Assembly (NCBI RefSeq): GCF_002082565.1
Contig: NZ_CP020562.1
Coordinates: forward strand, 310,001 to 374,000
Direction: 5' to 3'
DNA length: 64,000 nt
DNA from: Halomonas sp. GT
GTDB lineage: Bacteria > Pseudomonadota > Gammaproteobacteria > Pseudomonadales > Halomonadaceae
The translations under genes were made by a program, and so were the position numbers. The notes beneath the pieces were generated by a model that saw only the letters and a list, made by a program, of their open reading frames with translations, searched no databases and had not been told where the DNA came from. Positions within the stretch are counted from its first letter, which is position 1. Each line of letters opens with the position of its first letter. This document shows positions 1 through 64,000 of the stretch, piece by piece.

Positions 1-741
1 ATTGCTGCCCAGAATGTTTCCGACAGCTACATCAGCGTGGCGGCGAAGCGCCGCAATCACCGATACCGCCATTTCGGGTAACGAAGTTCCCACCGCAACA
101 ATCGTTAAGCCAATAACTGCTTCGGAAATGCCCATGGCTTGGGCTAAACCAATAGCACCATAAAGTAACAACTGTGAGCCTCCTATCAACATAGCAAGCC
201 CTACTATAAGTGCCGTCACTATCATGGTTGTTGAATTTGGAATTGCAGTGAGTTCGTCTGCTTCTGCGCTGTGCATTTCAGCCGCGGGAAGTGGTTGGGC
301 ACGTTCGGTGCGATATGCCCAAATGAGGTAAGCCGTCAACGCGGCTAGCAAAACTGCTGCATCCCAGCGGCCGAGGGCACCACTCCAGGCCAGAGCAATA
401 AATAGCAGGCTAGCGCCGACGACCACGACACCGTCTCGTCTTAACGCCAGCGGTTGTACTGACATCGGGCAAATGACCGCGCAAAGACCAAGAATCAGCA
501 GTATGTTACCTATATTGCTACCCACGATATTACCAACGGCAATATCTGGTTGTTGGCGAATGGCAGCATCTATGGAAACAACCAGTTCGGGAGCAGATGT
601 ACCAAAACCAACGACGACGAGACCTGTTAACAGCGGAGAGACCCCTATCCGTTTAGCGCCAGCAACAGCGCCACGGATGAGAGCTTCACCTCCCAGCGTT
701 AATAGTACGATACCAGCGAGTAAACTTATTCCATACAGCAT
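1..741 (-). CDS. Calcium/sodium antiporter (CaCA family), 3' part cut by window edge
   Basis: Inner-membrane exchanger of the Ca2+:cation antiporter family, expected to extrude Ca2+ against Na+ or H+. The first 247 residues are readable and the frame is still open at base 1. Both alpha-repeat signatures are visible: GFGTSAPE followed by VGNIVGSNIGN in the first half, and AVGTSLPE followed by VGNILGSN at the window edge. The acidic residues in the two P-E motifs are the expected cation ligands. Several hydrophobic helices flank them, with a charged loop between the halves. The ATG at 741 gives a short cytoplasmic start (MLYGIS) directly before the first helix. E. coli YrbG is the nearest named relative. 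The substrate is inferred from family only. Confidence 0.9.
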   Translation of the reverse strand, partial: MLYGISLLAGIVLLTLGGEALIRGAVAGAKRIGVSPLLTGLVVVGFGTSAPELVVSIDAAIRQQPDIAVGNIVGSNIGNILLILGLCAVICPMSVQPLALRRDGVVVVGASLLFIALAWSGALGRWDAAVLLAALTAYLIWAYRTERAQPLPAAEMHSAEADELTAIPNSTTMIVTALIVGLAMLIGGSQLLLYGAIGLAQAMGISEAVIGLTIVAVGTSLPEMAVSVIAALRRHADVAVGNILGSN

Positions 742-843
742 GCTATCCCTTCTCTTTTTGTGTTCACTCAGGCGTTATCCCAAGTGTCGGCTTCTCACAC
801 GTTAGTTGGGATCGCGGCGTCTGCAAGTCAATTTATCGACGTC

Positions 844-1812
844 TTATTCACGCAGGGGAAACGTCGGATAAGCGTTCAGTAGGGTGTCTAGTTCATTACA
901 TACAAAGCGCGGCTCAATCCACTGGGTCAGGTGTTCGTGAACGTAGTGTAGAAAGCGCTGTGCTGACTGGGGAAGGCGCTGATCATTACGCACTATAAAT
1001 TGCCAGTGACTTTCAATAGGTAGCCCCTGAACGGGTAACACTACTAGATCAGGATGCTCATTAGGCAAAACATGCTCTGATAACACGGCAACGCCCATAT
1101 TGGCTGCAACGCTTACTCGTATGGCCTCGTTACTGGCCATCTGTAATGTTTTTTGCATGGTCAGTCCGTGCTCTTGCAGCCAGCTGTCCAATAGCATGCG
1201 TGTGGCGGAGCCAGGCTCACGTAGTAGTAAGCGTTCACTTAGTAGCTGCTCCATCGTCACGGCTTTCTGTTTAGCCAAAGGGTGGTCGGCGGCGGCAATG
1301 GCAACTAATGGGTTGCGCATAAAGCGTGACGCGACCGCGTGAGCAAGCGCGGGTGGATGGCTGAAGACATACAAATCGTCTTCCTGGCGTTCAAAGCGTG
1401 CTAATACCTGTCGACGATTGCCGATATGAACGGTGACATCGACCTCAGGAAACGCTTGGCTAAAAGGGCCTAAAAGACGGGGTAAAACATACTGAGCGGT
1501 GTTTACTAGGGCAATACTAAAGCGCCCCTTACTGCCATGCTGTAAATCACTTAGCTGGTCCGAAAAGTCGTCAAAGCGCCCCAGCACATCCCGACTTGCC
1601 TGATAAAGGGCTTGCCCTGTAGCGGTCATCGTTAGTTGCTGGGCGTGCTGTTCTAACAATGGGCTGCCTACCGCTTCTCTGAGTCGTTTCAACTGCTGTG
1701 ACACGGTTGGCTGGGTAAGATGCAGTTGCCTGGCGGCTTCGCTGATAGAGCCACACCTAACGACAGTCACGTATACCTGCAGCAGTCTAAAGGTCAGATG
1801 GCGAATGTTCAT
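844..1812 (-). CDS. LysR-family transcriptional regulator
   Basis: DNA-binding regulator of 322 residues. The N-terminal winged helix-turn-helix lies around residues 17-60 (GSISEAARQLHLTQPTVSQQ), followed by a linker helix and a two-lobed effector-binding domain. The overall look, including MNIRHL at the start and the LLxxFxxxFPEVDV stretch, is closest to the CbbR/CysB-like branch of the family. ATG at 1812 is preferred over an in-frame TTG at 1821 because a GGAG lies 11 bases upstream. It is transcribed divergently from ggt, and LysR regulators often control the divergent neighbour, so ggt is one candidate target. The sbtA-like gene further on is another if the CbbR-like resemblance is meaningful. 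Neither target is shown by the sequence. Confidence 0.85.
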   Translation of the reverse strand: MNIRHLTFRLLQVYVTVVRCGSISEAARQLHLTQPTVSQQLKRLREAVGSPLLEQHAQQLTMTATGQALYQASRDVLGRFDDFSDQLSDLQHGSKGRFSIALVNTAQYVLPRLLGPFSQAFPEVDVTVHIGNRRQVLARFERQEDDLYVFSHPPALAHAVASRFMRNPLVAIAAADHPLAKQKAVTMEQLLSERLLLREPGSATRMLLDSWLQEHGLTMQKTLQMASNEAIRVSVAANMGVAVLSEHVLPNEHPDLVVLPVQGLPIESHWQFIVRNDQRLPQSAQRFLHYVHEHLTQWIEPRFVCNELDTLLNAYPTFPLRE

Positions 1813-2084
1813 AGCAACCAAAACTCCTGGGGCGTTACTTAATAAGCCAATGTTGGGCGATTGTGGAGAGCAGCTTTATCAACGAACACCTGGCAAGGCG
1901 TCATCGAAAGACTAGACTATTTCTTGTCGTCAACGGTTAGGCGAAGTCTAGAGAGCTTACATTGCGTCTCGTTAACGTGGCGCATGTTGGGCGGCTTTAT
2001 GGAACTAAAAGTCTAACGTGACAGCAGCGTATTCTTTTATGTTTTCACTATTTGTAAACTAATAACTATAAGGAACTCCCCCAC

Positions 2085-3824
2085 ATGATGACCCCCTTTT
2101 TAACATCGCGTCCGCTTAAGACGCTGGCGGCCAGTTTTTGTGTTGGCGCGCTGTTAGTTTCTCCACAAGCATTTACTCAGCAAGCGATTTTGGAAGGTGA
2201 GCGCTTTCATCCTCAAGAAAGCAGCCGTGGCATGGTCGCTACCAGCCATTTTCTTGCCTCCGAGGTCGCCCGAGATGTTCTTGCTGACGGTGGCAATGCC
2301 GTTGATGCTGCTGTAGTGGCGGGCTTTGCGCTAGCGGTGACCCAGCCGCGTTCCGGCAATATTGGTGGCGGCGGATTTATGTTAATTTCGGATGAAACCA
2401 GTGATGAAGTCATTGCCATCGACTATCGCGAGATGGCTCCTTCAGCCGCCTTTGAAGCTATGTTCCAAGACGACAATGGTGATGCGGTAACCGAGCGCTC
2501 TCGCTTTACTCACTTGGCTGCAGGTGTTCCCGGAACAGTTGCGGGGCTAGCTCTGGCGCTTGAAGAGTATGGCACGTTGAGTCTTGCTGAAGCGTTGGAA
2601 CCCGCCATTCGTCTTGCTGAAGATGGCTTTGCAGTGCCTCCTCGGTTTGTTCAAGGATTACAAGAGACCAGGGAACGTTTCGAACCCTGGGAGGCTAGCA
2701 TGGCTAAGTTCTTTAAAGAGGACGGCAGCGCCTATGAGGTCGGCGATATTTTCAAGCAACCTGATCTAGCCGCAACACTTAGGCGCATTTCTGAGCAAGG
2801 GGCCCGTGAGTTTTATGAAGGAGAAACGGCTGAGCTGATCGTTGCCGAAATGGAGCGTCACGATGGTTTGATTACGATGGAAGACATGGCTAATTACACC
2901 CCCATCATCCGTGAGCCTAGCCACGGCACTTATCGCGGCTACGATATTTATGCCATGAGCCCTCCTTCTTCTGGCGGTGCCCATATTGTTCAGATGCTGA
3001 ATATTCTTGAAGAATACCCTATCGGTGAAATGGGCTTCGGCTCTGCTGAAAGCATGCATCTAATGGCTGAAGCCATGAAGCGTGCTTACGCTGACCGCTC
3101 GGAGTTCCTGGGCGATACTGACTTTGTCGATGTGCCTTTGGCCGGCATCACATCAAAGGAGTATGCAGCCGAACTGCGCAGCCAGATTGGCGACCAAGCC
3201 ACCCCAAGTGCTGACATAGCGCCTGGCAATCCGCACGACTACGAATCTAATGAAACCACTCACTTTTCCATTGTAGATGATGGTGGTCTGGCAGTTTCAA
3301 ATACGTACACCATCAACTTCAGTTATGGTTCTGGCATCGTGGTGGACGGCGCAGGCTTCTTGCTCAACAACGAAATGGATGATTTCTCGGCCAAGCCCGG
3401 CGTGCCTAACGCCTATGGCTTGATTGGCGGCGAAGCTAATAAGGTCGAACCAGGCAAACGGATGCTTTCGTCCATGACGCCCACTATCGTCAAACAAGAC
3501 GGTAAAAACTTCCTGATCACCGGCAGTCCCGGCGGTTCACGTATTATCACCACAACGCTGCAGGTGTTAATGAACGTTATTGATCACGATATGAATATAC
3601 AGTCAGCGGTTAGTGCACCGCGCATGCACCACCAGTGGGTGCCGGATGAAATTCGTGTTGAGGCAGGTTTTAGTCCAGATACGCTGGACTTACTTGAAGA
3701 GCGAGGCCACACGGTCAGCCAGCAGTCCGCTATGGGAGCGGCTCAATCAATCATGATCAAGGACGGTATGTTCTTTGGTGGCGCCGATCCTCGCCGCTCC
3801 ACCTCATTGGCTATTGGCCTGTAA
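2085..3824 (+). CDS. ggt: Gamma-glutamyltransferase (periplasmic)
   Basis: N-terminal-nucleophile hydrolase that removes or transfers the gamma-glutamyl group of glutathione and related peptides in the periplasm. It has 579 residues, the usual length. A signal peptide is evident (basic start, hydrophobic stretch GALLVSPQAFTQ). The conserved region GGNAVDAAVVAGFALAVTQP is present, and the autocleavage site is E390/T391 in the motif NETTHFS. T391 should become the N-terminal nucleophile of the small subunit. Further family motifs are LLNNEMDDFS and GSPGGSRI. A Shine-Dalgarno-like AAGGA precedes the ATG. The gene is monocistronic, with a strong terminator just downstream. It probably serves glutathione and cysteine salvage. 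Confidence 0.96.
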   Translation: MMTPFLTSRPLKTLAASFCVGALLVSPQAFTQQAILEGERFHPQESSRGMVATSHFLASEVARDVLADGGNAVDAAVVAGFALAVTQPRSGNIGGGGFMLISDETSDEVIAIDYREMAPSAAFEAMFQDDNGDAVTERSRFTHLAAGVPGTVAGLALALEEYGTLSLAEALEPAIRLAEDGFAVPPRFVQGLQETRERFEPWEASMAKFFKEDGSAYEVGDIFKQPDLAATLRRISEQGAREFYEGETAELIVAEMERHDGLITMEDMANYTPIIREPSHGTYRGYDIYAMSPPSSGGAHIVQMLNILEEYPIGEMGFGSAESMHLMAEAMKRAYADRSEFLGDTDFVDVPLAGITSKEYAAELRSQIGDQATPSADIAPGNPHDYESNETTHFSIVDDGGLAVSNTYTINFSYGSGIVVDGAGFLLNNEMDDFSAKPGVPNAYGLIGGEANKVEPGKRMLSSMTPTIVKQDGKNFLITGSPGGSRIITTTLQVLMNVIDHDMNIQSAVSAPRMHHQWVPDEIRVEAGFSPDTLDLLEERGHTVSQQSAMGAAQSIMIKDGMFFGGADPRRSTSLAIGL

Positions 3825-3847
3825 CGCTACGTTAGGTTCCATCCACT

Positions 3848-3876
3848 CCGCCCTGAGCTGACAGGGCGGGGTTTTT
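3848..3876 (+). terminator. Rho-independent terminator of ggt
   Basis: Eight-base-pair G/C-rich stem (CCGCCCTG with CAGGGCGG) around a six-base loop, followed by a run of five T. It begins 23 bases after the ggt stop codon. Confidence 0.9.
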
Positions 3877-4080
3877 CAGTCACTGCGCCTAGCGAGCTCT
3901 CCATTCCTAACGACATTCTTAATGCCCTGCTTTTAACTACCATCATTGCCCATCAATCAACACAAAAGATGATGCTATCTGCATAGATAATTATCTATGA
4001 TTTTCTTTCAATATATTATTAGTTATCTAGTGTCATCGCTCGCAAAATGCAACCTCTTTTAATCCTAAGGAGCAGTGGTG

Positions 4081-5022
4081 ATGCCAGATATTGTGGTGAT
4101 GTTTTTTTTATTGGGGCTAGTCGCTGGGGCGGTGAAATCGGATCTTCAGGTTCCTAAAGCCACTTACGACACCCTAAGCCTGTTATTAATGCTCACCATT
4201 GGCTTAAAGGGAGGAATGGCGCTGCATGGCAATATTCATTGGGGGTTGGTGCCAGAACTTACCGGCGTAGCGCTGCTGTCAGCATTTATACCGCTGATGC
4301 TGATGCCAGTGTTGCGCCGCTGGGTGCGCCTTTCCGCCGCCGACAGCGCTAGCATTGCTGCCCACTATGGCTCGGTCAGTGCGGGTACATTTGCGGTGGC
4401 GCTGGCATATGTAGAAGCACGCCAGCTAGCGGTGGGTAGTGAAGTAACGCTCTACTTGGTCGCTATGGAACTGCCCGCGATTATGGTAGCGATTGCCCTG
4501 TTTAGGCGCTATCAAGGGGCTGCTGTTAAAGAGAGCACCAGCAAGCTATGGCATGAAACCCTGACCAATCGAGGCGTTATCCTGTTAGCTGGTGGGGTTG
4601 TGATCGGCACGCTATACGGGCCGTTTCAAGGAGAGGAAGTCACCGCACTGTTTACTGGTGCTTTCAAAGGCGTGTTGGCACTGTTTCTGCTAGAAATGGG
4701 GTTAACCGCTGCGCAAACACTGCGCCCAATGCCGTGGCATCATTGGCGCTTGGTGACCTTTGCTCTGGTCACGCCATTATTGCTGTCACTGCTGGGGATT
4801 TTGGTAGGCACACTCGTTGGGTTGCCAGTGGGCTCTGTGGTGATTCTTGCCGCGTTGGCCGCTAGTGCCTCTTATATAGCGGCGCCCGCTGCGATGCGTG
4901 CGGCTATCCCGCAAGCGAATATTGGCCTCGCCATGCTTGCATCACTTGGCATTACTTTCCCTCTCAACGTGATGCTTGGGATTCCCCTCTATCACATGCT
5001 GATTGAACGCTTGATGAGCTAG
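4081..5022 (+). CDS. sbtA: SbtA-type sodium-dependent bicarbonate permease
   Basis: Polytopic inner-membrane protein of 313 residues with about ten hydrophobic helices. It carries the signatures of the Sbt_1 family, whose founding member is cyanobacterial SbtA: AHYGSVSAGTFAVAL, then KGVLALFLLEMGL, then ASASYIAAPAAMRAA, and a C-terminal GITFPLNVMLGIPLY. The family takes up HCO3- with Na+. In a heterotroph the likely use is feeding carboxylases (anaplerosis, carbamoyl phosphate, pyrimidine synthesis) or pH/CO2 balance. ATG at 4081 is chosen because AAGGAG ends eight bases upstream; two in-frame GTG codons at 4075 and 4078 are too close to it. No SbtB (PII-like) partner lies beside it. The gene is flanked by terminators and so stands alone. 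Confidence 0.82.
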   Translation: MPDIVVMFFLLGLVAGAVKSDLQVPKATYDTLSLLLMLTIGLKGGMALHGNIHWGLVPELTGVALLSAFIPLMLMPVLRRWVRLSAADSASIAAHYGSVSAGTFAVALAYVEARQLAVGSEVTLYLVAMELPAIMVAIALFRRYQGAAVKESTSKLWHETLTNRGVILLAGGVVIGTLYGPFQGEEVTALFTGAFKGVLALFLLEMGLTAAQTLRPMPWHHWRLVTFALVTPLLLSLLGILVGTLVGLPVGSVVILAALAASASYIAAPAAMRAAIPQANIGLAMLASLGITFPLNVMLGIPLYHMLIERLMS

Positions 5023-5092
5023 AGCTAGGGGCTCGCTATCATATAAATGTGATCGGCATGTTTGGGAGCAATATGTTAACTAATTGAAATTT

Positions 5093-5127
5093 AACGCCAG
5101 ATTCTTATTCATGAGTCTGGCGTTTTT
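5093..5127 (+). terminator. Terminator after the sbtA-like gene
   Basis: Nine-base-pair stem (AACGCCAGA with TCTGGCGTT) with a 14-base loop and five T, about 70 bases after the stop codon. Confidence 0.8.
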
Positions 5128-5570
5128 AGTTTATCTTGTGGTTATTTTGGCTATTAACGTTTTGTTTAAACTGCTTTGTGAAACGCTGCTATTAAGAAAA
5201 TAGCTGTTTAGAAGATTTTGCAGATAAGTACGAATGGATTTCTAACGTATTTGTTAAAAACATTATTTGCTAACCCATGTAAATTTCCCCTGAATGCGGC
5301 ACGAAAAGCCGCGGAATAGACACGTTAAGTCATCGTGACCCTCGTATTCTTTTGTTACAGGGACGTGATCGCAATATCGTTGAAGTGTTGAAAGCGCGAT
5401 GACGCATTGTGATTAATTAGCTGATATAGATAAAAGGGCAGGGCAGTATACCTCTAGAACGTATGTCTATTGCCAATGCCTTAGATGATAAATCTAAGAA
5501 ATTCTTGTTGAACGAAAATAATCGCTGCTGATAAACCTATCAAAAGCCCAATAATAATGAGGTCTATAAG
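5128..5570 (+). other. Long A/T-rich intergenic region upstream of nhaC
   Basis: About 440 bases with no convincing gene. It contains a small inverted repeat (GCGGC...GCCGC, near 5298-5313) and a 38-codon open stretch at about 5290-5402 without a start codon that could be a gene remnant. It presumably carries the nhaC promoter. Immediately before the nhaC start, AATAATAA (5550-5557) overlaps the ribosome-binding region. Confidence 0.5.
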
Positions 5571-7103
5571 ATGGAAGAAAAACCAAAAAGGGTTCGTCAA
5601 AAACCCAGTCTCGGGCTTGCCCTTGTGCCCGTTGTGCTGACACTAATCGCCATCGGGGTGCAGATTTTTTATTTTGGCGATTTCACTCCACATATCCCGC
5701 TCGCCATTGGCTTGGCGATAACCTCGCTAGTGGGGGTCAAACTCGGCTTCCGCTGGAAGCGTATTGAAGATGGGGCGTTTCACGTTATTAATGTGTCTCT
5801 GCCATCGGTTTCGGTGTTGATCTTAGTGGGCATGATTATTGGCGTCTGGATTGCCAGCGGTACCGTGCCCAGTCTGATCTATTACGGCCTACTTCTGTTA
5901 TCTCCTGCCTTTTTCCTTGCTGCGGCAATGTTGATTTGTGCAGTGGTCTCCGTTTCTTTGGGGACCTCCTGGGGTACCGTTGGTACAGTAGGTCTGGCGC
6001 TTGTTGGTATCGGTGCTGGGTTTGAAATTCCGATTTATTGGACTGCTGGTGCGGTTGTATCCGGAGCCTTCTTTGGCGACAAAGTTTCACCGCTTTCCGA
6101 TACCACTAATTTGGCCGCGGCGGTTACCGGCAACGATGTGTTCTCGCATATCAAAAACATGATGCCAACGACGATACCGGCCATGTTGATCGCGTTAGCC
6201 ATCTATCTGGTGGTGGGCTTCACCATGATTGATGATCAAGCGGCATCCTTTGAGCGCATTGATGCCATCACTGCGTCATTAGACGAACACTTTACGATTT
6301 CTATCTGGCTGCTGTTGCCAGCGGTGCTGGTTATTGGTCTAGCCATCAAGAAAATGCCGCCGATTCCCTCCCTGTTTGCTGGTGTAATGGCGGGTGCGGT
6401 AACCGCCATGGCGGTTCAGGGGGTAGGCCTGCACGATATCGTTACTTACGCTAACTATGGTTACTCCATTGAAACGGGCGTGGAAGCTATGGACAGCCTG
6501 TTAAACCGTGGTGGTATCCAGTCAATGATGTGGACTATCTCATTGATCCTAATTGCCTTGGCCTTTGGCGGTGCGTTGGAGAAAACGGGCTGCCTGGAGA
6601 CCATCATCAAGGCCATTATGGCCAAGGTGCGCTCGTTCAAAGGCGTCCAAACCTCGGCAATTGCTACCTCCTTTGCAACTAACCTAGTGGCAGGCGACCC
6701 CTACCTATCCGTTGCGCTACCGGGGCGTATGTACGCACCTACATACCGTGGTCTGGGTTACTCAACCCTGAACCTATCGCGTGGTGTTGAGGAAGGTGGA
6801 ACGTTAATGTCGCCGCTCATCCCATGGAACGCAGGTGGCGCTTTCGTCATTAGTGTATTAGGGCTTGGTATTGGTGAAGGTAACGTTGAGAATCTGCTGT
6901 ATATTCCGCTGGCTTTTGCCTGCTGGCTGTCGCCTTTGATCGGTATTATTTATGCGCAGACAGGGTTGTTCTCGCCTAAAGCGACCGATGAAGAGCGCGC
7001 GCTGTGGGACAAGCAAGGAGAAGCAATTGCCTCTACCGAAGCATTGGGTGCTGCTGCTGATGCAGCCGTTGCTAGCCCGAATCCGGCTCCTAGCTCGAGT
7101 TGA
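5571..7103 (+). CDS. nhaC: NhaC-family Na+/H+ antiporter
   Basis: Inner-membrane carrier of 510 residues with about eleven helices. NhaC-type features are visible: the GTSWGTVGTVG segment, FFGDKVSPLSDTTNLAAA with the conserved acidic and polar residues of the transport path, and the second-half GDPYLSVALPGRMY and LIPWNAGGAFV. Members exchange Na+ for H+, and some paralogues carry organic anions. The start is ATG 5571 with GAGG upstream. A strong terminator lies between this gene and the DadA-like gene 170 bases on, so they are probably separate transcription units, though the same orientation suggests a functional link. In a halophile a sodium-exporting role is plausible, but substrate is not shown here. 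Confidence 0.88.
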   Translation: MEEKPKRVRQKPSLGLALVPVVLTLIAIGVQIFYFGDFTPHIPLAIGLAITSLVGVKLGFRWKRIEDGAFHVINVSLPSVSVLILVGMIIGVWIASGTVPSLIYYGLLLLSPAFFLAAAMLICAVVSVSLGTSWGTVGTVGLALVGIGAGFEIPIYWTAGAVVSGAFFGDKVSPLSDTTNLAAAVTGNDVFSHIKNMMPTTIPAMLIALAIYLVVGFTMIDDQAASFERIDAITASLDEHFTISIWLLLPAVLVIGLAIKKMPPIPSLFAGVMAGAVTAMAVQGVGLHDIVTYANYGYSIETGVEAMDSLLNRGGIQSMMWTISLILIALAFGGALEKTGCLETIIKAIMAKVRSFKGVQTSAIATSFATNLVAGDPYLSVALPGRMYAPTYRGLGYSTLNLSRGVEEGGTLMSPLIPWNAGGAFVISVLGLGIGEGNVENLLYIPLAFACWLSPLIGIIYAQTGLFSPKATDEERALWDKQGEAIASTEALGAAADAAVASPNPAPSSS

Positions 7104-7134
7104 TCGTTACTAGCCGTTACGTGCTTTACTGATG

Positions 7135-7178
7135 AGACAAACACCCCGACCTGCGAAAGGCGGGGTGTTTGTCTTTAT
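7135..7178 (+). terminator. Strong terminator after nhaC
   Basis: Perfect 14-base-pair stem (AGACAAACACCCCG at 7135-7148 with its complement at 7161-7174). The 12-base loop can add three more pairs. A weak T-rich tail follows. Confidence 0.88.
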
Positions 7179-7276
7179 TGAGCTAGGCGTTTTCGTTAGC
7201 GTTGCTGCCGACAATTGAATTGCTAGTGCCTTGGGTTTGCTTGCAAGCATGCTTGAATAAAACCAGGAGGATAATA

Positions 7277-8539
7277 ATGACGACAATGCATCCAACCGTA
7301 GTAATTGGTGGTGGAATCGTTGGTATTTGCTGTGCGTTATACCTGCAAAAAGAGGGGCTCGACGTCACGCTTGTAGAGCCTGCTATGTCTGGCGATAGTA
7401 CCGCTAAGTGGAGCTGCGGGCAGATTGCGGTTAGCGAAATCATTCCCCAATCCAAGCCAGGTATTATAAAAAAAGTGCCAGGTTGGCTGCTTGATCAAAA
7501 AGGGCCGCTGGCGCTTCGGCCGTCAGCATTACCAGGGCTGTTACCCTGGATGCTGCGATTTATAACCCATGCGCGGCGTTCGCGTATCGACACTATTGCC
7601 CATGAGCTGGCGACCTTAACGCGCTGTGCCTTCCAGGATTATGAGCCCTTGCTTGCAAAGTGCCGTCGTGACGATCTAATTGGTCACCAACCAACCCTTG
7701 AGCTGTTTGATGATGCGGCTGGGCTGGCCCATGAGCAAACTTATGTGGAGCTACGCCGCTCGCTAGGGTTTATTTCCGAAACACTGAATGCCGAACAGAT
7801 TGCCGCCATGGAGCCAGCGCTTGCGGGGCGTTTTTCTCACGGTCTGTTATTGTCGGATTGGCGCACGGTGTGCGATACCGAAACCTTCCTAACCGAGCTT
7901 GCTCACAGTTTTGTAGAGCAGGGTGGCAAGCTTGTGCAGGATAGTGTGTCGCGTATTGAGACCCTGGGGGGGCGTGCCGTTGGTGTGACACTGGCCAGTG
8001 GTGAGAGGCTGCCTGTCGAGCAGGTAGTGGTCGCCGCAGGTAACGGCAGTTCGGCGTTTTTTGAAGCATTAGGCATTAAGGTGCCGTTGATTAAGGTTGG
8101 CGGCTATCAGGTATTGCTACCCAACCCTGGTGTCGACTTAACCCACGCCACTTTTTATGCTGACGGCGGCTTTGGTCTGATTCCTATGGAGCGAGGGCTA
8201 CAGATCGGCGGCACGATTGAATTCGCTGGCAATCATGCTGAACCGAACTTCAAGCGTGCGGAGATCATTCTTGAAAAAGCCAAGACGATACTGCCATCGT
8301 TGAATACAGCTGGTATGGAATTTGGCGCTGGCTGGCGCCCTTTCTTGCCAGACACCAAGCCTGTGATTGATAAATCGCCATTGCTTGAAAACGTGGCGAT
8401 GGCTTTTGGTCATGGCCAATTAGGGCTAACGCTCGGTGCCACGACGGGGCGCTTGGTAGCCGACATGCTGCAAGGTCGTGATAGTCAGTTGAATATTAGT
8501 CCTTTCAGCGCATCGCGGTTCACGTTGGCTGGTGGTTAA
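7277..8539 (+). CDS. FAD-dependent oxidoreductase, D-amino-acid dehydrogenase (DadA) type
   Basis: Flavoprotein of 420 residues in the DAO/DadA superfamily. The N-terminal Rossmann dinucleotide fold reads VVIGGGIVGICCALYL, ending in the acidic residue of VEP that binds the FAD ribose. The C-terminal GAGWRPFLPDTKPVID and GHGQLGLTLGATTGRLVAD are typical of D-amino-acid dehydrogenases. Such enzymes oxidise D-amino acids to 2-oxo acids and pass electrons to the quinone pool at the inner membrane. The start is ATG 7277 with AGGAGG seven bases upstream; an ATG at 7202 lacks this signal. No alanine racemase lies beside it. Glycine, sarcosine or proline-type substrates cannot be excluded. Confidence 0.85.
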   Translation: MTTMHPTVVIGGGIVGICCALYLQKEGLDVTLVEPAMSGDSTAKWSCGQIAVSEIIPQSKPGIIKKVPGWLLDQKGPLALRPSALPGLLPWMLRFITHARRSRIDTIAHELATLTRCAFQDYEPLLAKCRRDDLIGHQPTLELFDDAAGLAHEQTYVELRRSLGFISETLNAEQIAAMEPALAGRFSHGLLLSDWRTVCDTETFLTELAHSFVEQGGKLVQDSVSRIETLGGRAVGVTLASGERLPVEQVVVAAGNGSSAFFEALGIKVPLIKVGGYQVLLPNPGVDLTHATFYADGGFGLIPMERGLQIGGTIEFAGNHAEPNFKRAEIILEKAKTILPSLNTAGMEFGAGWRPFLPDTKPVIDKSPLLENVAMAFGHGQLGLTLGATTGRLVADMLQGRDSQLNISPFSASRFTLAGG

Positions 8540-8572
8540 TTGACGTCATGCAGTGGTACAAGCAAGGGGGCA

Positions 8573-8602
8573 CCCGTCTCATAAATATGAGACGGGCTCT
8601 TT
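8573..8602. terminator. Terminator between the convergent dadA-like and zinc OMP genes
   Basis: Ten-base-pair stem (CCCGTCTCAT with ATGAGACGGG) with a four-base AAAT loop, placed between two convergent genes. T-tracts are weak on both sides, so direction is uncertain. Confidence 0.65.
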
Positions 8603-8617
8603 ATCATCGCCATTTAG

Positions 8618-9934
8618 CTAGTGATTATGTCCTGCATGACTGCCAAACGTTGCGTTGAACTGAACCATTCCTACCCACTGTTCATCATGCCCTGCAAAGT
8701 CTTCGCGAGTCAGTTGCGTGCGCACGAACATGTTATCGCGCACATGCCAAGTAAGCTGCGCGCTTTGTCGCCACGAAGTTTCCTCTGAAACGATCGCGGT
8801 AGGATGAGTGCCCATCACCTTATTGGTTAACCCTAGTGCCTCTGCGCGAAGACCGACTTCCCAGCGAGGCGCAATGCCGTAAATAGCGTCTATGTAAGCG
8901 CCATCTTGTTGCTCAGTGTAGTGGTCGTGTGCATGAAAGTGATCATGGTGTTGCACATGCTCTTGCAGGCCACGTTCGCTATAGAAGTATTCCGCACCTA
9001 ATTGCCAGTTGCCCTGATAGCCGGGTTGCTCCGCATCGTAGTTAAACCGCGCGTCTAAACCCGCGAACCAGTTGTCGCCTTCAGCGGTATGGGCATGGTG
9101 GCCATGGTCATCGACACGCACATACTGACGGTTCATGCCCGCAGACGTTCCCAGCGTTAGCTGCTTATTCGCACCGAGATCTGGGCGGTATTTAGCGAAA
9201 ATTGTGCCCACGCGAGGTCCGCTGGCGCGATCCTCATAGCCCCCTTCATCAAAGCGGCTGAAGCCTTCTCCCTCGCCTTGAAACAGCTCACTACCCAGCG
9301 TCAAGGTGCTGTTGGGTGACCAGGTTAGCTGTAGGCCTGTATCGAGCAGACCATGCTCTCCAAACAAATACTCATTGACCAGTGGGCGCTCAACAAAATC
9401 CCAAGCGTGAGGATGTCGGCTGTTGATATAGCCAATATCGGAAAGAAATTTACCGGCTTGTAAGCGCAGCCCGTTAGGCAGCGTACGCGTCGCAATAAAA
9501 GCCTCTTCCAGCGTGATATCGTCTTCTGTTAGCGAAACAACGGCCTTGCCCTCAAGGTGGGCGGTTTGCCCTTCAATGGCAACTTCAGAGTGTCCCAGGT
9601 TAAATCCATTGTCGAGATCATGGCTATGGCCGCTGTGGTCATGTCCTCCCTCATGATCGTGACTGCCTTCGTGCCCATTGCTAAAGCCTGTAGGCGAGTG
9701 CTCATCTCCTGAAAAACGATTGTGGTAGATACCTTCCACAACTAAGGAAACGTTGATGCTGTTTTCAGCGCCGCTATGTTCATGGTTGCTATGTTCATAG
9801 GCGTCGTGCTCATGAGTATGACCAGAATGATCATGGACGTGGTTGTGCCCATGATGGTGATCATCTGCATAGGCAGAGGAGCTAATAAGTAGAGCAGTGG
9901 CAAGCGGTGTAAGCAGAAATAAAGAGCGTGACAC
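8618..9934 (-). CDS. Histidine-rich outer-membrane beta-barrel protein, Zur-controlled
   Basis: Secreted protein of about 438 residues. The GTG at 9934 gives a clean signal peptide (SRSLFLLTPLATALLISSSA then YA/DD). The mature N-terminus is a histidine/aspartate-rich metal-binding stretch, with further His clusters near residues 85-110 and around residue 325, and a GHNH end. The rest has alternating amphipathic strands (GLRLQAGKFLSDIGYINSRHPHAW, TLGTSAGMNRQYV) as in porin-like barrels; no TonB box or plug is evident. A Zur-type operator lies directly upstream, so expression should rise under zinc starvation. I infer a role in zinc capture or passage across the outer membrane. An upstream in-frame GTG at 9967 would spoil the signal peptide. 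The exact family name is not recognised. Confidence 0.8.
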   Translation of the reverse strand: MSRSLFLLTPLATALLISSSAYADDHHHGHNHVHDHSGHTHEHDAYEHSNHEHSGAENSINVSLVVEGIYHNRFSGDEHSPTGFSNGHEGSHDHEGGHDHSGHSHDLDNGFNLGHSEVAIEGQTAHLEGKAVVSLTEDDITLEEAFIATRTLPNGLRLQAGKFLSDIGYINSRHPHAWDFVERPLVNEYLFGEHGLLDTGLQLTWSPNSTLTLGSELFQGEGEGFSRFDEGGYEDRASGPRVGTIFAKYRPDLGANKQLTLGTSAGMNRQYVRVDDHGHHAHTAEGDNWFAGLDARFNYDAEQPGYQGNWQLGAEYFYSERGLQEHVQHHDHFHAHDHYTEQQDGAYIDAIYGIAPRWEVGLRAEALGLTNKVMGTHPTAIVSEETSWRQSAQLTWHVRDNMFVRTQLTREDFAGHDEQWVGMVQFNATFGSHAGHNH

Positions 9935-9978
9935 AGGTGTATTCCCGTAAATGTTAGAATTAAGCACATCTAATGATA

Positions 9979-9993
9979 TGTTATATTATAACA
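9979..9993 (-). promoter_or_regulatory. Zur operator (zinc box)
   Basis: The sequence TGTTATATTATAACA is a perfect 7-1-7 inverted repeat. It matches the core of the known gammaproteobacterial Zur site (ATGTTATA-N-TATAACAT). It sits 45 bases before the chosen start of the histidine-rich outer-membrane gene, in A/T-rich DNA where the promoter must lie. It is the only Zur-like site noticed in the window. Confidence 0.88.
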
Positions 9994-10118
9994 ATAATGC
10001 AATTATACTGAACTCTGTCGCTACACGCGGTTAGCTTCGAGGGAACTGGGCGCTTAAGAAAGGCTGACCAAAATGTTGACTACGCTATGCCTAAACAGGC
10101 CTTTTTCAGCCCACAGGC

Positions 10119-10143
10119 ACAAAAAAAGCACCCGTAGGTGCTT
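10119..10143 (-). terminator. Terminator of tmRNA
   Basis: On the minus strand, AAGCACC-TACG-GGTGCTT followed by a run of T lies 17 bases beyond the CCA end of ssrA. Confidence 0.85.
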
Positions 10144-10159
10144 GATTTGTAAGGGTGTC

Positions 10160-10538
10160 TGGTGGAGGCGGCGGGAATTGAACCCGCGTCCGCCAGCACG
10201 CGCCTATTGGCTCTACATGCTTAGATTTCGTCATTTGCTTTAACGCAACTGACTCCGACGATCAGGATTCAGCCACGCGAGCCTTCTAAGTTTAACGATT
10301 GATGAGAAGACACCACCAACCGCGGTCCTATCAGCTTTAGCTCGTATCCCATTAGTAATGAATAGGCACATCACCTTTGGGCCAGACAAGAAGCTAACAG
10401 TGTTTAAGCTGCTAGCGCGCCTTGAGCGTAGTTTTCGTCATTTGCGACTATTTTTCGTGATGTGGGATTTACGAGATACATCACGCTCTCGGCATGCACC
10501 GCAAGGGTTGTCACCGGCGTCGAAACCATGTCGCCCCC
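10160..10538 (-). ncRNA. ssrA: Transfer-messenger RNA (tmRNA)
   Basis: The tRNA-like ends are plain on the minus strand. The 5' end GGGGGCGACATGGTTTCGAC pairs its first seven bases with the 3' acceptor strand CGCCTCC before ACCA. The T arm reads GGACGCGGGTTCAATTCCCG. The CCA is encoded. The internal coding region gives the tag ANDENYAQGALAA. About 379 nt is typical. The RNA rescues stalled ribosomes with SmpB, whose gene lies immediately upstream in the same direction. The mature 5' end is expected to be made by RNase P. Confidence 0.97.
10404..10445 (-). other. ssrA: tmRNA proteolysis-tag reading frame
   Basis: The resume codon GCA at 10445-10443 starts the frame ANDENYAQGALAA, ending in TAA at 10404. 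The first seven residues match the E. coli tag (ANDENYA), and the ALAA end is the usual degron for ClpXP/FtsH-type proteases. Confidence 0.93.
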
Positions 10539-10583
10539 TGATTACAGATGAGCATTCTAACGTGCTCACAGCGAATTGACCAG

Positions 10584-11075
10584 TTATGCCTTGTTATGTT
10601 CCCTCATTATCCGACCTTTCTGACGGCTCCAGTCGCGATCCTTTTCGGTGGCGCGCTTGTCATGCAGCTGTTTGCCGGTCACCAATGCCAGCTCACACTT
10701 CACCTTATTGCGTTTCCAATAAAGCTTGAGCGGCACGCAAGTGTGGCCTTTGTCCTGAGTCACCGAGAAAATTTTGGCAATTTCCTTACGGTGCAGAAGT
10801 AACTTACGCGTACGCGTCGGGTCAGCAATTTCGTGGGTGCTTGCTGTATTAAGCGGCATGATATGGCTGCCTAGTAAAAAAGCCTCGCCGTTGCGAACCA
10901 AAATATAGGTGTCGGTAAGCTGTGCTTTACCAGCGCGAAGGCTTTTAACTTCCCAGCCTGCGAGTACCAAACCTGCTTCTAAGGTTTCGTTGATATGGTA
11001 CTCAAACCGAGCCTTCTTGTTTTGGGCAATAACGCTGCTGCTAGGGCCCTTACTGTTACCTTTCTTAGTGGCCAT
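10584..11075 (-). CDS. smpB: SsrA-binding protein SmpB
   Basis: Small RNA-binding protein of 163 residues that delivers tmRNA to stalled ribosomes. Family hallmarks are visible: [20 protein letters not shown] near the start, [14 protein letters not shown], the [10 protein letters not shown] strand, and the basic C-terminal tail [17 protein letters not shown] that folds in the mRNA channel. It starts at ATG 11075. It lies 45 bases upstream of ssrA on the same strand, the standard arrangement. It diverges from ratA, with a 126-base shared promoter region. Confidence 0.97.
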
Positions 11076-11201
11076 GGAACCTCATCGTTGATCTGTCAGT
11101 AGCACCCCCTTCGTTATGTGGGGAGGCGTGATACCATTCAAGGTCTACAAAAATGTTTCCCATGATACGCTTTGGGCACTGTGAAGTCAGCGGAGAGGTC
11201 A

Positions 11202-11636
11202 ATGCCAACCGTTAATCGTACCGCCTTGGTGCGGCACACCCCCCAACAAATGTTCGATCTGGTTAATGACTTCGAACGCTATCCCGAGTTCCTGCCGGGG
11301 TGTCGCCGTGCGCGCCTGCTAGAGCATGACGAGGCACATTTGATTGGTGAGATGACCCTTGGACGTGCGGGTGTGGAACAAACAATCACTACTCGAAATG
11401 ATTTGTATGCCCCTGAGCGGATTGAGCTGTCGTTAGTGAAAGGTCCGTTCAAGCAGCTTAAAGGGCGTTGGTTATTTATCCCGATGGGGGAAAACGCCTG
11501 CAAAGTCAGCTTAGAAATGGAATTTGTGTTTGCGAACCGCTTACTTAGCATGGCATTTGGAAAACTATTTCAGCAAATCGCGGGGCAACTTGTCGATGCC
11601 TTCACGAAGCGTGCTGACGAGCGCTATGGCCGTTGA
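11202..11636 (+). CDS. ratA: RatA-like START/COQ10 domain protein
   Basis: Protein of 144 residues with a single SRPBCC (polyketide cyclase/COQ10) fold. Visible signatures are the amphipathic start TVNRTALVRHTPQQMFDLV, the motif DFERYPEFLPGC and a C-terminal helix QIAGQLVDAFTKRADERYG. E. coli RatA was described as a toxin blocking 70S ribosome formation, while the eukaryotic relative Coq10 binds ubiquinone, so the role is unsettled. ATG 11202 has AGAGG upstream; an earlier ATG at 11172 lacks one. It overlaps rnfH by 11 bases, and its location beside smpB is conserved in gammaproteobacteria. Confidence 0.92.
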   Translation: MPTVNRTALVRHTPQQMFDLVNDFERYPEFLPGCRRARLLEHDEAHLIGEMTLGRAGVEQTITTRNDLYAPERIELSLVKGPFKQLKGRWLFIPMGENACKVSLEMEFVFANRLLSMAFGKLFQQIAGQLVDAFTKRADERYGR

Positions 11637-11937
11637 TACGTTCGAGGTAGAGGTAGCCTTTGCCTTGCCGCACAAACAGCGCCTAGTGGCTCTGCAGGTG
11701 TATCAAGGCACGACTGCGCGCCAAGCGGTAGCGATGGCAGATCTGCCAAGCCTGTTCCCCGAGATTCCCAGCGACACCTTTGCACAAGCACCGCTGGGAA
11801 TTTTTGGCAAAGCGCTGCGCCAGCCTGAAAAAGAGGCACTGCGCCCAGGCGACCGCGTTGAGGTTTATCGTCCATTGGAGATAGACCCCAAAGCTGCCCG
11901 CCTGGAGCGGGCAAAGCGTCAAGCCAGAAGCGGGTAA
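11626..11937 (+). CDS. RnfH-family protein (RatB)
   Basis: Small beta-grasp (ubiquitin-like) protein of 103 residues of the RnfH family. The pattern FEVEVAFALPHKQRLVALQV, then LGIFGKALRQPEKEALRPGDRVEVYRPLEIDPKAARLERAKRQA is diagnostic. ATG 11626 lies inside the 3' end of ratA, suggesting translational coupling. In E. coli it is the second gene of the ratA locus (RatB). No molecular function is firmly established. It ends two bases before the convergent bamE stop codon. Confidence 0.9.
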   Translation: MAVDTFEVEVAFALPHKQRLVALQVYQGTTARQAVAMADLPSLFPEIPSDTFAQAPLGIFGKALRQPEKEALRPGDRVEVYRPLEIDPKAARLERAKRQARSG

Positions 11938-11938
11938 T

Positions 11939-12409
11939 TTATTCGGAAGGCATCACTGGCTGTGGCGCTGGGGCATTTTCTGACGTGGGTACTCGCTGGC
12001 TAGGCGAGTTGATACCGCTGATTGGATCTGCTGTTTCTGTTGCAGGGCCTGCACCGGTATCTCTGCTGATCGGCAGATCACCAGAGAAATCACCTTGTTG
12101 TTCAACGTTTACTAAACGCCCCGCGTTGTCGAACGTGAGGGTTACACGCCGCTGCTCAACACCCGCGTATGCTTTATCAAGACGATAAACGTAATCCCAC
12201 TCCCGTGTGTCAAAGGGGGCTTCCAGCAGCGGGCGACCCATTACATAAGTAACTTGTTCTTGGGTCATTCCTGGCTGTAATTGGCTGACCATTTCTTCGG
12301 TCACCAAGTTGCCCTGAGGGATGTCACGCTTGTAAACGCCAACGTAGCTGCAGCCGCTAACAACGGTTAGGGCAACGGAAAGAGTAATGATACGAGTCAA
12401 TTTTTGCAT
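11939..12409 (-). CDS. bamE: Outer-membrane assembly lipoprotein BamE
   Basis: Lipoprotein of 156 residues, subunit of the BAM complex that inserts beta-barrels in the outer membrane. The signal peptide ends in the lipobox VVSGC, with acylation expected at Cys20. The SmpA/OmlA domain follows: LVTEEMVSQLQPGMTQEQV, then VMGRPLL and the WDYVYRL strand. The C-terminal 45 residues are a Pro/Ser/Glu-rich tail beyond the domain and are longer than in E. coli BamE. It is divergent from fur with a 72-base gap, the usual neighbourhood in gammaproteobacteria. Confidence 0.93.
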   Translation of the reverse strand: MQKLTRIITLSVALTVVSGCSYVGVYKRDIPQGNLVTEEMVSQLQPGMTQEQVTYVMGRPLLEAPFDTREWDYVYRLDKAYAGVEQRRVTLTFDNAGRLVNVEQQGDFSGDLPISRDTGAGPATETADPISGINSPSQRVPTSENAPAPQPVMPSE

Positions 12410-12481
12410 TTGAGCCTATTCTTCACTATCGTGGTTTCGGTCGATCATACCCGACCTAACCTGTTACTGCGAAGAGCAACC

Positions 12482-12934
12482 ATGGCCGATCAGAACCATG
12501 AACTGCGCAAAGCCGGGCTGAAAGTGACCCTGCCGCGCGTCAAGATCCTGCAGATTCTCGAAAATGCTTCGGGTCAACACCACCTTAGCGCAGAAGAAGT
12601 GTACAAAACACTGATTGATGCGGGCGAGGATGTTGGCTTGGCTACCGTGTACCGCGTGCTGACTCAGTTTGAATCAGCAGGCTTGGTGATCCGTCATAAT
12701 TTTGATGGTGGTCACGCGGTGTTCGAGATGACTCAAGAAGACCACCACGACCATATGGTGTGTTTAGAAAGTGGTGAAATCATTGAGTTTGTCGATGAAA
12801 TCATTGAGCGTCGTCAGCAAGAGATCGCCGAAGAGCACGGCTATGAACTTGTGGACCATGCCCTGGTGCTTTATGTACGCCCCCGTGGGTCGGACGTAAC
12901 GCGACAGGACAGTGGCCCCACAAATAAAAAATAG
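12482..12934 (+). CDS. fur: Ferric uptake regulator Fur
   Basis: Fe2+-dependent repressor of 150 residues. The N-terminal winged helix is visible (RKAGLKVTLPRVKILQIL; LATVYRVLTQFESAGLV), followed by the HHDHMVC metal-binding stretch. As in Pseudomonas Fur, only one cysteine of the E. coli CxxC pair is kept (CLES). The start ATG 12482 gives MADQNHELRKAG. It is divergent from bamE and followed by a strong terminator. It should govern iron genes, of which the ABC importer at 20-23 kb is a candidate, though no clear Fur box was identified there. Confidence 0.96.
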   Translation: MADQNHELRKAGLKVTLPRVKILQILENASGQHHLSAEEVYKTLIDAGEDVGLATVYRVLTQFESAGLVIRHNFDGGHAVFEMTQEDHHDHMVCLESGEIIEFVDEIIERRQQEIAEEHGYELVDHALVLYVRPRGSDVTRQDSGPTNKK

Positions 12935-12948
12935 TCGCGCTAAATAAG

Positions 12949-13000
12949 ACGCCCCCAGGGTGCGAGTGATGTTTCATTCGCGCCCTGGGGGCGTTTTTTA
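12949..13000 (+). terminator. Terminator of fur
   Basis: Twelve-base-pair stem ACGCCCCCAGGG with CCCTGGGGGCGT, a 22-base loop that can extend the helix, and a T6 tail. It lies between the convergent fur and recN genes. Confidence 0.92.
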
Positions 13001-13042
13001 TAGCGTGTAGTGTTTACTAGTGATTGGCGATTGAACAAACGC

Positions 13043-14716
13043 TTAGTGCGGCGGCCGTTGGCTAGCGTGAAGCATTTCCCTGGCGTGAGCGAGTGTTTGG
13101 TCAGATAGCGTTACACCGCCCAGCATGCGGGCAAGTTCACTAACCCGGCCACGCTCGTCCAGCAGGGCCATATGGGTCAGTGTGCTATCTCGTTTGGCAC
13201 GTTTTTCAATATGCAGATGCTGATGCGCCTGAGCGGCGACCTGAGGTAGGTGGGTGACGGTCATTACTTGCCCGTTTTCGCCGAGCTTGCGTAGCAGTTG
13301 GCCAACAATTTCGGCCGTCGCTCCCGAGATGCCTACGTCCACTTCATCGAAGACCAAGCTGGGAATAGTGGAGTGGGAAGCGGCCACCACTTGAATGGCA
13401 AGACTGATACGCGAAAGCTCACCGCCCGAAGCCACCTTGGTTAACGGCCTAGCAGGCTGACCCGGATTAGCGCTAATCAGGAATTGAACGTGGTCCAGGC
13501 CTTCCGGCGTAGGCGTTTCTCGCGGGGTAACGTCTACCTCAAAGCGTGCTTTACCCATGGCCAGAAAAGCCAGTTGTTGCTGCACCTCTTTGCCTAAGCG
13601 AACGGCGGCTTTTTGTCGCGCCTCACTTAGTTGTTTAGCGTCGCTGCGGTAACGCTCGCGGTATTCAGACACTTGGTTGCTTAACGACTCCAGGTCGTCG
13701 TCGCTGGCTTCTAGCAGTTCGACTTCCTGGCTGAGCCGGGCATGCAGTGCGCAAATCTCTTCCGGGGCAACGTGGTGCTTGCGGCCGATACGGTGGACAT
13801 CGCCAAGACGTTCTTCTACCCAGGCTAGGCGTTCCGGGTCTAGTTCAGTAGTACTGGCAAGACGATTAAGCTCGCTGGAAGCTTCCTCTACTTGAATGCG
13901 CGCATCGCTAAGCATAGCCAAGGTATTGGCCAGTGTGCCTTTGTCACTGCCGGGTAGCGCGCTTAAATGGGTATAGGCTTGGTTTAACAGTGACAGAGCG
14001 CCGCCTTCATCGCTCGCGCAGCAGTCGGCGGCAAACTGGGTTTCACGCAGCGTCTCTTCCGCATGGGCAAGGGTATGCTGTTCTTCTTCGAGGGTTTGCA
14101 GCTCACCTTCGGCCAACCCTAGTTGATCTAATTCTTCTACTTGGTAACGTAGCAGCTGTCGTTTTGCCTCAACCTCACTGCCTTCTTCGCTGAGTTTTTT
14201 TAATCGCCGTCGAGCGCTGCGCCACTCGCGGAACGTTTCAGCTAACTGCTGGCTACGCTCACGTAGCCCAGCATAATCATCTAGCAGAGCAAGGTGGGTT
14301 TCTTCACGCATGAGTGCCTGATGAGCATGCTGTCCATGGATTTGAATCAGCTGCTCGCCCAGCGATTTTAGGTCAGCGATGGTAGCAGGGTGGCCATTGA
14401 TCCATGCTTTGGAGCGACCGCTGGCTGTGACCACACGGCGCAGCAAGCACTCTTCAGCAGGCAGCTCACGAGCAGTCAACCACTCAGTGGCAGCGGGCAG
14501 GTGTTGAATATCAAAACGAGCGGAAAGGTCGGTGCGTTCACGTCCGTGACGTACACTGCCCGCGTCGGCACGCTCACCTAAACATAGGCCAAGGGCACCG
14601 AGCAGAATCGATTTGCCTGCCCCAGTTTCCCCGGTGATCGCCGTCATGCCCCGGGTTAGGTCGAGTTCAAGGCGGTCGACAATAGCGTAATCTTGGATTG
14701 CTAGCTGCGTAAGCAT
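13043..14716 (-). CDS. recN: DNA repair protein RecN
   Basis: SMC-like ATPase of 557 residues acting in double-strand-break repair. The N-terminal Walker A reads GETGAGKSILLGAL. A long, charged coiled-coil region fills the middle (about residues 150-360). The C-terminal half holds the ABC signature ASGGELSRISLAIQV and the Walker B VFDEVDVGISG. The start ATG at 14716 gives MLTQLAIQDYAIVD, the standard RecN beginning. A LexA-like box lies 49-68 bases upstream, fitting SOS control as in E. coli. It is convergent with fur and divergent from grpE, a widely conserved order. Confidence 0.96.
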   Translation of the reverse strand: MLTQLAIQDYAIVDRLELDLTRGMTAITGETGAGKSILLGALGLCLGERADAGSVRHGRERTDLSARFDIQHLPAATEWLTARELPAEECLLRRVVTASGRSKAWINGHPATIADLKSLGEQLIQIHGQHAHQALMREETHLALLDDYAGLRERSQQLAETFREWRSARRRLKKLSEEGSEVEAKRQLLRYQVEELDQLGLAEGELQTLEEEQHTLAHAEETLRETQFAADCCASDEGGALSLLNQAYTHLSALPGSDKGTLANTLAMLSDARIQVEEASSELNRLASTTELDPERLAWVEERLGDVHRIGRKHHVAPEEICALHARLSQEVELLEASDDDLESLSNQVSEYRERYRSDAKQLSEARQKAAVRLGKEVQQQLAFLAMGKARFEVDVTPRETPTPEGLDHVQFLISANPGQPARPLTKVASGGELSRISLAIQVVAASHSTIPSLVFDEVDVGISGATAEIVGQLLRKLGENGQVMTVTHLPQVAAQAHQHLHIEKRAKRDSTLTHMALLDERGRVSELARMLGGVTLSDQTLAHAREMLHASQRPPH

Positions 14717-14764
14717 TAAGGCCTCCTGAGGCAGTGCGGCACAGAAGCTGGATACTTATCCAAT

Positions 14765-14784
14765 AATTGTTGTTTTATACAGTA
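14765..14784 (-). promoter_or_regulatory. LexA (SOS) box before recN
   Basis: On the minus strand the site reads TACTGT-ATAAAACA-ACAATT. This fits CTGT-N8-ACAG with one mismatch and has the expected A/T-rich centre. Its position 49-68 bases before the recN ATG is where a repressor would block the promoter. Confidence 0.65.
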
Positions 14785-14809
14785 GTCTGTAACTCACTTC
14801 AATGCCCCT

Positions 14810-14837
14810 CTTGAGATGGCTTTTATGGCCCCCATAT
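14810..14837 (+). promoter_or_regulatory. Sigma32 heat-shock promoter of grpE
   Basis: CTTGAGA, a 13-base spacer, then CCCCATAT. This is an almost exact match to the RpoH consensus (CTTGAAA-N13/14-CCCCATNT), about 80 bases before the grpE ATG. Confidence 0.88.
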
Positions 14838-14918
14838 AGCGTTCATACGTGGTTAATACTCGTTACTTAACCGAGGTGGCCGTCAATGCCACCGCTGCAT
14901 ATTTTTCAGGAGCTAGGC

Positions 14919-15548
14919 ATGGCAAAAGAACCGCAAACCCCATTAGAAGATGAGCTGGCCCGCCAAGAGCAAGAGGCGGAAGTCACCGAGCAAGCGGCTG
15001 AAGAGCGTCTGGTCGAGGGCGAGTTGGAAGGCTTGATTGAGGAAGAGGCTGCGCTAGAGGGCGAAGTGGGAAACCCTGAAGCCGATATGCTAGCTGCTCA
15101 GGTGGAAGAGCTTGAGCAGAGCTTGGCGGAAGCTAAAGACCAAGCGCTACGTGCCGCTGCTGAAGCTCAAAACGTGCGTCGCCGGGCTGAGCAAGAAGCT
15201 GAAAAAGCGCGCAAATTTGCTTTAGAAAAATTTGTTAAAGAGCTATTGCCCGTTGTTGATAGTCTGGAAAAAGCCCTAGAGAGCATGGAAGACGGAGCCT
15301 CTGACGTACATCGTGAGGGCGTTTCCATGACCCTCAAAATGCAGTTAGGCGTATTGAATAAATTTGGCGTGGAAAGCGTTGAGCCCCAGGGTGAGCCCTT
15401 CGACCCGCAGGTTCACGAAGCGATGGCGATGGTGCCGAATCCCGAGCTTGAACCCAATACCGTCATGGACGTGATGCAGAAGGGTTATTTGCTTAACGGC
15501 CGCCTAGTTCGCCCAGCGATGGTGGTAGTCAGCCAAAAAGCCAATTAA
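14919..15548 (+). CDS. grpE: Nucleotide exchange factor GrpE
   Basis: Cytoplasmic co-chaperone of 209 residues that releases ADP from DnaK. It has a long acidic N-terminal extension, then a coiled-coil helix ([20 protein letters not shown]), then the four-helix and beta domain with [12 protein letters not shown] and [15 protein letters not shown] 14919 (MAKEPQ) is preceded by AGGAG; an earlier ATG at 14886 lacks one. It has its own RpoH promoter and leads the grpE-dnaK-dnaJ group. Confidence 0.96.
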
Positions 15549-15579
15549 GCATTGGCTGACGCAAAGCAAAAAAAAGCCC

Positions 15580-15607
15580 CTTGAAATGCTGCGAGCGGCC
15601 CCCAAAT
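15580..15607 (+). promoter_or_regulatory. Sigma32 heat-shock promoter of dnaK
   Basis: CTTGAAA, a 13-base spacer, then CCCCAAAT, in the 170-base gap between grpE and dnaK. It is a close match to the RpoH consensus, so dnaK-dnaJ have a second heat-shock start besides the one before grpE. A long untranslated leader (about 100 bases) follows. Confidence 0.88.
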
Positions 15608-15718
15608 AAAGGGCAACCCGCGGGAAAACCCGCAAACGCTTTAAATTTCAAAAAGCAGATTTTTTGACATCAGCTTTCAAACATCAGTTTTGTAACAACC
15701 GAATTCGAGGTTTTTGCT

Positions 15719-17653
15719 ATGGGACGCATTATTGGTATCGATCTGGGCACCACCAACTCTTGTGTGGCAGTGCTCGATGGTGACAGCGCTAAAGTAATTG
15801 AAAATGCCGAAGGTGGTCGTACTACGCCTTCCATTATTGCTTACACCGACGATGGTGAAACGCTGGTAGGCCAGGCGGCAAAACGTCAGGCTGTCACCAA
15901 CCCTGAGAACACCCTTTACGCGATCAAACGCCTGATTGGCCGTCGCTTCAAAGATGATGTCGTACAAAAAGACATCAAAATGGTGCCTTACAAAATCACT
16001 GAAGCAGACAACGGTGATGCTTGGGTTGAAGTAAAAGGCAAGAAAATGGCGCCGCCGCAGGTAAGCGCGGAAGTGCTGAAGAAAATGAAGAAAACCGCCG
16101 AAGATTACCTCGGTGAAGCGGTAACTGAAGCGGTTATCACCGTACCGGCTTATTTTAATGACAGCCAGCGCCAAGCCACGAAAGATGCGGGCCGTATCGC
16201 CGGTCTAGATGTTAAACGCATCATTAACGAGCCAACCGCAGCAGCATTGGCCTACGGTATGGACAAATCCCGTGGTGATAAAACCATCGCGGTATACGAC
16301 CTGGGTGGCGGTACTTTCGATATTTCTATTATCGAAGTGGCTGACGTTGACGGCGAAACCCAGTTTGAAGTGTTGGCCACCAACGGCGACACCTTCCTGG
16401 GCGGCGAAGACTTTGATTTGGCGCTGATCAACTACTTAGTTGACCAGTTTAAAGCGGATAGCGGTATGGATCTGTCTGGCGATAACCTCGCTATGCAGCG
16501 CCTGAAAGAAGCGGCTGAGAAGGCTAAAATTGAGCTTTCCAGTGCCCAGCAGACAGACGTTAACCTGCCGTACATCACCGCTGACAACACCGGCCCGAAA
16601 CACCTTAACGTGAAAGTGACGCGTGCCAAGCTGGAGTCGCTGGTTGAAGATCTGGTACAGCGCTCGCTTGACCCATGCAAAATGGCGTTGAAAGATGCTG
16701 GTTTGTCTGCGTCTGAAATCGACGAAGTGATTCTGGTCGGTGGCCAGACGCGCATGCCGATGGTGCAGAAGAAAGCCGCTGATTTCTTCGGCAAAGAAGC
16801 CCGTAAAGACGTCAACCCAGATGAAGCGGTTGCTGTTGGTGCGGCGATTCAGGGCGGTGTTCTTGGTGGCGACGTAAAAGACGTCCTACTGCTTGACGTG
16901 ACGCCGCTGACCCTGGGTATTGAAACCCTGGGTGGCGTAATGACGCCGCTGATCGATAAAAACACCACCATCCCCACGAAGAAGACGCAAACCTTCTCCA
17001 CGGCGGATGACAACCAAACGGCAGTGACGATTCACGTCGTTCAGGGTGAGCGTAAGCAAGTCGCACAGAATAAGTCGCTGGGTCGTTTTGATCTTGCCGA
17101 CATTCCGCCAGCACCGCGTGGTGTGCCGCAAATTGAAGTGGCCTTCGACCTGGATGCCAACGGCATTCTAAATGTATCGGCCAAAGATAAGGCGACTAAT
17201 AAAGAGCAGTCTATCGTCATTAAAGCATCCAGCGGTCTCACGGATGAAGAGATCGAGCAAATGGTACGCGACGCGGAAGCTCACGCGGACGAAGATAAAA
17301 AGTTCGAAGCGCTAGTGCAGCTGCGTAACCAAGCAGATGGCATGATTCACGCCACTCGCAAAACCGTGCAGGAAGCGGGCGATAAAGCGAGCGATGACGA
17401 GAAACAAGCCATCGAAAGTGCGATCAGCGAGCTGGAAGAAGCAGTGAAGACTGATGATCAGGACAACATCCAGCAGAAGCTGGACGCGCTGACCGAAGTG
17501 TCTGGCCAATTGGCGCAGAAAATGTACGCCGAGCAGGCGGAAGCTGCTCAGCAGGCGGACGGTGAAAGTGCTGAAAATGCTAGCACCAAGCCAGAGGATG
17601 ACGTGGTTGACGCTGAGTACGAAGAAGTCAACGACGACAAGAAGAAGCAGTAA
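15719..17653 (+). CDS. dnaK: Molecular chaperone DnaK (Hsp70)
   Basis: ATP-dependent chaperone of 644 residues. The actin-like ATPase domain starts with [16 protein letters not shown] and contains [11 protein letters not shown] and the phosphate-2 loop [14 protein letters not shown]. The linker [15 protein letters not shown] leads to the beta-sandwich substrate domain and helical lid. The C-terminus is acidic, ending in [18 protein letters not shown], as in other proteobacterial DnaKs. A sigma32 promoter lies upstream, and dnaJ follows 110 bases downstream. Confidence 0.98.
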
Positions 17654-17763
17654 AACACCTCTATCTGCTAAGGAATGCGGTGACGCGGGAGACAACTCCC
17701 GCGTTGCTGTTTCCGAAGCAGACGCCTAATTAAGTGCGTAGCTAACCAGGAGGCGTAGGACCC

Positions 17764-18918
17764 ATGTCCAAACGCGATTATTACGAAGTCCTGGGTGTCG
17801 AAAAAGGGGCTGATCAGAAAGAGATCAAAAAAGCCTACCGCCGCTTGGCGCAAAAATTCCACCCTGATCGAAACCCAGGCGATAACACCGCCGCGGAAAA
17901 ATTCCGTGAGGTGTCAGAAGCGTACGAAGTCTTAAGCGATGGCGAAAAGCGCGCGGCGTATGACCAGTTTGGTCACGCTGGTGTTGACGGCCAAGGTGGC
18001 GGCTTTGGCGGTGGCGGGTTCGGCGGTGGTGGCGCTGGCGACTTCAGCGACATCTTCGGCGATGTGTTTGGCGATATCTTTGGTGGCGGTGGTGGCCGTC
18101 GTCGTGGCCCTAACGCCCCCGCGCGTGGCAGTGATCTACGCTACAACTTAGAGCTGGATCTGGAGAACGCAGTTTCCGGCACAACCGTTGATATCCGCGT
18201 GCCACGCCATATCGAATGTGACCGCTGCGATGGTGAAGGTGCTGAGCCTGGTTCTAGCAAAGAAACCTGCCCCACGTGCCATGGCCACGGCCAAGTGCGT
18301 ATGCAGCAAGGCTTCTTTGCGGTTCAGCAAACTTGCCCGACCTGTCACGGCAGTGGCCAGCACATCAAGGTGCCGTGCCACAAATGTAACGGTGAAGGCC
18401 GCGTGCGGGAAACGCGCACGCTATCGGTGAAGATTCCGCCAGGTGTGGATACTGGTGATCGCATTCGTCTGAATGGCGAAGGTGAAAGTGGTATTAACGG
18501 TGGCCCGCCCGGTGACCTGTATGTTCAGGTGTCGATCAAGCCACACCACATCTTCCAGCGTGATGGCAAACACCTGCAGTGTGACGTGCCGATCAACTTT
18601 GTTGACGCTGCATTAGGTGGGGAGCTAGAAGTACCCACGCTAGACGGCCGTGTGAAACTGAAGATTCCACCGGAAACTCAAACCGGCAAACTCTTCAGGC
18701 TGCGCGGTAAAGGTGTGAAACCGGTACGTGGTGGCGCTCCTGGCGACTTGCTTTGCAAAGTGGTGCTGGAGACGCCGGTCAATCTCAATGACGAGCAGAA
18801 AGACCTGCTTCGTCAGTTGCAAGAGAGCTTTGACGGCAGCAATAGCCACAGCCACTCGCCGAAGAAAACTGGCTTCTTCGACAGTGTGAAGAAGTTTTTT
18901 GAAGAGATGAAACCGTAA
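17764..18918 (+). CDS. dnaJ: Co-chaperone DnaJ (Hsp40)
   Basis: Cytoplasmic co-chaperone of 384 residues that stimulates DnaK ATP hydrolysis. Domains in order are the J domain with HPD ([10 protein letters not shown], about residues 32-36), a Gly/Phe linker (about 75-105), the zinc-binding cysteine domain with four CxxCxGxG repeats ([32 protein letters not shown]) and two C-terminal substrate-binding domains. ATG 17764 is preceded by AGGAGG. A strong terminator follows and ends the heat-shock group. Confidence 0.98.
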
Positions 18919-18944
18919 CGGCGATTCACTTCACAGCACATCAG

Positions 18945-18978
18945 CGCCCCGGCATTTTCTAGTGTCGGGGCGTTTTTT
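18945..18978 (+). terminator. Terminator after dnaJ
   Basis: Stem CGCCCCGGCA with TGTCGGGGCG (one G-T pair), loop TTTTCTAG, then T6. Confidence 0.92.
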
Positions 18979-19120
18979 ATATTGGCTGTAGACACCTAAA
19001 TCATTGTGTTGCTTGGTGTAAAATAGTTGGCCTGATGGACTTATCGTTTAATCGCTAACCGATACCTTTTAAAGCAGAGTTATTTGCACATGAATTATTT
19101 GCACGTAAGGACGAGGGCAA

Positions 19121-20023
19121 ATGCTAGCGGATGAAGAGTCTCGCCCTGGGTTGGGCATTGGGTTGCGGGTGCTTTCCGGCGTGCTGTTTACCGGTATGTT
19201 GGTGTGTATTAAAGCGGTGAGTGATGAGGTGCCAGTAGGGCAGTCGGTGTTTTTCCGCTCGTTATTTGCGCTGTTGCCGATTGTTGTTTTTTTGATGCTT
19301 CGTCGCGAATTTCCGCAGGGATTGGCGACGCGTCGTCCATTGGGTCATGCGTTGCGCTCGGGGCTTGGGGCGGCGGCAATGTTCGCGTCGTTCGCGGCGG
19401 TGGCCTTGTTACCTGTCGCGGAAACGACGTTGTTGGCCCAGCTAACACCTGTATTTATGGCGTTGGGTGGCGTCTTGCTGCTGGGGGAGCGCTTTTCGCT
19501 TTATCGGGTGGGCGCTATTGCGTTGGCGTTAGCTGGGGTGGCGGTGTTGGTGCTGCCAGGGCTTGAGGCCAGTCGCGAGCAAGGGCAGCTGGCTGGCTAT
19601 GCGCTAGGGGCGCTGAGCGCGCTATTAACTGCGGGGGCGCTGCTAACCGTACGGCGCATTTCACGTACCGAAACAGCAGGCTCCATTGCCTTCTACTTTA
19701 TTCTGGTCTCTGCGCTAGCGGGGTTGGCAACGCTGCCCTTTGGCTGGGCACCGCTTAAAGGTGATGTGGTGTGGTTGTTAGTGCTTTCTGGTTTGTTTGG
19801 CGGCTCGGCCCATATTGCGATGACGCTGGCGCTACGTTACGCCGAAGCGTCACGCCTAGCGCCTTTTGAATACATCGCGTTGGTGTGGCCTGTGTTAGCA
19901 GATTGGCTGCTGTTTGGCCTGCCAGTTTCCAGCGGCTTTTTGCTGGCACTGCCGTTTCTACTTAGCGGGGTCGGGCTGGCCACACTGGAAGGCCGCCGGA
20001 TTAAACGGCTTCTTCGACGATAA
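19121..20023 (+). CDS. EamA/DMT-family transporter
   Basis: Inner-membrane protein of 300 residues with ten predicted helices arranged as two EamA repeats. The first repeat ends in ETTLLAQLTPVFMALGGVLLLGERFSLYR and the second has SRLAPFEYIALVWPVLADWLLFG, the pattern of drug/metabolite exporters. The substrate is unknown. GAGGG precedes the ATG. The 3' end overlaps the convergent ABC ATPase gene by 23 bases, so neither gene can have a terminator between them. A 15-codon open frame beginning at 19090 overlaps this start. The gene is not part of the conserved dnaJ-dapB backbone seen in related genomes. Confidence 0.87.
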   Translation: MLADEESRPGLGIGLRVLSGVLFTGMLVCIKAVSDEVPVGQSVFFRSLFALLPIVVFLMLRREFPQGLATRRPLGHALRSGLGAAAMFASFAAVALLPVAETTLLAQLTPVFMALGGVLLLGERFSLYRVGAIALALAGVAVLVLPGLEASREQGQLAGYALGALSALLTAGALLTVRRISRTETAGSIAFYFILVSALAGLATLPFGWAPLKGDVVWLLVLSGLFGGSAHIAMTLALRYAEASRLAPFEYIALVWPVLADWLLFGLPVSSGFLLALPFLLSGVGLATLEGRRIKRLLRR

Positions 20024-20750
20024 GCTGAGGACGGCCCTTTGAGCATGGCTCAATACGCGCCGTCACTTTGTAAACTTGGCGCAGTAACTCAGGTGAAATT
20101 ACTTCCTCGGTTGTGCCGCAGGCGATTAAACGGCCGTTCTCTAACACCATGGCTGCATCAGTGAAACGCAACGCATGCCCGAGATCGTGAAGGGCAACCA
20201 GAATGAGCATGTTGCGCTCATCGGCAAGACGCCGCAGTACGCTTAGCAGGTTGATCTGGCGGTTAAGATCAAGCGCTGAGGTAGGCTCATCCAGCATTAA
20301 AATTTCAGGCTCTTGAACCAGCGCCTGGGCGGCGCTCACCAATTGACGTTGCCCGCCGCTCAGATCACCAATATCGCGTTCGCCAAGCGCGCTGATATTG
20401 AGCTCTTCAAGCGCTCGGTCGACCTGGGTAAGGTCTTCAGCCTGCACTTTTAGGCTGCGCCCTTGCATGCGTGCCAGTAGCACTGACTCGTACACCGTTA
20501 GCACCGCTTTTGCCCCCGTATCTTGAGGCATATACGCCACTGGGCGTTCAGCACTAGTGCCACTGACAATCACCTCGCCGCCCCCTTTTAGCAGGCCTAA
20601 AATACGGCGAAACAGGGTTGATTTACCCGCTGCGTTAGGGCCAAGCAGGGCAACAATCTGACCGCCCTGAAAGCGCGGGGTTGTTATGTCCTGAATAATA
20701 GGACGACGCCCGTAGCGAGCAGAAACGTGGTTGAGTTGTAGGGTTACCAT
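20001..20750 (-). CDS. ABC transporter ATP-binding protein, iron(III)-siderophore/cobalamin type
   Basis: Cytoplasmic ATPase of 249 residues of the FecE/BtuD group. Walker A reads LLGPNAAGKSTLFRRIL, the signature LSGGQRQLVSAAQAL and Walker B ILMLDEPTSALDL. The H-loop is in LVALHDLGHAL. It drives import through the permease encoded immediately upstream, with which it overlaps by 7 bases. The Walker A has NAAGKS rather than the common NGAGKS. Its 3' end overlaps the opposing EamA gene. Confidence 0.92.
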   Translation of the reverse strand: MVTLQLNHVSARYGRRPIIQDITTPRFQGGQIVALLGPNAAGKSTLFRRILGLLKGGGEVIVSGTSAERPVAYMPQDTGAKAVLTVYESVLLARMQGRSLKVQAEDLTQVDRALEELNISALGERDIGDLSGGQRQLVSAAQALVQEPEILMLDEPTSALDLNRQINLLSVLRRLADERNMLILVALHDLGHALRFTDAAMVLENGRLIACGTTEEVISPELLRQVYKVTARIEPCSKGRPQLIVEEAV

Positions 20751-21814
20751 GATGCCTTCTTATGGTTGAGTACCAAAAATAGAAAGAAGGGAATGCCCAC
20801 GAGTGATGTGATAATGCCAATGGGAATAATGGTGCCTGGAATAATGATTTTGGAAATCACTGAGCCAACCGAAAGGATAAGCGCGCCGCATAAAGCAGAG
20901 CCGGGAAGGAAGAAGCGCTGATCCTCACCCAGCAGAATGCGCGCAATGTGTGGCCCTACTAGACCGATAAAACCAATGGTGCCGACAAAGGCGACGGCAA
21001 TCGCTGCAAGTAGCGACACCAGCACTAAAACTTCTAAGCGTAGTGCACGCGGGTTGACGCCCATGCTTTCGGCCTTGGCATCCCCCAGTCGCATAGCGGT
21101 TAGCGCCCAACCGTGGCGTGCCAGTAACGGCATGACTGCTGCCAGTACACCGAGTGCAATCCAAAACTTTGGCCAGGTTGCCTTGGTTAGACTGCCCATG
21201 GTCCAGAAGACAACGGCGGCGACAGCCTGTTGGCTGGCAAAAAACTGAATCAATGCCATTAATGAGTTAAAAATAAACACCATCGCAATGCCTAGCAGTA
21301 CGATCGTTTCTACCGTAACGCCGCGCTTAAGGCTGAGTGCGTGGATTAAAAAAGCGGTCACCATTGCCATCAGGAACGCATTGATGGGGACGACATACTC
21401 AATGGCCGCAGGGATGATCGCAACGCCAAAAGCCAAGCCCAGGGCAGCGCCAAAGCTAGCGCCGGCCGAAATGCCTAGCGTAAACGGGCTGGCCAGCGGA
21501 TTGCTTAGGATCGTTTGCATCTGAGCACCGGCCACCGAGAGGCTGGCACCCACCACTAACGCCATCAGCGCCACGGGCATGCGAATTTCCCACAAAATGA
21601 CACGTGCCTGCTGGCTAACAGTATCCGGGGTAAACAAAGCAGCAACGACTTCGCCAAGACTGTAGCGTGCAGGGCCAAGTGCAAGGTCAATACACAGGCT
21701 TAAGAACAGCGCTATGACCAGCGCCGCCAAGATCAGTTGGCGGCGAAATACCTGGGTGCGATAGAAGGCGCGCCCGTGGGAAACGCTATTCATTGCAGTG
21801 CTGTCAGTCGTCAT
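20744..21814 (-). CDS. FecCD-family ABC permease
   Basis: Inner-membrane permease of 356 residues with about ten helices, of the FecCD/BtuC family that imports iron-siderophore, haem or cobalamin. Diagnostic segments are VGASLSVAGAQMQTILSNPLASPFTLGISAGASFGAALG and the coupling-helix region AFVGTIGFIGLVGPHIARILLGEDQRFFLPGSAL near residue 270. Only one permease gene is present, so the channel is probably a homodimer. It overlaps both neighbours of the operon (11 bases with the binding-protein gene, 7 with the ATPase gene). Confidence 0.93.
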   Translation of the reverse strand: MTTDSTAMNSVSHGRAFYRTQVFRRQLILAALVIALFLSLCIDLALGPARYSLGEVVAALFTPDTVSQQARVILWEIRMPVALMALVVGASLSVAGAQMQTILSNPLASPFTLGISAGASFGAALGLAFGVAIIPAAIEYVVPINAFLMAMVTAFLIHALSLKRGVTVETIVLLGIAMVFIFNSLMALIQFFASQQAVAAVVFWTMGSLTKATWPKFWIALGVLAAVMPLLARHGWALTAMRLGDAKAESMGVNPRALRLEVLVLVSLLAAIAVAFVGTIGFIGLVGPHIARILLGEDQRFFLPGSALCGALILSVGSVISKIIIPGTIIPIGIITSLVGIPFFLFLVLNHKKASW

Positions 21815-22931
21815 TTAAAGATATCCAATAACCGGGTGCATAATCGATAGGCAAAAAGCGATCGTGCAGCTCGCGCATTGTCGCTTCAGGGTCGAGATCG
21901 TCAAACAGTTCGGGGTGCAGCCATTTCGCCAATTGCTGCACAGCAACAAAATAGTAAGGGCTGTTATAGAACTGATGCCAAATGGCGTGGAAATTGCCAG
22001 TGTCGACTGCTTCAATGCCGGTCATGGCGGTGCGCTCGGTGAGTGCTTCGAGTTTCGCGCGAGCGTGATCCATGTTTGCGCCTGGTCCTACCCCTACCCA
22101 GGCGCCGCCGGGAACGTAAGCATCCCAATTGCCGCCCGTAACAACGACGTGCTCGGGGTTGGCGGCAATAATTTGTTCAGGATTCAAATTGCCGAAGCTG
22201 TTAGGAATAATGCCTTCGGCAATGTTGTTACCGCCAGCCAGGGTGACATACTCGCCAAAGTTAGCAGGGCCAAAGCTCATGCAGCATTCATCTGAATACC
22301 CGCCTGCCCGGTCAATAAACACGCTCGGGCGCTCTGGGTTGGCGCCTTCAATAACATCAGTAACCCGCGCCATCTGCTCTTCAGCAAAGGCGATAAATTC
22401 CTCGGCAGCGGCTTCATCTCCCATCAGCTTGCCAATAATCCGCATCGAGGGAATCGTATGTGCGATGGGGTCTTCACGGAAATCCACATAGACAATAGGG
22501 ATATCCAGCTCGGCTAACTTATCGTCATAGGCGGCGTCTTCAGTGGCCGCTTTCGCCTCAATATTCATCAGGATGACGTCAGGGTTAAGCGCCGCTGCTT
22601 GCTCAACATCAAAGGTGCCATCTTTGAAGCCACCAAAGGTGGGGATTGCCTCAATGTCGGGGAAACGTTCCAGATAGCGGGCGTAATTATCGGGATCCGC
22701 CTGAGAAAAGTCTTCCCGCCAGCCAACCACATGGATAAACGGTGTTTCGGGTTCCAGCAGGCCAAGCAGATAAATTTGCCTTCCTTCGCCTAAGATAACC
22801 CGCTCGGCAGGAGCGTCTAAGGAGACTTGACGGCCTGCAACATCGGTAACGGTGATGCTATCTGCATTGGCAGCGGTGAACGTTAAAGCGGTTAGTGCGC
22901 TAAGTAGCGTCCTGAAAGCGTGGGAAGACAT
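21804..22931 (-). CDS. Periplasmic substrate-binding protein of the iron-type ABC importer
   Basis: Exported protein of about 375 residues. The signal peptide (SSHAFRTLLSALTALTFTAANA) precedes the start of the TroA/FepB-like fold (ITVTDVAGRQVSLDAPAERVIL). Further family marks are FDVEQAAALNPDVILMN and EQIIAANPEHVVVTGG. It would hand an iron chelate (siderophore or haem) to the FecCD permease. The exact ligand cannot be read. ATG 22931 is preferred to an in-frame GTG at 22946 because it gives the better signal peptide. First gene of the three-gene operon. Confidence 0.88.
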   Translation of the reverse strand: MSSHAFRTLLSALTALTFTAANADSITVTDVAGRQVSLDAPAERVILGEGRQIYLLGLLEPETPFIHVVGWREDFSQADPDNYARYLERFPDIEAIPTFGGFKDGTFDVEQAAALNPDVILMNIEAKAATEDAAYDDKLAELDIPIVYVDFREDPIAHTIPSMRIIGKLMGDEAAAEEFIAFAEEQMARVTDVIEGANPERPSVFIDRAGGYSDECCMSFGPANFGEYVTLAGGNNIAEGIIPNSFGNLNPEQIIAANPEHVVVTGGNWDAYVPGGAWVGVGPGANMDHARAKLEALTERTAMTGIEAVDTGNFHAIWHQFYNSPYYFVAVQQLAKWLHPELFDDLDPEATMRELHDRFLPIDYAPGYWISLNDD

Positions 22932-23205
22932 AACTATATTGATCACCAGTTGGTAAGTGAAACTAACCGAGGGTCGCCAGCGCGACTATTGAGAGGTAAC
23001 GCCAAGAGGAAATTGATTATGCGTGTAATTCGTATTCACAAAGTTGAGCATTATTACGAAAACAGTATTGTTTGTCGAGGTGAGCTTTCATGAAGGGGCG
23101 TCGTTGGAACGCACTGTTGCAAGTCTTTATTATTTGACGCTTGGCGGTTTCTATTGTGAGGATTACGCTAGTAGGCATTAACTCGCTACCTTTGGAGAAA
23201 ATACG

Positions 23206-23487
23206 ATGCCTTTATCCCGTGCCGAAATCGTAACGCCTTCTGGCGAGCGCTTGATAAACCGCTTGTGCAAGCATTGGGCGCATAAGCTTGAGGTCGAACA
23301 TAACGAGCAAGATGCCAAAATCATATTTGCCAGCGGCACCTGCCTAATGCATGTGGAGGCAGATCGCTTGATTGTTTCCCTTGAAACCTTGGAAGAAGAG
23401 CATCTTGATCAGTTAGAGGGGGTGGTGGAAAGTCACCTCATGCGCATGGCAAAAGATGAGCCGCTGGAAATTGTTTGGGAGAACTAG
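23206..23487 (+). CDS. DUF2218 domain protein
   Basis: Small cytoplasmic protein of 93 residues matching the DUF2218 pattern: an N-terminal ERLINRLCKHWAHKLEVEH, a CLMHVEADRLIVSLE strand and a C-terminal QLEGVVESHLMRMA. The family has no assigned function but is often found next to siderophore and iron uptake genes. That holds here, where it diverges from the iron-type ABC operon with a 274-base gap. A GGAG precedes the ATG by eight bases. Inference only: an accessory factor for iron chelate handling. Confidence 0.85.
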   Translation: MPLSRAEIVTPSGERLINRLCKHWAHKLEVEHNEQDAKIIFASGTCLMHVEADRLIVSLETLEEEHLDQLEGVVESHLMRMAKDEPLEIVWEN

Positions 23488-23518
23488 TCCGCTTGAAGCA
23501 GCGTGTACACTGCCTTAA

Positions 23519-24433
<915 letters not shown>

Positions 24434-24524
24434 TGTTTTAGTACAACAGGGCGCGTTTCGATATGCACTCTGTTGGCTGCTGAACATGGCTTTTTTTGAT
24501 GGCCTCCGAACCTGCTAGCAGGGT

Positions 24525-24553
24525 GAGGGGGCTTGCTGCTTTTTGGCCCCCTC
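24525..24553. terminator. Hairpin between convergent dapB and guaD
   Basis: Eight-base-pair stem GAGGGGGC with GCCCCCTC and a 13-base loop. No strong T-tail is present on either strand, so efficiency is uncertain. Confidence 0.55.
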
Positions 24554-24569
24554 CTGATTAATTTTCTGC

Positions 24570-25919
24570 TTAATTTTGACGTCGGTGTTGTAGACGTCCT
24601 CCAGCCCAGGTTTCGAAGATAGCGCGGTCGTCGCCTAGCATCATTAGAGTGAATAACTCCTCTGCCAAACTTTCGCATCGTGCCATACGTCGTGCCATCA
24701 GCGGTGAGGCGGACAGGTCGATAACGACGAAGTCGGCATCCATGCCTGGTGCAAAACGGCCGATACGGTCATCTAGCGATAGGGATACGGCATTGCCTCT
24801 GGTCAGGGCATGGAAGCCTGACCAGGCCGTCAGTGGCTGGCCGAGCAGTTGCCCTACTTGATAGCCCGCCTTGAGAGTCGCTAATCCGGAAAGGTCGGTG
24901 CCAGCGCCAATATCGCTGGCCAGGGTTAGATTTAACCCGCTTTCATGGGCGGCGTGGCGGTCGAACAAGCCGCTACCAAGGAAGAGGTTAGAGCTGGGGC
25001 AAAAAGCGATATTGGCACTGCGTTCAGCCAGCCGCTTGCGCATGCCATTGTCCAGATGAATGCCATGGGCAAAGGTGCTGCGTGGCCCAACCAGGCCGGA
25101 CTGCTCGTAAACCTCGAGGTAGTCACGGCTTTCTGGAAACAGCTCGGCTACCCAGTCCAGTTCGCCGAGGTTTTCCGATAAGTGAGTTTGCAGCCATAGG
25201 CTTTCATCGTTGCGTAGCAGGCCACCGGCGGCATCAAGCTGGGTGCGCGTGGAAGTGGGAGCAAAGCGCGGTGTAACACTGTAGCCAAGGCGATCGGTGC
25301 CATGCCAGTCGCTGATCAAGCGCTCGGTATCACGAATGCCGCCGAGGGTCTTGTCGGTAAGTGCTTCGGGGGCGTGGCGATCCATCAGTACCTTGCCAGC
25401 GAGCATACACAGGCCGCGGCGTTGGGCGGCGCTGAAGAAGGCATCTACCGAATTGGGATGGCTTGAGCAGAACACTTGGGCGGTGGTGGTCCCGACTCGC
25501 ATCAACTCTTTGAGAAAAGCTTCTGCCATGTTGTCGGCATGCGCCCGCTGGGCGAAACGGCACTCTTCAGGAAAGGTATAGTCATTCAACCAGTCCAGCA
25601 GTTGGCGGCCATAAGAGGCCATGATATCGAGCTGAACGTAGTGAACATGGCTGTCAATAAAGCCTGGCATGACCAGCTTGTCACGCTGGTCGATGACGCT
25701 AATATCGACGGGGAGTTGAGGGGCCAGGGTGCGATAGTCGCCAACACCCTGAATGCGACCGTCGGCCCACCACAGGGCACCGTCTTGGTGGTAGACAACG
25801 CTACCCTCTCGGGGCGTGTCGCCATCTCCGGGGTCGGCATCGAAACTCAAGACCCGTGCACGTATTAACCAAGCTTGCCCCTGCTCTTGTTTCAGGCATT
25901 GTCCTTGCTCTTCATTCAT
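24570..25919 (-). CDS. guaD: Guanine deaminase
   Basis: Zinc amidohydrolase of 449 residues that converts guanine to xanthine, feeding the xanthine dehydrogenase encoded just upstream. The metal-binding HxH lies in GFIDSHVHYVQLD. Guanine-deaminase hallmarks are YTFPEECRF, VFCSSHPNSVDAFF, the second metal His in LQTHLSENL, FAHGIHL and the catalytic Asp region ASDIGAGTDLS. The start ATG 25919 has AGGAG upstream. It is the third gene of the xdhA-xdhB-guaD operon, 35 bases after xdhB. Confidence 0.94.
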   Translation of the reverse strand: MNEEQGQCLKQEQGQAWLIRARVLSFDADPGDGDTPREGSVVYHQDGALWWADGRIQGVGDYRTLAPQLPVDISVIDQRDKLVMPGFIDSHVHYVQLDIMASYGRQLLDWLNDYTFPEECRFAQRAHADNMAEAFLKELMRVGTTTAQVFCSSHPNSVDAFFSAAQRRGLCMLAGKVLMDRHAPEALTDKTLGGIRDTERLISDWHGTDRLGYSVTPRFAPTSTRTQLDAAGGLLRNDESLWLQTHLSENLGELDWVAELFPESRDYLEVYEQSGLVGPRSTFAHGIHLDNGMRKRLAERSANIAFCPSSNLFLGSGLFDRHAAHESGLNLTLASDIGAGTDLSGLATLKAGYQVGQLLGQPLTAWSGFHALTRGNAVSLSLDDRIGRFAPGMDADFVVIDLSASPLMARRMARCESLAEELFTLMMLGDDRAIFETWAGGRLQHRRQN

Positions 25920-25954
25920 GATGTTGCTCCTGAAGATAATTAGAGGGAGAAAGC

Positions 25955-28366
25955 TTAACGGCCATTGCTGTGTCGCTTGTCAGCGGGATGGTCAAGTTTG
26001 GCTCGTGCGGCTTCGGCGGCAGCCATGACTCGCTCCGGTGTGGCTGGCGTATCCAGAGGTATCGCCTGGGTGTATCCGTTTAGGCTGGCCAAGCCGTCGC
26101 GCAGGGCCGCCCATACCGACATGCCAAGCATAAAAGGGGGTTCACCCACGGCCTTGGAACGATAGATGCTGGCCATGGAGTTGGGGTGGCCTTCCATTAA
26201 GGAGGTATTGAAAGTAGCCGGTAGATCGCCGTAAGTAGGGATCTTGTAGGTCGCGGGGCCATTCGAAATCAGTTGGCCTTTACCATTCCATTTCAGCTCT
26301 TCACTGGTTAACCAGCCCATGCCTTGGATGAAGCCACCTTCGACCTGGCCGATATCGATAGCCGGATTCAGGGAGTCACCCACGTCGTGGAGGATGTCGA
26401 CACGATCTACCAAGTATTCGCCGCTCAGGGTATCTATTGAAACTTCGGCCACCGCCGCACCAAAGGCATAGTAGTAGAAGGGGCGGCCATTGCCGCTGGT
26501 ACGGTCATAATGGATTAATGGTGTGGCGTAGAAGCCTTTTTCCGATAGCGAGATGCGCGATAGATAGGCGGCTTGAACCAGCTCTCCCCAAGCGATGCGG
26601 CGTTCACTTTCGCCAAAGCCGGCTATTAGATAACCCTCTTTCATGTGGATGGTTTCTCGATCGAGATGGTAGTGCTCGGCAGCAAAGTCATAAAGCCGTG
26701 TTTTTAGTTTGAGCGCGGCATCGCGAGCCGCTTGGCCATTGAGGTCGGCGCCGCTGGAGGCGGCAGTGGGAGAGGTATTGGGCACTTTGTCAGTACGTGT
26801 AGCGGTGATGCGCACGCTATCAAGATCCAGGCCCAGCTCGCGCGCGACCACTTGGCAAATCTTCGTATGCAGCCCCTGACCCATCTCGGTGCCGCCGTGG
26901 TTGATCATTACGCTGCCGTCGGTATAAACGTGAAGGAGCGCGCCTGCTTGGTTGAGGTGCTGGGCGGTGAAGGAAATGCCGAATTTTACCGGAGTCAACG
27001 CCAAGCCTTTGCGAATGACGGGGCTCTTGGTGTTGAACTCTCGGATTGCTCGGCGCCGCTGCCAGTAGTCGCTAGAGGTTTCGAGTTGCTCAACCAGCTC
27101 ATGCAGGAGAACGGTCTGATCCACCGTCTGGCCGTAATGCGTCGTGTTGCGGCCGTCGCGGTAAAAGTTGCGCTTGCGTATCGTCAGCGGATCTTCGCCT
27201 AGACGGCGAGCGATATCCTCCATTGCCGCTTCGATAACCATCATACCTTGAGGGCCGCCGAAGCCGCGGAAGGCTGTGTTAGAGGCAGTATGGGTGCGCG
27301 CTCGATATCCTGTAACGCGGACGTCACCCAGTGAATAGGCGTTATCCGAGTGAAACATAGCGCGATCAACAATGGCGTCGGAAAGGTCGGGTGAATAGCC
27401 ACAGTCGCCGATCACATTGATATCGCCACCCAGAATCACGCCATGGGCATCGACGCCAAGGCGATAGTCGTTATGAAAAGGGTGGCGCTTTCCGGTCGCC
27501 CGCATGTCATCGACCCGCGGTAAGCGAAAGCGACAGCTGCGCCCGGTTCGCCTGGCAATTAAGGCGGCGAGGCAGGCCCAGGGAGAAGCCTGTGTTTCCT
27601 TGCCTCCGAATCCGCCCCCCATGCGGCGTGTCTCGACGGTAACGGCATGGAAGGGAATACCGAGTACCTCGGCGACCAGTTTCTGCGTCTCGCTGGGATG
27701 CTGGTTGGAGGTATGAATCATGACGCCTTCGTCTTCGCTGGGATGGGCGACGCAGGCTTGCCCTTCCAAGTAGAAGTGTTCCTGGCCACCGACAAACTGT
27801 TTGCCAGCAACGACAATGGCGGCGTCGGCAAAGGCTTTTTCCCAGTCTCCACTGATCTGTTGATGAGTGGGGCGAACCAGATCACCCGCGTTGGCGGCAG
27901 CAACGGGGTCGAGGCTTGCTGGGCGCTCTTCGATCTCGATAATTGCCTTTTCGACTGCTTGACGAGCCGCACGGTGGCTGTCGGCTGCCACGGCGAACAG
28001 CACTTGGCCCGCGTAGAGCACTTCGCCGTCAGCCATGATGGGATCCCCTGGGAAAACGGGGCCAATATCGGTATGGCCTGGCACGTCTGCCACGCTAATA
28101 ACATCGACCACACCAGGAGCAGACCTTACCGCGTCCAGGTCCATGCGAGTGATGCGACCATGGGCGATAGATGACAGGCCTGCGGCTAGGTGGAGGGCAT
28201 TGGCCGGAAGGGCTAGGTCATCAATATAAGCCGCGCGCCCGGTGACATGCTTGATAGCGCTCTCGTGGTTAGCTGACGTACCAGAAAAAATGCTGCCGAC
28301 ATGTTGTGCTGGCTGACATGCTTTCTGCTCAGGCTGTGTTGCTGGCAGATCAGTGAGCGTACGCAT
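25955..28366 (-). CDS. xdhB: Xanthine dehydrogenase, molybdopterin-binding subunit
   Basis: Large subunit of 803 residues that oxidises hypoxanthine and xanthine to urate. It has an N-terminal a/b hammerhead (SAIKHVTGRAAYIDDL) and molybdopterin-binding regions GGGFGGKETQ and AFRGFGGPQGM. The segment NHGGTEMGQGLHTKI and the catalytic Glu region (KAVGEPPFMLG) are present. It overlaps xdhA by 17 bases, showing one operon. No xdhC, the usual cofactor-insertion partner, lies in this cluster. Confidence 0.94.
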   Translation of the reverse strand: MRTLTDLPATQPEQKACQPAQHVGSIFSGTSANHESAIKHVTGRAAYIDDLALPANALHLAAGLSSIAHGRITRMDLDAVRSAPGVVDVISVADVPGHTDIGPVFPGDPIMADGEVLYAGQVLFAVAADSHRAARQAVEKAIIEIEERPASLDPVAAANAGDLVRPTHQQISGDWEKAFADAAIVVAGKQFVGGQEHFYLEGQACVAHPSEDEGVMIHTSNQHPSETQKLVAEVLGIPFHAVTVETRRMGGGFGGKETQASPWACLAALIARRTGRSCRFRLPRVDDMRATGKRHPFHNDYRLGVDAHGVILGGDINVIGDCGYSPDLSDAIVDRAMFHSDNAYSLGDVRVTGYRARTHTASNTAFRGFGGPQGMMVIEAAMEDIARRLGEDPLTIRKRNFYRDGRNTTHYGQTVDQTVLLHELVEQLETSSDYWQRRRAIREFNTKSPVIRKGLALTPVKFGISFTAQHLNQAGALLHVYTDGSVMINHGGTEMGQGLHTKICQVVARELGLDLDSVRITATRTDKVPNTSPTAASSGADLNGQAARDAALKLKTRLYDFAAEHYHLDRETIHMKEGYLIAGFGESERRIAWGELVQAAYLSRISLSEKGFYATPLIHYDRTSGNGRPFYYYAFGAAVAEVSIDTLSGEYLVDRVDILHDVGDSLNPAIDIGQVEGGFIQGMGWLTSEELKWNGKGQLISNGPATYKIPTYGDLPATFNTSLMEGHPNSMASIYRSKAVGEPPFMLGMSVWAALRDGLASLNGYTQAIPLDTPATPERVMAAAEAARAKLDHPADKRHSNGR

Positions 28367-29834
28367 GGAGCATCACCTCCTGAGTGTTTGTTTGGGCGTG
28401 GGTAGATGATTCGATGACCAGACGCAGGCGTTCAAGTAGCGCACTCGCTGACCGCGTGCGGTAGTCGGCGCTGCCACGAACATCGCTCATCGGTGAGAAG
28501 TCATTCGCGAGTGCTTGGCGTGCAGCCTCGAAGACGGTTGGTGAGGGTGGATTCCCTTCGAGAGCCACTTCGGCCCCACGGGCTCGGGCAGGTATGCCGG
28601 CCATGCCGCCGAAGGCCAGGCGGACATCGCGTAGGCATCCATCCTCCAGATGCCAGGCAAAGGCACCCAGCACGGCAGAAATGTCATCTTCGCGCCGCTT
28701 CGAGAGTTTCCATACTTTCAGCTGGCGGCCTGCTTGCGGGGCCGGGGTGAAAACTGCGCTTAACACTTCATTGTTAGCTAAGTCGGTCTTTTTGTAGTCG
28801 ATGAAGAAGTTGTTGGCGGCAATCTCGCGGGAGCCGTTAGGGCCTGCGAGGCGAAGCTGCGCATCAAGAGCCAGCAGCACCGGCGGGGTATCGCCGATGG
28901 GGGATGCATTAGCGACGTTGCCACCCAAGGTGCCGCGGTTGCGTACCTGAGCCGAGCCTAGGCGGTGTAGAAGATGGGCAAAGGTTGGATATTCACTCTC
29001 GAGTAAGGGCTCCAGGCGTGCATAGGTGACGGCTGCTCCGATCCACCAACCGGGGCGCCCGCTCGCATCCTGACCTTGTTCAATTTGCTGAAGCTCACTT
29101 ACGCGCGTGGTATCGATAAGCCGTGGTAAGTCCTTCAGTTGTTGGGTGACTTCAAGCCAAAGGTCAGTGGCACCCGCAACCAAGCGTGCTTCTGGATGGG
29201 CTGCGCGTAGGCGCACTAGGTCATTCAACTGACGGGGCTGGTGGAAGCGGCTGCTAGCTTCGTCCAGGTTAGCCACGTGCTGATTATCTTGCGCATCATT
29301 CAGTGTTGCATCTAACCATGCAGGGCGATGGCCATCGATACTGTTCATTGCTAATGCCGCATCACGAATGGGGCGATAGCCAGTGCAGCGACACAGGTTG
29401 CCGCCAAGTGCGGCTTCAAGGCGCTCAGGGCTAAAGGGAGTGGCGAGCGGGTTAGTGTGCTGTTCTTCGTGCAGTGTGAACAATGACATCACAATGCCCG
29501 GCGTGCAGAAGCCGCATTGGCTACCATGACATTCGACCATGGCTGCCTGGGCGGGATGCAAGTATTGCTGGTCGTCAGCGAGACCTTCGACGGTGACTAA
29601 GTGGCGGCCTTGGAGCTGATGAGCGGGCATGATGCAGGCGTTGGCGCTGTGGTAGCGTAGCTCGCCATTGGCATCAGGTGCCCCGATGGCTACCGTACAA
29701 GCGCCACAATCCCCCGACGCGCAACCTTCCTTGGTGCCGGTCAGGTGTAGTTGTTCTCTTAGCAGTTCTAGAACACTAAGATGAACATCCGCCGCAACGC
29801 GGTGCGGCTGCCCATTGAGATAAAAATTAATCAT
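28350..29834 (-). CDS. xdhA: Xanthine dehydrogenase, FeS/FAD subunit
   Basis: Small subunit of 494 residues carrying both 2Fe-2S clusters and FAD. The plant-type ferredoxin cluster is CASGDCGACTVAIG. The second cluster is in CHGSQCGFCTPGIVMS and GNLCRCTGYRPI. The FAD domain shows VAGATDLWLEV and TLGGNVANASPIGDTPP. Electrons from the XdhB molybdenum site pass through these to NAD+. A TetR-type operator lies 36-51 bases upstream of the ATG, and a CA motif (AATAACAA) sits 16-23 bases upstream. It is the first gene of the purine-degradation operon. Confidence 0.95.
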   Translation of the reverse strand: MINFYLNGQPHRVAADVHLSVLELLREQLHLTGTKEGCASGDCGACTVAIGAPDANGELRYHSANACIMPAHQLQGRHLVTVEGLADDQQYLHPAQAAMVECHGSQCGFCTPGIVMSLFTLHEEQHTNPLATPFSPERLEAALGGNLCRCTGYRPIRDAALAMNSIDGHRPAWLDATLNDAQDNQHVANLDEASSRFHQPRQLNDLVRLRAAHPEARLVAGATDLWLEVTQQLKDLPRLIDTTRVSELQQIEQGQDASGRPGWWIGAAVTYARLEPLLESEYPTFAHLLHRLGSAQVRNRGTLGGNVANASPIGDTPPVLLALDAQLRLAGPNGSREIAANNFFIDYKKTDLANNEVLSAVFTPAPQAGRQLKVWKLSKRREDDISAVLGAFAWHLEDGCLRDVRLAFGGMAGIPARARGAEVALEGNPPSPTVFEAARQALANDFSPMSDVRGSADYRTRSASALLERLRLVIESSTHAQTNTQEVMLHAYAH

Positions 29835-29849
29835 AATTCGACCTGTATA

Positions 29850-29857
29850 TTGTTATT
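29850..29857 (-). promoter_or_regulatory. CA motif (possible Hfq/Crc site) in the xdhA leader
   Basis: On the minus strand AATAACAA fits AAnAAnAA, the A-rich motif bound by Hfq with Crc in Pseudomonas. It lies 16-23 bases before the xdhA ATG, next to the ribosome-binding region. By analogy, binding here would repress translation when preferred carbon is present. This is inference from motif and position. Confidence 0.45.
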
Positions 29858-29869
29858 GGTTGCTAATGG

Positions 29870-29885
29870 CTGTCCGATCGGTCAG
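29870..29885 (-). promoter_or_regulatory. TetR/RutR-like operator before xdhA
   Basis: On the minus strand CTGACCGATCGGACAG is a near-perfect palindrome. It shares TGACC-N4-GG-CA with the site before the purine permease gene (31347-31362) and resembles the E. coli RutR box TTGACCA-NN-TGGTCAA. It is placed in the promoter region of the xdh operon. Confidence 0.6.
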
Positions 29886-29938
29886 TTGGCGCGTGAGAAA
29901 CGGGGTATTTCTTGATGACTCAGCATGAGAAGAGTCGT

Positions 29939-31297
29939 CTATTGTGCTGTCAGCAGCATAACCACCGCTAACAGGGCGGAGACCCACATAGCAGGCTTAA
30001 TCTCGTCTAGCTTGCCGGTGGCCAGCCGGATGAGCACAAAGCTGATAAAACCAAAGGCGATGCCCAGGGTGATGGAGTACGTCAGCGGCATTAAAATGAT
30101 GGCCAGAAATGCGGGAAAGGCTTCCTCGAGACGGCTCCAGTCAATCTTTCCAATCGGTGCCATCATGAACAGCCCCACCAGGACAAGAGCGGGAGCAGTC
30201 GCGATGCTGGGAACTAGGGACAGCAACGGTGAGAGAAACAAGAAAGGCAGGAACAATACGCCAATAACGACGGCCGTGAGTCCTGTGCGGCCGCCCTGGG
30301 CAACGCCGGCACCGGATTCGATAAAGGTTTGTGCCGCGCTGGTGCCGAGGGGGGCCGCGATCATCGATGCGAAAGCATCCACCGTCATGGAACGCTTAAG
30401 GTTGCGTGGATTGCCGTTGGCATCCTTGAGATCAGCTGACTCGGATAGCGCCATAAAGCAAGACAGTGAGTCGAAGAAGTTAGTAAACAGCATCACGAAA
30501 ATGAACGGCAGGTAAGCCACCTTGAGGGCGCCCAGAATATCGACCTTCATTACCGCCGAGAAATCTGGCCATGCGGCTAGGCCTTGCCAAGCCACCAATA
30601 CGTCGTCACTCCACAGCCGCCCCATAGGGATTGCCAACAGAGTGGTTAGGGCGATGCCTAAGATCAGAGCGCCATTGAAGCCGCGAATGACCAGTATCGC
30701 GGTAGCCATTAGGCCAATAAAGAAAGTTATTAGGCTTGCGTTTAGATCACCGAGGCTAATCAGGGTCGCTGGGTTGGCTACGATGAACCCGGCATTCTTG
30801 AGCCCAATAAAGGTGATGAATAGGCCTATCCCGCAGGTGATGGCATAGCGCAATGAGGCTGGAATGGCCTCGATGATGGCTTCGCGAACGTTAAACAGCG
30901 CCAAAATAGCGAACAGTACTCCTGACCAGAATACGCAGCCTAGGGCAACTTCCCACGACAACCCTGCGCCAAGCACCAGGGTGTAGGTGAAAAGCGCATT
31001 CATGCCCATTCCAGGAGCAACTAAAATTGGGTTGCGGGCATACAAGCCCATGGCCAAGCTACTAAAGAAGCTGATGACCACGGTGGCGGAGAGTGCCGCA
31101 GAAAAGGGAATGCCAGCATCGGATAAGATGGCTGGGTTGACCACGATGATATACATCCCGGCTAGAAACGTCGCGATGCCTGCAAGCACTTCGGTCTTCA
31201 CCGAGGAGCCGCGGCGGCTGACATTGAAGTAATTATCCAGGGTGCTCGTTGCTTGTACGGGAGGAGAGCCGGAATACGGCGTAGGGCTTTGTGGCAT
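29939..31297 (-). CDS. NCS2-family purine permease (AzgA/GhxP type)
   Basis: Inner-membrane H+-coupled purine carrier of 452 residues with about 13 helices. AzgA-type features are YFNVSRRGSSVKTEVLAG near the start, VAPGMGMNALFTYTLV, NFFDSLSCFMALSESADL and TFIESGAGVAQGGRTGLTA. E. coli relatives import guanine/hypoxanthine (GhxP) or adenine (AdeP). Next to guaD and xdh a guanine/hypoxanthine role is most likely. ATG 31297 (MPQSPTPYSG) is preferred; the open frame runs further upstream to 31456 but reads as promoter DNA and contains the operator. It lies 104 bases upstream of xdhA on the same strand. Confidence 0.9.
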   Translation of the reverse strand: MPQSPTPYSGSPPVQATSTLDNYFNVSRRGSSVKTEVLAGIATFLAGMYIIVVNPAILSDAGIPFSAALSATVVISFFSSLAMGLYARNPILVAPGMGMNALFTYTLVLGAGLSWEVALGCVFWSGVLFAILALFNVREAIIEAIPASLRYAITCGIGLFITFIGLKNAGFIVANPATLISLGDLNASLITFFIGLMATAILVIRGFNGALILGIALTTLLAIPMGRLWSDDVLVAWQGLAAWPDFSAVMKVDILGALKVAYLPFIFVMLFTNFFDSLSCFMALSESADLKDANGNPRNLKRSMTVDAFASMIAAPLGTSAAQTFIESGAGVAQGGRTGLTAVVIGVLFLPFLFLSPLLSLVPSIATAPALVLVGLFMMAPIGKIDWSRLEEAFPAFLAIILMPLTYSITLGIAFGFISFVLIRLATGKLDEIKPAMWVSALLAVVMLLTAQ

Positions 31298-31346
31298 GAC
31301 GATATTCTCTTTGTATTTGTTGGGTGAGCTATCGAAAAAAACGTAT

Positions 31347-31362
31347 TTGACCATTCGGTCAA
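31347..31362. promoter_or_regulatory. TetR/RutR-like operator before the purine permease gene
   Basis: TTGACCATTCGGTCAA is a perfect six-base inverted repeat with a four-base centre. It differs at one base from the published E. coli RutR consensus TTGACCA-NN-TGGTCAA. It sits 50-65 bases upstream of the permease ATG and also faces the divergent carA leader. No TetR gene is present in the window, so the cognate repressor must be encoded elsewhere. Confidence 0.68.
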
Positions 31363-31742
31363 CTCGGACAAGCGTAGACAAAAAGACATCAAGAAGGCAA
31401 CCAAATATATTAATTGCGTATACAAAAAAATTTTGATCGACTGTCACTATCCTCATTTATCGACGGTATAAATGCCGTGACATACTGATTGCACAAGAAA
31501 ACGTCGCGTATAATGTCATCGGTAGCTTTAGGACTAGCCTAAGGTCGATAAATCCTGTAACATTCCAAAAATTTTGGCCCAGTGGCTGCAAAAAGCAGCA
31601 AAATGTCTACAGTGAACGCAGGTTCTTATGCGTTGAATATGTGGATATAAAGAAAGCACCGCGCTTGTTGCACTGGCCTCAGGTTAGAGAAAATAGTCAG
31701 CTAGATGCTGCGCCATGGCCATTTGCCACGGAAGAGAACAAC
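31363..31742 (+). promoter_or_regulatory. carA upstream and leader region
   Basis: About 380 bases between the permease promoter and the carA attenuator with no convincing protein gene. A TATAAT at 31510-31515 is a likely -10 of carA, with a weak -35. The transcribed leader would be about 350 bases long. It contains short frames: 31602-31649 (15 codons) and 31715-31753 (12 codons, stopping inside the 5' arm of the attenuator). Neither has a good ribosome-binding site. Confidence 0.5.
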
Positions 31743-31790
31743 AAGCGGGATGAAACCGATTTTTTACTATCGGCTTCGTCCCGCTTTTTT
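31743..31790 (+). terminator. Attenuator-like terminator in the carA leader
   Basis: Eighteen-pair stem (31743-31760 with 31769-31786; one mismatch and one G-T pair) with a small U-rich loop and a T6 tail, ending 86 bases before the carA start. Nothing upstream on this strand needs terminating except the carA transcript itself, so transcription attenuation of carAB is the simplest reading. Confidence 0.8.
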
Positions 31791-31876
31791 ACGACCCGAC
31801 GTTTGCACGCAAACGCCGACAAACCGGATCGCCGAGCCTGCGCCCACAGGCTCCCACCAGCATGGGAGAACTTGTC

Positions 31877-33037
31877 TTGAATAACCCCGCATTGAGCAAA
31901 CCCGCGATATTGGCCCTGGAAGATGGCAGTGTGTTTCATGGAATTGCCATTGGCGCGGATGGCGTCACAAGCGGTGAGGTGGTGTTCAATACAGCCATGA
32001 CCGGCTACCAGGAAATCCTCACTGACCCTTCTTACACCCGCCAAATCGTCACGCTGACCTATCCTCATATCGGCAATACCGGCATTAATTCTGAAGATGT
32101 GGAATCTGCATCGATTGCCGCAGCGGGCTTGGTGATTCGTGATTTGCCCCTGCTAGCCAGCAGTTTCCGTTCAGAGCAAAGCCTTTCTGATTATCTGAAA
32201 AGCCAAAATGTGCTGGGCATTGCGGATATCGATACCCGCCGTTTAACGCGCATTCTGCGCAACAAAGGCGCGCAAAATGGCGCGATACTGGCGGGTGCAG
32301 AAGCAGAGGGCGATGATGCGGTAGAGCGGGCACTGGCGGCAGCAAAGGCATTTCCCGGGTTGAAGGGCATGGATCTGGCCAAAGAAGTCTCTTGCAAAGA
32401 GGCTTACGAATGGACACAAGGCGAGTGGACCCTGGGCGAGGGTTACGCTGATACGGTGAAAGATGAGCGTCCTTACCACGTGGTGGCGTATGACTTCGGT
32501 GTGAAATTTAACATCCTACGCATGCTGGCCGCGCGCGGCTGCCGGTTGACGATTGTGCCGGCACAAACGCCAGCTGCTGACGTGCTGGCAATGAGCCCGG
32601 ATGGTGTCTTTTTGGCTAACGGCCCGGGTGACCCTGAGCCTTGTGATTACGCCATCAAAGCGATTCAGGACATATTGGAAACCAATACGCCTGTATTTGG
32701 TATTTGCCTTGGCCACCAGTTGCTGGCGCTGGCCTCGGGTGCCAAAACCATCAAAATGGGCCACGGCCATCACGGCGCCAACCATCCGGTGCAAGATTTA
32801 GACACTGGCATGGTAATGATTACCAGCCAAAACCACGGCTTTGCTGCCGATGAAGCGACCCTTCCAGCCAACGTACGTGCCACGCACCGTTCACTGTTCG
32901 ATGGCACGCTTCAAGGAATCGAGCGAACTGACCGTCCGGCGTTTAGCTTCCAAGGTCACCCTGAAGCAAGCCCCGGCCCGCGTGATGTGGCACCGCTGTT
33001 TGATCGCTTTATTGCCATGATGCAGGCGCGTCGCTAA
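31877..33037 (+). CDS. carA: Carbamoyl-phosphate synthase small subunit
   Basis: Glutamine amidotransferase subunit of about 386 residues that supplies ammonia to CarB for arginine and pyrimidine synthesis. It begins [18 protein letters not shown]. The class I amidotransferase triad is seen in [12 protein letters not shown] (catalytic Cys) and [11 protein letters not shown] (His, Glu). TTG 31877 is preferred because GGGAGA lies seven bases upstream; an in-frame ATG at 31862 overlaps that sequence and has no ribosome-binding site of its own. carB follows after 72 bases. An attenuator-like hairpin precedes the gene. Confidence 0.95.
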
Positions 33038-33109
33038 CGCTGCCCTTGATCGCCGCCATGTAACGCCGTTTTTTTGTCGCTCATCGTCACCTATTTTGCG
33101 GGAACCGTT

Positions 33110-36100
33110 ATGCCTAAGCGTACCGATATCAACAGCATTCTTATCATTGGCGCTGGCCCGATTGTCATCGGCCAGGCCTGCGAATTTGACTACTCTGGCG
33201 CCCAGGCGTGTAAAGCGCTGCGTGAAGAGGGGTTCCGGGTTATTTTGGTTAACTCCAACCCGGCAACCATCATGACTGACCCGGCCATGGCCGATGCAAC
33301 CTACATCGAGCCGATTACTTGGCAAGCGGTTGAAAAAATTATTGAGGCCGAGCGCCCGGACGCGATCCTACCCACCATGGGTGGTCAAACAGCGCTCAAC
33401 TGTGCACTTGACCTGGAAAAGCATGGCGTACTAGAAAAGTACAGCGTCGAGATGATTGGTGCCAACGCCGATGCGATTAACATGGCTGAAGACCGCGATC
33501 TGTTCGATCAAGCCATGAAGCGTATTGGTTTGGAGTGCCCGAAAGCGAAAGTGGCGCACACCATGGACGAGGCCTGGGAAATTCAGGCGGAGCTCGGTTT
33601 CCCGACCATTATTCGTCCTTCTTACACTATGGGCGGCTCCGGCGGCGGCGTGGCGTATAACAAAGAAGAGTTCGAAGAAATCTGTACTCGCGGTTTCGAG
33701 CTTTCCAACAACCACGAGCTATTGATTGATGAGTCGCTGCTGGGTTGGAAAGAGTACGAGATGGAAGTGGTGCGGGATAAGAATGATAACTGCATCATTG
33801 TCTGTGCGATTGAGAACTTCGATCCTATGGGCGTCCACACAGGTGACTCGATTACCGTCGCGCCAGCGCAAACGCTGACCGATAAAGAGTACCAGATCAT
33901 GCGTGACGCCAGCCTCGCGGTACTGCGCGAGATCGGTGTGGAAACCGGCGGCTCCAACGTTCAGTTTGGTATGGACCCAAAAACAGGCCGCTTGGTGGTT
34001 ATCGAGATGAACCCGCGGGTATCGCGCTCGTCGGCGTTGGCATCTAAGGCCACTGGTTTCCCGATTGCCAAAATCGCAGCGAAACTGGCGGTGGGTTACA
34101 CCTTGGATGAGCTGCAAAACGATATTACCGGTGGTCGCACGCCTGCGTCGTTTGAGCCATCAATCGACTATGTCGTCACTAAGATTCCGCGCTTTACCTT
34201 CGAGAAATTTCCTCAGGCAAACGATCGCCTGACCACTCAGATGAAGTCGGTGGGCGAGGTGATGGCGATTGGCCGTACCTTCCAGGAGTCCTTGCAGAAA
34301 GCGCTGCGCGGCCTGGAAACCGGTAACGATGGCCTTGATCCGATCATCACCGATTTCACGCCAGACAACATGGCAATCATTCAGGGCGAGCTACAGGCCG
34401 CTGGTGCCGAGCGTATTTTTTACGTGGCTGACGCCATGCGCTCAGGAATGAGTGTTGATGAGGTATTTGCGCTCACCAATATCGATCCTTGGTTCCTGGT
34501 GCAGTTGGAAGATTTGGTGTTGACTGAAAATGCCGTCGCCAAGCGCGCCCTGGCCGATTTCTCTGCTCGCGAGCTGTACCAGCTTAAGCGCAAAGGCTTT
34601 GGTGACGCGCGTTTGGCCAAGCTGCTGGGCGTGTCTGAAAAAGAGTTCCGCAAAACGCGTCAGGCAGCGGGCATTCGCCCCGTTTATAAACGTGTCGACA
34701 CCTGTGCTGCGGAATTTGCCTCTGACACCGCTTACATGTATTCCACCTATGAAGAGGAATGCGAAGCGGATGTCTCAGATCGCCAGAAAATTATGGTACT
34801 GGGTGGTGGCCCGAACCGTATCGGTCAAGGCATCGAGTTTGATTACTGCTGTGTTCATGCCGCCTTCGCCATGCGCGATGATGGTTATGAAACCATCATG
34901 GTCAACTGCAATCCGGAAACCGTTTCTACCGACTACGACACCTCTGACCGCCTCTATTTCGAGCCGGTGACGCTGGAAGATGTATTGGAAATTGCCGACA
35001 AAGAGAAGCCGGTAGGCGTGATTGTTCAGTTCGGTGGTCAAACGCCGTTGAAGCTTGCCCGTGAGCTAGAGGCGGCAGGCGTGCCGATTATCGGCACCAC
35101 GCCGGATGCCATTGACCGCGCTGAAGACCGCGAGCGCTTCCAGGTGATGATCGACAAGCTAGGCTTGAAGCAGCCACCCAACGCCACCGCCCGCAGCTTT
35201 GAAGAGGCGTTTTCCAAGGCAGAAACTATTGGCTACCCGCTGGTGGTGCGTCCTAGCTATGTGCTGGGTGGTCGTGCGATGGAAATCGTTTATGACGCCT
35301 CCGAGCTTGAAAACTACATGACCAATGCGGTGAAGGTATCTAACGATTCCCCCGTCCTGCTTGATCACTTCTTGAGTGCAGCAATCGAGATTGATATCGA
35401 CGCTGTATCGGACGGTCAGCAGGTGGTGATTGGCGGTATTATGCAGCACGTTGAGCAAGCAGGGGTTCACTCTGGTGATTCCGCTTGTGCCCTGCCGCCA
35501 TACTCGTTGCCTGCCGATGTGCAGGATGAAATGCGCGAGCAGGTCAAGAAAATGGCCGTCGAGCTGGGTGTTAAAGGCCTGATGAACGTGCAGCTGGCGT
35601 GGCAGGATGGCGAGATCTATGTCATCGAGGTTAATCCCCGTGCGTCGCGTACTGTGCCGTTTGTATCTAAGTGCATCGGCACCTCGCTGGCGCAGATTGC
35701 GGCGCGCTGCATGGCGGGTAAAACACTGGCCGAGCAGGGCTTTGAGCGTGAAATTATCCCGCACTTCTATAGCGTGAAAGAGGCGGTCTTCCCGTTCAAC
35801 AAGTTCCAGGGCGTTGACCCGATTCTGTCGCCCGAAATGAAGTCGACGGGTGAAGTGATGGGCTCTGGCGAGACCTTTGCTGAGGCGTTCTTTAAAGCGC
35901 AGTTGGGTGCTGGCGAAGCCATTCCAGCGTTGAGTGGCGACCGCAAAGCGTTCCTTTCGGTGCGTGAGCCTGACAAGCAGGGGATTATCGAAGTGGCACG
36001 TTCTCTGCTAACATTGGGCTTCACACTATGTGCAACACGCGGTACGGCGACGGCACTTGAAGCCGCTGGACTGGAAGTGGAGCACGTCAATAAAGTCTAC

Positions 36101-36340
36101 GAAGGCCGTCCCCATATCGTCGATCTGCTGAAGAACGACGAAATCGCCTACATCGTGAACACGACTGAAGGTCGTCAGGCTATTAACGACTCTTCAATTA
36201 TTCGCCGTACTGCTCTCGCGCGCAAGGTGCCCTATGCGACCACCTTGGCGGGCGCTAATGCTGTTTGCATGGCGCTTGAGTACGGCAGGGAGATTACGGT
36301 GCGGCGCCTTCAGGATCTGCATGCAGGAGCAAGTCAATGA
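33110..36340 (+). CDS. carB: Carbamoyl-phosphate synthase large subunit
   Basis: Protein of 1076 residues, standard length. Two homologous ATP-grasp halves are visible: the first with [21 protein letters not shown] and [12 protein letters not shown], the second with [20 protein letters not shown] and [12 protein letters not shown]. The C-terminal MGS-like allosteric domain follows ([20 protein letters not shown]). It makes carbamoyl phosphate from bicarbonate, ATP and CarA-derived ammonia. ATG 33110 ([10 protein letters not shown]) is the family start. Its stop overlaps the greA start (ATGA), so the three genes are coupled. Confidence 0.98.
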
Positions 36341-36813
36341 ACAAGGTCCCGATGACGGTAGCGGGAGAAAAAAGTCTTCGCGAAGAGCTTAATCACTTGA
36401 AGGGCGAAGCCCGCCCTCAAGTTATTGCTGCTATTGCTGAAGCGCGTGAACATGGCGATCTCAAAGAGAACGCGGAGTACCACGCCGCTCGTGAGCAGCA
36501 AGGATTTATTGAAGGCCGTATCCAGGAAATTGAAAGCAAGCTTTCAGGTGCGCAGGTAATTGACGTTACTAAGCTACCAAAAACCGGCAAGGTGATCTTT
36601 GGGGTTACCGTGTCTTTGCTGAACCTGGATAGCGACGCCAGCGTTACCTACCGCATTGTTGGTGAAGATGAGGCCAATATAAAAGAGGGGCGCATTTCTG
36701 TGACCTCGCCTATCGCCCGAGCGATGATTGGCAAAGAAGAAGGCGATGTGGTGGTGGTAAAAACACCTGGTGGCGATGTTGAGTACGAAATTGAGAGTGT
36801 TGAGCATCTCTGA
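36337..36813 (+). CDS. greA: Transcript cleavage factor GreA
   Basis: RNA polymerase secondary-channel factor of 158 residues that rescues backtracked complexes. The N-terminal antiparallel coiled coil carries the acidic tip ([20 protein letters not shown]), and the C-terminal FKBP-like domain ends in [20 protein letters not shown]. It overlaps carB by four bases (ATGA), so translation is coupled. A bidirectional terminator follows. Confidence 0.97.
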
Positions 36814-36870
36814 TTTATCGCTGTGATGCGGGGGCAGGCGTCTGTATAGCGCCTGCGGTCCAGGCACACT

Positions 36871-36904
36871 AAAAGGCCCGTGACGGTGACGTCGCGGGCC
36901 TTTT
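36871..36904. terminator. Bidirectional terminator between greA and yhbY
   Basis: Stem of about 15 pairs (AAAAGGCCCGTGACG with ACGTCGCGGGCCTTTT, one mismatch). It ends in a T4 run on each strand, between the convergent greA and yhbY genes. Confidence 0.92.
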
Positions 36905-36938
36905 AGAGTCATGCATTCTTTAACAAGCCACGTACAGG

Positions 36939-37265
36939 TTAATGCCGTCCGTGGTGGTTTTCAAAACGCGTGATGTTGGAAAGCTTGGGGTTTACCTTTG
37001 GGTTGCGGCGATAAAGCAGCGCCATTTTGCCAATGGTTTGTACTAGCTCAGCGTTACTGTCGGCGACTAGCTCATTGAGCATTGCGACGCGGTCGTCCCG
37101 CTCTGTAATAGCGAGCTTCACTTTGATGAGCTCGTGATCGTTGAGCGCGCGGCTGAGTTCTGCGAGCAGATTTTCGGAGACGCCGTTCTCAGAAACGGTG
37201 ACCACTGGATTAAGATGGTGGCCAATGCTACGAAATGCTTTCTTTTGTGCCTGTGACAAGCTCAT
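36939..37265 (-). CDS. yhbY: YhbY-type CRM-domain RNA-binding protein
   Basis: Single CRS1-YhbY (CRM) domain protein of 108 residues that associates with pre-50S ribosomal particles. The family motif GHHLNPVVTVSENGV is followed by ELIKVKLA. The GxxG loop expected in CRM proteins is not in canonical form in this copy. The final 25 residues are basic. It diverges from rlmE; this inverted placement between greA and rlmE is conserved in gammaproteobacteria. Confidence 0.93.
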   Translation of the reverse strand: MSLSQAQKKAFRSIGHHLNPVVTVSENGVSENLLAELSRALNDHELIKVKLAITERDDRVAMLNELVADSNAELVQTIGKMALLYRRNPKVNPKLSNITRFENHHGRH

Positions 37266-37379
37266 GGTATCTTGCGGTATCCCGGTTAGCGCTTAACGCT
37301 CCATCTTACGGTGAAATGCCGTTAAGTGAAAGCAATCGCTTGAATGCGCCCATCTCTTATTCCAGTGTTAGATTCCCAC

Positions 37380-38027
37380 ATGCAGCAAAAGCCCCCAAGC
37401 CGTAAACACTCAGTAAGCAAGACCAGCAATAACTGGAAGAAAGAACATTTCGACGATCAGTATGTAAAGCAGCGCTGGCAAGATGGCTATCGCTCTCGTG
37501 CGAGCTATAAGCTGCTTGAGCTTGACGAAAAGGATAAACTGTTTCGTCCAGGCATGACGGTAATTGATCTTGGCGCTGCCCCAGGGGGGTGGAGTCAAAT
37601 TGCCGCAGAAAAGGTGGGGCCTGATGGTGTCGTGATAGCGTCAGACATACTAGAGATGGATGCCCTAGCCGGTGTCGACTTTATCCAGGGCGATTTTACT
37701 GAAGAGAGCGTGCTTAACGCGATTCTTGAACGTTTAGGAAATCGCCAGGTAGACCTTGTGATGTCCGATATGGCCCCCAATATGAGTGGTATGGCGGCTA
37801 TTGATCAGCCACAGGCAATGTACCTTGTCGAACTCGCTTTGGAACTTGCGCGAGAAACGCTACCGCCTGGTGGACGTTTTCTGGCTAAGGTATTTCAAGG
37901 CGAAGGATTTGATACCTATTTGAAAGAGCTCCGAAGTAGCTTTGATCGTGTTGTGACTCGCAAGCCGGATGCTTCGAGGGCGCGCTCGCGGGAAGTCTAT
38001 TTTTTGGCGGAAGGATTTCGAGGCTAA
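37380..38027 (+). CDS. rlmE: 23S rRNA 2'-O-methyltransferase RlmE (FtsJ/RrmJ)
   Basis: SAM-dependent enzyme of 215 residues that methylates U2552 in the 50S A-loop. The N-terminal [14 protein letters not shown] contains the first catalytic Lys. The SAM motif is [15 protein letters not shown], the catalytic Asp lies in [11 protein letters not shown], and the later catalytic Lys in [15 protein letters not shown] 37380 is chosen; the frame is open to 37344 but that gives no better start. Typically a heat-shock gene upstream of ftsH, as here. Confidence 0.96.
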
Positions 38028-38128
38028 CGAGACGTGGCCCTTTACTAGCCAGTAAGTGCGAGCGTGTAGATACTGGCGCGTAATAGCAAAGATTTATCAC
38101 CACGATTGCCAGACAGGCAGGCGTAAAT

Positions 38129-38191
38129 TGTGTCACATTATGCACATTGGACGAGCGTGACACAGATGGCCCAAAGCGAAATGTGCTTTGG
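38129..38191 (+). repeat. Two inverted repeats in the rlmE-ftsH gap
   Basis: TGTGTCAC (38129-38136) pairs with GTGACACA (38157-38164) across a 20-base spacer. It is followed by a compact hairpin CCAAAGC-GAAATGT-GCTTTGG (38171-38191). Neither has a T-tail. They lie 80-140 bases before the ftsH start, so they could be a regulator site plus leader structure, or an RNA processing signal. Function unknown. Confidence 0.5.
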
Positions 38192-38271
38192 CAATGGTTG
38201 AACGTTAAGCTCTAGTGTAAGGTCTGAGTATTAGCGGTTAACTGACGGATTCTTGTAATGAGGGTAGCCCC

Positions 38272-40281
38272 TTGAACGATATGGCGAAGAACCTGATTCT
38301 GTGGTTGGTCATCGCGGCCGTTCTACTGACAGTGTTCAACAATTTCAGTACGGAAAGCGCACCGCAAACCACCAACTACTCTCAGTTTGTGCAGCAGGTG
38401 CAAAATCAGCAGGTACGTAGTGTCACGATTGATGGCTATACCATCACTGGTGAGCGTACGGACGGTTCTCAGTTCCAGACCATTCGCCCATCGGCGGAAG
38501 ACCCTAAACTGATGGATGATCTGCTAAGTAACAATGTGACCGTTGTCGGTAAAGAGCCTGAGCAGCAAAGCATCTGGACGCGTTTGCTGATTGCGAGCTT
38601 CCCGATTTTGCTTATCCTGGCCATTTTTATGTTCTTCATGCGCCAGATGCAGGGTGGTGCTGGTGGCGGCAAAGGCGGCCCGATGAGCTTCGGCAAGTCG
38701 AAAGCTAAGCTGCTTTCCCAAGACCAGATTAAGACAACATTTGCCGATGTTGCAGGTTGCGATGAGGCGAAAGAAGAAGTTGAAGAGCTTGTAGACTTCT
38801 TACGTGACCCTACCAAATTCCAGCGTTTGGGTGGCACAATCCCTCGCGGTGTATTGATGGTAGGTCCGCCTGGAACGGGTAAAACGCTGCTGGCCAAGTC
38901 CATCGCGGGCGAAGCCAAAGTACCGTTTTTCTCTATTTCGGGTTCAGACTTTGTTGAAATGTTTGTGGGCGTTGGTGCTTCGCGCGTACGTGACATGTTT
39001 GAGCAAGCCAAGAAACAAGCGCCTTGTATCATTTTTATCGATGAAATCGATGCGGTTGGCCGTTCGCGCGGTGCTGGCATGGGCGGCGGCAATGATGAGC
39101 GTGAGCAGACGCTCAACCAGTTGTTGGTAGAGATGGATGGCTTCGAAGCTAATGAAGGTGTCATCGTCATCGCGGCCACTAACCGCCCTGATGTTCTTGA
39201 TCCTGCGCTGCTGCGTCCAGGTCGTTTTGACCGTCAAGTAACGGTTGGGCTGCCGGATATTCGTGGTCGTGAACACATTCTGGGTGTCCATCTACGTAAA
39301 GTGCCGCTGGCTGATGATGTTAAGCCGCAGCTGATTGCACGCGGTACGCCGGGCTTTTCTGGTGCGGACCTTGCGAACTTGGTGAATGAGGCAGCGCTCT
39401 TTGCGGCCCGTCGTAACAAGCGCTTGGTTGCCATGGAAGAGTTGGAGCTTGCTAAAGATAAGATCATGATGGGCGCTGAGCGCAAGTCGATGGTCATGAC
39501 CGATAAAGAGAAGCTCAACACGGCGTATCACGAATCTGGTCATGCCATTATTGGCTTGGTTGCGCCTGAGCATGATCCCGTTTACAAAGTGACGATCATC
39601 CCACGTGGCCGTGCGCTAGGTGTCACGATGTTCTTGCCAGAAGAAGATCGTTACAGCCTGTCTCGCCAGCAAATTCTCAGTCAGATTTGTTCGCTGTTTG
39701 GTGGGCGCATTGCCGAAGAGATGACGCTGGGCGCTAATGGTGTGACGACAGGTGCTTCAAACGATATCAAGCGTGCCACCGAGCTCGCCCATAACATGGT
39801 CGCTAAGTGGGGGCTTTCGAATGAAATGGGCCCGATCATGTACGACGAGGATGAGTCTCACCAGTTCCTTGGCGGCCCTGGTCAGGGTGGCGGTAAGTTA
39901 AAATCTGGCGAAACAACGTCTCGTCTCGATAAAGAAGTGCGCAAGATTATCGACGAGTGTTACGAGCAGGCTCGTCAGATTTTGGAAGATAATCGCGACA
40001 AGCTAGACGCGATGGCTGAAGCACTGATGAAGTACGAAACCATCGATGCGGATCAGCTAAAAGATATTATGGAGGGTCGCGATCCGCGTCCGCCGGAAGG
40101 CTGGAACGACGGTGATTCATCTGGCGGCGGTACACGTGTTAGCGACGACAAGCCCGAAGAAAAGGCTGGAGAAAAGGCTGACGGTTCATCTTCTGATGCG
40201 TCTGGCGATGATGGCGAAGAAGATGATGGCGAGCCACGCCGTCGTCCTTCTGACCCGCTAGGTGGGCCCGCAGGTCCTTAA
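38272..40281 (+). CDS. ftsH: ATP-dependent zinc metalloprotease FtsH
   Basis: Membrane-anchored AAA+ protease of 669 residues degrading sigma32, LpxC and damaged membrane proteins. Two N-terminal helices flank a periplasmic domain. Walker A GPPGTGKT is at residues 198-205, Walker B is [11 protein letters not shown], the SRH contains [19 protein letters not shown], and the zinc site HESGH is at 420-424. TTG 38272 is preferred since GAGGG lies seven bases upstream; the next in-frame ATG is 38281. The last 60 residues form an unusually long, acidic Gly/Ser/Asp tail, longer than in E. coli FtsH. Confidence 0.97.
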
Positions 40282-40308
40282 CGTTTGTGAGTGTTAGTGA
40301 TGTTAGTA

Positions 40309-40338
40309 AAGGCGTCCCATAACGGGGCGCCTTTTTGT
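40309..40338 (+). terminator. Terminator after ftsH
   Basis: Ten-pair stem AAGGCGTCCC with GGGGCGCCTT, short loop, T5. Confidence 0.88.
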
Positions 40339-40388
40339 TATGCTGTGGAGTAATTGCAAACACGTTTTTTCTTTTAGCAGGCCGCAGC

Positions 40389-41306
40389 ATGAAACCGATA
40401 GTTGACTCTTCATCGCCTTCACGGGCAGCGGATAGCGCATATCACCTGCGCTGTGGGCGCCATTCGCTAGATCTTTCGTTTCCACGGGTAATGGGTATTC
40501 TGAATGTTACGCCGGACTCCTTCTCTGATGGCGGTCAGCACGTTGGCCTAGATGGTGCGCTGCACCATGCTGAACAAATGTTGGCGGAAGGTGCCGCGAT
40601 GATTGACGTGGGTGGGGAGTCGACAAGGCCGGGAGCTAGCCCTGTATCAGAGCAGGAAGAGCTAGACCGTGTTGCGCCTGTGGTTGAAGCGCTAGTGCAC
40701 GAGCTAGATGCGCTGGTGTCAGTGGACACCAGTAGCCCTGCCGTTATGCGAGAAGTTAGCGCGCTTGGCGCTGGAATGATTAACGATGTGCGGGCGCTGG
40801 AGCGCGAGGGTGCGCTGGGCGCTGCAGCAAGCACTAGTCTGCCTGTGTGTTTAATGCATCGCCAGGGTGAGCCACAGGATATGCAGCAGTCGCCGTATTA
40901 CGGTCAGCCAGTTGAGCGAGTAGTTGCCGACTATCTTGCTGAGCGGATAGCGGCGTGTGAAGCCGCTGGAATTCGTCGTAGCCGTCTATTGGTAGATCCT
41001 GGCTTTGGTTTTGGCAAAACCATTGAACATAACCTGCGCTTGCTGAAGTATATGGATGAGCTTCAGGCGCTGGAGTTGCCGTTGTTAGTGGGGATGTCGC
41101 GGAAAAGCATGATTGGTAAAGTGTTGGGGCGCCCGGTGGAAGAGCGCTTGGCCGGAGGTCTTGCGCTAGCAGCCATGGCGGTTGAGCGGGGCGCCAATAT
41201 TTTACGCGTGCATGATGTAGGGCCCACGGTAGATGCCGTAAATATGGCGTGGGCGGTGCTTCAAGAAGGCTGCGAGTCGCCGCCAAATAAGGAGATGACT
41301 TCATGA
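40389..41306 (+). CDS. folP: Dihydropteroate synthase
   Basis: TIM-barrel enzyme of 305 residues that joins p-aminobenzoate to the pterin pyrophosphate in folate synthesis; it is the sulfonamide target. Motifs are [52 protein letters not shown] and [12 protein letters not shown] 40389 is chosen. About 20 N-terminal residues precede the barrel, slightly more than E. coli. It overlaps glmM by four bases (ATGA), as in E. coli and Pseudomonas. Confidence 0.97.
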
Positions 41307-42652
41307 CGCGACGTTATTTTGGTACCGATGGCATTCGCGGCACGGTTGGGCAAGCGCCCATTACCGCCGATTTTATGCTCAAGCTGGGGTGGGCGGTGGG
41401 TCAAGTGCTGCGCCGTGAAAAAGGCCGTACTCGCGTATTAATTGGTAAAGATACGCGCATCTCTGGCTATATGTTTGAGTCAGCCTTGGAGGCGGGGCTA
41501 TCTGCCGCAGGTGTCGATGTTTCGTTGCTGGGGCCAATGCCTACGCCGGGGATTGCTTATCTAACGCGTACCTTTCGCGCCGACGCTGGGATTGTGATTT
41601 CTGCTTCCCATAACCCATTTGATGATAACGGCATTAAGTTTTTCTCTGCCGAGGGCAAAAAGCTACCCGACGAGATTGAAGATCGTATTGAGACGATGCT
41701 TGAAGCACCTCTGACAACGGCGAGCGCGGCTCAGCTGGGTAAAGCGACGCGCATTGACGATGCTGCTGGGCGCTATATCGAGTTCTGCAAATCGACGTTA
41801 CCTGATCGTCTCAGCTTGCATGGTTTAAAAGTTGTATTGGATTGTGCGCATGGGGCTACCTACCACATTGCGCCAAACGTATTTCGTGAGCTAGGTGCTG
41901 ATGTTAGCGTGATCGGTTCTTCCCCTGATGGGTTGAATATTAATCATCAAGTGGGGTCTACCCATCCCGCAGCGCTGCGGGCAGCGGTGATACAGCAAGG
42001 GGCTGATCTAGGCATTGCCTTTGATGGAGATGGAGATCGAGTGCTGTTGGTAGATGCCGATGGCCGTGAGGTGGATGGCGACGATATTCTTTACCTGATC
42101 GCCCGAGATCGTCACGAGCGAGGGCTGCTTGAAGGCGGCGTGGTGGGAACTCTGATGAGCAACTTCGGGCTTGCTATGGCGCTGGAGCGGCTGGGAATTC
42201 CCTTTCAGCGCGCGAAAGTTGGCGATCGCTTTGTCATGGAAATGATGGCTGCCAACGGCTGGGAGTTGGGAGGCGAGTCATCAGGTCATATTGTATGTGG
42301 TCATGTTCAAACGACGGGCGATGGGGTGGTTTCAGCGTTGCAAGTACTGGCGTTGATGGTGCGAGAGCAAAAGCCGCTTCTGTCTCTCTTGAAGGGGTTA
42401 GAAAAGGTGCCTCAGTCGCTGGTTAACGTCAGGTTGCCTGCGGGTACCAACGCAAAAGATGTCATGACGGCAAAGCCGCTACTCGAAGCGGTTGCTGCCC
42501 TTGAAGATGAGTTGGGTGACCAGGGTCGAGTGCTGCTGCGGCCGTCGGGCACTGAGCCACTAATCCGAGTGATGGTGGAAGGGCGGGCCCACCTGGATGT
42601 TGACCGTCTAGCGCATAAGCTTGCCGATCAGGTCCAAGCGTTACTCAGCTAG
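41303..42652 (+). CDS. glmM: Phosphoglucosamine mutase
   Basis: Enzyme of 449 residues interconverting glucosamine-6-phosphate and glucosamine-1-phosphate for UDP-GlcNAc, peptidoglycan and LPS. The phosphoserine is S102 in [16 protein letters not shown]. The Mg2+ loop is [13 protein letters not shown], the sugar loop GGESSGH and the phosphate loop [12 protein letters not shown]. It starts [13 protein letters not shown], the family N-terminus, and is translationally coupled to folP. Confidence 0.98.
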
Positions 42653-42773
42653 TTTGGTAAACGTATTTGATAGGCGGGCATGCTCCTACGCCTCTAACTA
42701 ACCTGTATAACAGCGGTTGTCTTGACAAGGCCGCTCCTATACCATTTCGCTCCACCTTGAGTGAGGATAATCG

Positions 42774-43523
42774 ATGCGTACGCCATTAATTGCCGGTAAC
42801 TGGAAAATGAACGGCTCCACGGCGTTGATTCAAGCGTTTGGAGACGCCTTTACCGCGTCCAAGCTGCCTAATGAAATCGACGTTGTAGTTATTCCGCCGT
42901 TTCCTTATTTGGAAGCAGCACGAAGTGCTTTCCAAAATACGCCGTTACAGTTAGGGGCGCAGACGCTCAATCCTCAGCACTCGGGTGCGCACACGGGTGA
43001 GATCAGTGGGCGTATGCTTAAAGAGTTTGATGTTGCCTATGTGCTGGTTGGTCACTCTGAGCGTCGCCAGCTATACAAAGAAGGTGATGAGCAGGTGTTT
43101 GACCGCTTGGTAGCTGCACTTGATGTTGGTATCACGCCGATTCTTTGTGTGGGTGAAACCCTAGAAGAGCGCGATTCTGGTAGCACGATGGATGTTGTGT
43201 TGCGGCAAGTGGGCTATGCAATGGCGCGTTTAGAGCCAGCACAACGGCTTAAGCTTGTTATTGCCTATGAGCCTGTATGGGCTATTGGGACAGGTCGTAC
43301 CGCAACCCCGGAGCAGGCTCAGGAAGTAATGGCCGGTATTCGTACCTACCAGGCTGGGTTTGATAAAACGCTAGCCGAGCAGCTTAAGTTGCTTTACGGC
43401 GGCAGCATGAATGCAAGCAATGCGGCTGAGTTGCTCGCTCAGCCGGATATCGACGGCGGTTTAGTGGGCGGTGCTTCGCTCAAAACCGATGATTTCTACG
43501 CCATTTGTCAGTCAGCAGGATAA
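42774..43523 (+). CDS. tpiA: Triosephosphate isomerase
   Basis: TIM-barrel enzyme of 249 residues interconverting dihydroxyacetone phosphate and glyceraldehyde-3-phosphate. Catalytic residues are K11 in GNWKMNG, H94 in VGHSERR and E166 in AYEPVWAIGTG; the phosphate loop is LLYGGSMNASNA. A hairpin (AGCGGTTGTC...GACAAGGCCGCT, about 42712-42735) lies in the 121-base gap upstream. secG follows after four bases. Confidence 0.97.
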   Translation: MRTPLIAGNWKMNGSTALIQAFGDAFTASKLPNEIDVVVIPPFPYLEAARSAFQNTPLQLGAQTLNPQHSGAHTGEISGRMLKEFDVAYVLVGHSERRQLYKEGDEQVFDRLVAALDVGITPILCVGETLEERDSGSTMDVVLRQVGYAMARLEPAQRLKLVIAYEPVWAIGTGRTATPEQAQEVMAGIRTYQAGFDKTLAEQLKLLYGGSMNASNAAELLAQPDIDGGLVGGASLKTDDFYAICQSAG

Positions 43524-43527
43524 TCCC

Positions 43528-43887
43528 ATGCAAGTTGCAATTCTTATGGTTCACGTGGTGATTGCGATCGCCTTGGTTGTGCTCATCCTGCTTCAGCAGG
43601 GTAAAGGTGCCGAAGCGGGTGCCGCCTTTGGTGGCGGGGCATCGCAAACTGTGTTTGGTTCGCGGGGTAGCGGTAACTTTTTGTCTCGCGCAACGGGGCT
43701 TTTAGCCGCCGGCTTTTTTGTTACCTCAATGGCGTTGGCTTATTTTGCGACCCAGGCAGGGCAAGCGCCCGAGGCTGGTATTCCCGATTCTCGTCTAATT
43801 GAGCAGCAGCGCAACATCCCAACGCTTGACGATGGTCCTGCAAGTATGGATAATACCGCGCCAGTGCTAGAGGAAAGCAGCGAGTAA
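43528..43887 (+). CDS. secG: Preprotein translocase subunit SecG
   Basis: Small inner-membrane subunit of SecYEG, 119 residues, with two helices (VAILMVHVVIAIALVVLILL and ATGLLAAGFFVTSMALAYF) separated by the conserved GKGAEAGAAFGGGASQTVFG loop. The C-terminal tail is acidic and Pro-rich. ATG 43528 is the family start. Its place after tpiA and before tRNA-Leu is the same as in E. coli relatives and Pseudomonas. Confidence 0.95.
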   Translation: MQVAILMVHVVIAIALVVLILLQQGKGAEAGAAFGGGASQTVFGSRGSGNFLSRATGLLAAGFFVTSMALAYFATQAGQAPEAGIPDSRLIEQQRNIPTLDDGPASMDNTAPVLEESSE

Positions 43888-43921
43888 CATATTGATACTG
43901 CTTTTTTTAGCCTCCCCTGTT

Positions 43922-44008
43922 GCCGAAGTGGTGGAATTGGTAGACACGCTATCTTGAGGGGGTAGTGACCGTATGGTCGTGCGGGTTCAAGTCCCGCCTT
44001 CGGCACCA
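43922..44008 (+). tRNA. tRNA-Leu (anticodon GAG)
   Basis: The 87-nt cloverleaf has acceptor GCCGAAG pairing with CTTCGGC, an encoded ACCA end and the long variable arm of leucine tRNAs. The anticodon stem CTATC/GGTAG encloses TTGAGGG, giving anticodon GAG. The T arm reads GCGGGTTCAAGTCCCGC. It lies between secG and the initiator tRNA, the conserved position. Confidence 0.97.
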
Positions 44009-44127
44009 TCTGTTTTGCTGGTTCGCCAGCTTCCCAGAGTTTTTTGTCAGAGAAGCTTTATTCAATAAGCTTTTGTCAGAAAGTAGGGATTGGTACCTAA
44101 GACGAAAAATGCACTTGAAAAGAAAGG

Positions 44128-44156
44128 TTGACGAAAGTGGTTCAAGTGTCTATTAT
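44128..44156 (+). promoter_or_regulatory. Sigma70 promoter of the initiator tRNA / rimP-nusA operon
   Basis: TTGACG, a 17-base spacer, then TATTAT, ending 16 bases before the tRNA. This is close to consensus and ideally spaced. Confidence 0.8.
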
Positions 44157-44172
44157 CGTCGACCTAGATTGA

Positions 44173-44249
<77 letters not shown>

Positions 44250-44363
44250 TTTACTAATAGCATGTTGATTGCCTAGAAATCTTGATGTTAGTTAATCTTG
44301 ATGTTTGTTGGGCAGAGGCGAAGGCCTAGTCATGTTATTAGGTGGTATTACAGGTTTCTTTCG

Positions 44364-44395
44364 AAAAGCCCCTTCCTGTGAAGGGGCTTTTTGTT
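44364..44395 (+). terminator. Terminator between tRNA-fMet and rimP
   Basis: Twelve-pair stem AAAAGCCCCTTC with GAAGGGGCTTTT, a CTGT loop and T5. As in E. coli metY, some readthrough into rimP-nusA is expected. Confidence 0.9.
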
Positions 44396-44543
44396 AGTAG
44401 CTTTTCGAGAGCCAAGAGTGTCTCCAGAGCGGATGTCTTCCGAATTGCCAGAGACACATTTCCGGGTAACGCCAATCAGCCACCTAGCTTTTCATTCAAC
44501 TCCTGGCCAGGTGCCTGATGCAACGGCTATAGGAGCTTTGTCT

Positions 44544-45005
44544 GTGGCCACAAAACACGCTGCGCTTCACGCGCTGATCGAACCTGTCGTAGCCGCCATG
44601 GGTTTTGAGCTATGGGGCATCGACCATCTTTCCCAGGGCAAGCATTCGCGGCTGGTGATTTATATCGAACGCGAAAGCGGCGTCAGCGTGGAAGACTGCG
44701 CTGATATTAGCCGCCAAGTCAGTGCCGTTATGGATGTGGAAGATCCTATTCCTGGCGAATACCGCTTGGAAGTCTCGTCGCCTGGTATGGCACGTCCCTT
44801 ATATACCCTGGATCAATTTATTCGTTATCAAGGCCACCACGTTGCGCTCAAATTGCGCGTGGCTTTTGATGGACGGCGTAAATACCAAGGCCTTCTCGCT
44901 GGTGTCGAAGGCGATGAGGTACTGCTACAGCTGGATGGCGAAGAGTACTGTTTTCCAATCGAAAGCATCGATTCTGCGCACGTCGTCCCGCAATTCGACG
45001 AATAA
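44544..45005 (+). CDS. rimP: Ribosome maturation factor RimP
   Basis: Protein of 153 residues needed for 30S subunit assembly. The core pattern is LIEPVVAAMGFELWGID, RLVIYIERESGVSVEDCADISRQVSAVMDVEDPIPGEYRLEVSSPGMARPL, with a C-terminal Sm-like domain. GTG 44544 is chosen because AGGAG lies seven bases upstream and the protein then matches family length. The open frame continues to 44391, but that part overlaps the terminator. Confidence 0.95.
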   Translation: MATKHAALHALIEPVVAAMGFELWGIDHLSQGKHSRLVIYIERESGVSVEDCADISRQVSAVMDVEDPIPGEYRLEVSSPGMARPLYTLDQFIRYQGHHVALKLRVAFDGRRKYQGLLAGVEGDEVLLQLDGEEYCFPIESIDSAHVVPQFDE

Positions 45006-45075
45006 ACGGGTGGCGGCTTCCGGCAGGCTGCCGGGATGATGCACAAAAGGACAGGTTTTCTGGCGAGGCAAACGC

Positions 45076-46590
45076 ATGAGTAAAGAAATTTTAATGGTCG
45101 TGGACGCGATCTCTAACGAAAAAGGCGTCCCCCGCGATGTTATTTTTGAAGCGGTTGAAGCCGCGCTAGCTAGCGCGTCACGCAAGCGTTTTGATCAAGA
45201 AGAAGCCAATGTGCGCGTCCATATCGATCGCCGCACGGGCGACTACGATACGTTCCGCTACTGGACCGTTGTCGAAGATGACGAATTTGAAACACCTGAT
45301 TATGAAATTAAAGAAACCATCGCTGAGCAGCGTGATCCGCCGCTTAAACTAGGTGATGTGGTTGAGAAAAAAATTGAAAATGCCGTGTTTGGCCGTATCG
45401 CTGCGCAAACGGCAAAGCAGGTTATCGTTCAAAAGGTGCGTGAAGCTGAACGCGCTGAAGTTGTTCGTCAGTACGCTGACCGCGAAGGCGAGTTGGTGGC
45501 AGGTATTGTCAAGAAAACCACGCGTGACGGGTTGATTATTGACCTGGGTGAAAATGCTGAGGCGTTTTTGCCGCGTAACGAAATGATTCACGGTGAGCGC
45601 TACCGCATGAATGAGCGGGTACGCGCATTGCTAGTAAAAGTTGATCCTGACGCGCGTGGTGCCCAGCTACAGCTGTCACGCACCTGTCCTGAGTTCATTA
45701 TTGAGCTGTTTAAAATTGAAGTCCCGGAAATTGCGGAACAGCTGATTGAAATCAAAGGTGCGGCGCGCGACCCTGGCTCACGGGCCAAAATCGCCGTTAA
45801 AACTAACGACCGCCGCATCGATCCTGTTGGGGCGTGTGTTGGTATGCGCGGCTCTCGCGTACAGGCAGTGTCGTCAGAGCTGCAAAATGAGCGTGTCGAT
45901 ATTGTGCTGTGGGACGACAATCCGGCGCAGTTGGTGATAAATGCCATGGCACCTGCGGATGTGGCGTCTATCCTGGTGGACGAAGATGCTCACGCCATGG
46001 ACGTTGCCGTTGCTCAAGATAATCTGGCTCAGGCCATTGGTCGTAGTGGCCAGAATGTGCGCTTAGCCTCTGAGCTAACAGGCTGGCGCATTAACGTGAT
46101 GACCGAAGATGAAGCTGAGTCAAAGCGTGAGCAGGAAATTGATAGCTTGGTGGACTCCTTTGTTCAGCATTTAGAAGTGGATGAAGACGTTGCCCGCTTA
46201 TTAGTAGAAGAAGGGTTTACCACCCTGGAAGAAGTTGCCTACGTGCCGCTTGAAGAGATGCTCGAAATCGAAGAGTTCGATGAAGATTTGGTGGAAGAGC
46301 TGCGTGCACGAGCGAAAGACGAGCTGCTGACGATGGCCATTGCCTCGGAGGAAGCGCTAGACGGTGCCCAACCAGCAGACGATCTGCTGGATATGGACGG
46401 CATGGAGCGCCACCTGGCCTTCATTCTGGCTAGCCGAGGCATCGTCACCATGGAAGATCTCGCCGAGCAGTCTGTCGACGATCTGGTCGATATCGAGGAG
46501 TTGGACGAAGCGCGCGCAGCGGCACTGATCATGACTGCCCGTGCGCCCTGGTTTGAAGACGATGGCGTATCGGATTCGAACACACAGTAA
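45076..46590 (+). CDS. nusA: Transcription termination/antitermination factor NusA
   Basis: RNA polymerase-associated factor of 504 residues. It has an N-terminal polymerase-binding domain ([19 protein letters not shown]), an S1 domain ([19 protein letters not shown]), two KH domains ([18 protein letters not shown] and [17 protein letters not shown]) and two C-terminal acidic helical repeats around residues 365-425 and 440-500, as in E. coli. It lies 70 bases after rimP and 26 before infB. Confidence 0.98.
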
Positions 46591-46616
46591 AAGGTCACGG
46601 GCTGAGGAGGGTCACT

Positions 46617-49160
46617 ATGTCAGATATGACAGTTAAAGATTTTGCAGTAAAGGTGGGCCGTGATGTGCCCCGCCTATTGGAACAAATGAAAGAAGCTGGT
46701 TTAAAGCATGCGTCAGAAAGCGACGCTGTGTCGGAAGATGACAAGCAAACGCTGCTAAGCTTTTTGAAAAAAAGTCATGGCGGTGGTGACAGCGATGCTA
46801 GCAAAAACCGCATTACGCTGACGCGCAAGACACGTAGCCGTATTAAAACAGGCGAGCGCGGAAAAACGATTGAAGTGCAGGTGCGTAAGAAGAAGACGTA
46901 CGTTAAGAGCGCTGAAGACGATAAGCCGAAGGCACCTGAGCCTAAGCACTCTGGCCCGCGTCAGCTGGTAGGTGATATGGCAGAAGCGGAAGCCGAGCGT
47001 AAAGCTCGCGATGTTCGCGAAGCTGAAGAGAAGGCGGCAGCGGCTAAAGCGAAAGCAGCAGAAGATGTCGCACGTAAAGCCGAGGAAGAAAAAGCCAAGG
47101 CAAAAGCGGCTGAAGTGCCCGAAATCGCTGTGCCTGAGCTTCAAATCGACGATACCCCAGCACCTGATGATTTGCCGCCTGCGCCGCCGAAAGAAGGTCG
47201 AACGGATCGTCGTACAGCGCCGCCCAAAAAGGCAGCGGCTAAGAAAAAAGGCCGTGATGATGAGGATGATCGTGGTGATCGCGAAGAGCGTAAGCGCGGT
47301 GGCGGCGGTAAGAAAGTAAAACGTGCCGAACGTCGCGGCGGTCGTCGTGGTGGTGCCAGCCAGAGTGGCAACGGCAAGCATGCTTTCCAAAAGCCGACTC
47401 AGCCGATCGTCCGTGAAGTCTCTATCCCTGAGTCAATCAGCGTTGCTGAGTTGGCCGACAAAATGTCGATCAAAGCCAATGAAGTGATCAAGGCTATGTT
47501 CAACATGGGCGCGGCAGTGACCATCAACCAAACGATTGACCAGGATACAGCGGCTATCGTTGTGGAAGAGATGGGACACAAGGTCAAGCTGGTGAAGGAC
47601 GATGCGCTGGAAACGGAAATGCTCGAAGGCATCTCCTATGAAGGCGAAGAGATCACCCGTTCACCTGTGGTCACCGTTATGGGTCACGTTGACCACGGTA
47701 AAACATCGTTGTTGGATTATATCCGTCGCGCGAAAGTCGCCACTGGCGAAGCGGGTGGTATTACCCAGCACATCGGTGCTTACCACGTGGAAGACAACCA
47801 CGGCGGCGTTACCTTCCTGGATACCCCTGGCCACGCGGCGTTTACCGCAATGCGTGCCCGTGGTGCTAAAGCGACCGACGTCGTTATCCTGGTTGTTGCT
47901 GCTGATGACGGCGTAATGCCCCAGACGATTGAAGCGATCGAACACTCCAAAGCTGCTGAAGTTCCCATGGTGGTGGCGGTGAACAAGATCGACAAGCAGG
48001 GCATCGATCTGGATCGCATTAAGAACGAGCTTTCGCAGCATGGCGTGATCTCCGAAGAGTGGGGCGGCGATACCCAGTTTGTGCATGTGTCTGCACATAC
48101 GGGTGAAGGTATCGAAGAGCTGCTGGAAGCTATTCAGTTAGTTTCTGAAGTGCTTGAGCTGACGGCTGTGCCTTCTGCGCCAGGTAAAGGTGTTGTTGTT
48201 GAATCGCGTCTTGATAAAGGCCGCGGTCCGGTAGCCACCGTTCTGGTGCAGAACGGAACGCTGAAGAAAGGCGATATCGTCCTTGCGGGTCTGCATTATG
48301 GCCGCGTTCGTGCGCTTACCAATGAGCTGGGCAAGCAAGTGGATACCGCTGGCCCTGCTATGCCGGTCGAAATCCAAGGTTTGGATGGCACGCCGGATGC
48401 AGGTGATGACTTCATGGTCGTTGCCGATGAGAAGAAAGCCCGTGAAGTGGCTAACTTCCGTCAAGGCAAATACCGCGAAGTGCGCCTGGCACGTCAGCAG
48501 AAGGCCAAGCTGGAGAACATGTTCAGCCAGATGGGCCAAGACGAAGTGGCCAAGGTCAACATCGTTCTGAAAGCCGACGTTCAAGGTTCGCTGGAAGCTA
48601 TCAAAGGCGCCCTGGAAGAACTCTCCACCGGTGAAGTTGAAGTTGCCGTGGTCTCCTCGGGTGTTGGCGGTATCACCGGTACTGATGCCAACTTGGCGCT
48701 TGCTTCTGAGGCTATCGTCGTCGGCTTCAACGTCCGTGCTGATGCCGCTGCTCGTGAAATCATCGAACGTGAAGGTCTGGATCTACGCTACTACAGCGTT
48801 ATTTACCAGCTGATCGATGAGGTTAAGCAGGCGATGAGCGGTATGCTTGCTCCCGAGTGGAAAGAAGAGATCGTGGGTGTGGCCGAAGTACGCGATGTGT
48901 TCCGCGCACCGAAAATTGGTGCAGTGGCTGGCTGTATGGTTGTCGAAGGCACCGTATCGCGCAGCAAGCGTATCCGTGTACTGCGTGACAACGTTGTGAT
49001 TTACGAAGGCGAGCTCGAGTCGCTGCGCCGCTTCAAAGATGACGTTCAAGAAGTGCGTAATGGCATGGAATGCGGCATCGGCGTGAAGAACTACAACGAT
49101 GTTCAGGTCAACGATAAGATCGAAGTCTTTGACCAAGTGAAGGTCGAGCGCAGCCTGTAA
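46617..49160 (+). CDS. infB: Translation initiation factor IF-2
   Basis: GTPase of 847 residues that brings initiator tRNA to the 30S subunit. The N-terminal IF2N domain ([20 protein letters not shown]) is followed by a long Lys/Glu/Ala/Arg-rich low-complexity linker (about 55-265) and a second IF2N-type segment ([20 protein letters not shown]). The G domain has [20 protein letters not shown] and NKIDK. The C-terminal domains end the protein. In E. coli internal starts give shorter forms; this was not assessed here. Confidence 0.98.
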
Positions 49161-49177
49161 GGCCGCGAGGAGCAATC

Positions 49178-49594
49178 ATGCGCGAATTTAAGCGTACCGA
49201 CCGAGTTGCTGACCAGCTCCAAAAGGAGCTGGCAGTACTGATCCAGCGCGAAGTGAAAGACCCGCGTTTGGGCATGATAACGGTGAGCGGCGCGACCGTT
49301 AGCCGTGATCTTGGCTACGCCGATATCTATGTCACCTTATTGGGTGAGCAAGATCCCGCGCGTATCAAAGAAAACCTGCAGGTGCTAAAGCGCGCTGGAG
49401 GCTTTCTAAGAAGCCAAATTGCCAAACGTATTAAGCTGCGTCACGTACCTGAACTGCGCTTTCATTACGATGAAAGCGTGGTGCGTGGCCAGCACCTCTC
49501 ATCACTGATCGACGAAGCGGTTTCAACTGACCGCGCACGTCAACAGGATGATGAAGAGGGTAGCGACGATGGCAATGGTGAGGAGACGCGCTAA
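49178..49594 (+). CDS. rbfA: Ribosome-binding factor A
   Basis: Small KH-fold protein of 138 residues that helps mature the 16S rRNA 5' end and 30S subunit. It begins REFKRTDRVADQLQKELAVL; the family segment VKDPRLGMITVSGATVSRDL and the later RHVPELRFHYDESV are clear. The last 20 residues are an acidic tail. GAGGAG precedes the ATG. Its stop and the truB start share a base. Confidence 0.97.
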   Translation: MREFKRTDRVADQLQKELAVLIQREVKDPRLGMITVSGATVSRDLGYADIYVTLLGEQDPARIKENLQVLKRAGGFLRSQIAKRIKLRHVPELRFHYDESVVRGQHLSSLIDEAVSTDRARQQDDEEGSDDGNGEETR

Positions 49595-50514
49595 TGGCAC
49601 GTCGCCGTCGCGGATTGCCGGTTAATGGCGTATTGCTGCTGGATAAGCCTAAGGGCATTTCCAGCAACCATGCGCTGCAGCGTGTGCGTCGTCTGTTTGA
49701 GGCGCAAAAAGCCGGTCATACCGGCACGCTGGACCCTATGGCAACAGGCTTGTTACCTATTTGCCTTGGGGAGGCCACTAAGTTTTCCGCGCACCTGTTA
49801 GAAGCCGATAAGATGTATCGCACCCGTGTAGAACTGGGTGTGATCACAGATACCGGTGATGCTGAAGGTACGGTCATTGAGCGGCGAGAGATTCCCAGTT
49901 TAACGACTGAGGATGTCGAGTCAGTCCTAGCTCGCTTTCACGGCGAGATTGACCAAGTGCCGCCGATGTATTCAGCATTGAAGCATCAAGGCAAAAAGCT
50001 TTATGAGCTTGCCCGTGAGGGTAAGCACGTTGAGCGTGCAGCGCGGCGAGTAAGCGTGTATGATGCGCGGCTGCTTGCTTTCGAGGGCACGGCCTTTGAG
50101 ATGGAAGTCAGCTGCAGCAAAGGCACGTATATTCGCACCTTGGCTGAAGATATTGGCCATGCGCTGGGCTGTGGAGCCCACATTAGCCAGTTGAGAAGGC
50201 TCAAAACAGGGCCCTTTACCGGCGATGCAATGTGGACACTGGAAGGTCTTGAGGCACTGGCAGACCAAGTCACCCGGGAGGCTGAACTAATGCCTGCGGA
50301 TGTGCTGGTCGATCATTTGCCGTCGCTGACGGTGGATGAAACGGCTTACGGGCGCCTGGCACACGGTCAAACGGCTAGCTTAGCCATTGGTGTGCTTGAG
50401 CCTGGTACGCTGGCAAGACTTTATTACGCTGAGACGTTTATCGGCCTTGGCGTTGTAAAAGGGGCGCAGGAAGTAGCTCCCAAGCGACTGTTAAGTACCG
50501 TTGCTATCTCGTAA
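49594..50514 (+). CDS. truB: tRNA pseudouridine-55 synthase TruB
   Basis: Enzyme of 306 residues that makes pseudouridine 55 in the T loop of tRNAs. The catalytic Asp lies in AGHTGTLDPMATGLLPI. Other motifs are GVLLLDKPKGISSNHAL near the start, YSALKHQGKKLYELAREG and CSKGTYIRTLAEDIG. The C-terminal domain follows. It shares one base with rbfA (TAATG). Confidence 0.97.
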   Translation: MARRRRGLPVNGVLLLDKPKGISSNHALQRVRRLFEAQKAGHTGTLDPMATGLLPICLGEATKFSAHLLEADKMYRTRVELGVITDTGDAEGTVIERREIPSLTTEDVESVLARFHGEIDQVPPMYSALKHQGKKLYELAREGKHVERAARRVSVYDARLLAFEGTAFEMEVSCSKGTYIRTLAEDIGHALGCGAHISQLRRLKTGPFTGDAMWTLEGLEALADQVTREAELMPADVLVDHLPSLTVDETAYGRLAHGQTASLAIGVLEPGTLARLYYAETFIGLGVVKGAQEVAPKRLLSTVAIS

Positions 50515-50633
50515 AGCGTTGCAAGGACGTAGCGATTTGCGCGAAAATTGTACGTGAAGATAGTTGCATGAGACTGCAAATATGCGTGGTCTCACCCATT
50601 CAATTTTAGGCATATTGCTTACTGGAGAGACAG

Positions 50634-50903
50634 ATGGCATTAACCGCTGAGAAGAAGGCCGAGATCGTCAACGAATACGGCCGCGGCGATAACGATACCG
50701 GTTCCCCTGAAGTTCAGGTTGCACTGCTGAGCGCCAATATTAACGGCCTGCAGGACCACTTCAAAACCAACAAGCAGGATCACCACTCTCGTCGTGGTCT
50801 GATCCGCATGGTAAACCAGCGTCGTAAGCTGCTGGATTACTTAAAGCGTAAAGATTTTGAACGCTATCAGTCTCTGATTCAGCGTTTAGGTCTGCGTCGT
50901 TAA
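50634..50903 (+). CDS. rpsO: 30S ribosomal protein S15
   Basis: Ribosomal protein of 89 residues that binds the central domain of 16S rRNA. The text [19 protein letters not shown] and [24 protein letters not shown] is near-invariant. GGAGAG precedes the ATG. The 119-base gap from truB carries its promoter and may form the autoregulatory leader known for S15. A strong terminator separates it from pnp. Confidence 0.98.
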
Positions 50904-50921
50904 TCGTTAACGGCAACGATC

Positions 50922-50958
50922 AAAAACGGGCAGCCCCTTGTGGGCTGCCCGTTTTTTT
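50922..50958 (+). terminator. Terminator after rpsO
   Basis: Stem AAAACGGGCAGCCC with GGGCTGCCCGTTTT and T7, lying between rpsO and pnp. Confidence 0.92.
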
Positions 50959-51058
50959 GTTTCTGGTAGCCGTATGGCGCCACAGCGCCTAGAATGGTGG
51001 CGAGTCAAAACGACCCAAGCGAAAAGACAAGTAGATATTAATGTTAAAGGAAGTCGCC

Positions 51059-53203
51059 GTGAATCCGGTAAAAAAAACGTTTCAATACGGTCGTAGCACC
51101 GTCACTCTAGAAACTGGGCGTATTGCTCGCCAAGCCACTGGCGCCGTTATGGTGACCATGGATGAAACCGTCGTATTGTGTACGGTTGTGGCCAAAAAAG
51201 AAGCGAACCCCAATCAACCTTTCTTCCCACTCTCGGTACACTACCAAGAGAAAACTTACGCAGTTGGCAAAATCCCCGGCGGCTTCTTTAAGCGCGAAGG
51301 GCGCCCTACTGAGAAAGAAACCCTCACCTCGCGTCTGATTGATCGTCCGATCCGTCCGCTATTTCCTAAAGGGTTTATGAACGAAGTGCAGGTTATCTGT
51401 ACTGTTCTGTCGACTGATCGTAATCATGACCCCGATATCGCAGCCCTACTGGGCACCTCAGCAGCGCTGGGTATTGCTGGTGTGCCGTTCAACGGCCCGA
51501 TTGGCGCGGCACGTGTGGGCTTTAATGAAGAGCAGGGCTACTTCCTAAACCCAACCGTTGAAGAGCTGACTACATCAGAGCTGGACATGGTTGTTGCCGG
51601 TACCGAAAACGCCGTACTGATGGTGGAGTCGGAAGCCCAGGAACTGCTTGAAGACGAAATGCTGGGTGCCGTGCTGTTTGGTCACCAGGAAATGCAGGTA
51701 GCCGTTAGCGCGATTAAAGAGCTGGTCGCTGAAGCTGGCAAACCGCGTTGGGATTGGCAGCCCGCTCAGGAAAATGTAGCACTGAAAACGGCCATGGCCG
51801 ATGCCTTTGAAGCCAAAGTAGGTGATGCTTATCGCATTACTGACAAAATGGCTCGTCAAGATGCGCTGTCAGCGCTGAAAGATGAAGCGGTTGCACAGTT
51901 GGCCGCTGCTGAAGGCGAAGAAGTAGAAGGTAAGTTCAGCAAAGATGACGTGAAAGGTGCGTTTGCTGGCCTTGAAAAGCGCGTTGTACGCTCTCGTGTC
52001 GTAAAAGGCGAGCCCCGTATCGATGGACGCGACAATGCCACTGTACGTCCTCTAGCGATTGAGGTGGGTGTACTGCCTAAGACACACGGTTCGGCAGTAT
52101 TTACCCGTGGTGAAACCCAGGCCATCGCCATTGCGACCTTGGGCACCCTGCGCGATTCGCAGCTGATCGAGTCTTTGGAAGGTGAGCGTAAAGACCGCTT
52201 TATGCTGCACTACAATTTCCCTCCTTACTGTGTTGGTGAAGCAGGCTTTATGGGCGGTCCGAAGCGCCGCGAAATCGGCCATGGCCGTTTAGCTCGCCGT
52301 GGCGTTCAAGCGATGTTGCCATCAGAAGACGTCTTCCCCTATACCATCCGTGTGGTATCGGAAATCACTGAATCTAACGGTTCTAGCTCCATGGCGTCAG
52401 TGTGCGGTTCCTCACTCGCGCTGATGGATGCTGGTGTGCCGTTAAAAGCACCGGTGGCAGGTATTGCTATGGGCTTGGTAAAAGATGAAGACGGCTATGC
52501 GGTATTGACCGACATCCTGGGTGACGAAGACCACCTGGGCGATATGGACTTCAAAGTTGCCGGTTCTGAAGAGGGCGTTACTGCTCTGCAGATGGACATT
52601 AAGATTGAGGGCATCAATGAAGAGATCATGGAGAAAGCGCTGCAGCAGGCTCATGATGCTCGCCTCAGTATCCTTGCTCAGATGAACGACGTGATCAGTC
52701 AAAGTCGTACCGATGTGTCGGAGAATGCTCCGTCTATGGCGACAATCAAAATTGATCCGGACAAGATTCGTGATGTGATCGGTAAAGGCGGCGCGACGAT
52801 TCGTAAGATTTGCGAAGATACCGGCGCCTCTATTGATCTAGATGATGATGGCACCGTTCGCATCTACGCCGAAGATAAAGCTGCTGCCAAAAAAGCGATC
52901 GATACCGTGCTCGCAATTACCGCAGAAGCTGAAATTGGTAAGCTTTACAACGGTAAAGTGGTTCGCATTGCGGACTTTGGTGCTTTCGTTAACATCATGC
53001 CGGGTACCGACGGCTTGGTTCACATATCGCAAATTGTTGCCGAGCGCGTTAACAACGTGCGCGACTTCTTAAATGAAGGCGATGATGTGATTGTGAAAGT
53101 ACTGGATATCGACAACCGCAATCGTGTGAAACTCTCAATTAAAGAGATCACCGAGGAAGAGAAAGCAGCATTTGCCGCTGCCGAGGCGGATGTCGCTAAC
53201 TAA
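51059..53203 (+). CDS. pnp: Polynucleotide phosphorylase
   Basis: 3'-5' phosphorolytic exoribonuclease of 714 residues, part of the RNA degradosome. Two RNase PH domains ([28 protein letters not shown]-type core [16 protein letters not shown]) flank an alpha-helical linker. A KH domain ([20 protein letters not shown]) and an S1 domain ([15 protein letters not shown]) follow. GTG 51059 is preferred, with AAAGGA seven bases upstream, giving the family start MNPVKK. An upstream ATG at 51041 overlaps that site. A short hairpin at 50976-50989 lies in the leader. Confidence 0.97.
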
Positions 53204-53221
53204 AGCGATGCAGACGTAACG

Positions 53222-53262
53222 ACCGCCCCCGCAGCTTTTAGTTGCGGGGGCGGTGTCGTTTT
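53222..53262 (+). terminator. Terminator after pnp
   Basis: Perfect 12-pair stem ACCGCCCCCGCA with TGCGGGGGCGGT, with a modest T-rich tail. Confidence 0.85.
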
Positions 53263-53292
53263 ATAGGAAGTATAAGAAAAGAGAAGAGAGCC

Positions 53293-54462
53293 ATGGAGAA
53301 GGAGCAAGCGCCGCGTTGGTGGGCGGTGGTGGCCGTGATGATCGGCATTTTTTTATTGGTGACAGCTGAGCAATTACCTATAGGGCTATTGTCCCAGGTA
53401 GCGTCATCAATGGGTGTCACGCCAGGTATGGCGGGTCTTATGGTTACTGTACCGGGGGTGGTTGCCGCTTTCTCTGCGCCGCTGTTGCCGGTAGCGGTAG
53501 GCCGATTAGATAGACGCATCATGCTCACGTTGATGATGATTGTGATGGTGATTGGCAGCGCACTTTCAGCCGTGGCCAGCAATTTTGGGTTACTACTGGC
53601 AGCTCGTGTGTTGGTGGGCATTAGTATCGGCGGGTTTTGGGCCATAGCGGGAAGTATTGCCCCAAGGCTAGTGCCCAGCGATCAGGTTGCCAAGGCCATG
53701 ACGATTATTTTCGGTGGTGTGGCCGCCGCGTCAGTATTGGGGGTGCCACTAGGCACGCTACTTGGGGATCTTAGCAACTGGCGGGTGGCGTTTGGAGCGC
53801 TAGGAGGGCTGAGTCTTTTAACCGCCATTGCACTATGGTGTTGGCTACCACCACTACCGCCAAGAGAGCCAGTAAGATTGCGTATGTTAGCGCAGCAGTT
53901 TAGCAACCGTGGTGTGCGAGTCGCGGTGTTAACCACTGGTTTTGTTGTTGTTGGGCACTTTGCTGCTTATACCTTTATTAGCCCCATCCTGCAGGAAATT
54001 AGCGGCGTAGCTCAGCGCCATGTTGGCAGTTTGCTGCTGCTATACGGGGCGGCCGGTATCCTGGGTAATATCGCGGCAGGTATCTTTGCTGGGCGTCACC
54101 CTTATCGGGCGGTATTGGCCATTCCTAGTCTTTTATTGTTAGTTGTGGCTATTTTCCCGCTACTGGGAGTTCAACCTACCAGCGGCGTACTGCTGCTAAT
54201 GGTGTGGGGTGCTGTTTTTGGCAGCGTATCAGTCAGTATTCAAACCTGGATTATACGTACGGCACCTAATACCGAGGCTGCTACCGCACTGATGGCCTTT
54301 ACCTTTAATATGTCAATTGGTTTAGGGGCCATGTTTGGTGGTCGTATCGTCGATGGCACTAGCCTACCGATTGCTATGTGGGCGGCATCAGTGCTGTTTT
54401 TGCTTGGGGCTTTACTGGTATGGCGAACGCCTTCGAGCATTGTAGGGGAGAAGCGTCGCTAG
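53293..54462 (+). CDS. MFS transporter (AraJ/YdhP-like drug/sugar efflux type)
   Basis: Major facilitator of 389 residues with 12 predicted helices. It has the MFS A-like loop LPVAVGRLDRRIM between helices 2 and 3 and the antiporter-type motif GGVAAASVLGVPLGTLLGDL in helix 5. The N-terminal FLLVTAEQLPIGLL resembles the E. coli AraJ/YdhP/YdeA efflux group. Substrate unknown. ATG 53293 is chosen after an AAGAGAG purine stretch. It stands alone between pnp and the convergent thiolase gene and is not part of the conserved backbone. Confidence 0.87.
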   Translation: MEKEQAPRWWAVVAVMIGIFLLVTAEQLPIGLLSQVASSMGVTPGMAGLMVTVPGVVAAFSAPLLPVAVGRLDRRIMLTLMMIVMVIGSALSAVASNFGLLLAARVLVGISIGGFWAIAGSIAPRLVPSDQVAKAMTIIFGGVAAASVLGVPLGTLLGDLSNWRVAFGALGGLSLLTAIALWCWLPPLPPREPVRLRMLAQQFSNRGVRVAVLTTGFVVVGHFAAYTFISPILQEISGVAQRHVGSLLLLYGAAGILGNIAAGIFAGRHPYRAVLAIPSLLLLVVAIFPLLGVQPTSGVLLLMVWGAVFGSVSVSIQTWIIRTAPNTEAATALMAFTFNMSIGLGAMFGGRIVDGTSLPIAMWAASVLFLLGALLVWRTPSSIVGEKRR

Positions 54463-54492
54463 TCCTTAAAAAAGCCGTAAAATTAAGCTAAC

Positions 54493-54522
54493 AAAAATGC
54501 CCCCGCTAAGTAGCGGGGGCAT
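54493..54522 (-). terminator. Terminator of the thiolase gene
   Basis: On the minus strand ATGCCCCCGCT-ACTT-AGCGGGGGCAT followed by T5. The stem also lies beyond the convergent MFS gene and may serve both. Confidence 0.88.
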
Positions 54523-54549
54523 GACGTTTGAGCGCACTAAACGAGGGGC

Positions 54550-55728
54550 TTAGGGACGTTCAATCGCTAGTGCAACACCTTGACCACCGCCAATACATAG
54601 GGTGGCTAGGCCTTTCTTAGCATCACGCGCAATCATTTCATGCAGTAGGCTGACCAAGATGCGGCAGCCAGAGGCACCGATCGGGTGGCCGAGGGCAATC
54701 GCGCCGCCATTAACATTCACTTTGCTGACATCCCAGCCCAACTCTTTGTTGACTGAAAGCGCTTGAGCAGCGAATGCTTCGTTAGCTTCTACTAGGTCAA
54801 GGTCGTCCAGGCTCCAGCCAGCTTTTTCGAGGCAGCGGCGGGTGGCCGGGGCTGGGCCAATGCCCATGATTGCGGGGTCAACGCCAGCGTTAGAGTAAGC
54901 GGCAATACGCGCCAGTGGCTCTAAGCCAAGTTCTTTGGCTTTTTCTGCTGAGCAAAGCATCACCACTGCAGCACCATCGTTTAAGGATGAGGCGTTACCG
55001 GCGGTAACGGTGCCGTCTTTCTTGAACGCCGGACGCATACCACCTAGCTTCTCAGCGGTAACTTCCCGTGGGTTCTCATCAGTATCAAACACCACTGGAT
55101 CGCCTTTGCGCTGCGGAATTTCCACAGGAACGATCTGGCCTTTGAATTTACCATCTCTGATGGCTTGTGCGGCTTTTTGCTGAGAGGCCGCTGCGAATTC
55201 GTCCATCGCTTCACGAGTGATACTGTATTTTTCCGCTAGGTTTTCCGCGGTAATACCCATGTGATAGTTGTTGAATGCATCCCACAGGCCATCGTGAACC
55301 ATGGAATCAATTGCTTTCCAGTCGCCCATGCGCTGACCGTTACGCGAGTTAGGCAGGATGTGGGGGGACGCAGACATGTTTTCCTGTCCACCTGCCAGAA
55401 TAACGCTGGCGTCACCGCAACGGATTGCCTGGGTAGCCAAGTGTAGGGCCTTTAGGCCTGAACCACATACCTTGTTGATCGTCATGGCGGGAACGGCATC
55501 AGGCAGGCCAGCTTTGATAGCTGCCTGGCGTGCAGGGTTTTGACCTACGCCAGCAGTCAGTACTTGGCCTAGCAACACTTCATCAATTTGCTCTGGGGCA
55601 ACGCCGGTAGAGGCGAGAATGTCTTTAATAACCAATGCACCTAAGTCGCTAGCAGGAATGCCAGCGAGTGATCCACCAAAGCTTCCTACGGCGGTGCGGC
55701 GAGCGGCGACAATAACCACGTCTTGCAT
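54550..55728 (-). CDS. Acetyl-CoA C-acetyltransferase (thiolase)
   Basis: Biosynthetic-type thiolase of 392 residues condensing two acetyl-CoA or cleaving acetoacetyl-CoA. The acyl-accepting Cys is in [14 protein letters not shown], the catalytic His in [17 protein letters not shown] and the second Cys in [10 protein letters not shown]. Length and motifs fit PhaA/AtoB enzymes. Halomonas makes polyhydroxybutyrate, so a PhaA role is plausible, but no phaB or phaC is nearby. GGAG lies eight bases before the ATG. Confidence 0.94.
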
Positions 55729-55883
55729 ATGATGACTCCTTGGGTAAGTAACGCAACGTTCCGAGTGAGGACAGGGGCTTCAGGGGAAGCTGACTATCCA
55801 TTGTTGTTAGCATGTTGTGTCAAACTTATCTATCAGCATAGGGGAAGGTTGTGCGTTGCGGCAATACGCTTTTTTAGGCAAAT

Positions 55884-55909
55884 AAAAACGGGCCGATCAA
55901 CGGCCCGTT
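55884..55909 (-). terminator. Terminator of the pan operon (after panD)
   Basis: On the minus strand AACGGGCCG-TTGAT-CGGCCCGTT followed by T-rich sequence, 41 bases after the panD stop. Confidence 0.9.
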
Positions 55910-55949
55910 AAATAGGTGCTTACAATAGCTGGTTACTCAACTGCTTGGC

Positions 55950-56330
55950 TTAGGCTAACTGCACAGGAATCGCATTGCTGGTGTGGCTAACGTGATTGCC
56001 TTCTTGCAGATAGACAAGCGCTGGCTGATGGTTTTCAAGCTCTGCTTCGGAGTAGTGGGCGTAACTACAAATAATGATCCGATGTCCCGGTGAAGCTAAA
56101 TGCGCGGCTGCGCCATTGATGGAAATTAGCCTAGAGCCTTCTTCTCCACGAATCGCGTAGGTGGTGAAACGCTCGCCGTTTTCGACGTTATAAATTTGGA
56201 TTTGCTCGTTTTCGCGAATACCGGCCATATCCAGCAATTCCCCGTCGATAGCACAGGAACCTTCATAATTGAGTACCGCGTGGGTAACGCGAGCCATATG
56301 CAGCTTGGCTTTAAGCATAATCGTGTGCAT
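55950..56330 (-). CDS. panD: Aspartate 1-decarboxylase proenzyme
   Basis: Pyruvoyl enzyme of 126 residues that makes beta-alanine for pantothenate. The self-cleavage site is G24-S25 in NYEGSCAID, and numbering from ATG 56330 matches E. coli exactly, supporting that start. AGGAG lies five bases upstream; a GTG at 56336 is too close to it. It is the last gene of a panB-panC-panD run, 26 bases after panC. Confidence 0.96.
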
Positions 56331-56356
56331 AGACACTCCTAAATAGCGAAACTAGC

Positions 56357-57226
56357 TTACGCGCTAGTGTCAGTGGCAGCGTTTGGGAGCTGCACGCTGA
56401 TGTTGTCAATAAGTCGAGCTGGGCCTAGCTTAGCCGCTGCTAGTAGCACGGCACTGCGTGTCGAGCTGCTCACAGGAGCAAGCGTTGCGTCACGTAGCTC
56501 AAGGTAATCAGGCGTAAAGCCAGCATCATACAGTGCCGTTTTACCCTGTTGTAGTACCTCTTTGACGGAGGTGCCTTGCTCTAACGCATCGCGTAGCTCG
56601 CATAAGGTGCGGTATAGCATGGGGGCTTTTGCGCGCTCAGACGCACTTAAATAACCATTACGAGAGGAGAGCGCTAGGCCGTCATCGGCGCGCACAATCG
56701 GTACGCCGATAATCTTGATGGGCATGTGTAGATCACTCACCAGCTTACGAATGACCGCAAGTTGCTGGTAATCTTTTTCACCGAAGCAAGCCACATCCGG
56801 CTGCACCAGATTAAATAGCATGCTGACCACAGTAGAAACGCCATCAAAGTGCCCAGGGCGCGAGCCTCCGCACAATCCTTCGCCTACGTCGGGGACATGC
56901 ACAAGGGTCTGGGCAGCCAGGCCATTGGGGTAAAGCGCGCTGACGGTGGGGGCGAAGAGAATATCGCAGCCAGCATCGGTCAACTGCGCTTGGTCTACCT
57001 CGAACGTCCGTGGGTAGGCGTCCAGGTCTTCCCCGGGACCGAACTGCATTGGGTTCACGAACAGGCTTGAAATGACGACGTCAGCGTGCTGACGAGCATT
57101 GGCCACAAGCGCCAAGTGGCCTTGATGCAAGTTGCCCATGGTGGGCACTAAGGCAATGCGCTGACCACGCTGGCGGTCTTCGCGGAGCGTGCTGCGTAAT
57201 TCGTTGATATCTCGTAAAGTGCGCAT
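56357..57226 (-). CDS. panC: Pantothenate synthetase
   Basis: Class I-aminoacyl-tRNA-synthetase-fold ligase of 289 residues joining pantoate and beta-alanine through pantoyl-AMP. The HIGH-like motif is VPTMGNLHQGHLALV and the KMSKS-like loop is ALSSRNGYL. Other marks are FVNPMQFGPGEDLDAYPR and FGEKDYQQLAVIR. ATG 57226 (MRTLRDINEL) is the family start; the frame is open to 57265. It lies 29 bases after panB. Confidence 0.96.
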   Translation of the reverse strand: MRTLRDINELRSTLREDRQRGQRIALVPTMGNLHQGHLALVANARQHADVVISSLFVNPMQFGPGEDLDAYPRTFEVDQAQLTDAGCDILFAPTVSALYPNGLAAQTLVHVPDVGEGLCGGSRPGHFDGVSTVVSMLFNLVQPDVACFGEKDYQQLAVIRKLVSDLHMPIKIIGVPIVRADDGLALSSRNGYLSASERAKAPMLYRTLCELRDALEQGTSVKEVLQQGKTALYDAGFTPDYLELRDATLAPVSSSTRSAVLLAAAKLGPARLIDNISVQLPNAATDTSA

Positions 57227-57255
57227 AAAGGGGTCGTAGTCGTTCCAGTTGGCGC

Positions 57256-58047
57256 TTAAAAGCAATGTTCAGCGGCTGGGAAAGTACGGGTTTTAACCGC
57301 TTCATGGTAGTGTGCAAACGCGCTTTGAATGCTTTCAGCGTCAGCCATGAAATTCTTGACGAAGCGCGGTGTGCGGCCATGAGTAACGCCTAGCACGTCG
57401 TGCATGACTAGAATTTGGCCATCGGTATCAGGGCCTGCGCCGATGCCAATCACAGGGACGTCTAAGGCTTCAGTTACCGCTTTACCAAGACTGGCTGGTA
57501 CACATTCCAGCAATATCACGGAAGCACCTGCCTCAACGAGCACTTTAGCATCATTGATAATTTGTTCGGCCTGGGCGGCTTCGCGGCCTTGCACTTTATA
57601 ACCACCTAACTGATAGACCGTTTGCGGTGTTAGCCCGAGGTGGGCGCATACCGGAACGCCGCGGCGGGTCATCTCACGTATACCGTCGGCCATCCATGCT
57701 TCGCCTTCGACTTTTACCAGTTCAGCGCCAGCACGCATCAATGCGGCAGAATCTTCTAGCATGCGTTCGGTGGTGGCGTTACTCATAAATGGCAAATCCA
57801 CCATCAACAGGCTATGGCCTTTACCACGCGCCGTGCAGCGTGTGTGGTAGCAAATATCTTCAATAGTCACGGGAAGCGTACTAGTGTGCCCTTGTAAGAC
57901 CATGCCTAGGGAATCGCCGACTAGCAGAACATCAACGCCTGCAGCGCTGGCGGCATGGGCAAAAGAGGCATCGTAAGCGGTCAGGCAACTGAACGTTTCG
58001 CCGGCGCGCTTATACGCCTGCAGAGTGCTCAGGGTGACGGTTTTCAT
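57256..58047 (-). CDS. panB: 3-methyl-2-oxobutanoate hydroxymethyltransferase
   Basis: TIM-barrel enzyme of 263 residues making ketopantoate, the first committed step to pantothenate. Motifs are FSCLTAYDASFA, VGDSLGMVLQGH, VDLPFMS with the metal-binding Asp, and VKVEGE. It starts MKTVTLSTLQ and heads the panB-panC-panD run. It lies 135 bases after folK, so a promoter may lie in that gap. Confidence 0.97.
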   Translation of the reverse strand: MKTVTLSTLQAYKRAGETFSCLTAYDASFAHAASAAGVDVLLVGDSLGMVLQGHTSTLPVTIEDICYHTRCTARGKGHSLLMVDLPFMSNATTERMLEDSAALMRAGAELVKVEGEAWMADGIREMTRRGVPVCAHLGLTPQTVYQLGGYKVQGREAAQAEQIINDAKVLVEAGASVILLECVPASLGKAVTEALDVPVIGIGAGPDTDGQILVMHDVLGVTHGRTPRFVKNFMADAESIQSAFAHYHEAVKTRTFPAAEHCF

Positions 58048-58182
58048 GGCGTGCTCTCGTAGTGTCTAAGTGGGCCGATGCAACGTGGGCAGCCGACCAT
58101 TATTAACGTTGCATCCTTGCAAGCGTGAAGTGGCGTAACTGGCAATTGTTACCTGAATGGGGGCTTGGTGTCGAGATTTGTG

Positions 58183-58704
58183 TCAGACGGTAGCAGTTAC
58201 GGTGACATTTGGATTGTTTAACCGTTGTATCCCGCTTTGCTCAAGGTGCTTTAGCCACTCAGCAAGCGGCTGCTGGTAAAGCACTATTGGCTCTGATTGA
58301 GTAGCAGACACCAGTTCTTCAAGAGGCGCTAATACAAAGGCGCGCTCATGCATATGGGGATGAGGAACCTGAAGCCTAGGGCGCGCGATCGTGTCTTGAT
58401 CGTAAAGTAGTAAATCTAAATCCAGCGTGCGCGGCCCCCAGTGACGTAATCGCTGGCGACGGTGGCGTTGTTCTAGCCCTTGAAGCTGGTCCAGTAGTGC
58501 CAGCGGAGAAAACGTAGTTTCAAGGGCGGCCACGGCGTTAATAAAGTCGGGCTGGTCTTGTGGCCCTATTGGCCGTGTAGCGTATAAGGACGACTGAGCC
58601 ACAAGCTGGCAAAGAGGCAGTTTGTCCAGTTCTCGTAAGGCTTGGCGAATATGGTTGACGGGGTCATCCAGATTGCTACCTAGGCCAATATAAGCAAGTG
58701 ACAT
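58183..58704 (-). CDS. folK: 2-amino-4-hydroxy-6-hydroxymethyldihydropteridine pyrophosphokinase
   Basis: Folate-pathway kinase of 173 residues that pyrophosphorylates the pterin before FolP. Motifs are SLAYIGLGSNLDDP at the start, the RPxGPQDQPDFINAV-like region TRPIGPQDQPDFINA, the Mg2+-binding GPRTLDLDLLLY and PHPHMHERAFVL. ATG 58704 (MSLAYIG) is the family start. It lies seven bases after pcnB, the same order as in Pseudomonas and E. coli. Confidence 0.96.
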   Translation of the reverse strand: MSLAYIGLGSNLDDPVNHIRQALRELDKLPLCQLVAQSSLYATRPIGPQDQPDFINAVAALETTFSPLALLDQLQGLEQRHRRQRLRHWGPRTLDLDLLLYDQDTIARPRLQVPHPHMHERAFVLAPLEELVSATQSEPIVLYQQPLAEWLKHLEQSGIQRLNNPNVTVTATV

Positions 58705-58711
58705 TGTGTTC

Positions 58712-60097
58712 TTACTGCTCTGTTTTACGTGGTTTGCGTCGTTTTTTACGTCGACGGTCCCCCTGGCTTGCCGGATCACTTCCTACTTTTTGCAGAAGCC
58801 GAAGTTGCTCGTGCTCATCACCTTGCTGGAAGGCATTCCACCAATCGCCTAAGCCACGCGGTATTTCACCTGCTTGTTCGCGCAACAGCAGCAAATCGTA
58901 GGCGGCTCGGAAGCGTGGATGTTCGCGGGTTTGAAATGCCCGTTTGCCACGGCGTAGAGGAAGGCGCGCCTGTAGCTCCCAAATATCGCGCATGGGCATG
59001 CCAAAACGTTTGGGAATCGAAATATGCTGTAACTGACGAGTCACGACCTGTTGGGCGGCAGTTTGCAGCGCCGGAATTGCGGGCATGCCTTCTCTCTCAA
59101 GCTCAGCTTGACGGTGTGCCACTGGCGCCCACAAAAAAGCGGCTAGCAGAAAGGCTGGCGTAACTGGCCGACCTTCCGCAATACGTTTGTCGGTATTAGT
59201 GAGCGCTTGTTCAATCAGATCTTCGGCCCAAGCAGCATCCGCCATGGCTTCTTCCGCTTCGGGGAACAGCATGCCAAACAAGTTGTAATGGCTCAGTAAG
59301 CGAAAAGTAATTAAGCCATGCCCCGACATGAATAGCTTGAGTACTTCATCAAACAAACGGGCGGGAGGAATTTGCAGTAGCAGCGGTGCCAGATCGTACA
59401 TCGGCTCTTCAGTGGCTGGCTCAATGGTGAAATCAAGCTTGGCCGCAAAGCGCACCGCACGCAGCATGCGTACTGGGTCTTCCCGATAGCGGGTAACGGG
59501 GTCGCCAATCAGTCGCAGCGTTCGCGACTCAATATCACGCGCGCCATTAGCAAAATCATGAATCGTGAAGTCAGCGATATTGTAGTAAAGCGCATTCACG
59601 GTGAAGTCGCGGCGTAGGGCGTCTTCTTCGATGTTACCCCACACATTGTCTCGCAATAGTAGGCCATCGTCAGACTGCTGAGCGATATGATCGCCGTGCT
59701 CATCCTGAGGCTTGCCGCGGAACGTGGTGACTTCAATGACTTCACGGCCGAAGCGCACATGCACAATACGAAAGCGCCGACCAATCAGCCGTGAATTGCG
59801 AAACAGATCGCGCACCTGTTCCGGCGTTGCATTTGTGGCAACGTCGAAATCTTTCGGCATTTTGCCCAGCAATGCATCACGAATGCAGCCGCCGACCAGG
59901 TAGGCATCAAATCCAGCGCCATTTAGACGATAGAGCACCTTTAACGCGGCCTCGCTGATTTGCTGACGAGAAACAGGGTGCTCGGAGCGCGGAATAATAC
60001 GTGGACTGAGCGCATCAGCGGCGCTCTCTGGGGAATCGAGCAGGGATTTCAAGTGCTCTCCCGGGCTATGTAATAAACGGGTAAATCCTTTAAACAT
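58712..60097 (-). CDS. pcnB: Poly(A) polymerase I
   Basis: Nucleotidyltransferase of about 461 residues that adds 3' poly(A) tails that speed RNA decay. The head domain reads YLVGGCIRDALLGKMPKDFDVATNATPEQV with the metal-binding DFD; then come RIVHVRFGREVIEVTTFRG and RRDFTVNALYYN. The C-terminus is strongly basic (GDRRRKKRRKPRKTEQ), as in other PcnBs. ATG 60097 is chosen; the frame extends to a TTG at 60163 without improving the start. It sits directly downstream of the crcZ-like RNA, as in Pseudomonas. Confidence 0.95.
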   Translation of the reverse strand: MFKGFTRLLHSPGEHLKSLLDSPESAADALSPRIIPRSEHPVSRQQISEAALKVLYRLNGAGFDAYLVGGCIRDALLGKMPKDFDVATNATPEQVRDLFRNSRLIGRRFRIVHVRFGREVIEVTTFRGKPQDEHGDHIAQQSDDGLLLRDNVWGNIEEDALRRDFTVNALYYNIADFTIHDFANGARDIESRTLRLIGDPVTRYREDPVRMLRAVRFAAKLDFTIEPATEEPMYDLAPLLLQIPPARLFDEVLKLFMSGHGLITFRLLSHYNLFGMLFPEAEEAMADAAWAEDLIEQALTNTDKRIAEGRPVTPAFLLAAFLWAPVAHRQAELEREGMPAIPALQTAAQQVVTRQLQHISIPKRFGMPMRDIWELQARLPLRRGKRAFQTREHPRFRAAYDLLLLREQAGEIPRGLGDWWNAFQQGDEHEQLRLLQKVGSDPASQGDRRRKKRRKPRKTEQ

Positions 60098-60254
60098 GCG
60101 GCGATATCGACTCGCAGGGTATCGAAAACGGTATCGAGAAACGTAGCGAAAAAATAACCGCAAGGTTAGCGGTAAGTTGCTGAGTGTAGCCGACCCCTTA
60201 AGGCTTGCAAAGCATTCGAGCAGGGTTTGTAAAAGACAACCGCTCTAAACGCGG

Positions 60255-60280
60255 AAAGGGGAGGCTACAAGAGCCTCCCC
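60255..60280 (-). terminator. Terminator of the crcZ-like RNA
   Basis: On the minus strand GGGGAGGCT-CTTGT-AGCCTCCCC, a perfect nine-pair stem, followed by a short TTT. The T-tail is weak, so the exact 3' end is uncertain. Confidence 0.75.
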
Positions 60281-60717
60281 TATAAAGCAGACAATCAGCG
60301 TCCATGCTGCTGTTTTTCTTCATGATGGCACATCGCCCTGAATACGCACCGCAGTCGGTAGGCGTGAGAACCAGTCTGATTCCGACCGCCTCGTATTCAA
60401 AACAATAATCCAACCGCGAACTTTTTTCTCCCGGCTTGTTGTTATTGGCTCCGGGGTGTACACACATGCTGCTGTTATTTTTGTTAGCAAGCAGATTCTT
60501 TGTGTACGTCGCGTCCTTTTTGGGCACTTGCTGACTGTTGTTATTGTTCGCTGCGCTTATTCTGCTTAGCGCTAGCAAGTCGTGAGACTCAAGCCTGTTG
60601 TTCTTGTTAGTACTATGATCTCTGCCTGGCCCTGTTATTTTTGTTTTGGCTCAGGTTGGGGCGGTGTCATGTTGTTTTTGTTGGCGACGACCGCGCTGCC
60701 CATTTTGTTCTTCTTGC
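60255..60717 (-). ncRNA. crcZ: CrcZ-like small RNA with repeated CA motifs
   Basis: Predicted ~463-nt RNA between cbrB and pcnB, the place of CrcZ in Pseudomonas. On the minus strand it carries at least eight A-rich CA motifs fitting AAnAAnAA: 60715-60705, 60682-60672, 60647-60635, 60608-60598, 60548-60538, 60485-60475, 60446-60436 and 60320-60313. Several read AACAAnAACAA. In Pseudomonas such motifs bind Hfq with Crc and titrate them off target mRNAs, relieving carbon catabolite repression. A sigma54 promoter fixes the 5' end near 60717, so the RNA starts with GCAAGAAGAACAA. A branched hairpin closes with GAATACG/CGTATTC (60398-60392 with 60346-60340). A terminator ends it. Open frames over this region are low-complexity artefacts of the repeats. 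Confidence 0.86.
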
Positions 60718-60727
60718 CCAGTAATAT

Positions 60728-60743
60728 TGCACTTGCTGTGCCA
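60728..60743 (-). promoter_or_regulatory. Sigma54 (RpoN) promoter of the crcZ-like RNA
   Basis: On the minus strand TGGCACAGCAAGTGCA matches the -24/-12 consensus TGGCAC-N5-TTGCA at all but one position, with GG and GC exactly ten bases apart. It predicts a start near 60717, right at the first CA motif. The response regulator encoded upstream (CbrB) is a sigma54 activator. Confidence 0.85.
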
Positions 60744-60817
60744 CCCATTCTTTATTCTTTTATTTTCATAGGCTTGGGGTTTGTTGACTATGCCAGGGAA
60801 CTAATCGCAACCTATAG

Positions 60818-60868
60818 TGTTACCCGTTTTTAATGGATTTTGGGTGTGTGTTGTGTGGGAAGGTAACA
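60818..60868 (-). promoter_or_regulatory. Candidate CbrB enhancer (TGTTAC ... GTAACA)
   Basis: TGTTAC at 60818-60823 and its inverse GTAACA at 60863-60868 lie about 100-150 bases upstream of the predicted crcZ start, the usual distance for a sigma54 enhancer. From memory, CbrB sites in Pseudomonas are palindromes with these halves but closer together, so the 39-base spacing here is unusual. Confidence 0.5.
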
Positions 60869-60972
60869 GTGACTGGCGGGAAGATTTTGGATATTTCTTA
60901 TGAAAATCAATCTATTGGACGTTAGTCGTAGAGAGCGGGGTGTGAGAGGCTAATCATACGCACTGCCGCCGC

Positions 60973-62358
60973 CTAATTGGGGCGGCGTGCGGTTTTTTTA
61001 CGTGGAATGCCTAAGCGCTGGCGCCGTTCCCATAAATTTTTACGGCTAATCCCCAGTTTTTGGGCTAACTCGGTTTCGCTCATTTGATCTTGGTGTTCCA
61101 GCACAAAATGCTGAAAATAATCCTCAAGGGAAAGATCGTCGTCATCCCCATTAGGCGTTGAAGATTCATTTGCTAATGCGGAGCCGTTACCTGCAGAAGA
61201 GTGAGGTCGGTTGGTAACAGGGCCCAGGCCTAAGTCGTCAGGGTGAATCAAATGCCCTTCGGCGAGAATCACACCTCTCTCCAGCGCATTTTCAAGCTCT
61301 CGTACATTACCTGGCCAGGGGTAGTCGCGTAGATCCTGGCGGGAGGCTCGTGACAAACGAAGCCCTTGTCGGTCATGACGTTTGCACGCTTTATCTAGCA
61401 GGATATCGGCTATCTTCAATACATCCTCTTCACGGTCGCGCAGCGGTGGTAGTTCGATCTGCATAACGTTGAGGCGATAGTAAAGATCTAGTCGAAATTC
61501 CCCGCTTTTTGACAGAGCACGCAAGTCCCTATGGGTGGCGGCGATAAGGCGCACGTCCACATGACGTGTTTCGACGGAGCCTATTTTGCGGATTTCACCT
61601 TCCTGGAGTACGCGTAACAGTCGCGCCTGGGCATCCAGTGGCAATTCGCCAATTTCATCCAGAAATAGTGTGCCTCCGTCGGCGGCTTCGACCAACCCCG
61701 TTCGAGCAGCGCTAGCGCCGGTAAACGCCCCTTTCTCATGCCCAAAAAGTTCTGACTCAATCAGCGTCTCAGGTATTGCCGCGCAGTTCACACAAATCAG
61801 TGGTGCTTTAGCACGCTTGCTTTGCTGGTGAATGGCTCGAGCGACGAGCTCTTTACCTGTACCGGATTCTCCTTGAATCAGCACGGTAACGTCTGCCGGG
61901 GCTGTTTTGCGAATGCGCGTGTAAACCTGCTGCATCGCCGTGCAATTGCCGATCATCGTTTGACGCCCACCTCCTTCATCAGTGATATCCGGAGGCGTGC
62001 CTTGCTGCATCGACTGCTTATGCAGGATGCGCTCGACGGTTTCTAAAAGCTCGGTATGATCAAATGGTTTAGCAACATAGTCCACAGCCCCTTGCTTAAG
62101 TGCATCGACTGCCGAGCGCATGCTGGCATAGCTGGTCATAATTAGCACTGGCGAGGGTGCTGCGGCCTCAATTAAGGCGGTGCCAGGATCACCTGGCAGA
62201 CGCAGATCACTAATCACTAGATCAAATTCGCTAGGCGCCAGCTCTCGTGCTTCTTCTACGCTGCCCGCTTCGCTGACGGTGTAGCTGTGACGTTCGAGTA
62301 AACGCTTTAAAGCGCTGCGAATAATCGCTTCATCTTCAACAATCAGTATCCTGGGCAT
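60973..62358 (-). CDS. cbrB: Sigma54-dependent response regulator CbrB
   Basis: NtrC-family activator of 461 residues. The receiver domain starts [19 protein letters not shown]; the phosphoacceptor is D51 in VISDLRLPG and the switch Lys is K97. The AAA+ domain has Walker A GESGTGKE (about 163-170), the sigma54-contacting GAFTGA loop (about 210-215) and [20 protein letters not shown] Fis-type helix-turn-helix ends it ([21 protein letters not shown]). ATG 62358 is the family start and overlaps cbrA by 23 bases. CbrB activates crcZ and catabolic genes in Pseudomonas; the matching sigma54 promoter lies just downstream. Confidence 0.94.
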
Positions 62359-64000
62359 GAGGTAGGTGATCATCCTGTTGGTAAAGCGGTAGCCAAAGCG
62401 TAATGGCAGTGCCGCGAGGCTTTCCTGGAGGTGGTGACGCAACCTCTATTTTGCCTTGGTGCTCATTGATAATTTGGTAGGCCAACGAGAGCCCAAGCCC
62501 TGTTCCTTGGCCCGCAGGCTTGGTCGTGGTGAACGGCTCGAAAAGGCGATGCTTCACACTTGGGTCAATGCCGTGGCCATCATCGATGACCCGCCACCAA
62601 GCATGGCTTGCCTGTTTGCCTGCTTCAATATGAACCGTGCCCTGAGCATCGCAGGCATCTTTGGCATTGCTCAGTAAGTTGACCATGACCTGGGTTAATC
62701 GCTGAGCATCGCCACGCACCACGATGTCATCCGGACAGCCATTGGTAAAGCTTACATCCTCCCCCGAGCGCGCTAAATGGATCAAGTGTAGCGCGTCTTC
62801 GCTAATGGTAGAGAGCGAGGCGGGGGATGCCGGCAGTGGCAAGGTCTGTCGGCCACCGTGGGCAAAACCGACCAGCGAGTTAACAATCTTGGTGACTCGT
62901 TGGGTTAACTGTTGTATTTGGTCTGCGGTTTCCAGTAGCGCGGGGTCATCGGTATCGTAGCGCAAGTTTTGAGCCAGTGACGAAATGCCCGTGATGGGAT
63001 TGCCTATTTCGTGTGCCACGCCCGCCGCAAGTTGACCTATGGATGCCAAACGCGCTGCGTGGACAAGTTCCTCTTCTAGCCACTTCATTTCAGTATGGTC
63101 TTCTACCAAAATCACGCTGCCGCCACGGCTGTCGTGCCCGCTTAACACCGCTTTATGAAGGGTGAGGAAGTAATCCTTGTCATGTAATGATACTGCTTGT
63201 TTATACAACGGCGTATGGCTCGCGTTGAGTACGCTACCTAGTAAATTAGGCCAGGGTGGGGGCAGACTATCTCGGCGTGAGCCAATTACGCTATCGCCGC
63301 TAATCCCAGAGAGTAATGAAAGCGCCTCATTCCACATTAACAGCTCATCATCGTCGCCCAGCACGCATAAGCCGACGGGCAAGTAGGCTAGCGTTTGCCT
63401 ATGATGACGGCGTAAGCCATCCAGCTCGCGAGCCAACCCAGTGAGCCTAGAGCGGTAAGCTTCAAGGCGGCTTTCAACAAAATGAATATCGTCAGTGACC
63501 GGTGCATCGTCGTGGCGGTAGGGCAGGTAACGATCAACAATATCTCGTGCGACGGAAGGTCCCATTAAACCAGATAAATTAGCCTGGATTCGGTCGCGCA
63601 GGCGGCGCAGTGCATAGGGACGGCGCTCCTGAGGTGTCAGGTTTAGCGCTGTTAGTGCGCGGTCAACTTCACGGCTGGCCGCTTCATCTCCCAATGCTTG
63701 GGCAAGGTAAGTGGGGAAGTCTCCCGCCGTAGCTGCTTCCAGTGGTAGGCGTTTTGAGCGAATGACTGCATCTACGGAGCACGCTTCAGCTGCAGAGCGT
63801 TCGCCTTCTGAAATGCGGGTAAATAGCGACACAATGATTAGCAGTAAAATATTAACGGCTAAAGAAACAAGGGTAACGTTATACCAGATGGGCGCATCCG
63901 CAGACATCAGAGGGGTGAGGGGCAGCGAGAGCATGGGTAGCTCGAACAAAAGTGGCAACCATAAACCCCACAGCCAAATGATGATGCCGCTCATAAGCCC
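62336..64000 (-). CDS. cbrA: Sensor histidine kinase CbrA, N-terminal part beyond the window
   Basis: C-terminal 554 residues of a long sensor kinase; the frame is open at the window edge and the ATG at 63994 is internal. The visible order is the last membrane helices of an SLC5 transporter-like domain ([19 protein letters not shown]), an STAC-type linker with [13 protein letters not shown], a PAS-like domain ([21 protein letters not shown]), the H-box [20 protein letters not shown] and the ATPase domain with [17 protein letters not shown] and [10 protein letters not shown]. CbrA in Pseudomonas has this Na+/solute symporter-kinase fusion, phosphorylates CbrB and responds to carbon/nitrogen balance. 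Transmembrane transport by this protein cannot be judged here. Confidence 0.92.

Follow-up and report, generated by a model that had tools for sequence, protein, structure and literature searches.

The window analysed here, a stretch of 64,000 nucleotides covering bases 310001–374000 of a 4.16-Mb genome in one contig, carries on its minus strand, in this order, a dksA-like gene, a gluQ-like gene (both assigned by eye), cbrA, cbrB, the RNA described below and pcnB. The PcnB protein shows 100% identity to its Vreelandella alkaliphila counterpart and 97–99% to the next five named records, which, judged from this protein, places the host in Vreelandella, family Halomonadaceae. Between the end of cbrB at 60973 and the likely pcnB ATG at 60097 lies a gap of 875 nt, close to the ~870 bases given in the original prediction for this DNA, and the RNA that we propose for this gap would sit immediately 3′ of cbrAB, the position expected of CrcZ. 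The features of the locus, all on the minus strand, are as follows.

62336–64000, minus strand: 3′ part of cbrA, histidine kinase (HisKA, HATPase_c); the 981-aa gene continues past the window
60973–62442, minus strand: cbrB, response regulator and sigma54 activator (Response_reg, Sigma54_activat)
60863–60868, minus strand: TGTTAC, predicted CbrB half-site F, 125 nt ahead of the sigma54 site (−125); exact, conserved in relatives
60818–60823, minus strand: GTAACA, predicted CbrB half-site R in the R2 position, 80 nt ahead of the sigma54 site (−80); exact, conserved in relatives
60728–60743, minus strand: predicted sigma54 promoter, TGGCACAGCAAGTGCA, a good sequence match
60255–60717, minus strand: predicted CrcZ-type RNA, its 5′ end placed by the promoter and its 3′ end by the hairpin
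60705–60715, minus strand: AAnAAnAA cluster 1, at the predicted 5′ end
60672–60682, minus strand: AAnAAnAA cluster 2
60635–60645, minus strand: AAnAAnAA cluster 3
60598–60608, minus strand: AAnAAnAA cluster 4
60538–60548, minus strand: AAnAAnAA cluster 5
60475–60485, minus strand: AAnAAnAA cluster 6
60436–60446, minus strand: AAnAAnAA cluster 7
60313–60320, minus strand: AAnAAnAA cluster 8, on the 3′ margin of the conserved domain
60291–60424, minus strand: Halomonadaceae-specific conserved 3′ structured domain, ~134 nt
60257–60281, minus strand: terminator-like hairpin with a weak U tract, AGGGGAGGCTCTTGTAGCCTCCCCT
58712–60097, minus strand: pcnB, poly(A) polymerase I (PolyA_pol domains); likely ATG at 60097, start read from the sequence

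The gap is rich in the A-rich motif AAnAAnAA. Eight clusters follow the promoter (60715 to 60313), just as the original prediction had described for the minus strand, and a ninth (60752–60759) lies upstream of it. The nine clusters in the 809-nt stretch that was scanned compare with a mean of 1.38 in dinucleotide shuffles, none of 300 of which reached nine; the opposite strand of the same stretch has one. The longer form AACAAnAACAA is present three times in the array, so that the ‘several’ copies first claimed are fairly described. About five or more A-rich Hfq/Crc motifs are expected of a CrcZ, and eight are predicted here; counted alike, ten Pseudomonadaceae-type CrcZ loci carry 5–6 clusters after the promoter, which agrees with the claim of a higher number here than in Pseudomonas. 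Relatives show the eight-cluster array with similar spacing, and across 40 Halomonadaceae RNAs (a non-redundant set drawn from 77 at a 90% similarity cut) the count ranges from 5 to 9 and is mostly 8. The excess over shuffles recurs in all 55 same-genus loci, which come from 61 genomes (the six without a fetched cbrB stretch being G016, G018, G032, G047, G049 and G054): in 54 loci 0 of 300 shuffles reached the observed number, and in L013, clipped by a contig end, p = 0.003. L071, with a 100-base placeholder, and L064, at a contig end, have no motif-excess score.

A protein-coding gene would offer another account of the gap, the candidate being a 126-aa frame at 60198–60578. Two of 39 relatives have it open throughout the aligned RNA; in the remaining 37 Halomonadaceae RNAs, however, a stop interrupts it after 1 to 95 codons, and its start codon is kept in just 21 of the 39. 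Because it is broken in nearly all relatives and has no Pfam match, we rejected the coding reading as having almost no chance of being right, and the original view that the gap holds no credible gene stands. Loss of the motifs alongside a conserved frame had been named beforehand as an outcome that would speak against an RNA; the relatives show the opposite, with the motifs kept and the long frame not.

The array is preceded by promoter elements. The sigma54 promoter claimed for the 5′ side lies at 60743–60728, and counting 12 nt from the GC of this site puts +1 at ~60717, which coincides with the end point originally proposed and falls two bases ahead of motif 1. The pattern ‘sigma54 site, 8–20 nt, AAnAAnAA’ matches one place in the genome (twice, overlapping), and controls gave 0 matches. 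Further upstream are the half-sites TGTTAC and GTAACA, at which CbrB acts in P. putida (PMC6296734, excerpts). Ten Pseudomonadaceae-type CrcZ loci have half-site F at −122 to −125; nine of them have R1 at −102 to −104 together with a one-mismatch R2 at −80 to −82, and the tenth carries an exact R, found at −88. The predicted F and R2 sites of the window stand at these Pseudomonas distances, and the middle half-site R1 was not found in the window, where the best fit has 3 mismatches. Across 150 sigma54-plus-motif units from 147 loci, a set that includes the window itself and near-duplicates (some species are represented twice), TGTTAC occurs in 144, GTAACA in 146 and both within 260 bases in 141, compared with 0.2% of shuffles, which preserve base composition only. 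Among the 22 units from other families (19 loci), 14 have both half-sites and each has at least one. The half-site evidence is independent of the A-rich motifs, and the original prediction had overlooked both these sites and the conserved 3′ domain (60424–60291).

At the other end, the GC-rich 3′ hairpin that had been claimed is present at 60281–60257, though its U tract is weak. The best-scoring hairpin is similar in each of 73 named relatives scanned, and its stem changes are compensated between genera, Billgrantia having A-T where Vreelandella has G-C (by eye). These observations bear on whether the array might belong to a long pcnB 5′ leader or a cbrB 3′ UTR, in which the A-rich motifs would regulate pcnB. 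The gene order is compatible with such a transcript: the cbrB orthologue is followed by pcnB in the same orientation in 54 of 55 loci of the genus and in 25 of 34 loci from other families. However, the hairpin with its compensated stem ends the array well ahead of pcnB, the array has its own sigma54 and CbrB sites, and in one genome pcnB has moved away while the array stays with cbrB, which supports a CrcZ-type RNA and speaks against a pcnB leader. We regard the leader or UTR reading as very improbable.

The whole RNA is predicted to fold better than 100 of 100 shuffles (z −4.1). Its motif adenines are unpaired at 0.93 compared with 0.60 for other adenines, and the motif value is the higher one in 40 of 40 RNAs, a difference to be read with the general tendency of A-rich stretches toward the unpaired state. 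Much of the conservation resides in the 3′ domain, for which two alignments were made. Alignment A1 (34 rows) consists of the window and 33 of 39 relatives; since its rows were required to have exact anchor words, its invariance (19 of 23 pairs) is partly built in, and we therefore use the counts from alignment A2, which contains all 81 matches without the anchor-word filter but is fitted to the domain model. In the 75 distinct Halomonadaceae sequences of A2, the long helix has 23 pairs, of which 16 are invariant, and its four U-G wobbles are kept in 72, 75, 73 and 72 sequences, as if sequence and pairing were both under selection. The upper helix has both-side changes in four of its eight pairs, and 36 of 40 non-redundant RNAs carry the anchor 20-mer of the domain helix without a change. 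The structure exceeds that of shuffled controls (0–1 of 500 reach each measure) and of slid controls.

The domain model was built from A1, so that 34 of the matches underlying A2 and the named-locus count below are by construction. Searched across the order with filters under which weak matches are lost, it found 12 of 12 sampled Halomonadaceae genomes, each with a single match, and none of the 274 others, the absence of Halomonadaceae among these 274 being read from the kinship order of the list. A chosen-word search did not recognize the domain in 34 other-family loci, and it matched no Rfam family of its own. Near-invariance of this kind, in a single copy per genome that is limited to the family in this sample, might point to an sRNA that pairs with other RNAs with the help of Hfq and is not a pure sponge, with the motifs recruiting Hfq and the 3′ domain acting on a partner RNA or protein. 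Yet the conserved strands of the domain pair with each other, and promoter, motif number and position fit the known sponge; we consider a base-pairing sRNA unlikely.

The named Halomonadaceae sample, the best 80 of 152 loci, spans Vreelandella, Halomonas, Billgrantia, Modicisalibacter, Litchfieldella, Aidingimonas, Halovibrio and Salinicola. The strict sigma54-plus-motif unit is present in all 55 same-genus loci examined and in 73 of these best 80, the exceptions being L101 and L109 (contig ends), L105, L153 and L172 (altered promoters), L141 (degenerate first motif) and L133 (pcnB in another context). The 3′ domain is found in 79 of the best 80 loci, 33 of which are in the model. The eightieth genome, that of H. 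dongshanensis, has the domain elsewhere, behind cbrB, along with the motif array, a sigma54 site and both CbrB half-sites, and its pcnB lies in another context. Outside the family, one genome from each of 36 families yielded 34 loci, 33 of them with at least 200 nt after cbrB; G078 and G084, whose best CbrB match is weak, have no fetched cbrB stretch. The strict unit follows cbrB in 19 of the 34 loci (22 by a looser rule), and of the other 15 some carry motifs with no recognized site and others have no array. The CrcZ-type array foreseen for Halomonadaceae is present, but it is no oddity of this family, given its recurrence in others.

Some other-family loci are arranged differently. In L038 (G096), L041 (G065), L046 (G071) and L059 (G089), one cbrB–pcnB gap holds two sigma54 sites, each with an A-rich array, and these appear to be tandem copies of the RNA gene; at the second site of L041 the motifs begin beyond the strict-rule distance or nearly so. 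L042 (G067) has neither a unit nor pcnB behind cbrB and gives an Rfam CrcZ match on another contig, so the RNA seems to be located elsewhere in that genome.

The protein partners of a CrcZ circuit are encoded in the same genome as the window. CbrA residues 1–590 match residues 3–596 of 606 of PDB chain 10ed_A, ‘histidine kinase’ (3.3e-179), which is probably a CbrA sensor structure. A CbrA is expected to join an SLC5 transporter-like sensor to a histidine kinase; Pfam finds the kinase domains, whereas a transporter domain did not appear with E values as high as 10. The genome has a single Hfq match, which aligns at 6e-40 with the Hfq chain of PDB 1u1s, a chain that we take to be P. aeruginosa Hfq. 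The hfq gene of the genome (L002, 1459–1704, minus strand) encodes, by alignment, a Phe in place of Tyr25, a residue of the distal RNA-binding face. An Hfq Y25D mutant is defective in CrcZ binding (PMC4063720, excerpts). As judged from the alignment, Y25F is a conservative change, yet one at a residue relevant to CrcZ binding, and it counts against the CrcZ reading.

A crc gene elsewhere in the genome, to which the original prediction had looked for a check, was found between rph-like and pyrE-like genes (by eye). Its 252-aa product is one of four Exo_endo_phos proteins in the genome and matches the PDB entry ‘Catabolite repression control protein’ at 4.5e-74. Alignment with the genome’s own XthA indicates that five of six ExoIII catalytic residues are replaced (E34N, D151T, N153H, D258E and H259F, with D229 kept; positions presumably those of E. 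coli numbering), and on this alignment Crc is an ExoIII-like, nuclease-dead protein. Crc in Acinetobacter is treated in PMC8312277 (excerpts). Two other-family genomes, G081 (L069/L181) and G088 (L050/L188), have the array, sigma54 and CbrB sites together with a sole Crc-family match that keeps the six ExoIII residues examined, and in these a CrcZ-like RNA perhaps acts without a dead Crc. G095 (L047) and G077 (L061) have no AAnAAnAA cluster behind cbrB and a sole Crc-family match that is catalytically intact; array and dead Crc may both have been lost or never present there.

Membership in the Rfam CrcZ family (RF01675), for which a search had been proposed, was not borne out: the window region scores 10.9–12 bits against a gathering score of 95, and the own-genome search gave no match. 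With the gathering score and with E up to 5, Rfam returned for this region just the weak CrcZ matches and one chance match; elsewhere in the window, an S15 leader at 50566–50690 scores 42.1, barely above its gathering score of 39.5. Across the order, under stricter filters that lose weak matches, the CrcZ model gave hits with E ≤ 0.001 in 59 of 293 genomes, of which 14 exceed the gathering score (11 in family f21, 3 in f2). Family f21, by inference the Pseudomonadaceae, served as positive control, and G080, one of the 19 other-family loci with the strict unit, belongs to it, with the order cbrB, array, pcnB. In further families, represented by G094, G079 and G090, the coordinates place weak matches immediately after cbrB, and one of 12 genomes of the window’s own family matched, at 8.4e-4. 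Because the matches grade from Pseudomonadaceae-type loci into other families, the Pseudomonas and Halomonas RNAs look like the ends of one divergent family, although homology of the RNA in the window goes beyond the sequence evidence alone. Its assignment to the CrcZ type is supported by anatomy and circuit.

PAO1 CrcZ has 407 nt and six A-rich stretches (PMC4063720, excerpts). Like CrcZ of Pseudomonas and Azotobacter (with CrcY and CrcX), the RNA of the window lies downstream of cbrAB with a sigma54 promoter and a GC-rich end hairpin, has CbrB sites F and R2 at equal distances (−125 and −80 here), begins with an A-rich motif at +1 that is repeated along the RNA, and shares its genome with crc and hfq. 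Unlike CrcZ, it has eight motifs rather than 5–6, lacks R1, shows little sequence similarity, below the Rfam cut-off, and carries the 3′ domain that was not found in Pseudomonadaceae-type genomes; by the pattern used, its genome holds no second copy of the sigma54-plus-array unit that would correspond to CrcY or CrcX. Sponge RNAs of the RsmY/RsmZ type, whose repeated GGA motifs bind RsmA, similarly titrate a global post-transcriptional regulator through a repeated protein-binding motif, but they address RsmA via GGA, whereas the CrcZ type addresses Hfq via AAN. In A. baumannii, sRNA99 is an Hfq-bound RNA with A-rich AAN motifs like those of the Halomonadaceae RNA, and its authors compare it with CrcZ; it has three potential motifs, and its Hfq association is experimental, in contrast to the sequence prediction made here (PMC12802169, excerpts). 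According to the excerpted text of a 2022 review, the cbrA–cbrB–crcZ arrangement is unique to Pseudomonadaceae and described only in Pseudomonas and Azotobacter (PMC8871633), and cbrAB transcripts have been seen in a marine community (PMC5073097, excerpts). Titles and abstract openings, from a search to which most subscription journals and bioRxiv were external, contained no account of this RNA in Halomonadaceae.

Candidate targets were sought as strong CA motifs just before an ATG, and the genome gave 7 matches compared with 6 for a reversed and 8 for a scrambled pattern, that is, no enrichment. One of the seven is the RNA itself, four have no clear gene start, and two precede, by eye, a sodium:solute symporter-like gene (L224) and a GcvT-like gene (L220). 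The ribosome-binding region of the symporter-like gene, at about position 1520, reads ACAACAACAAGAGG; the strict motif is kept in 2 of 21 orthologues, and relatives have a near variant.

Taken together, we read 60255–60717, with a probability of roughly 0.9, as a CrcZ-type RNA that sequesters Hfq and Crc and as a sponge relieves catabolite repression. Weighing against this reading are the low Rfam score, the missing R1, the weak U tract, the target search with its poorly kept symporter motif, the Phe in Hfq and the 15 other-family loci without the strict unit. When CbrA–CbrB is active, CbrB would bind the upstream TGTTAC/GTAACA sites and drive sigma54 transcription from ~60717. The resulting ~460-nt RNA would expose eight A-rich motifs, mostly unpaired, that would occupy the distal face of Hfq, together with Crc; Hfq would be drawn off catabolic mRNAs and catabolite repression lifted. 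The structured 3′ domain, Halomonadaceae-specific in our sample, is likely to stabilize the RNA or to bind a further partner. More tentatively, the RNA could be a two-part regulator in which a CrcZ-like Hfq sponge is joined to a 3′ domain peculiar to the lineage and recognized by a partner, either protein or RNA, with CbrAB–CrcZ ancestral to the order and, in some lineages, possibly operating without a nuclease-dead Crc; we hold this wider proposal to be possible rather than probable.

The whole cbrA–cbrB–crcZ circuit is visible in Halomonadaceae, and the promoter-plus-array unit in several other families of the order, which makes the origin of the switch testable. The near-invariant 3′ domain is an RNA element without an Rfam match of its own. 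Vreelandella and Halomonas are used in bioplastics production, and our reading predicts that catabolite repression in these genera would be centred on Hfq.
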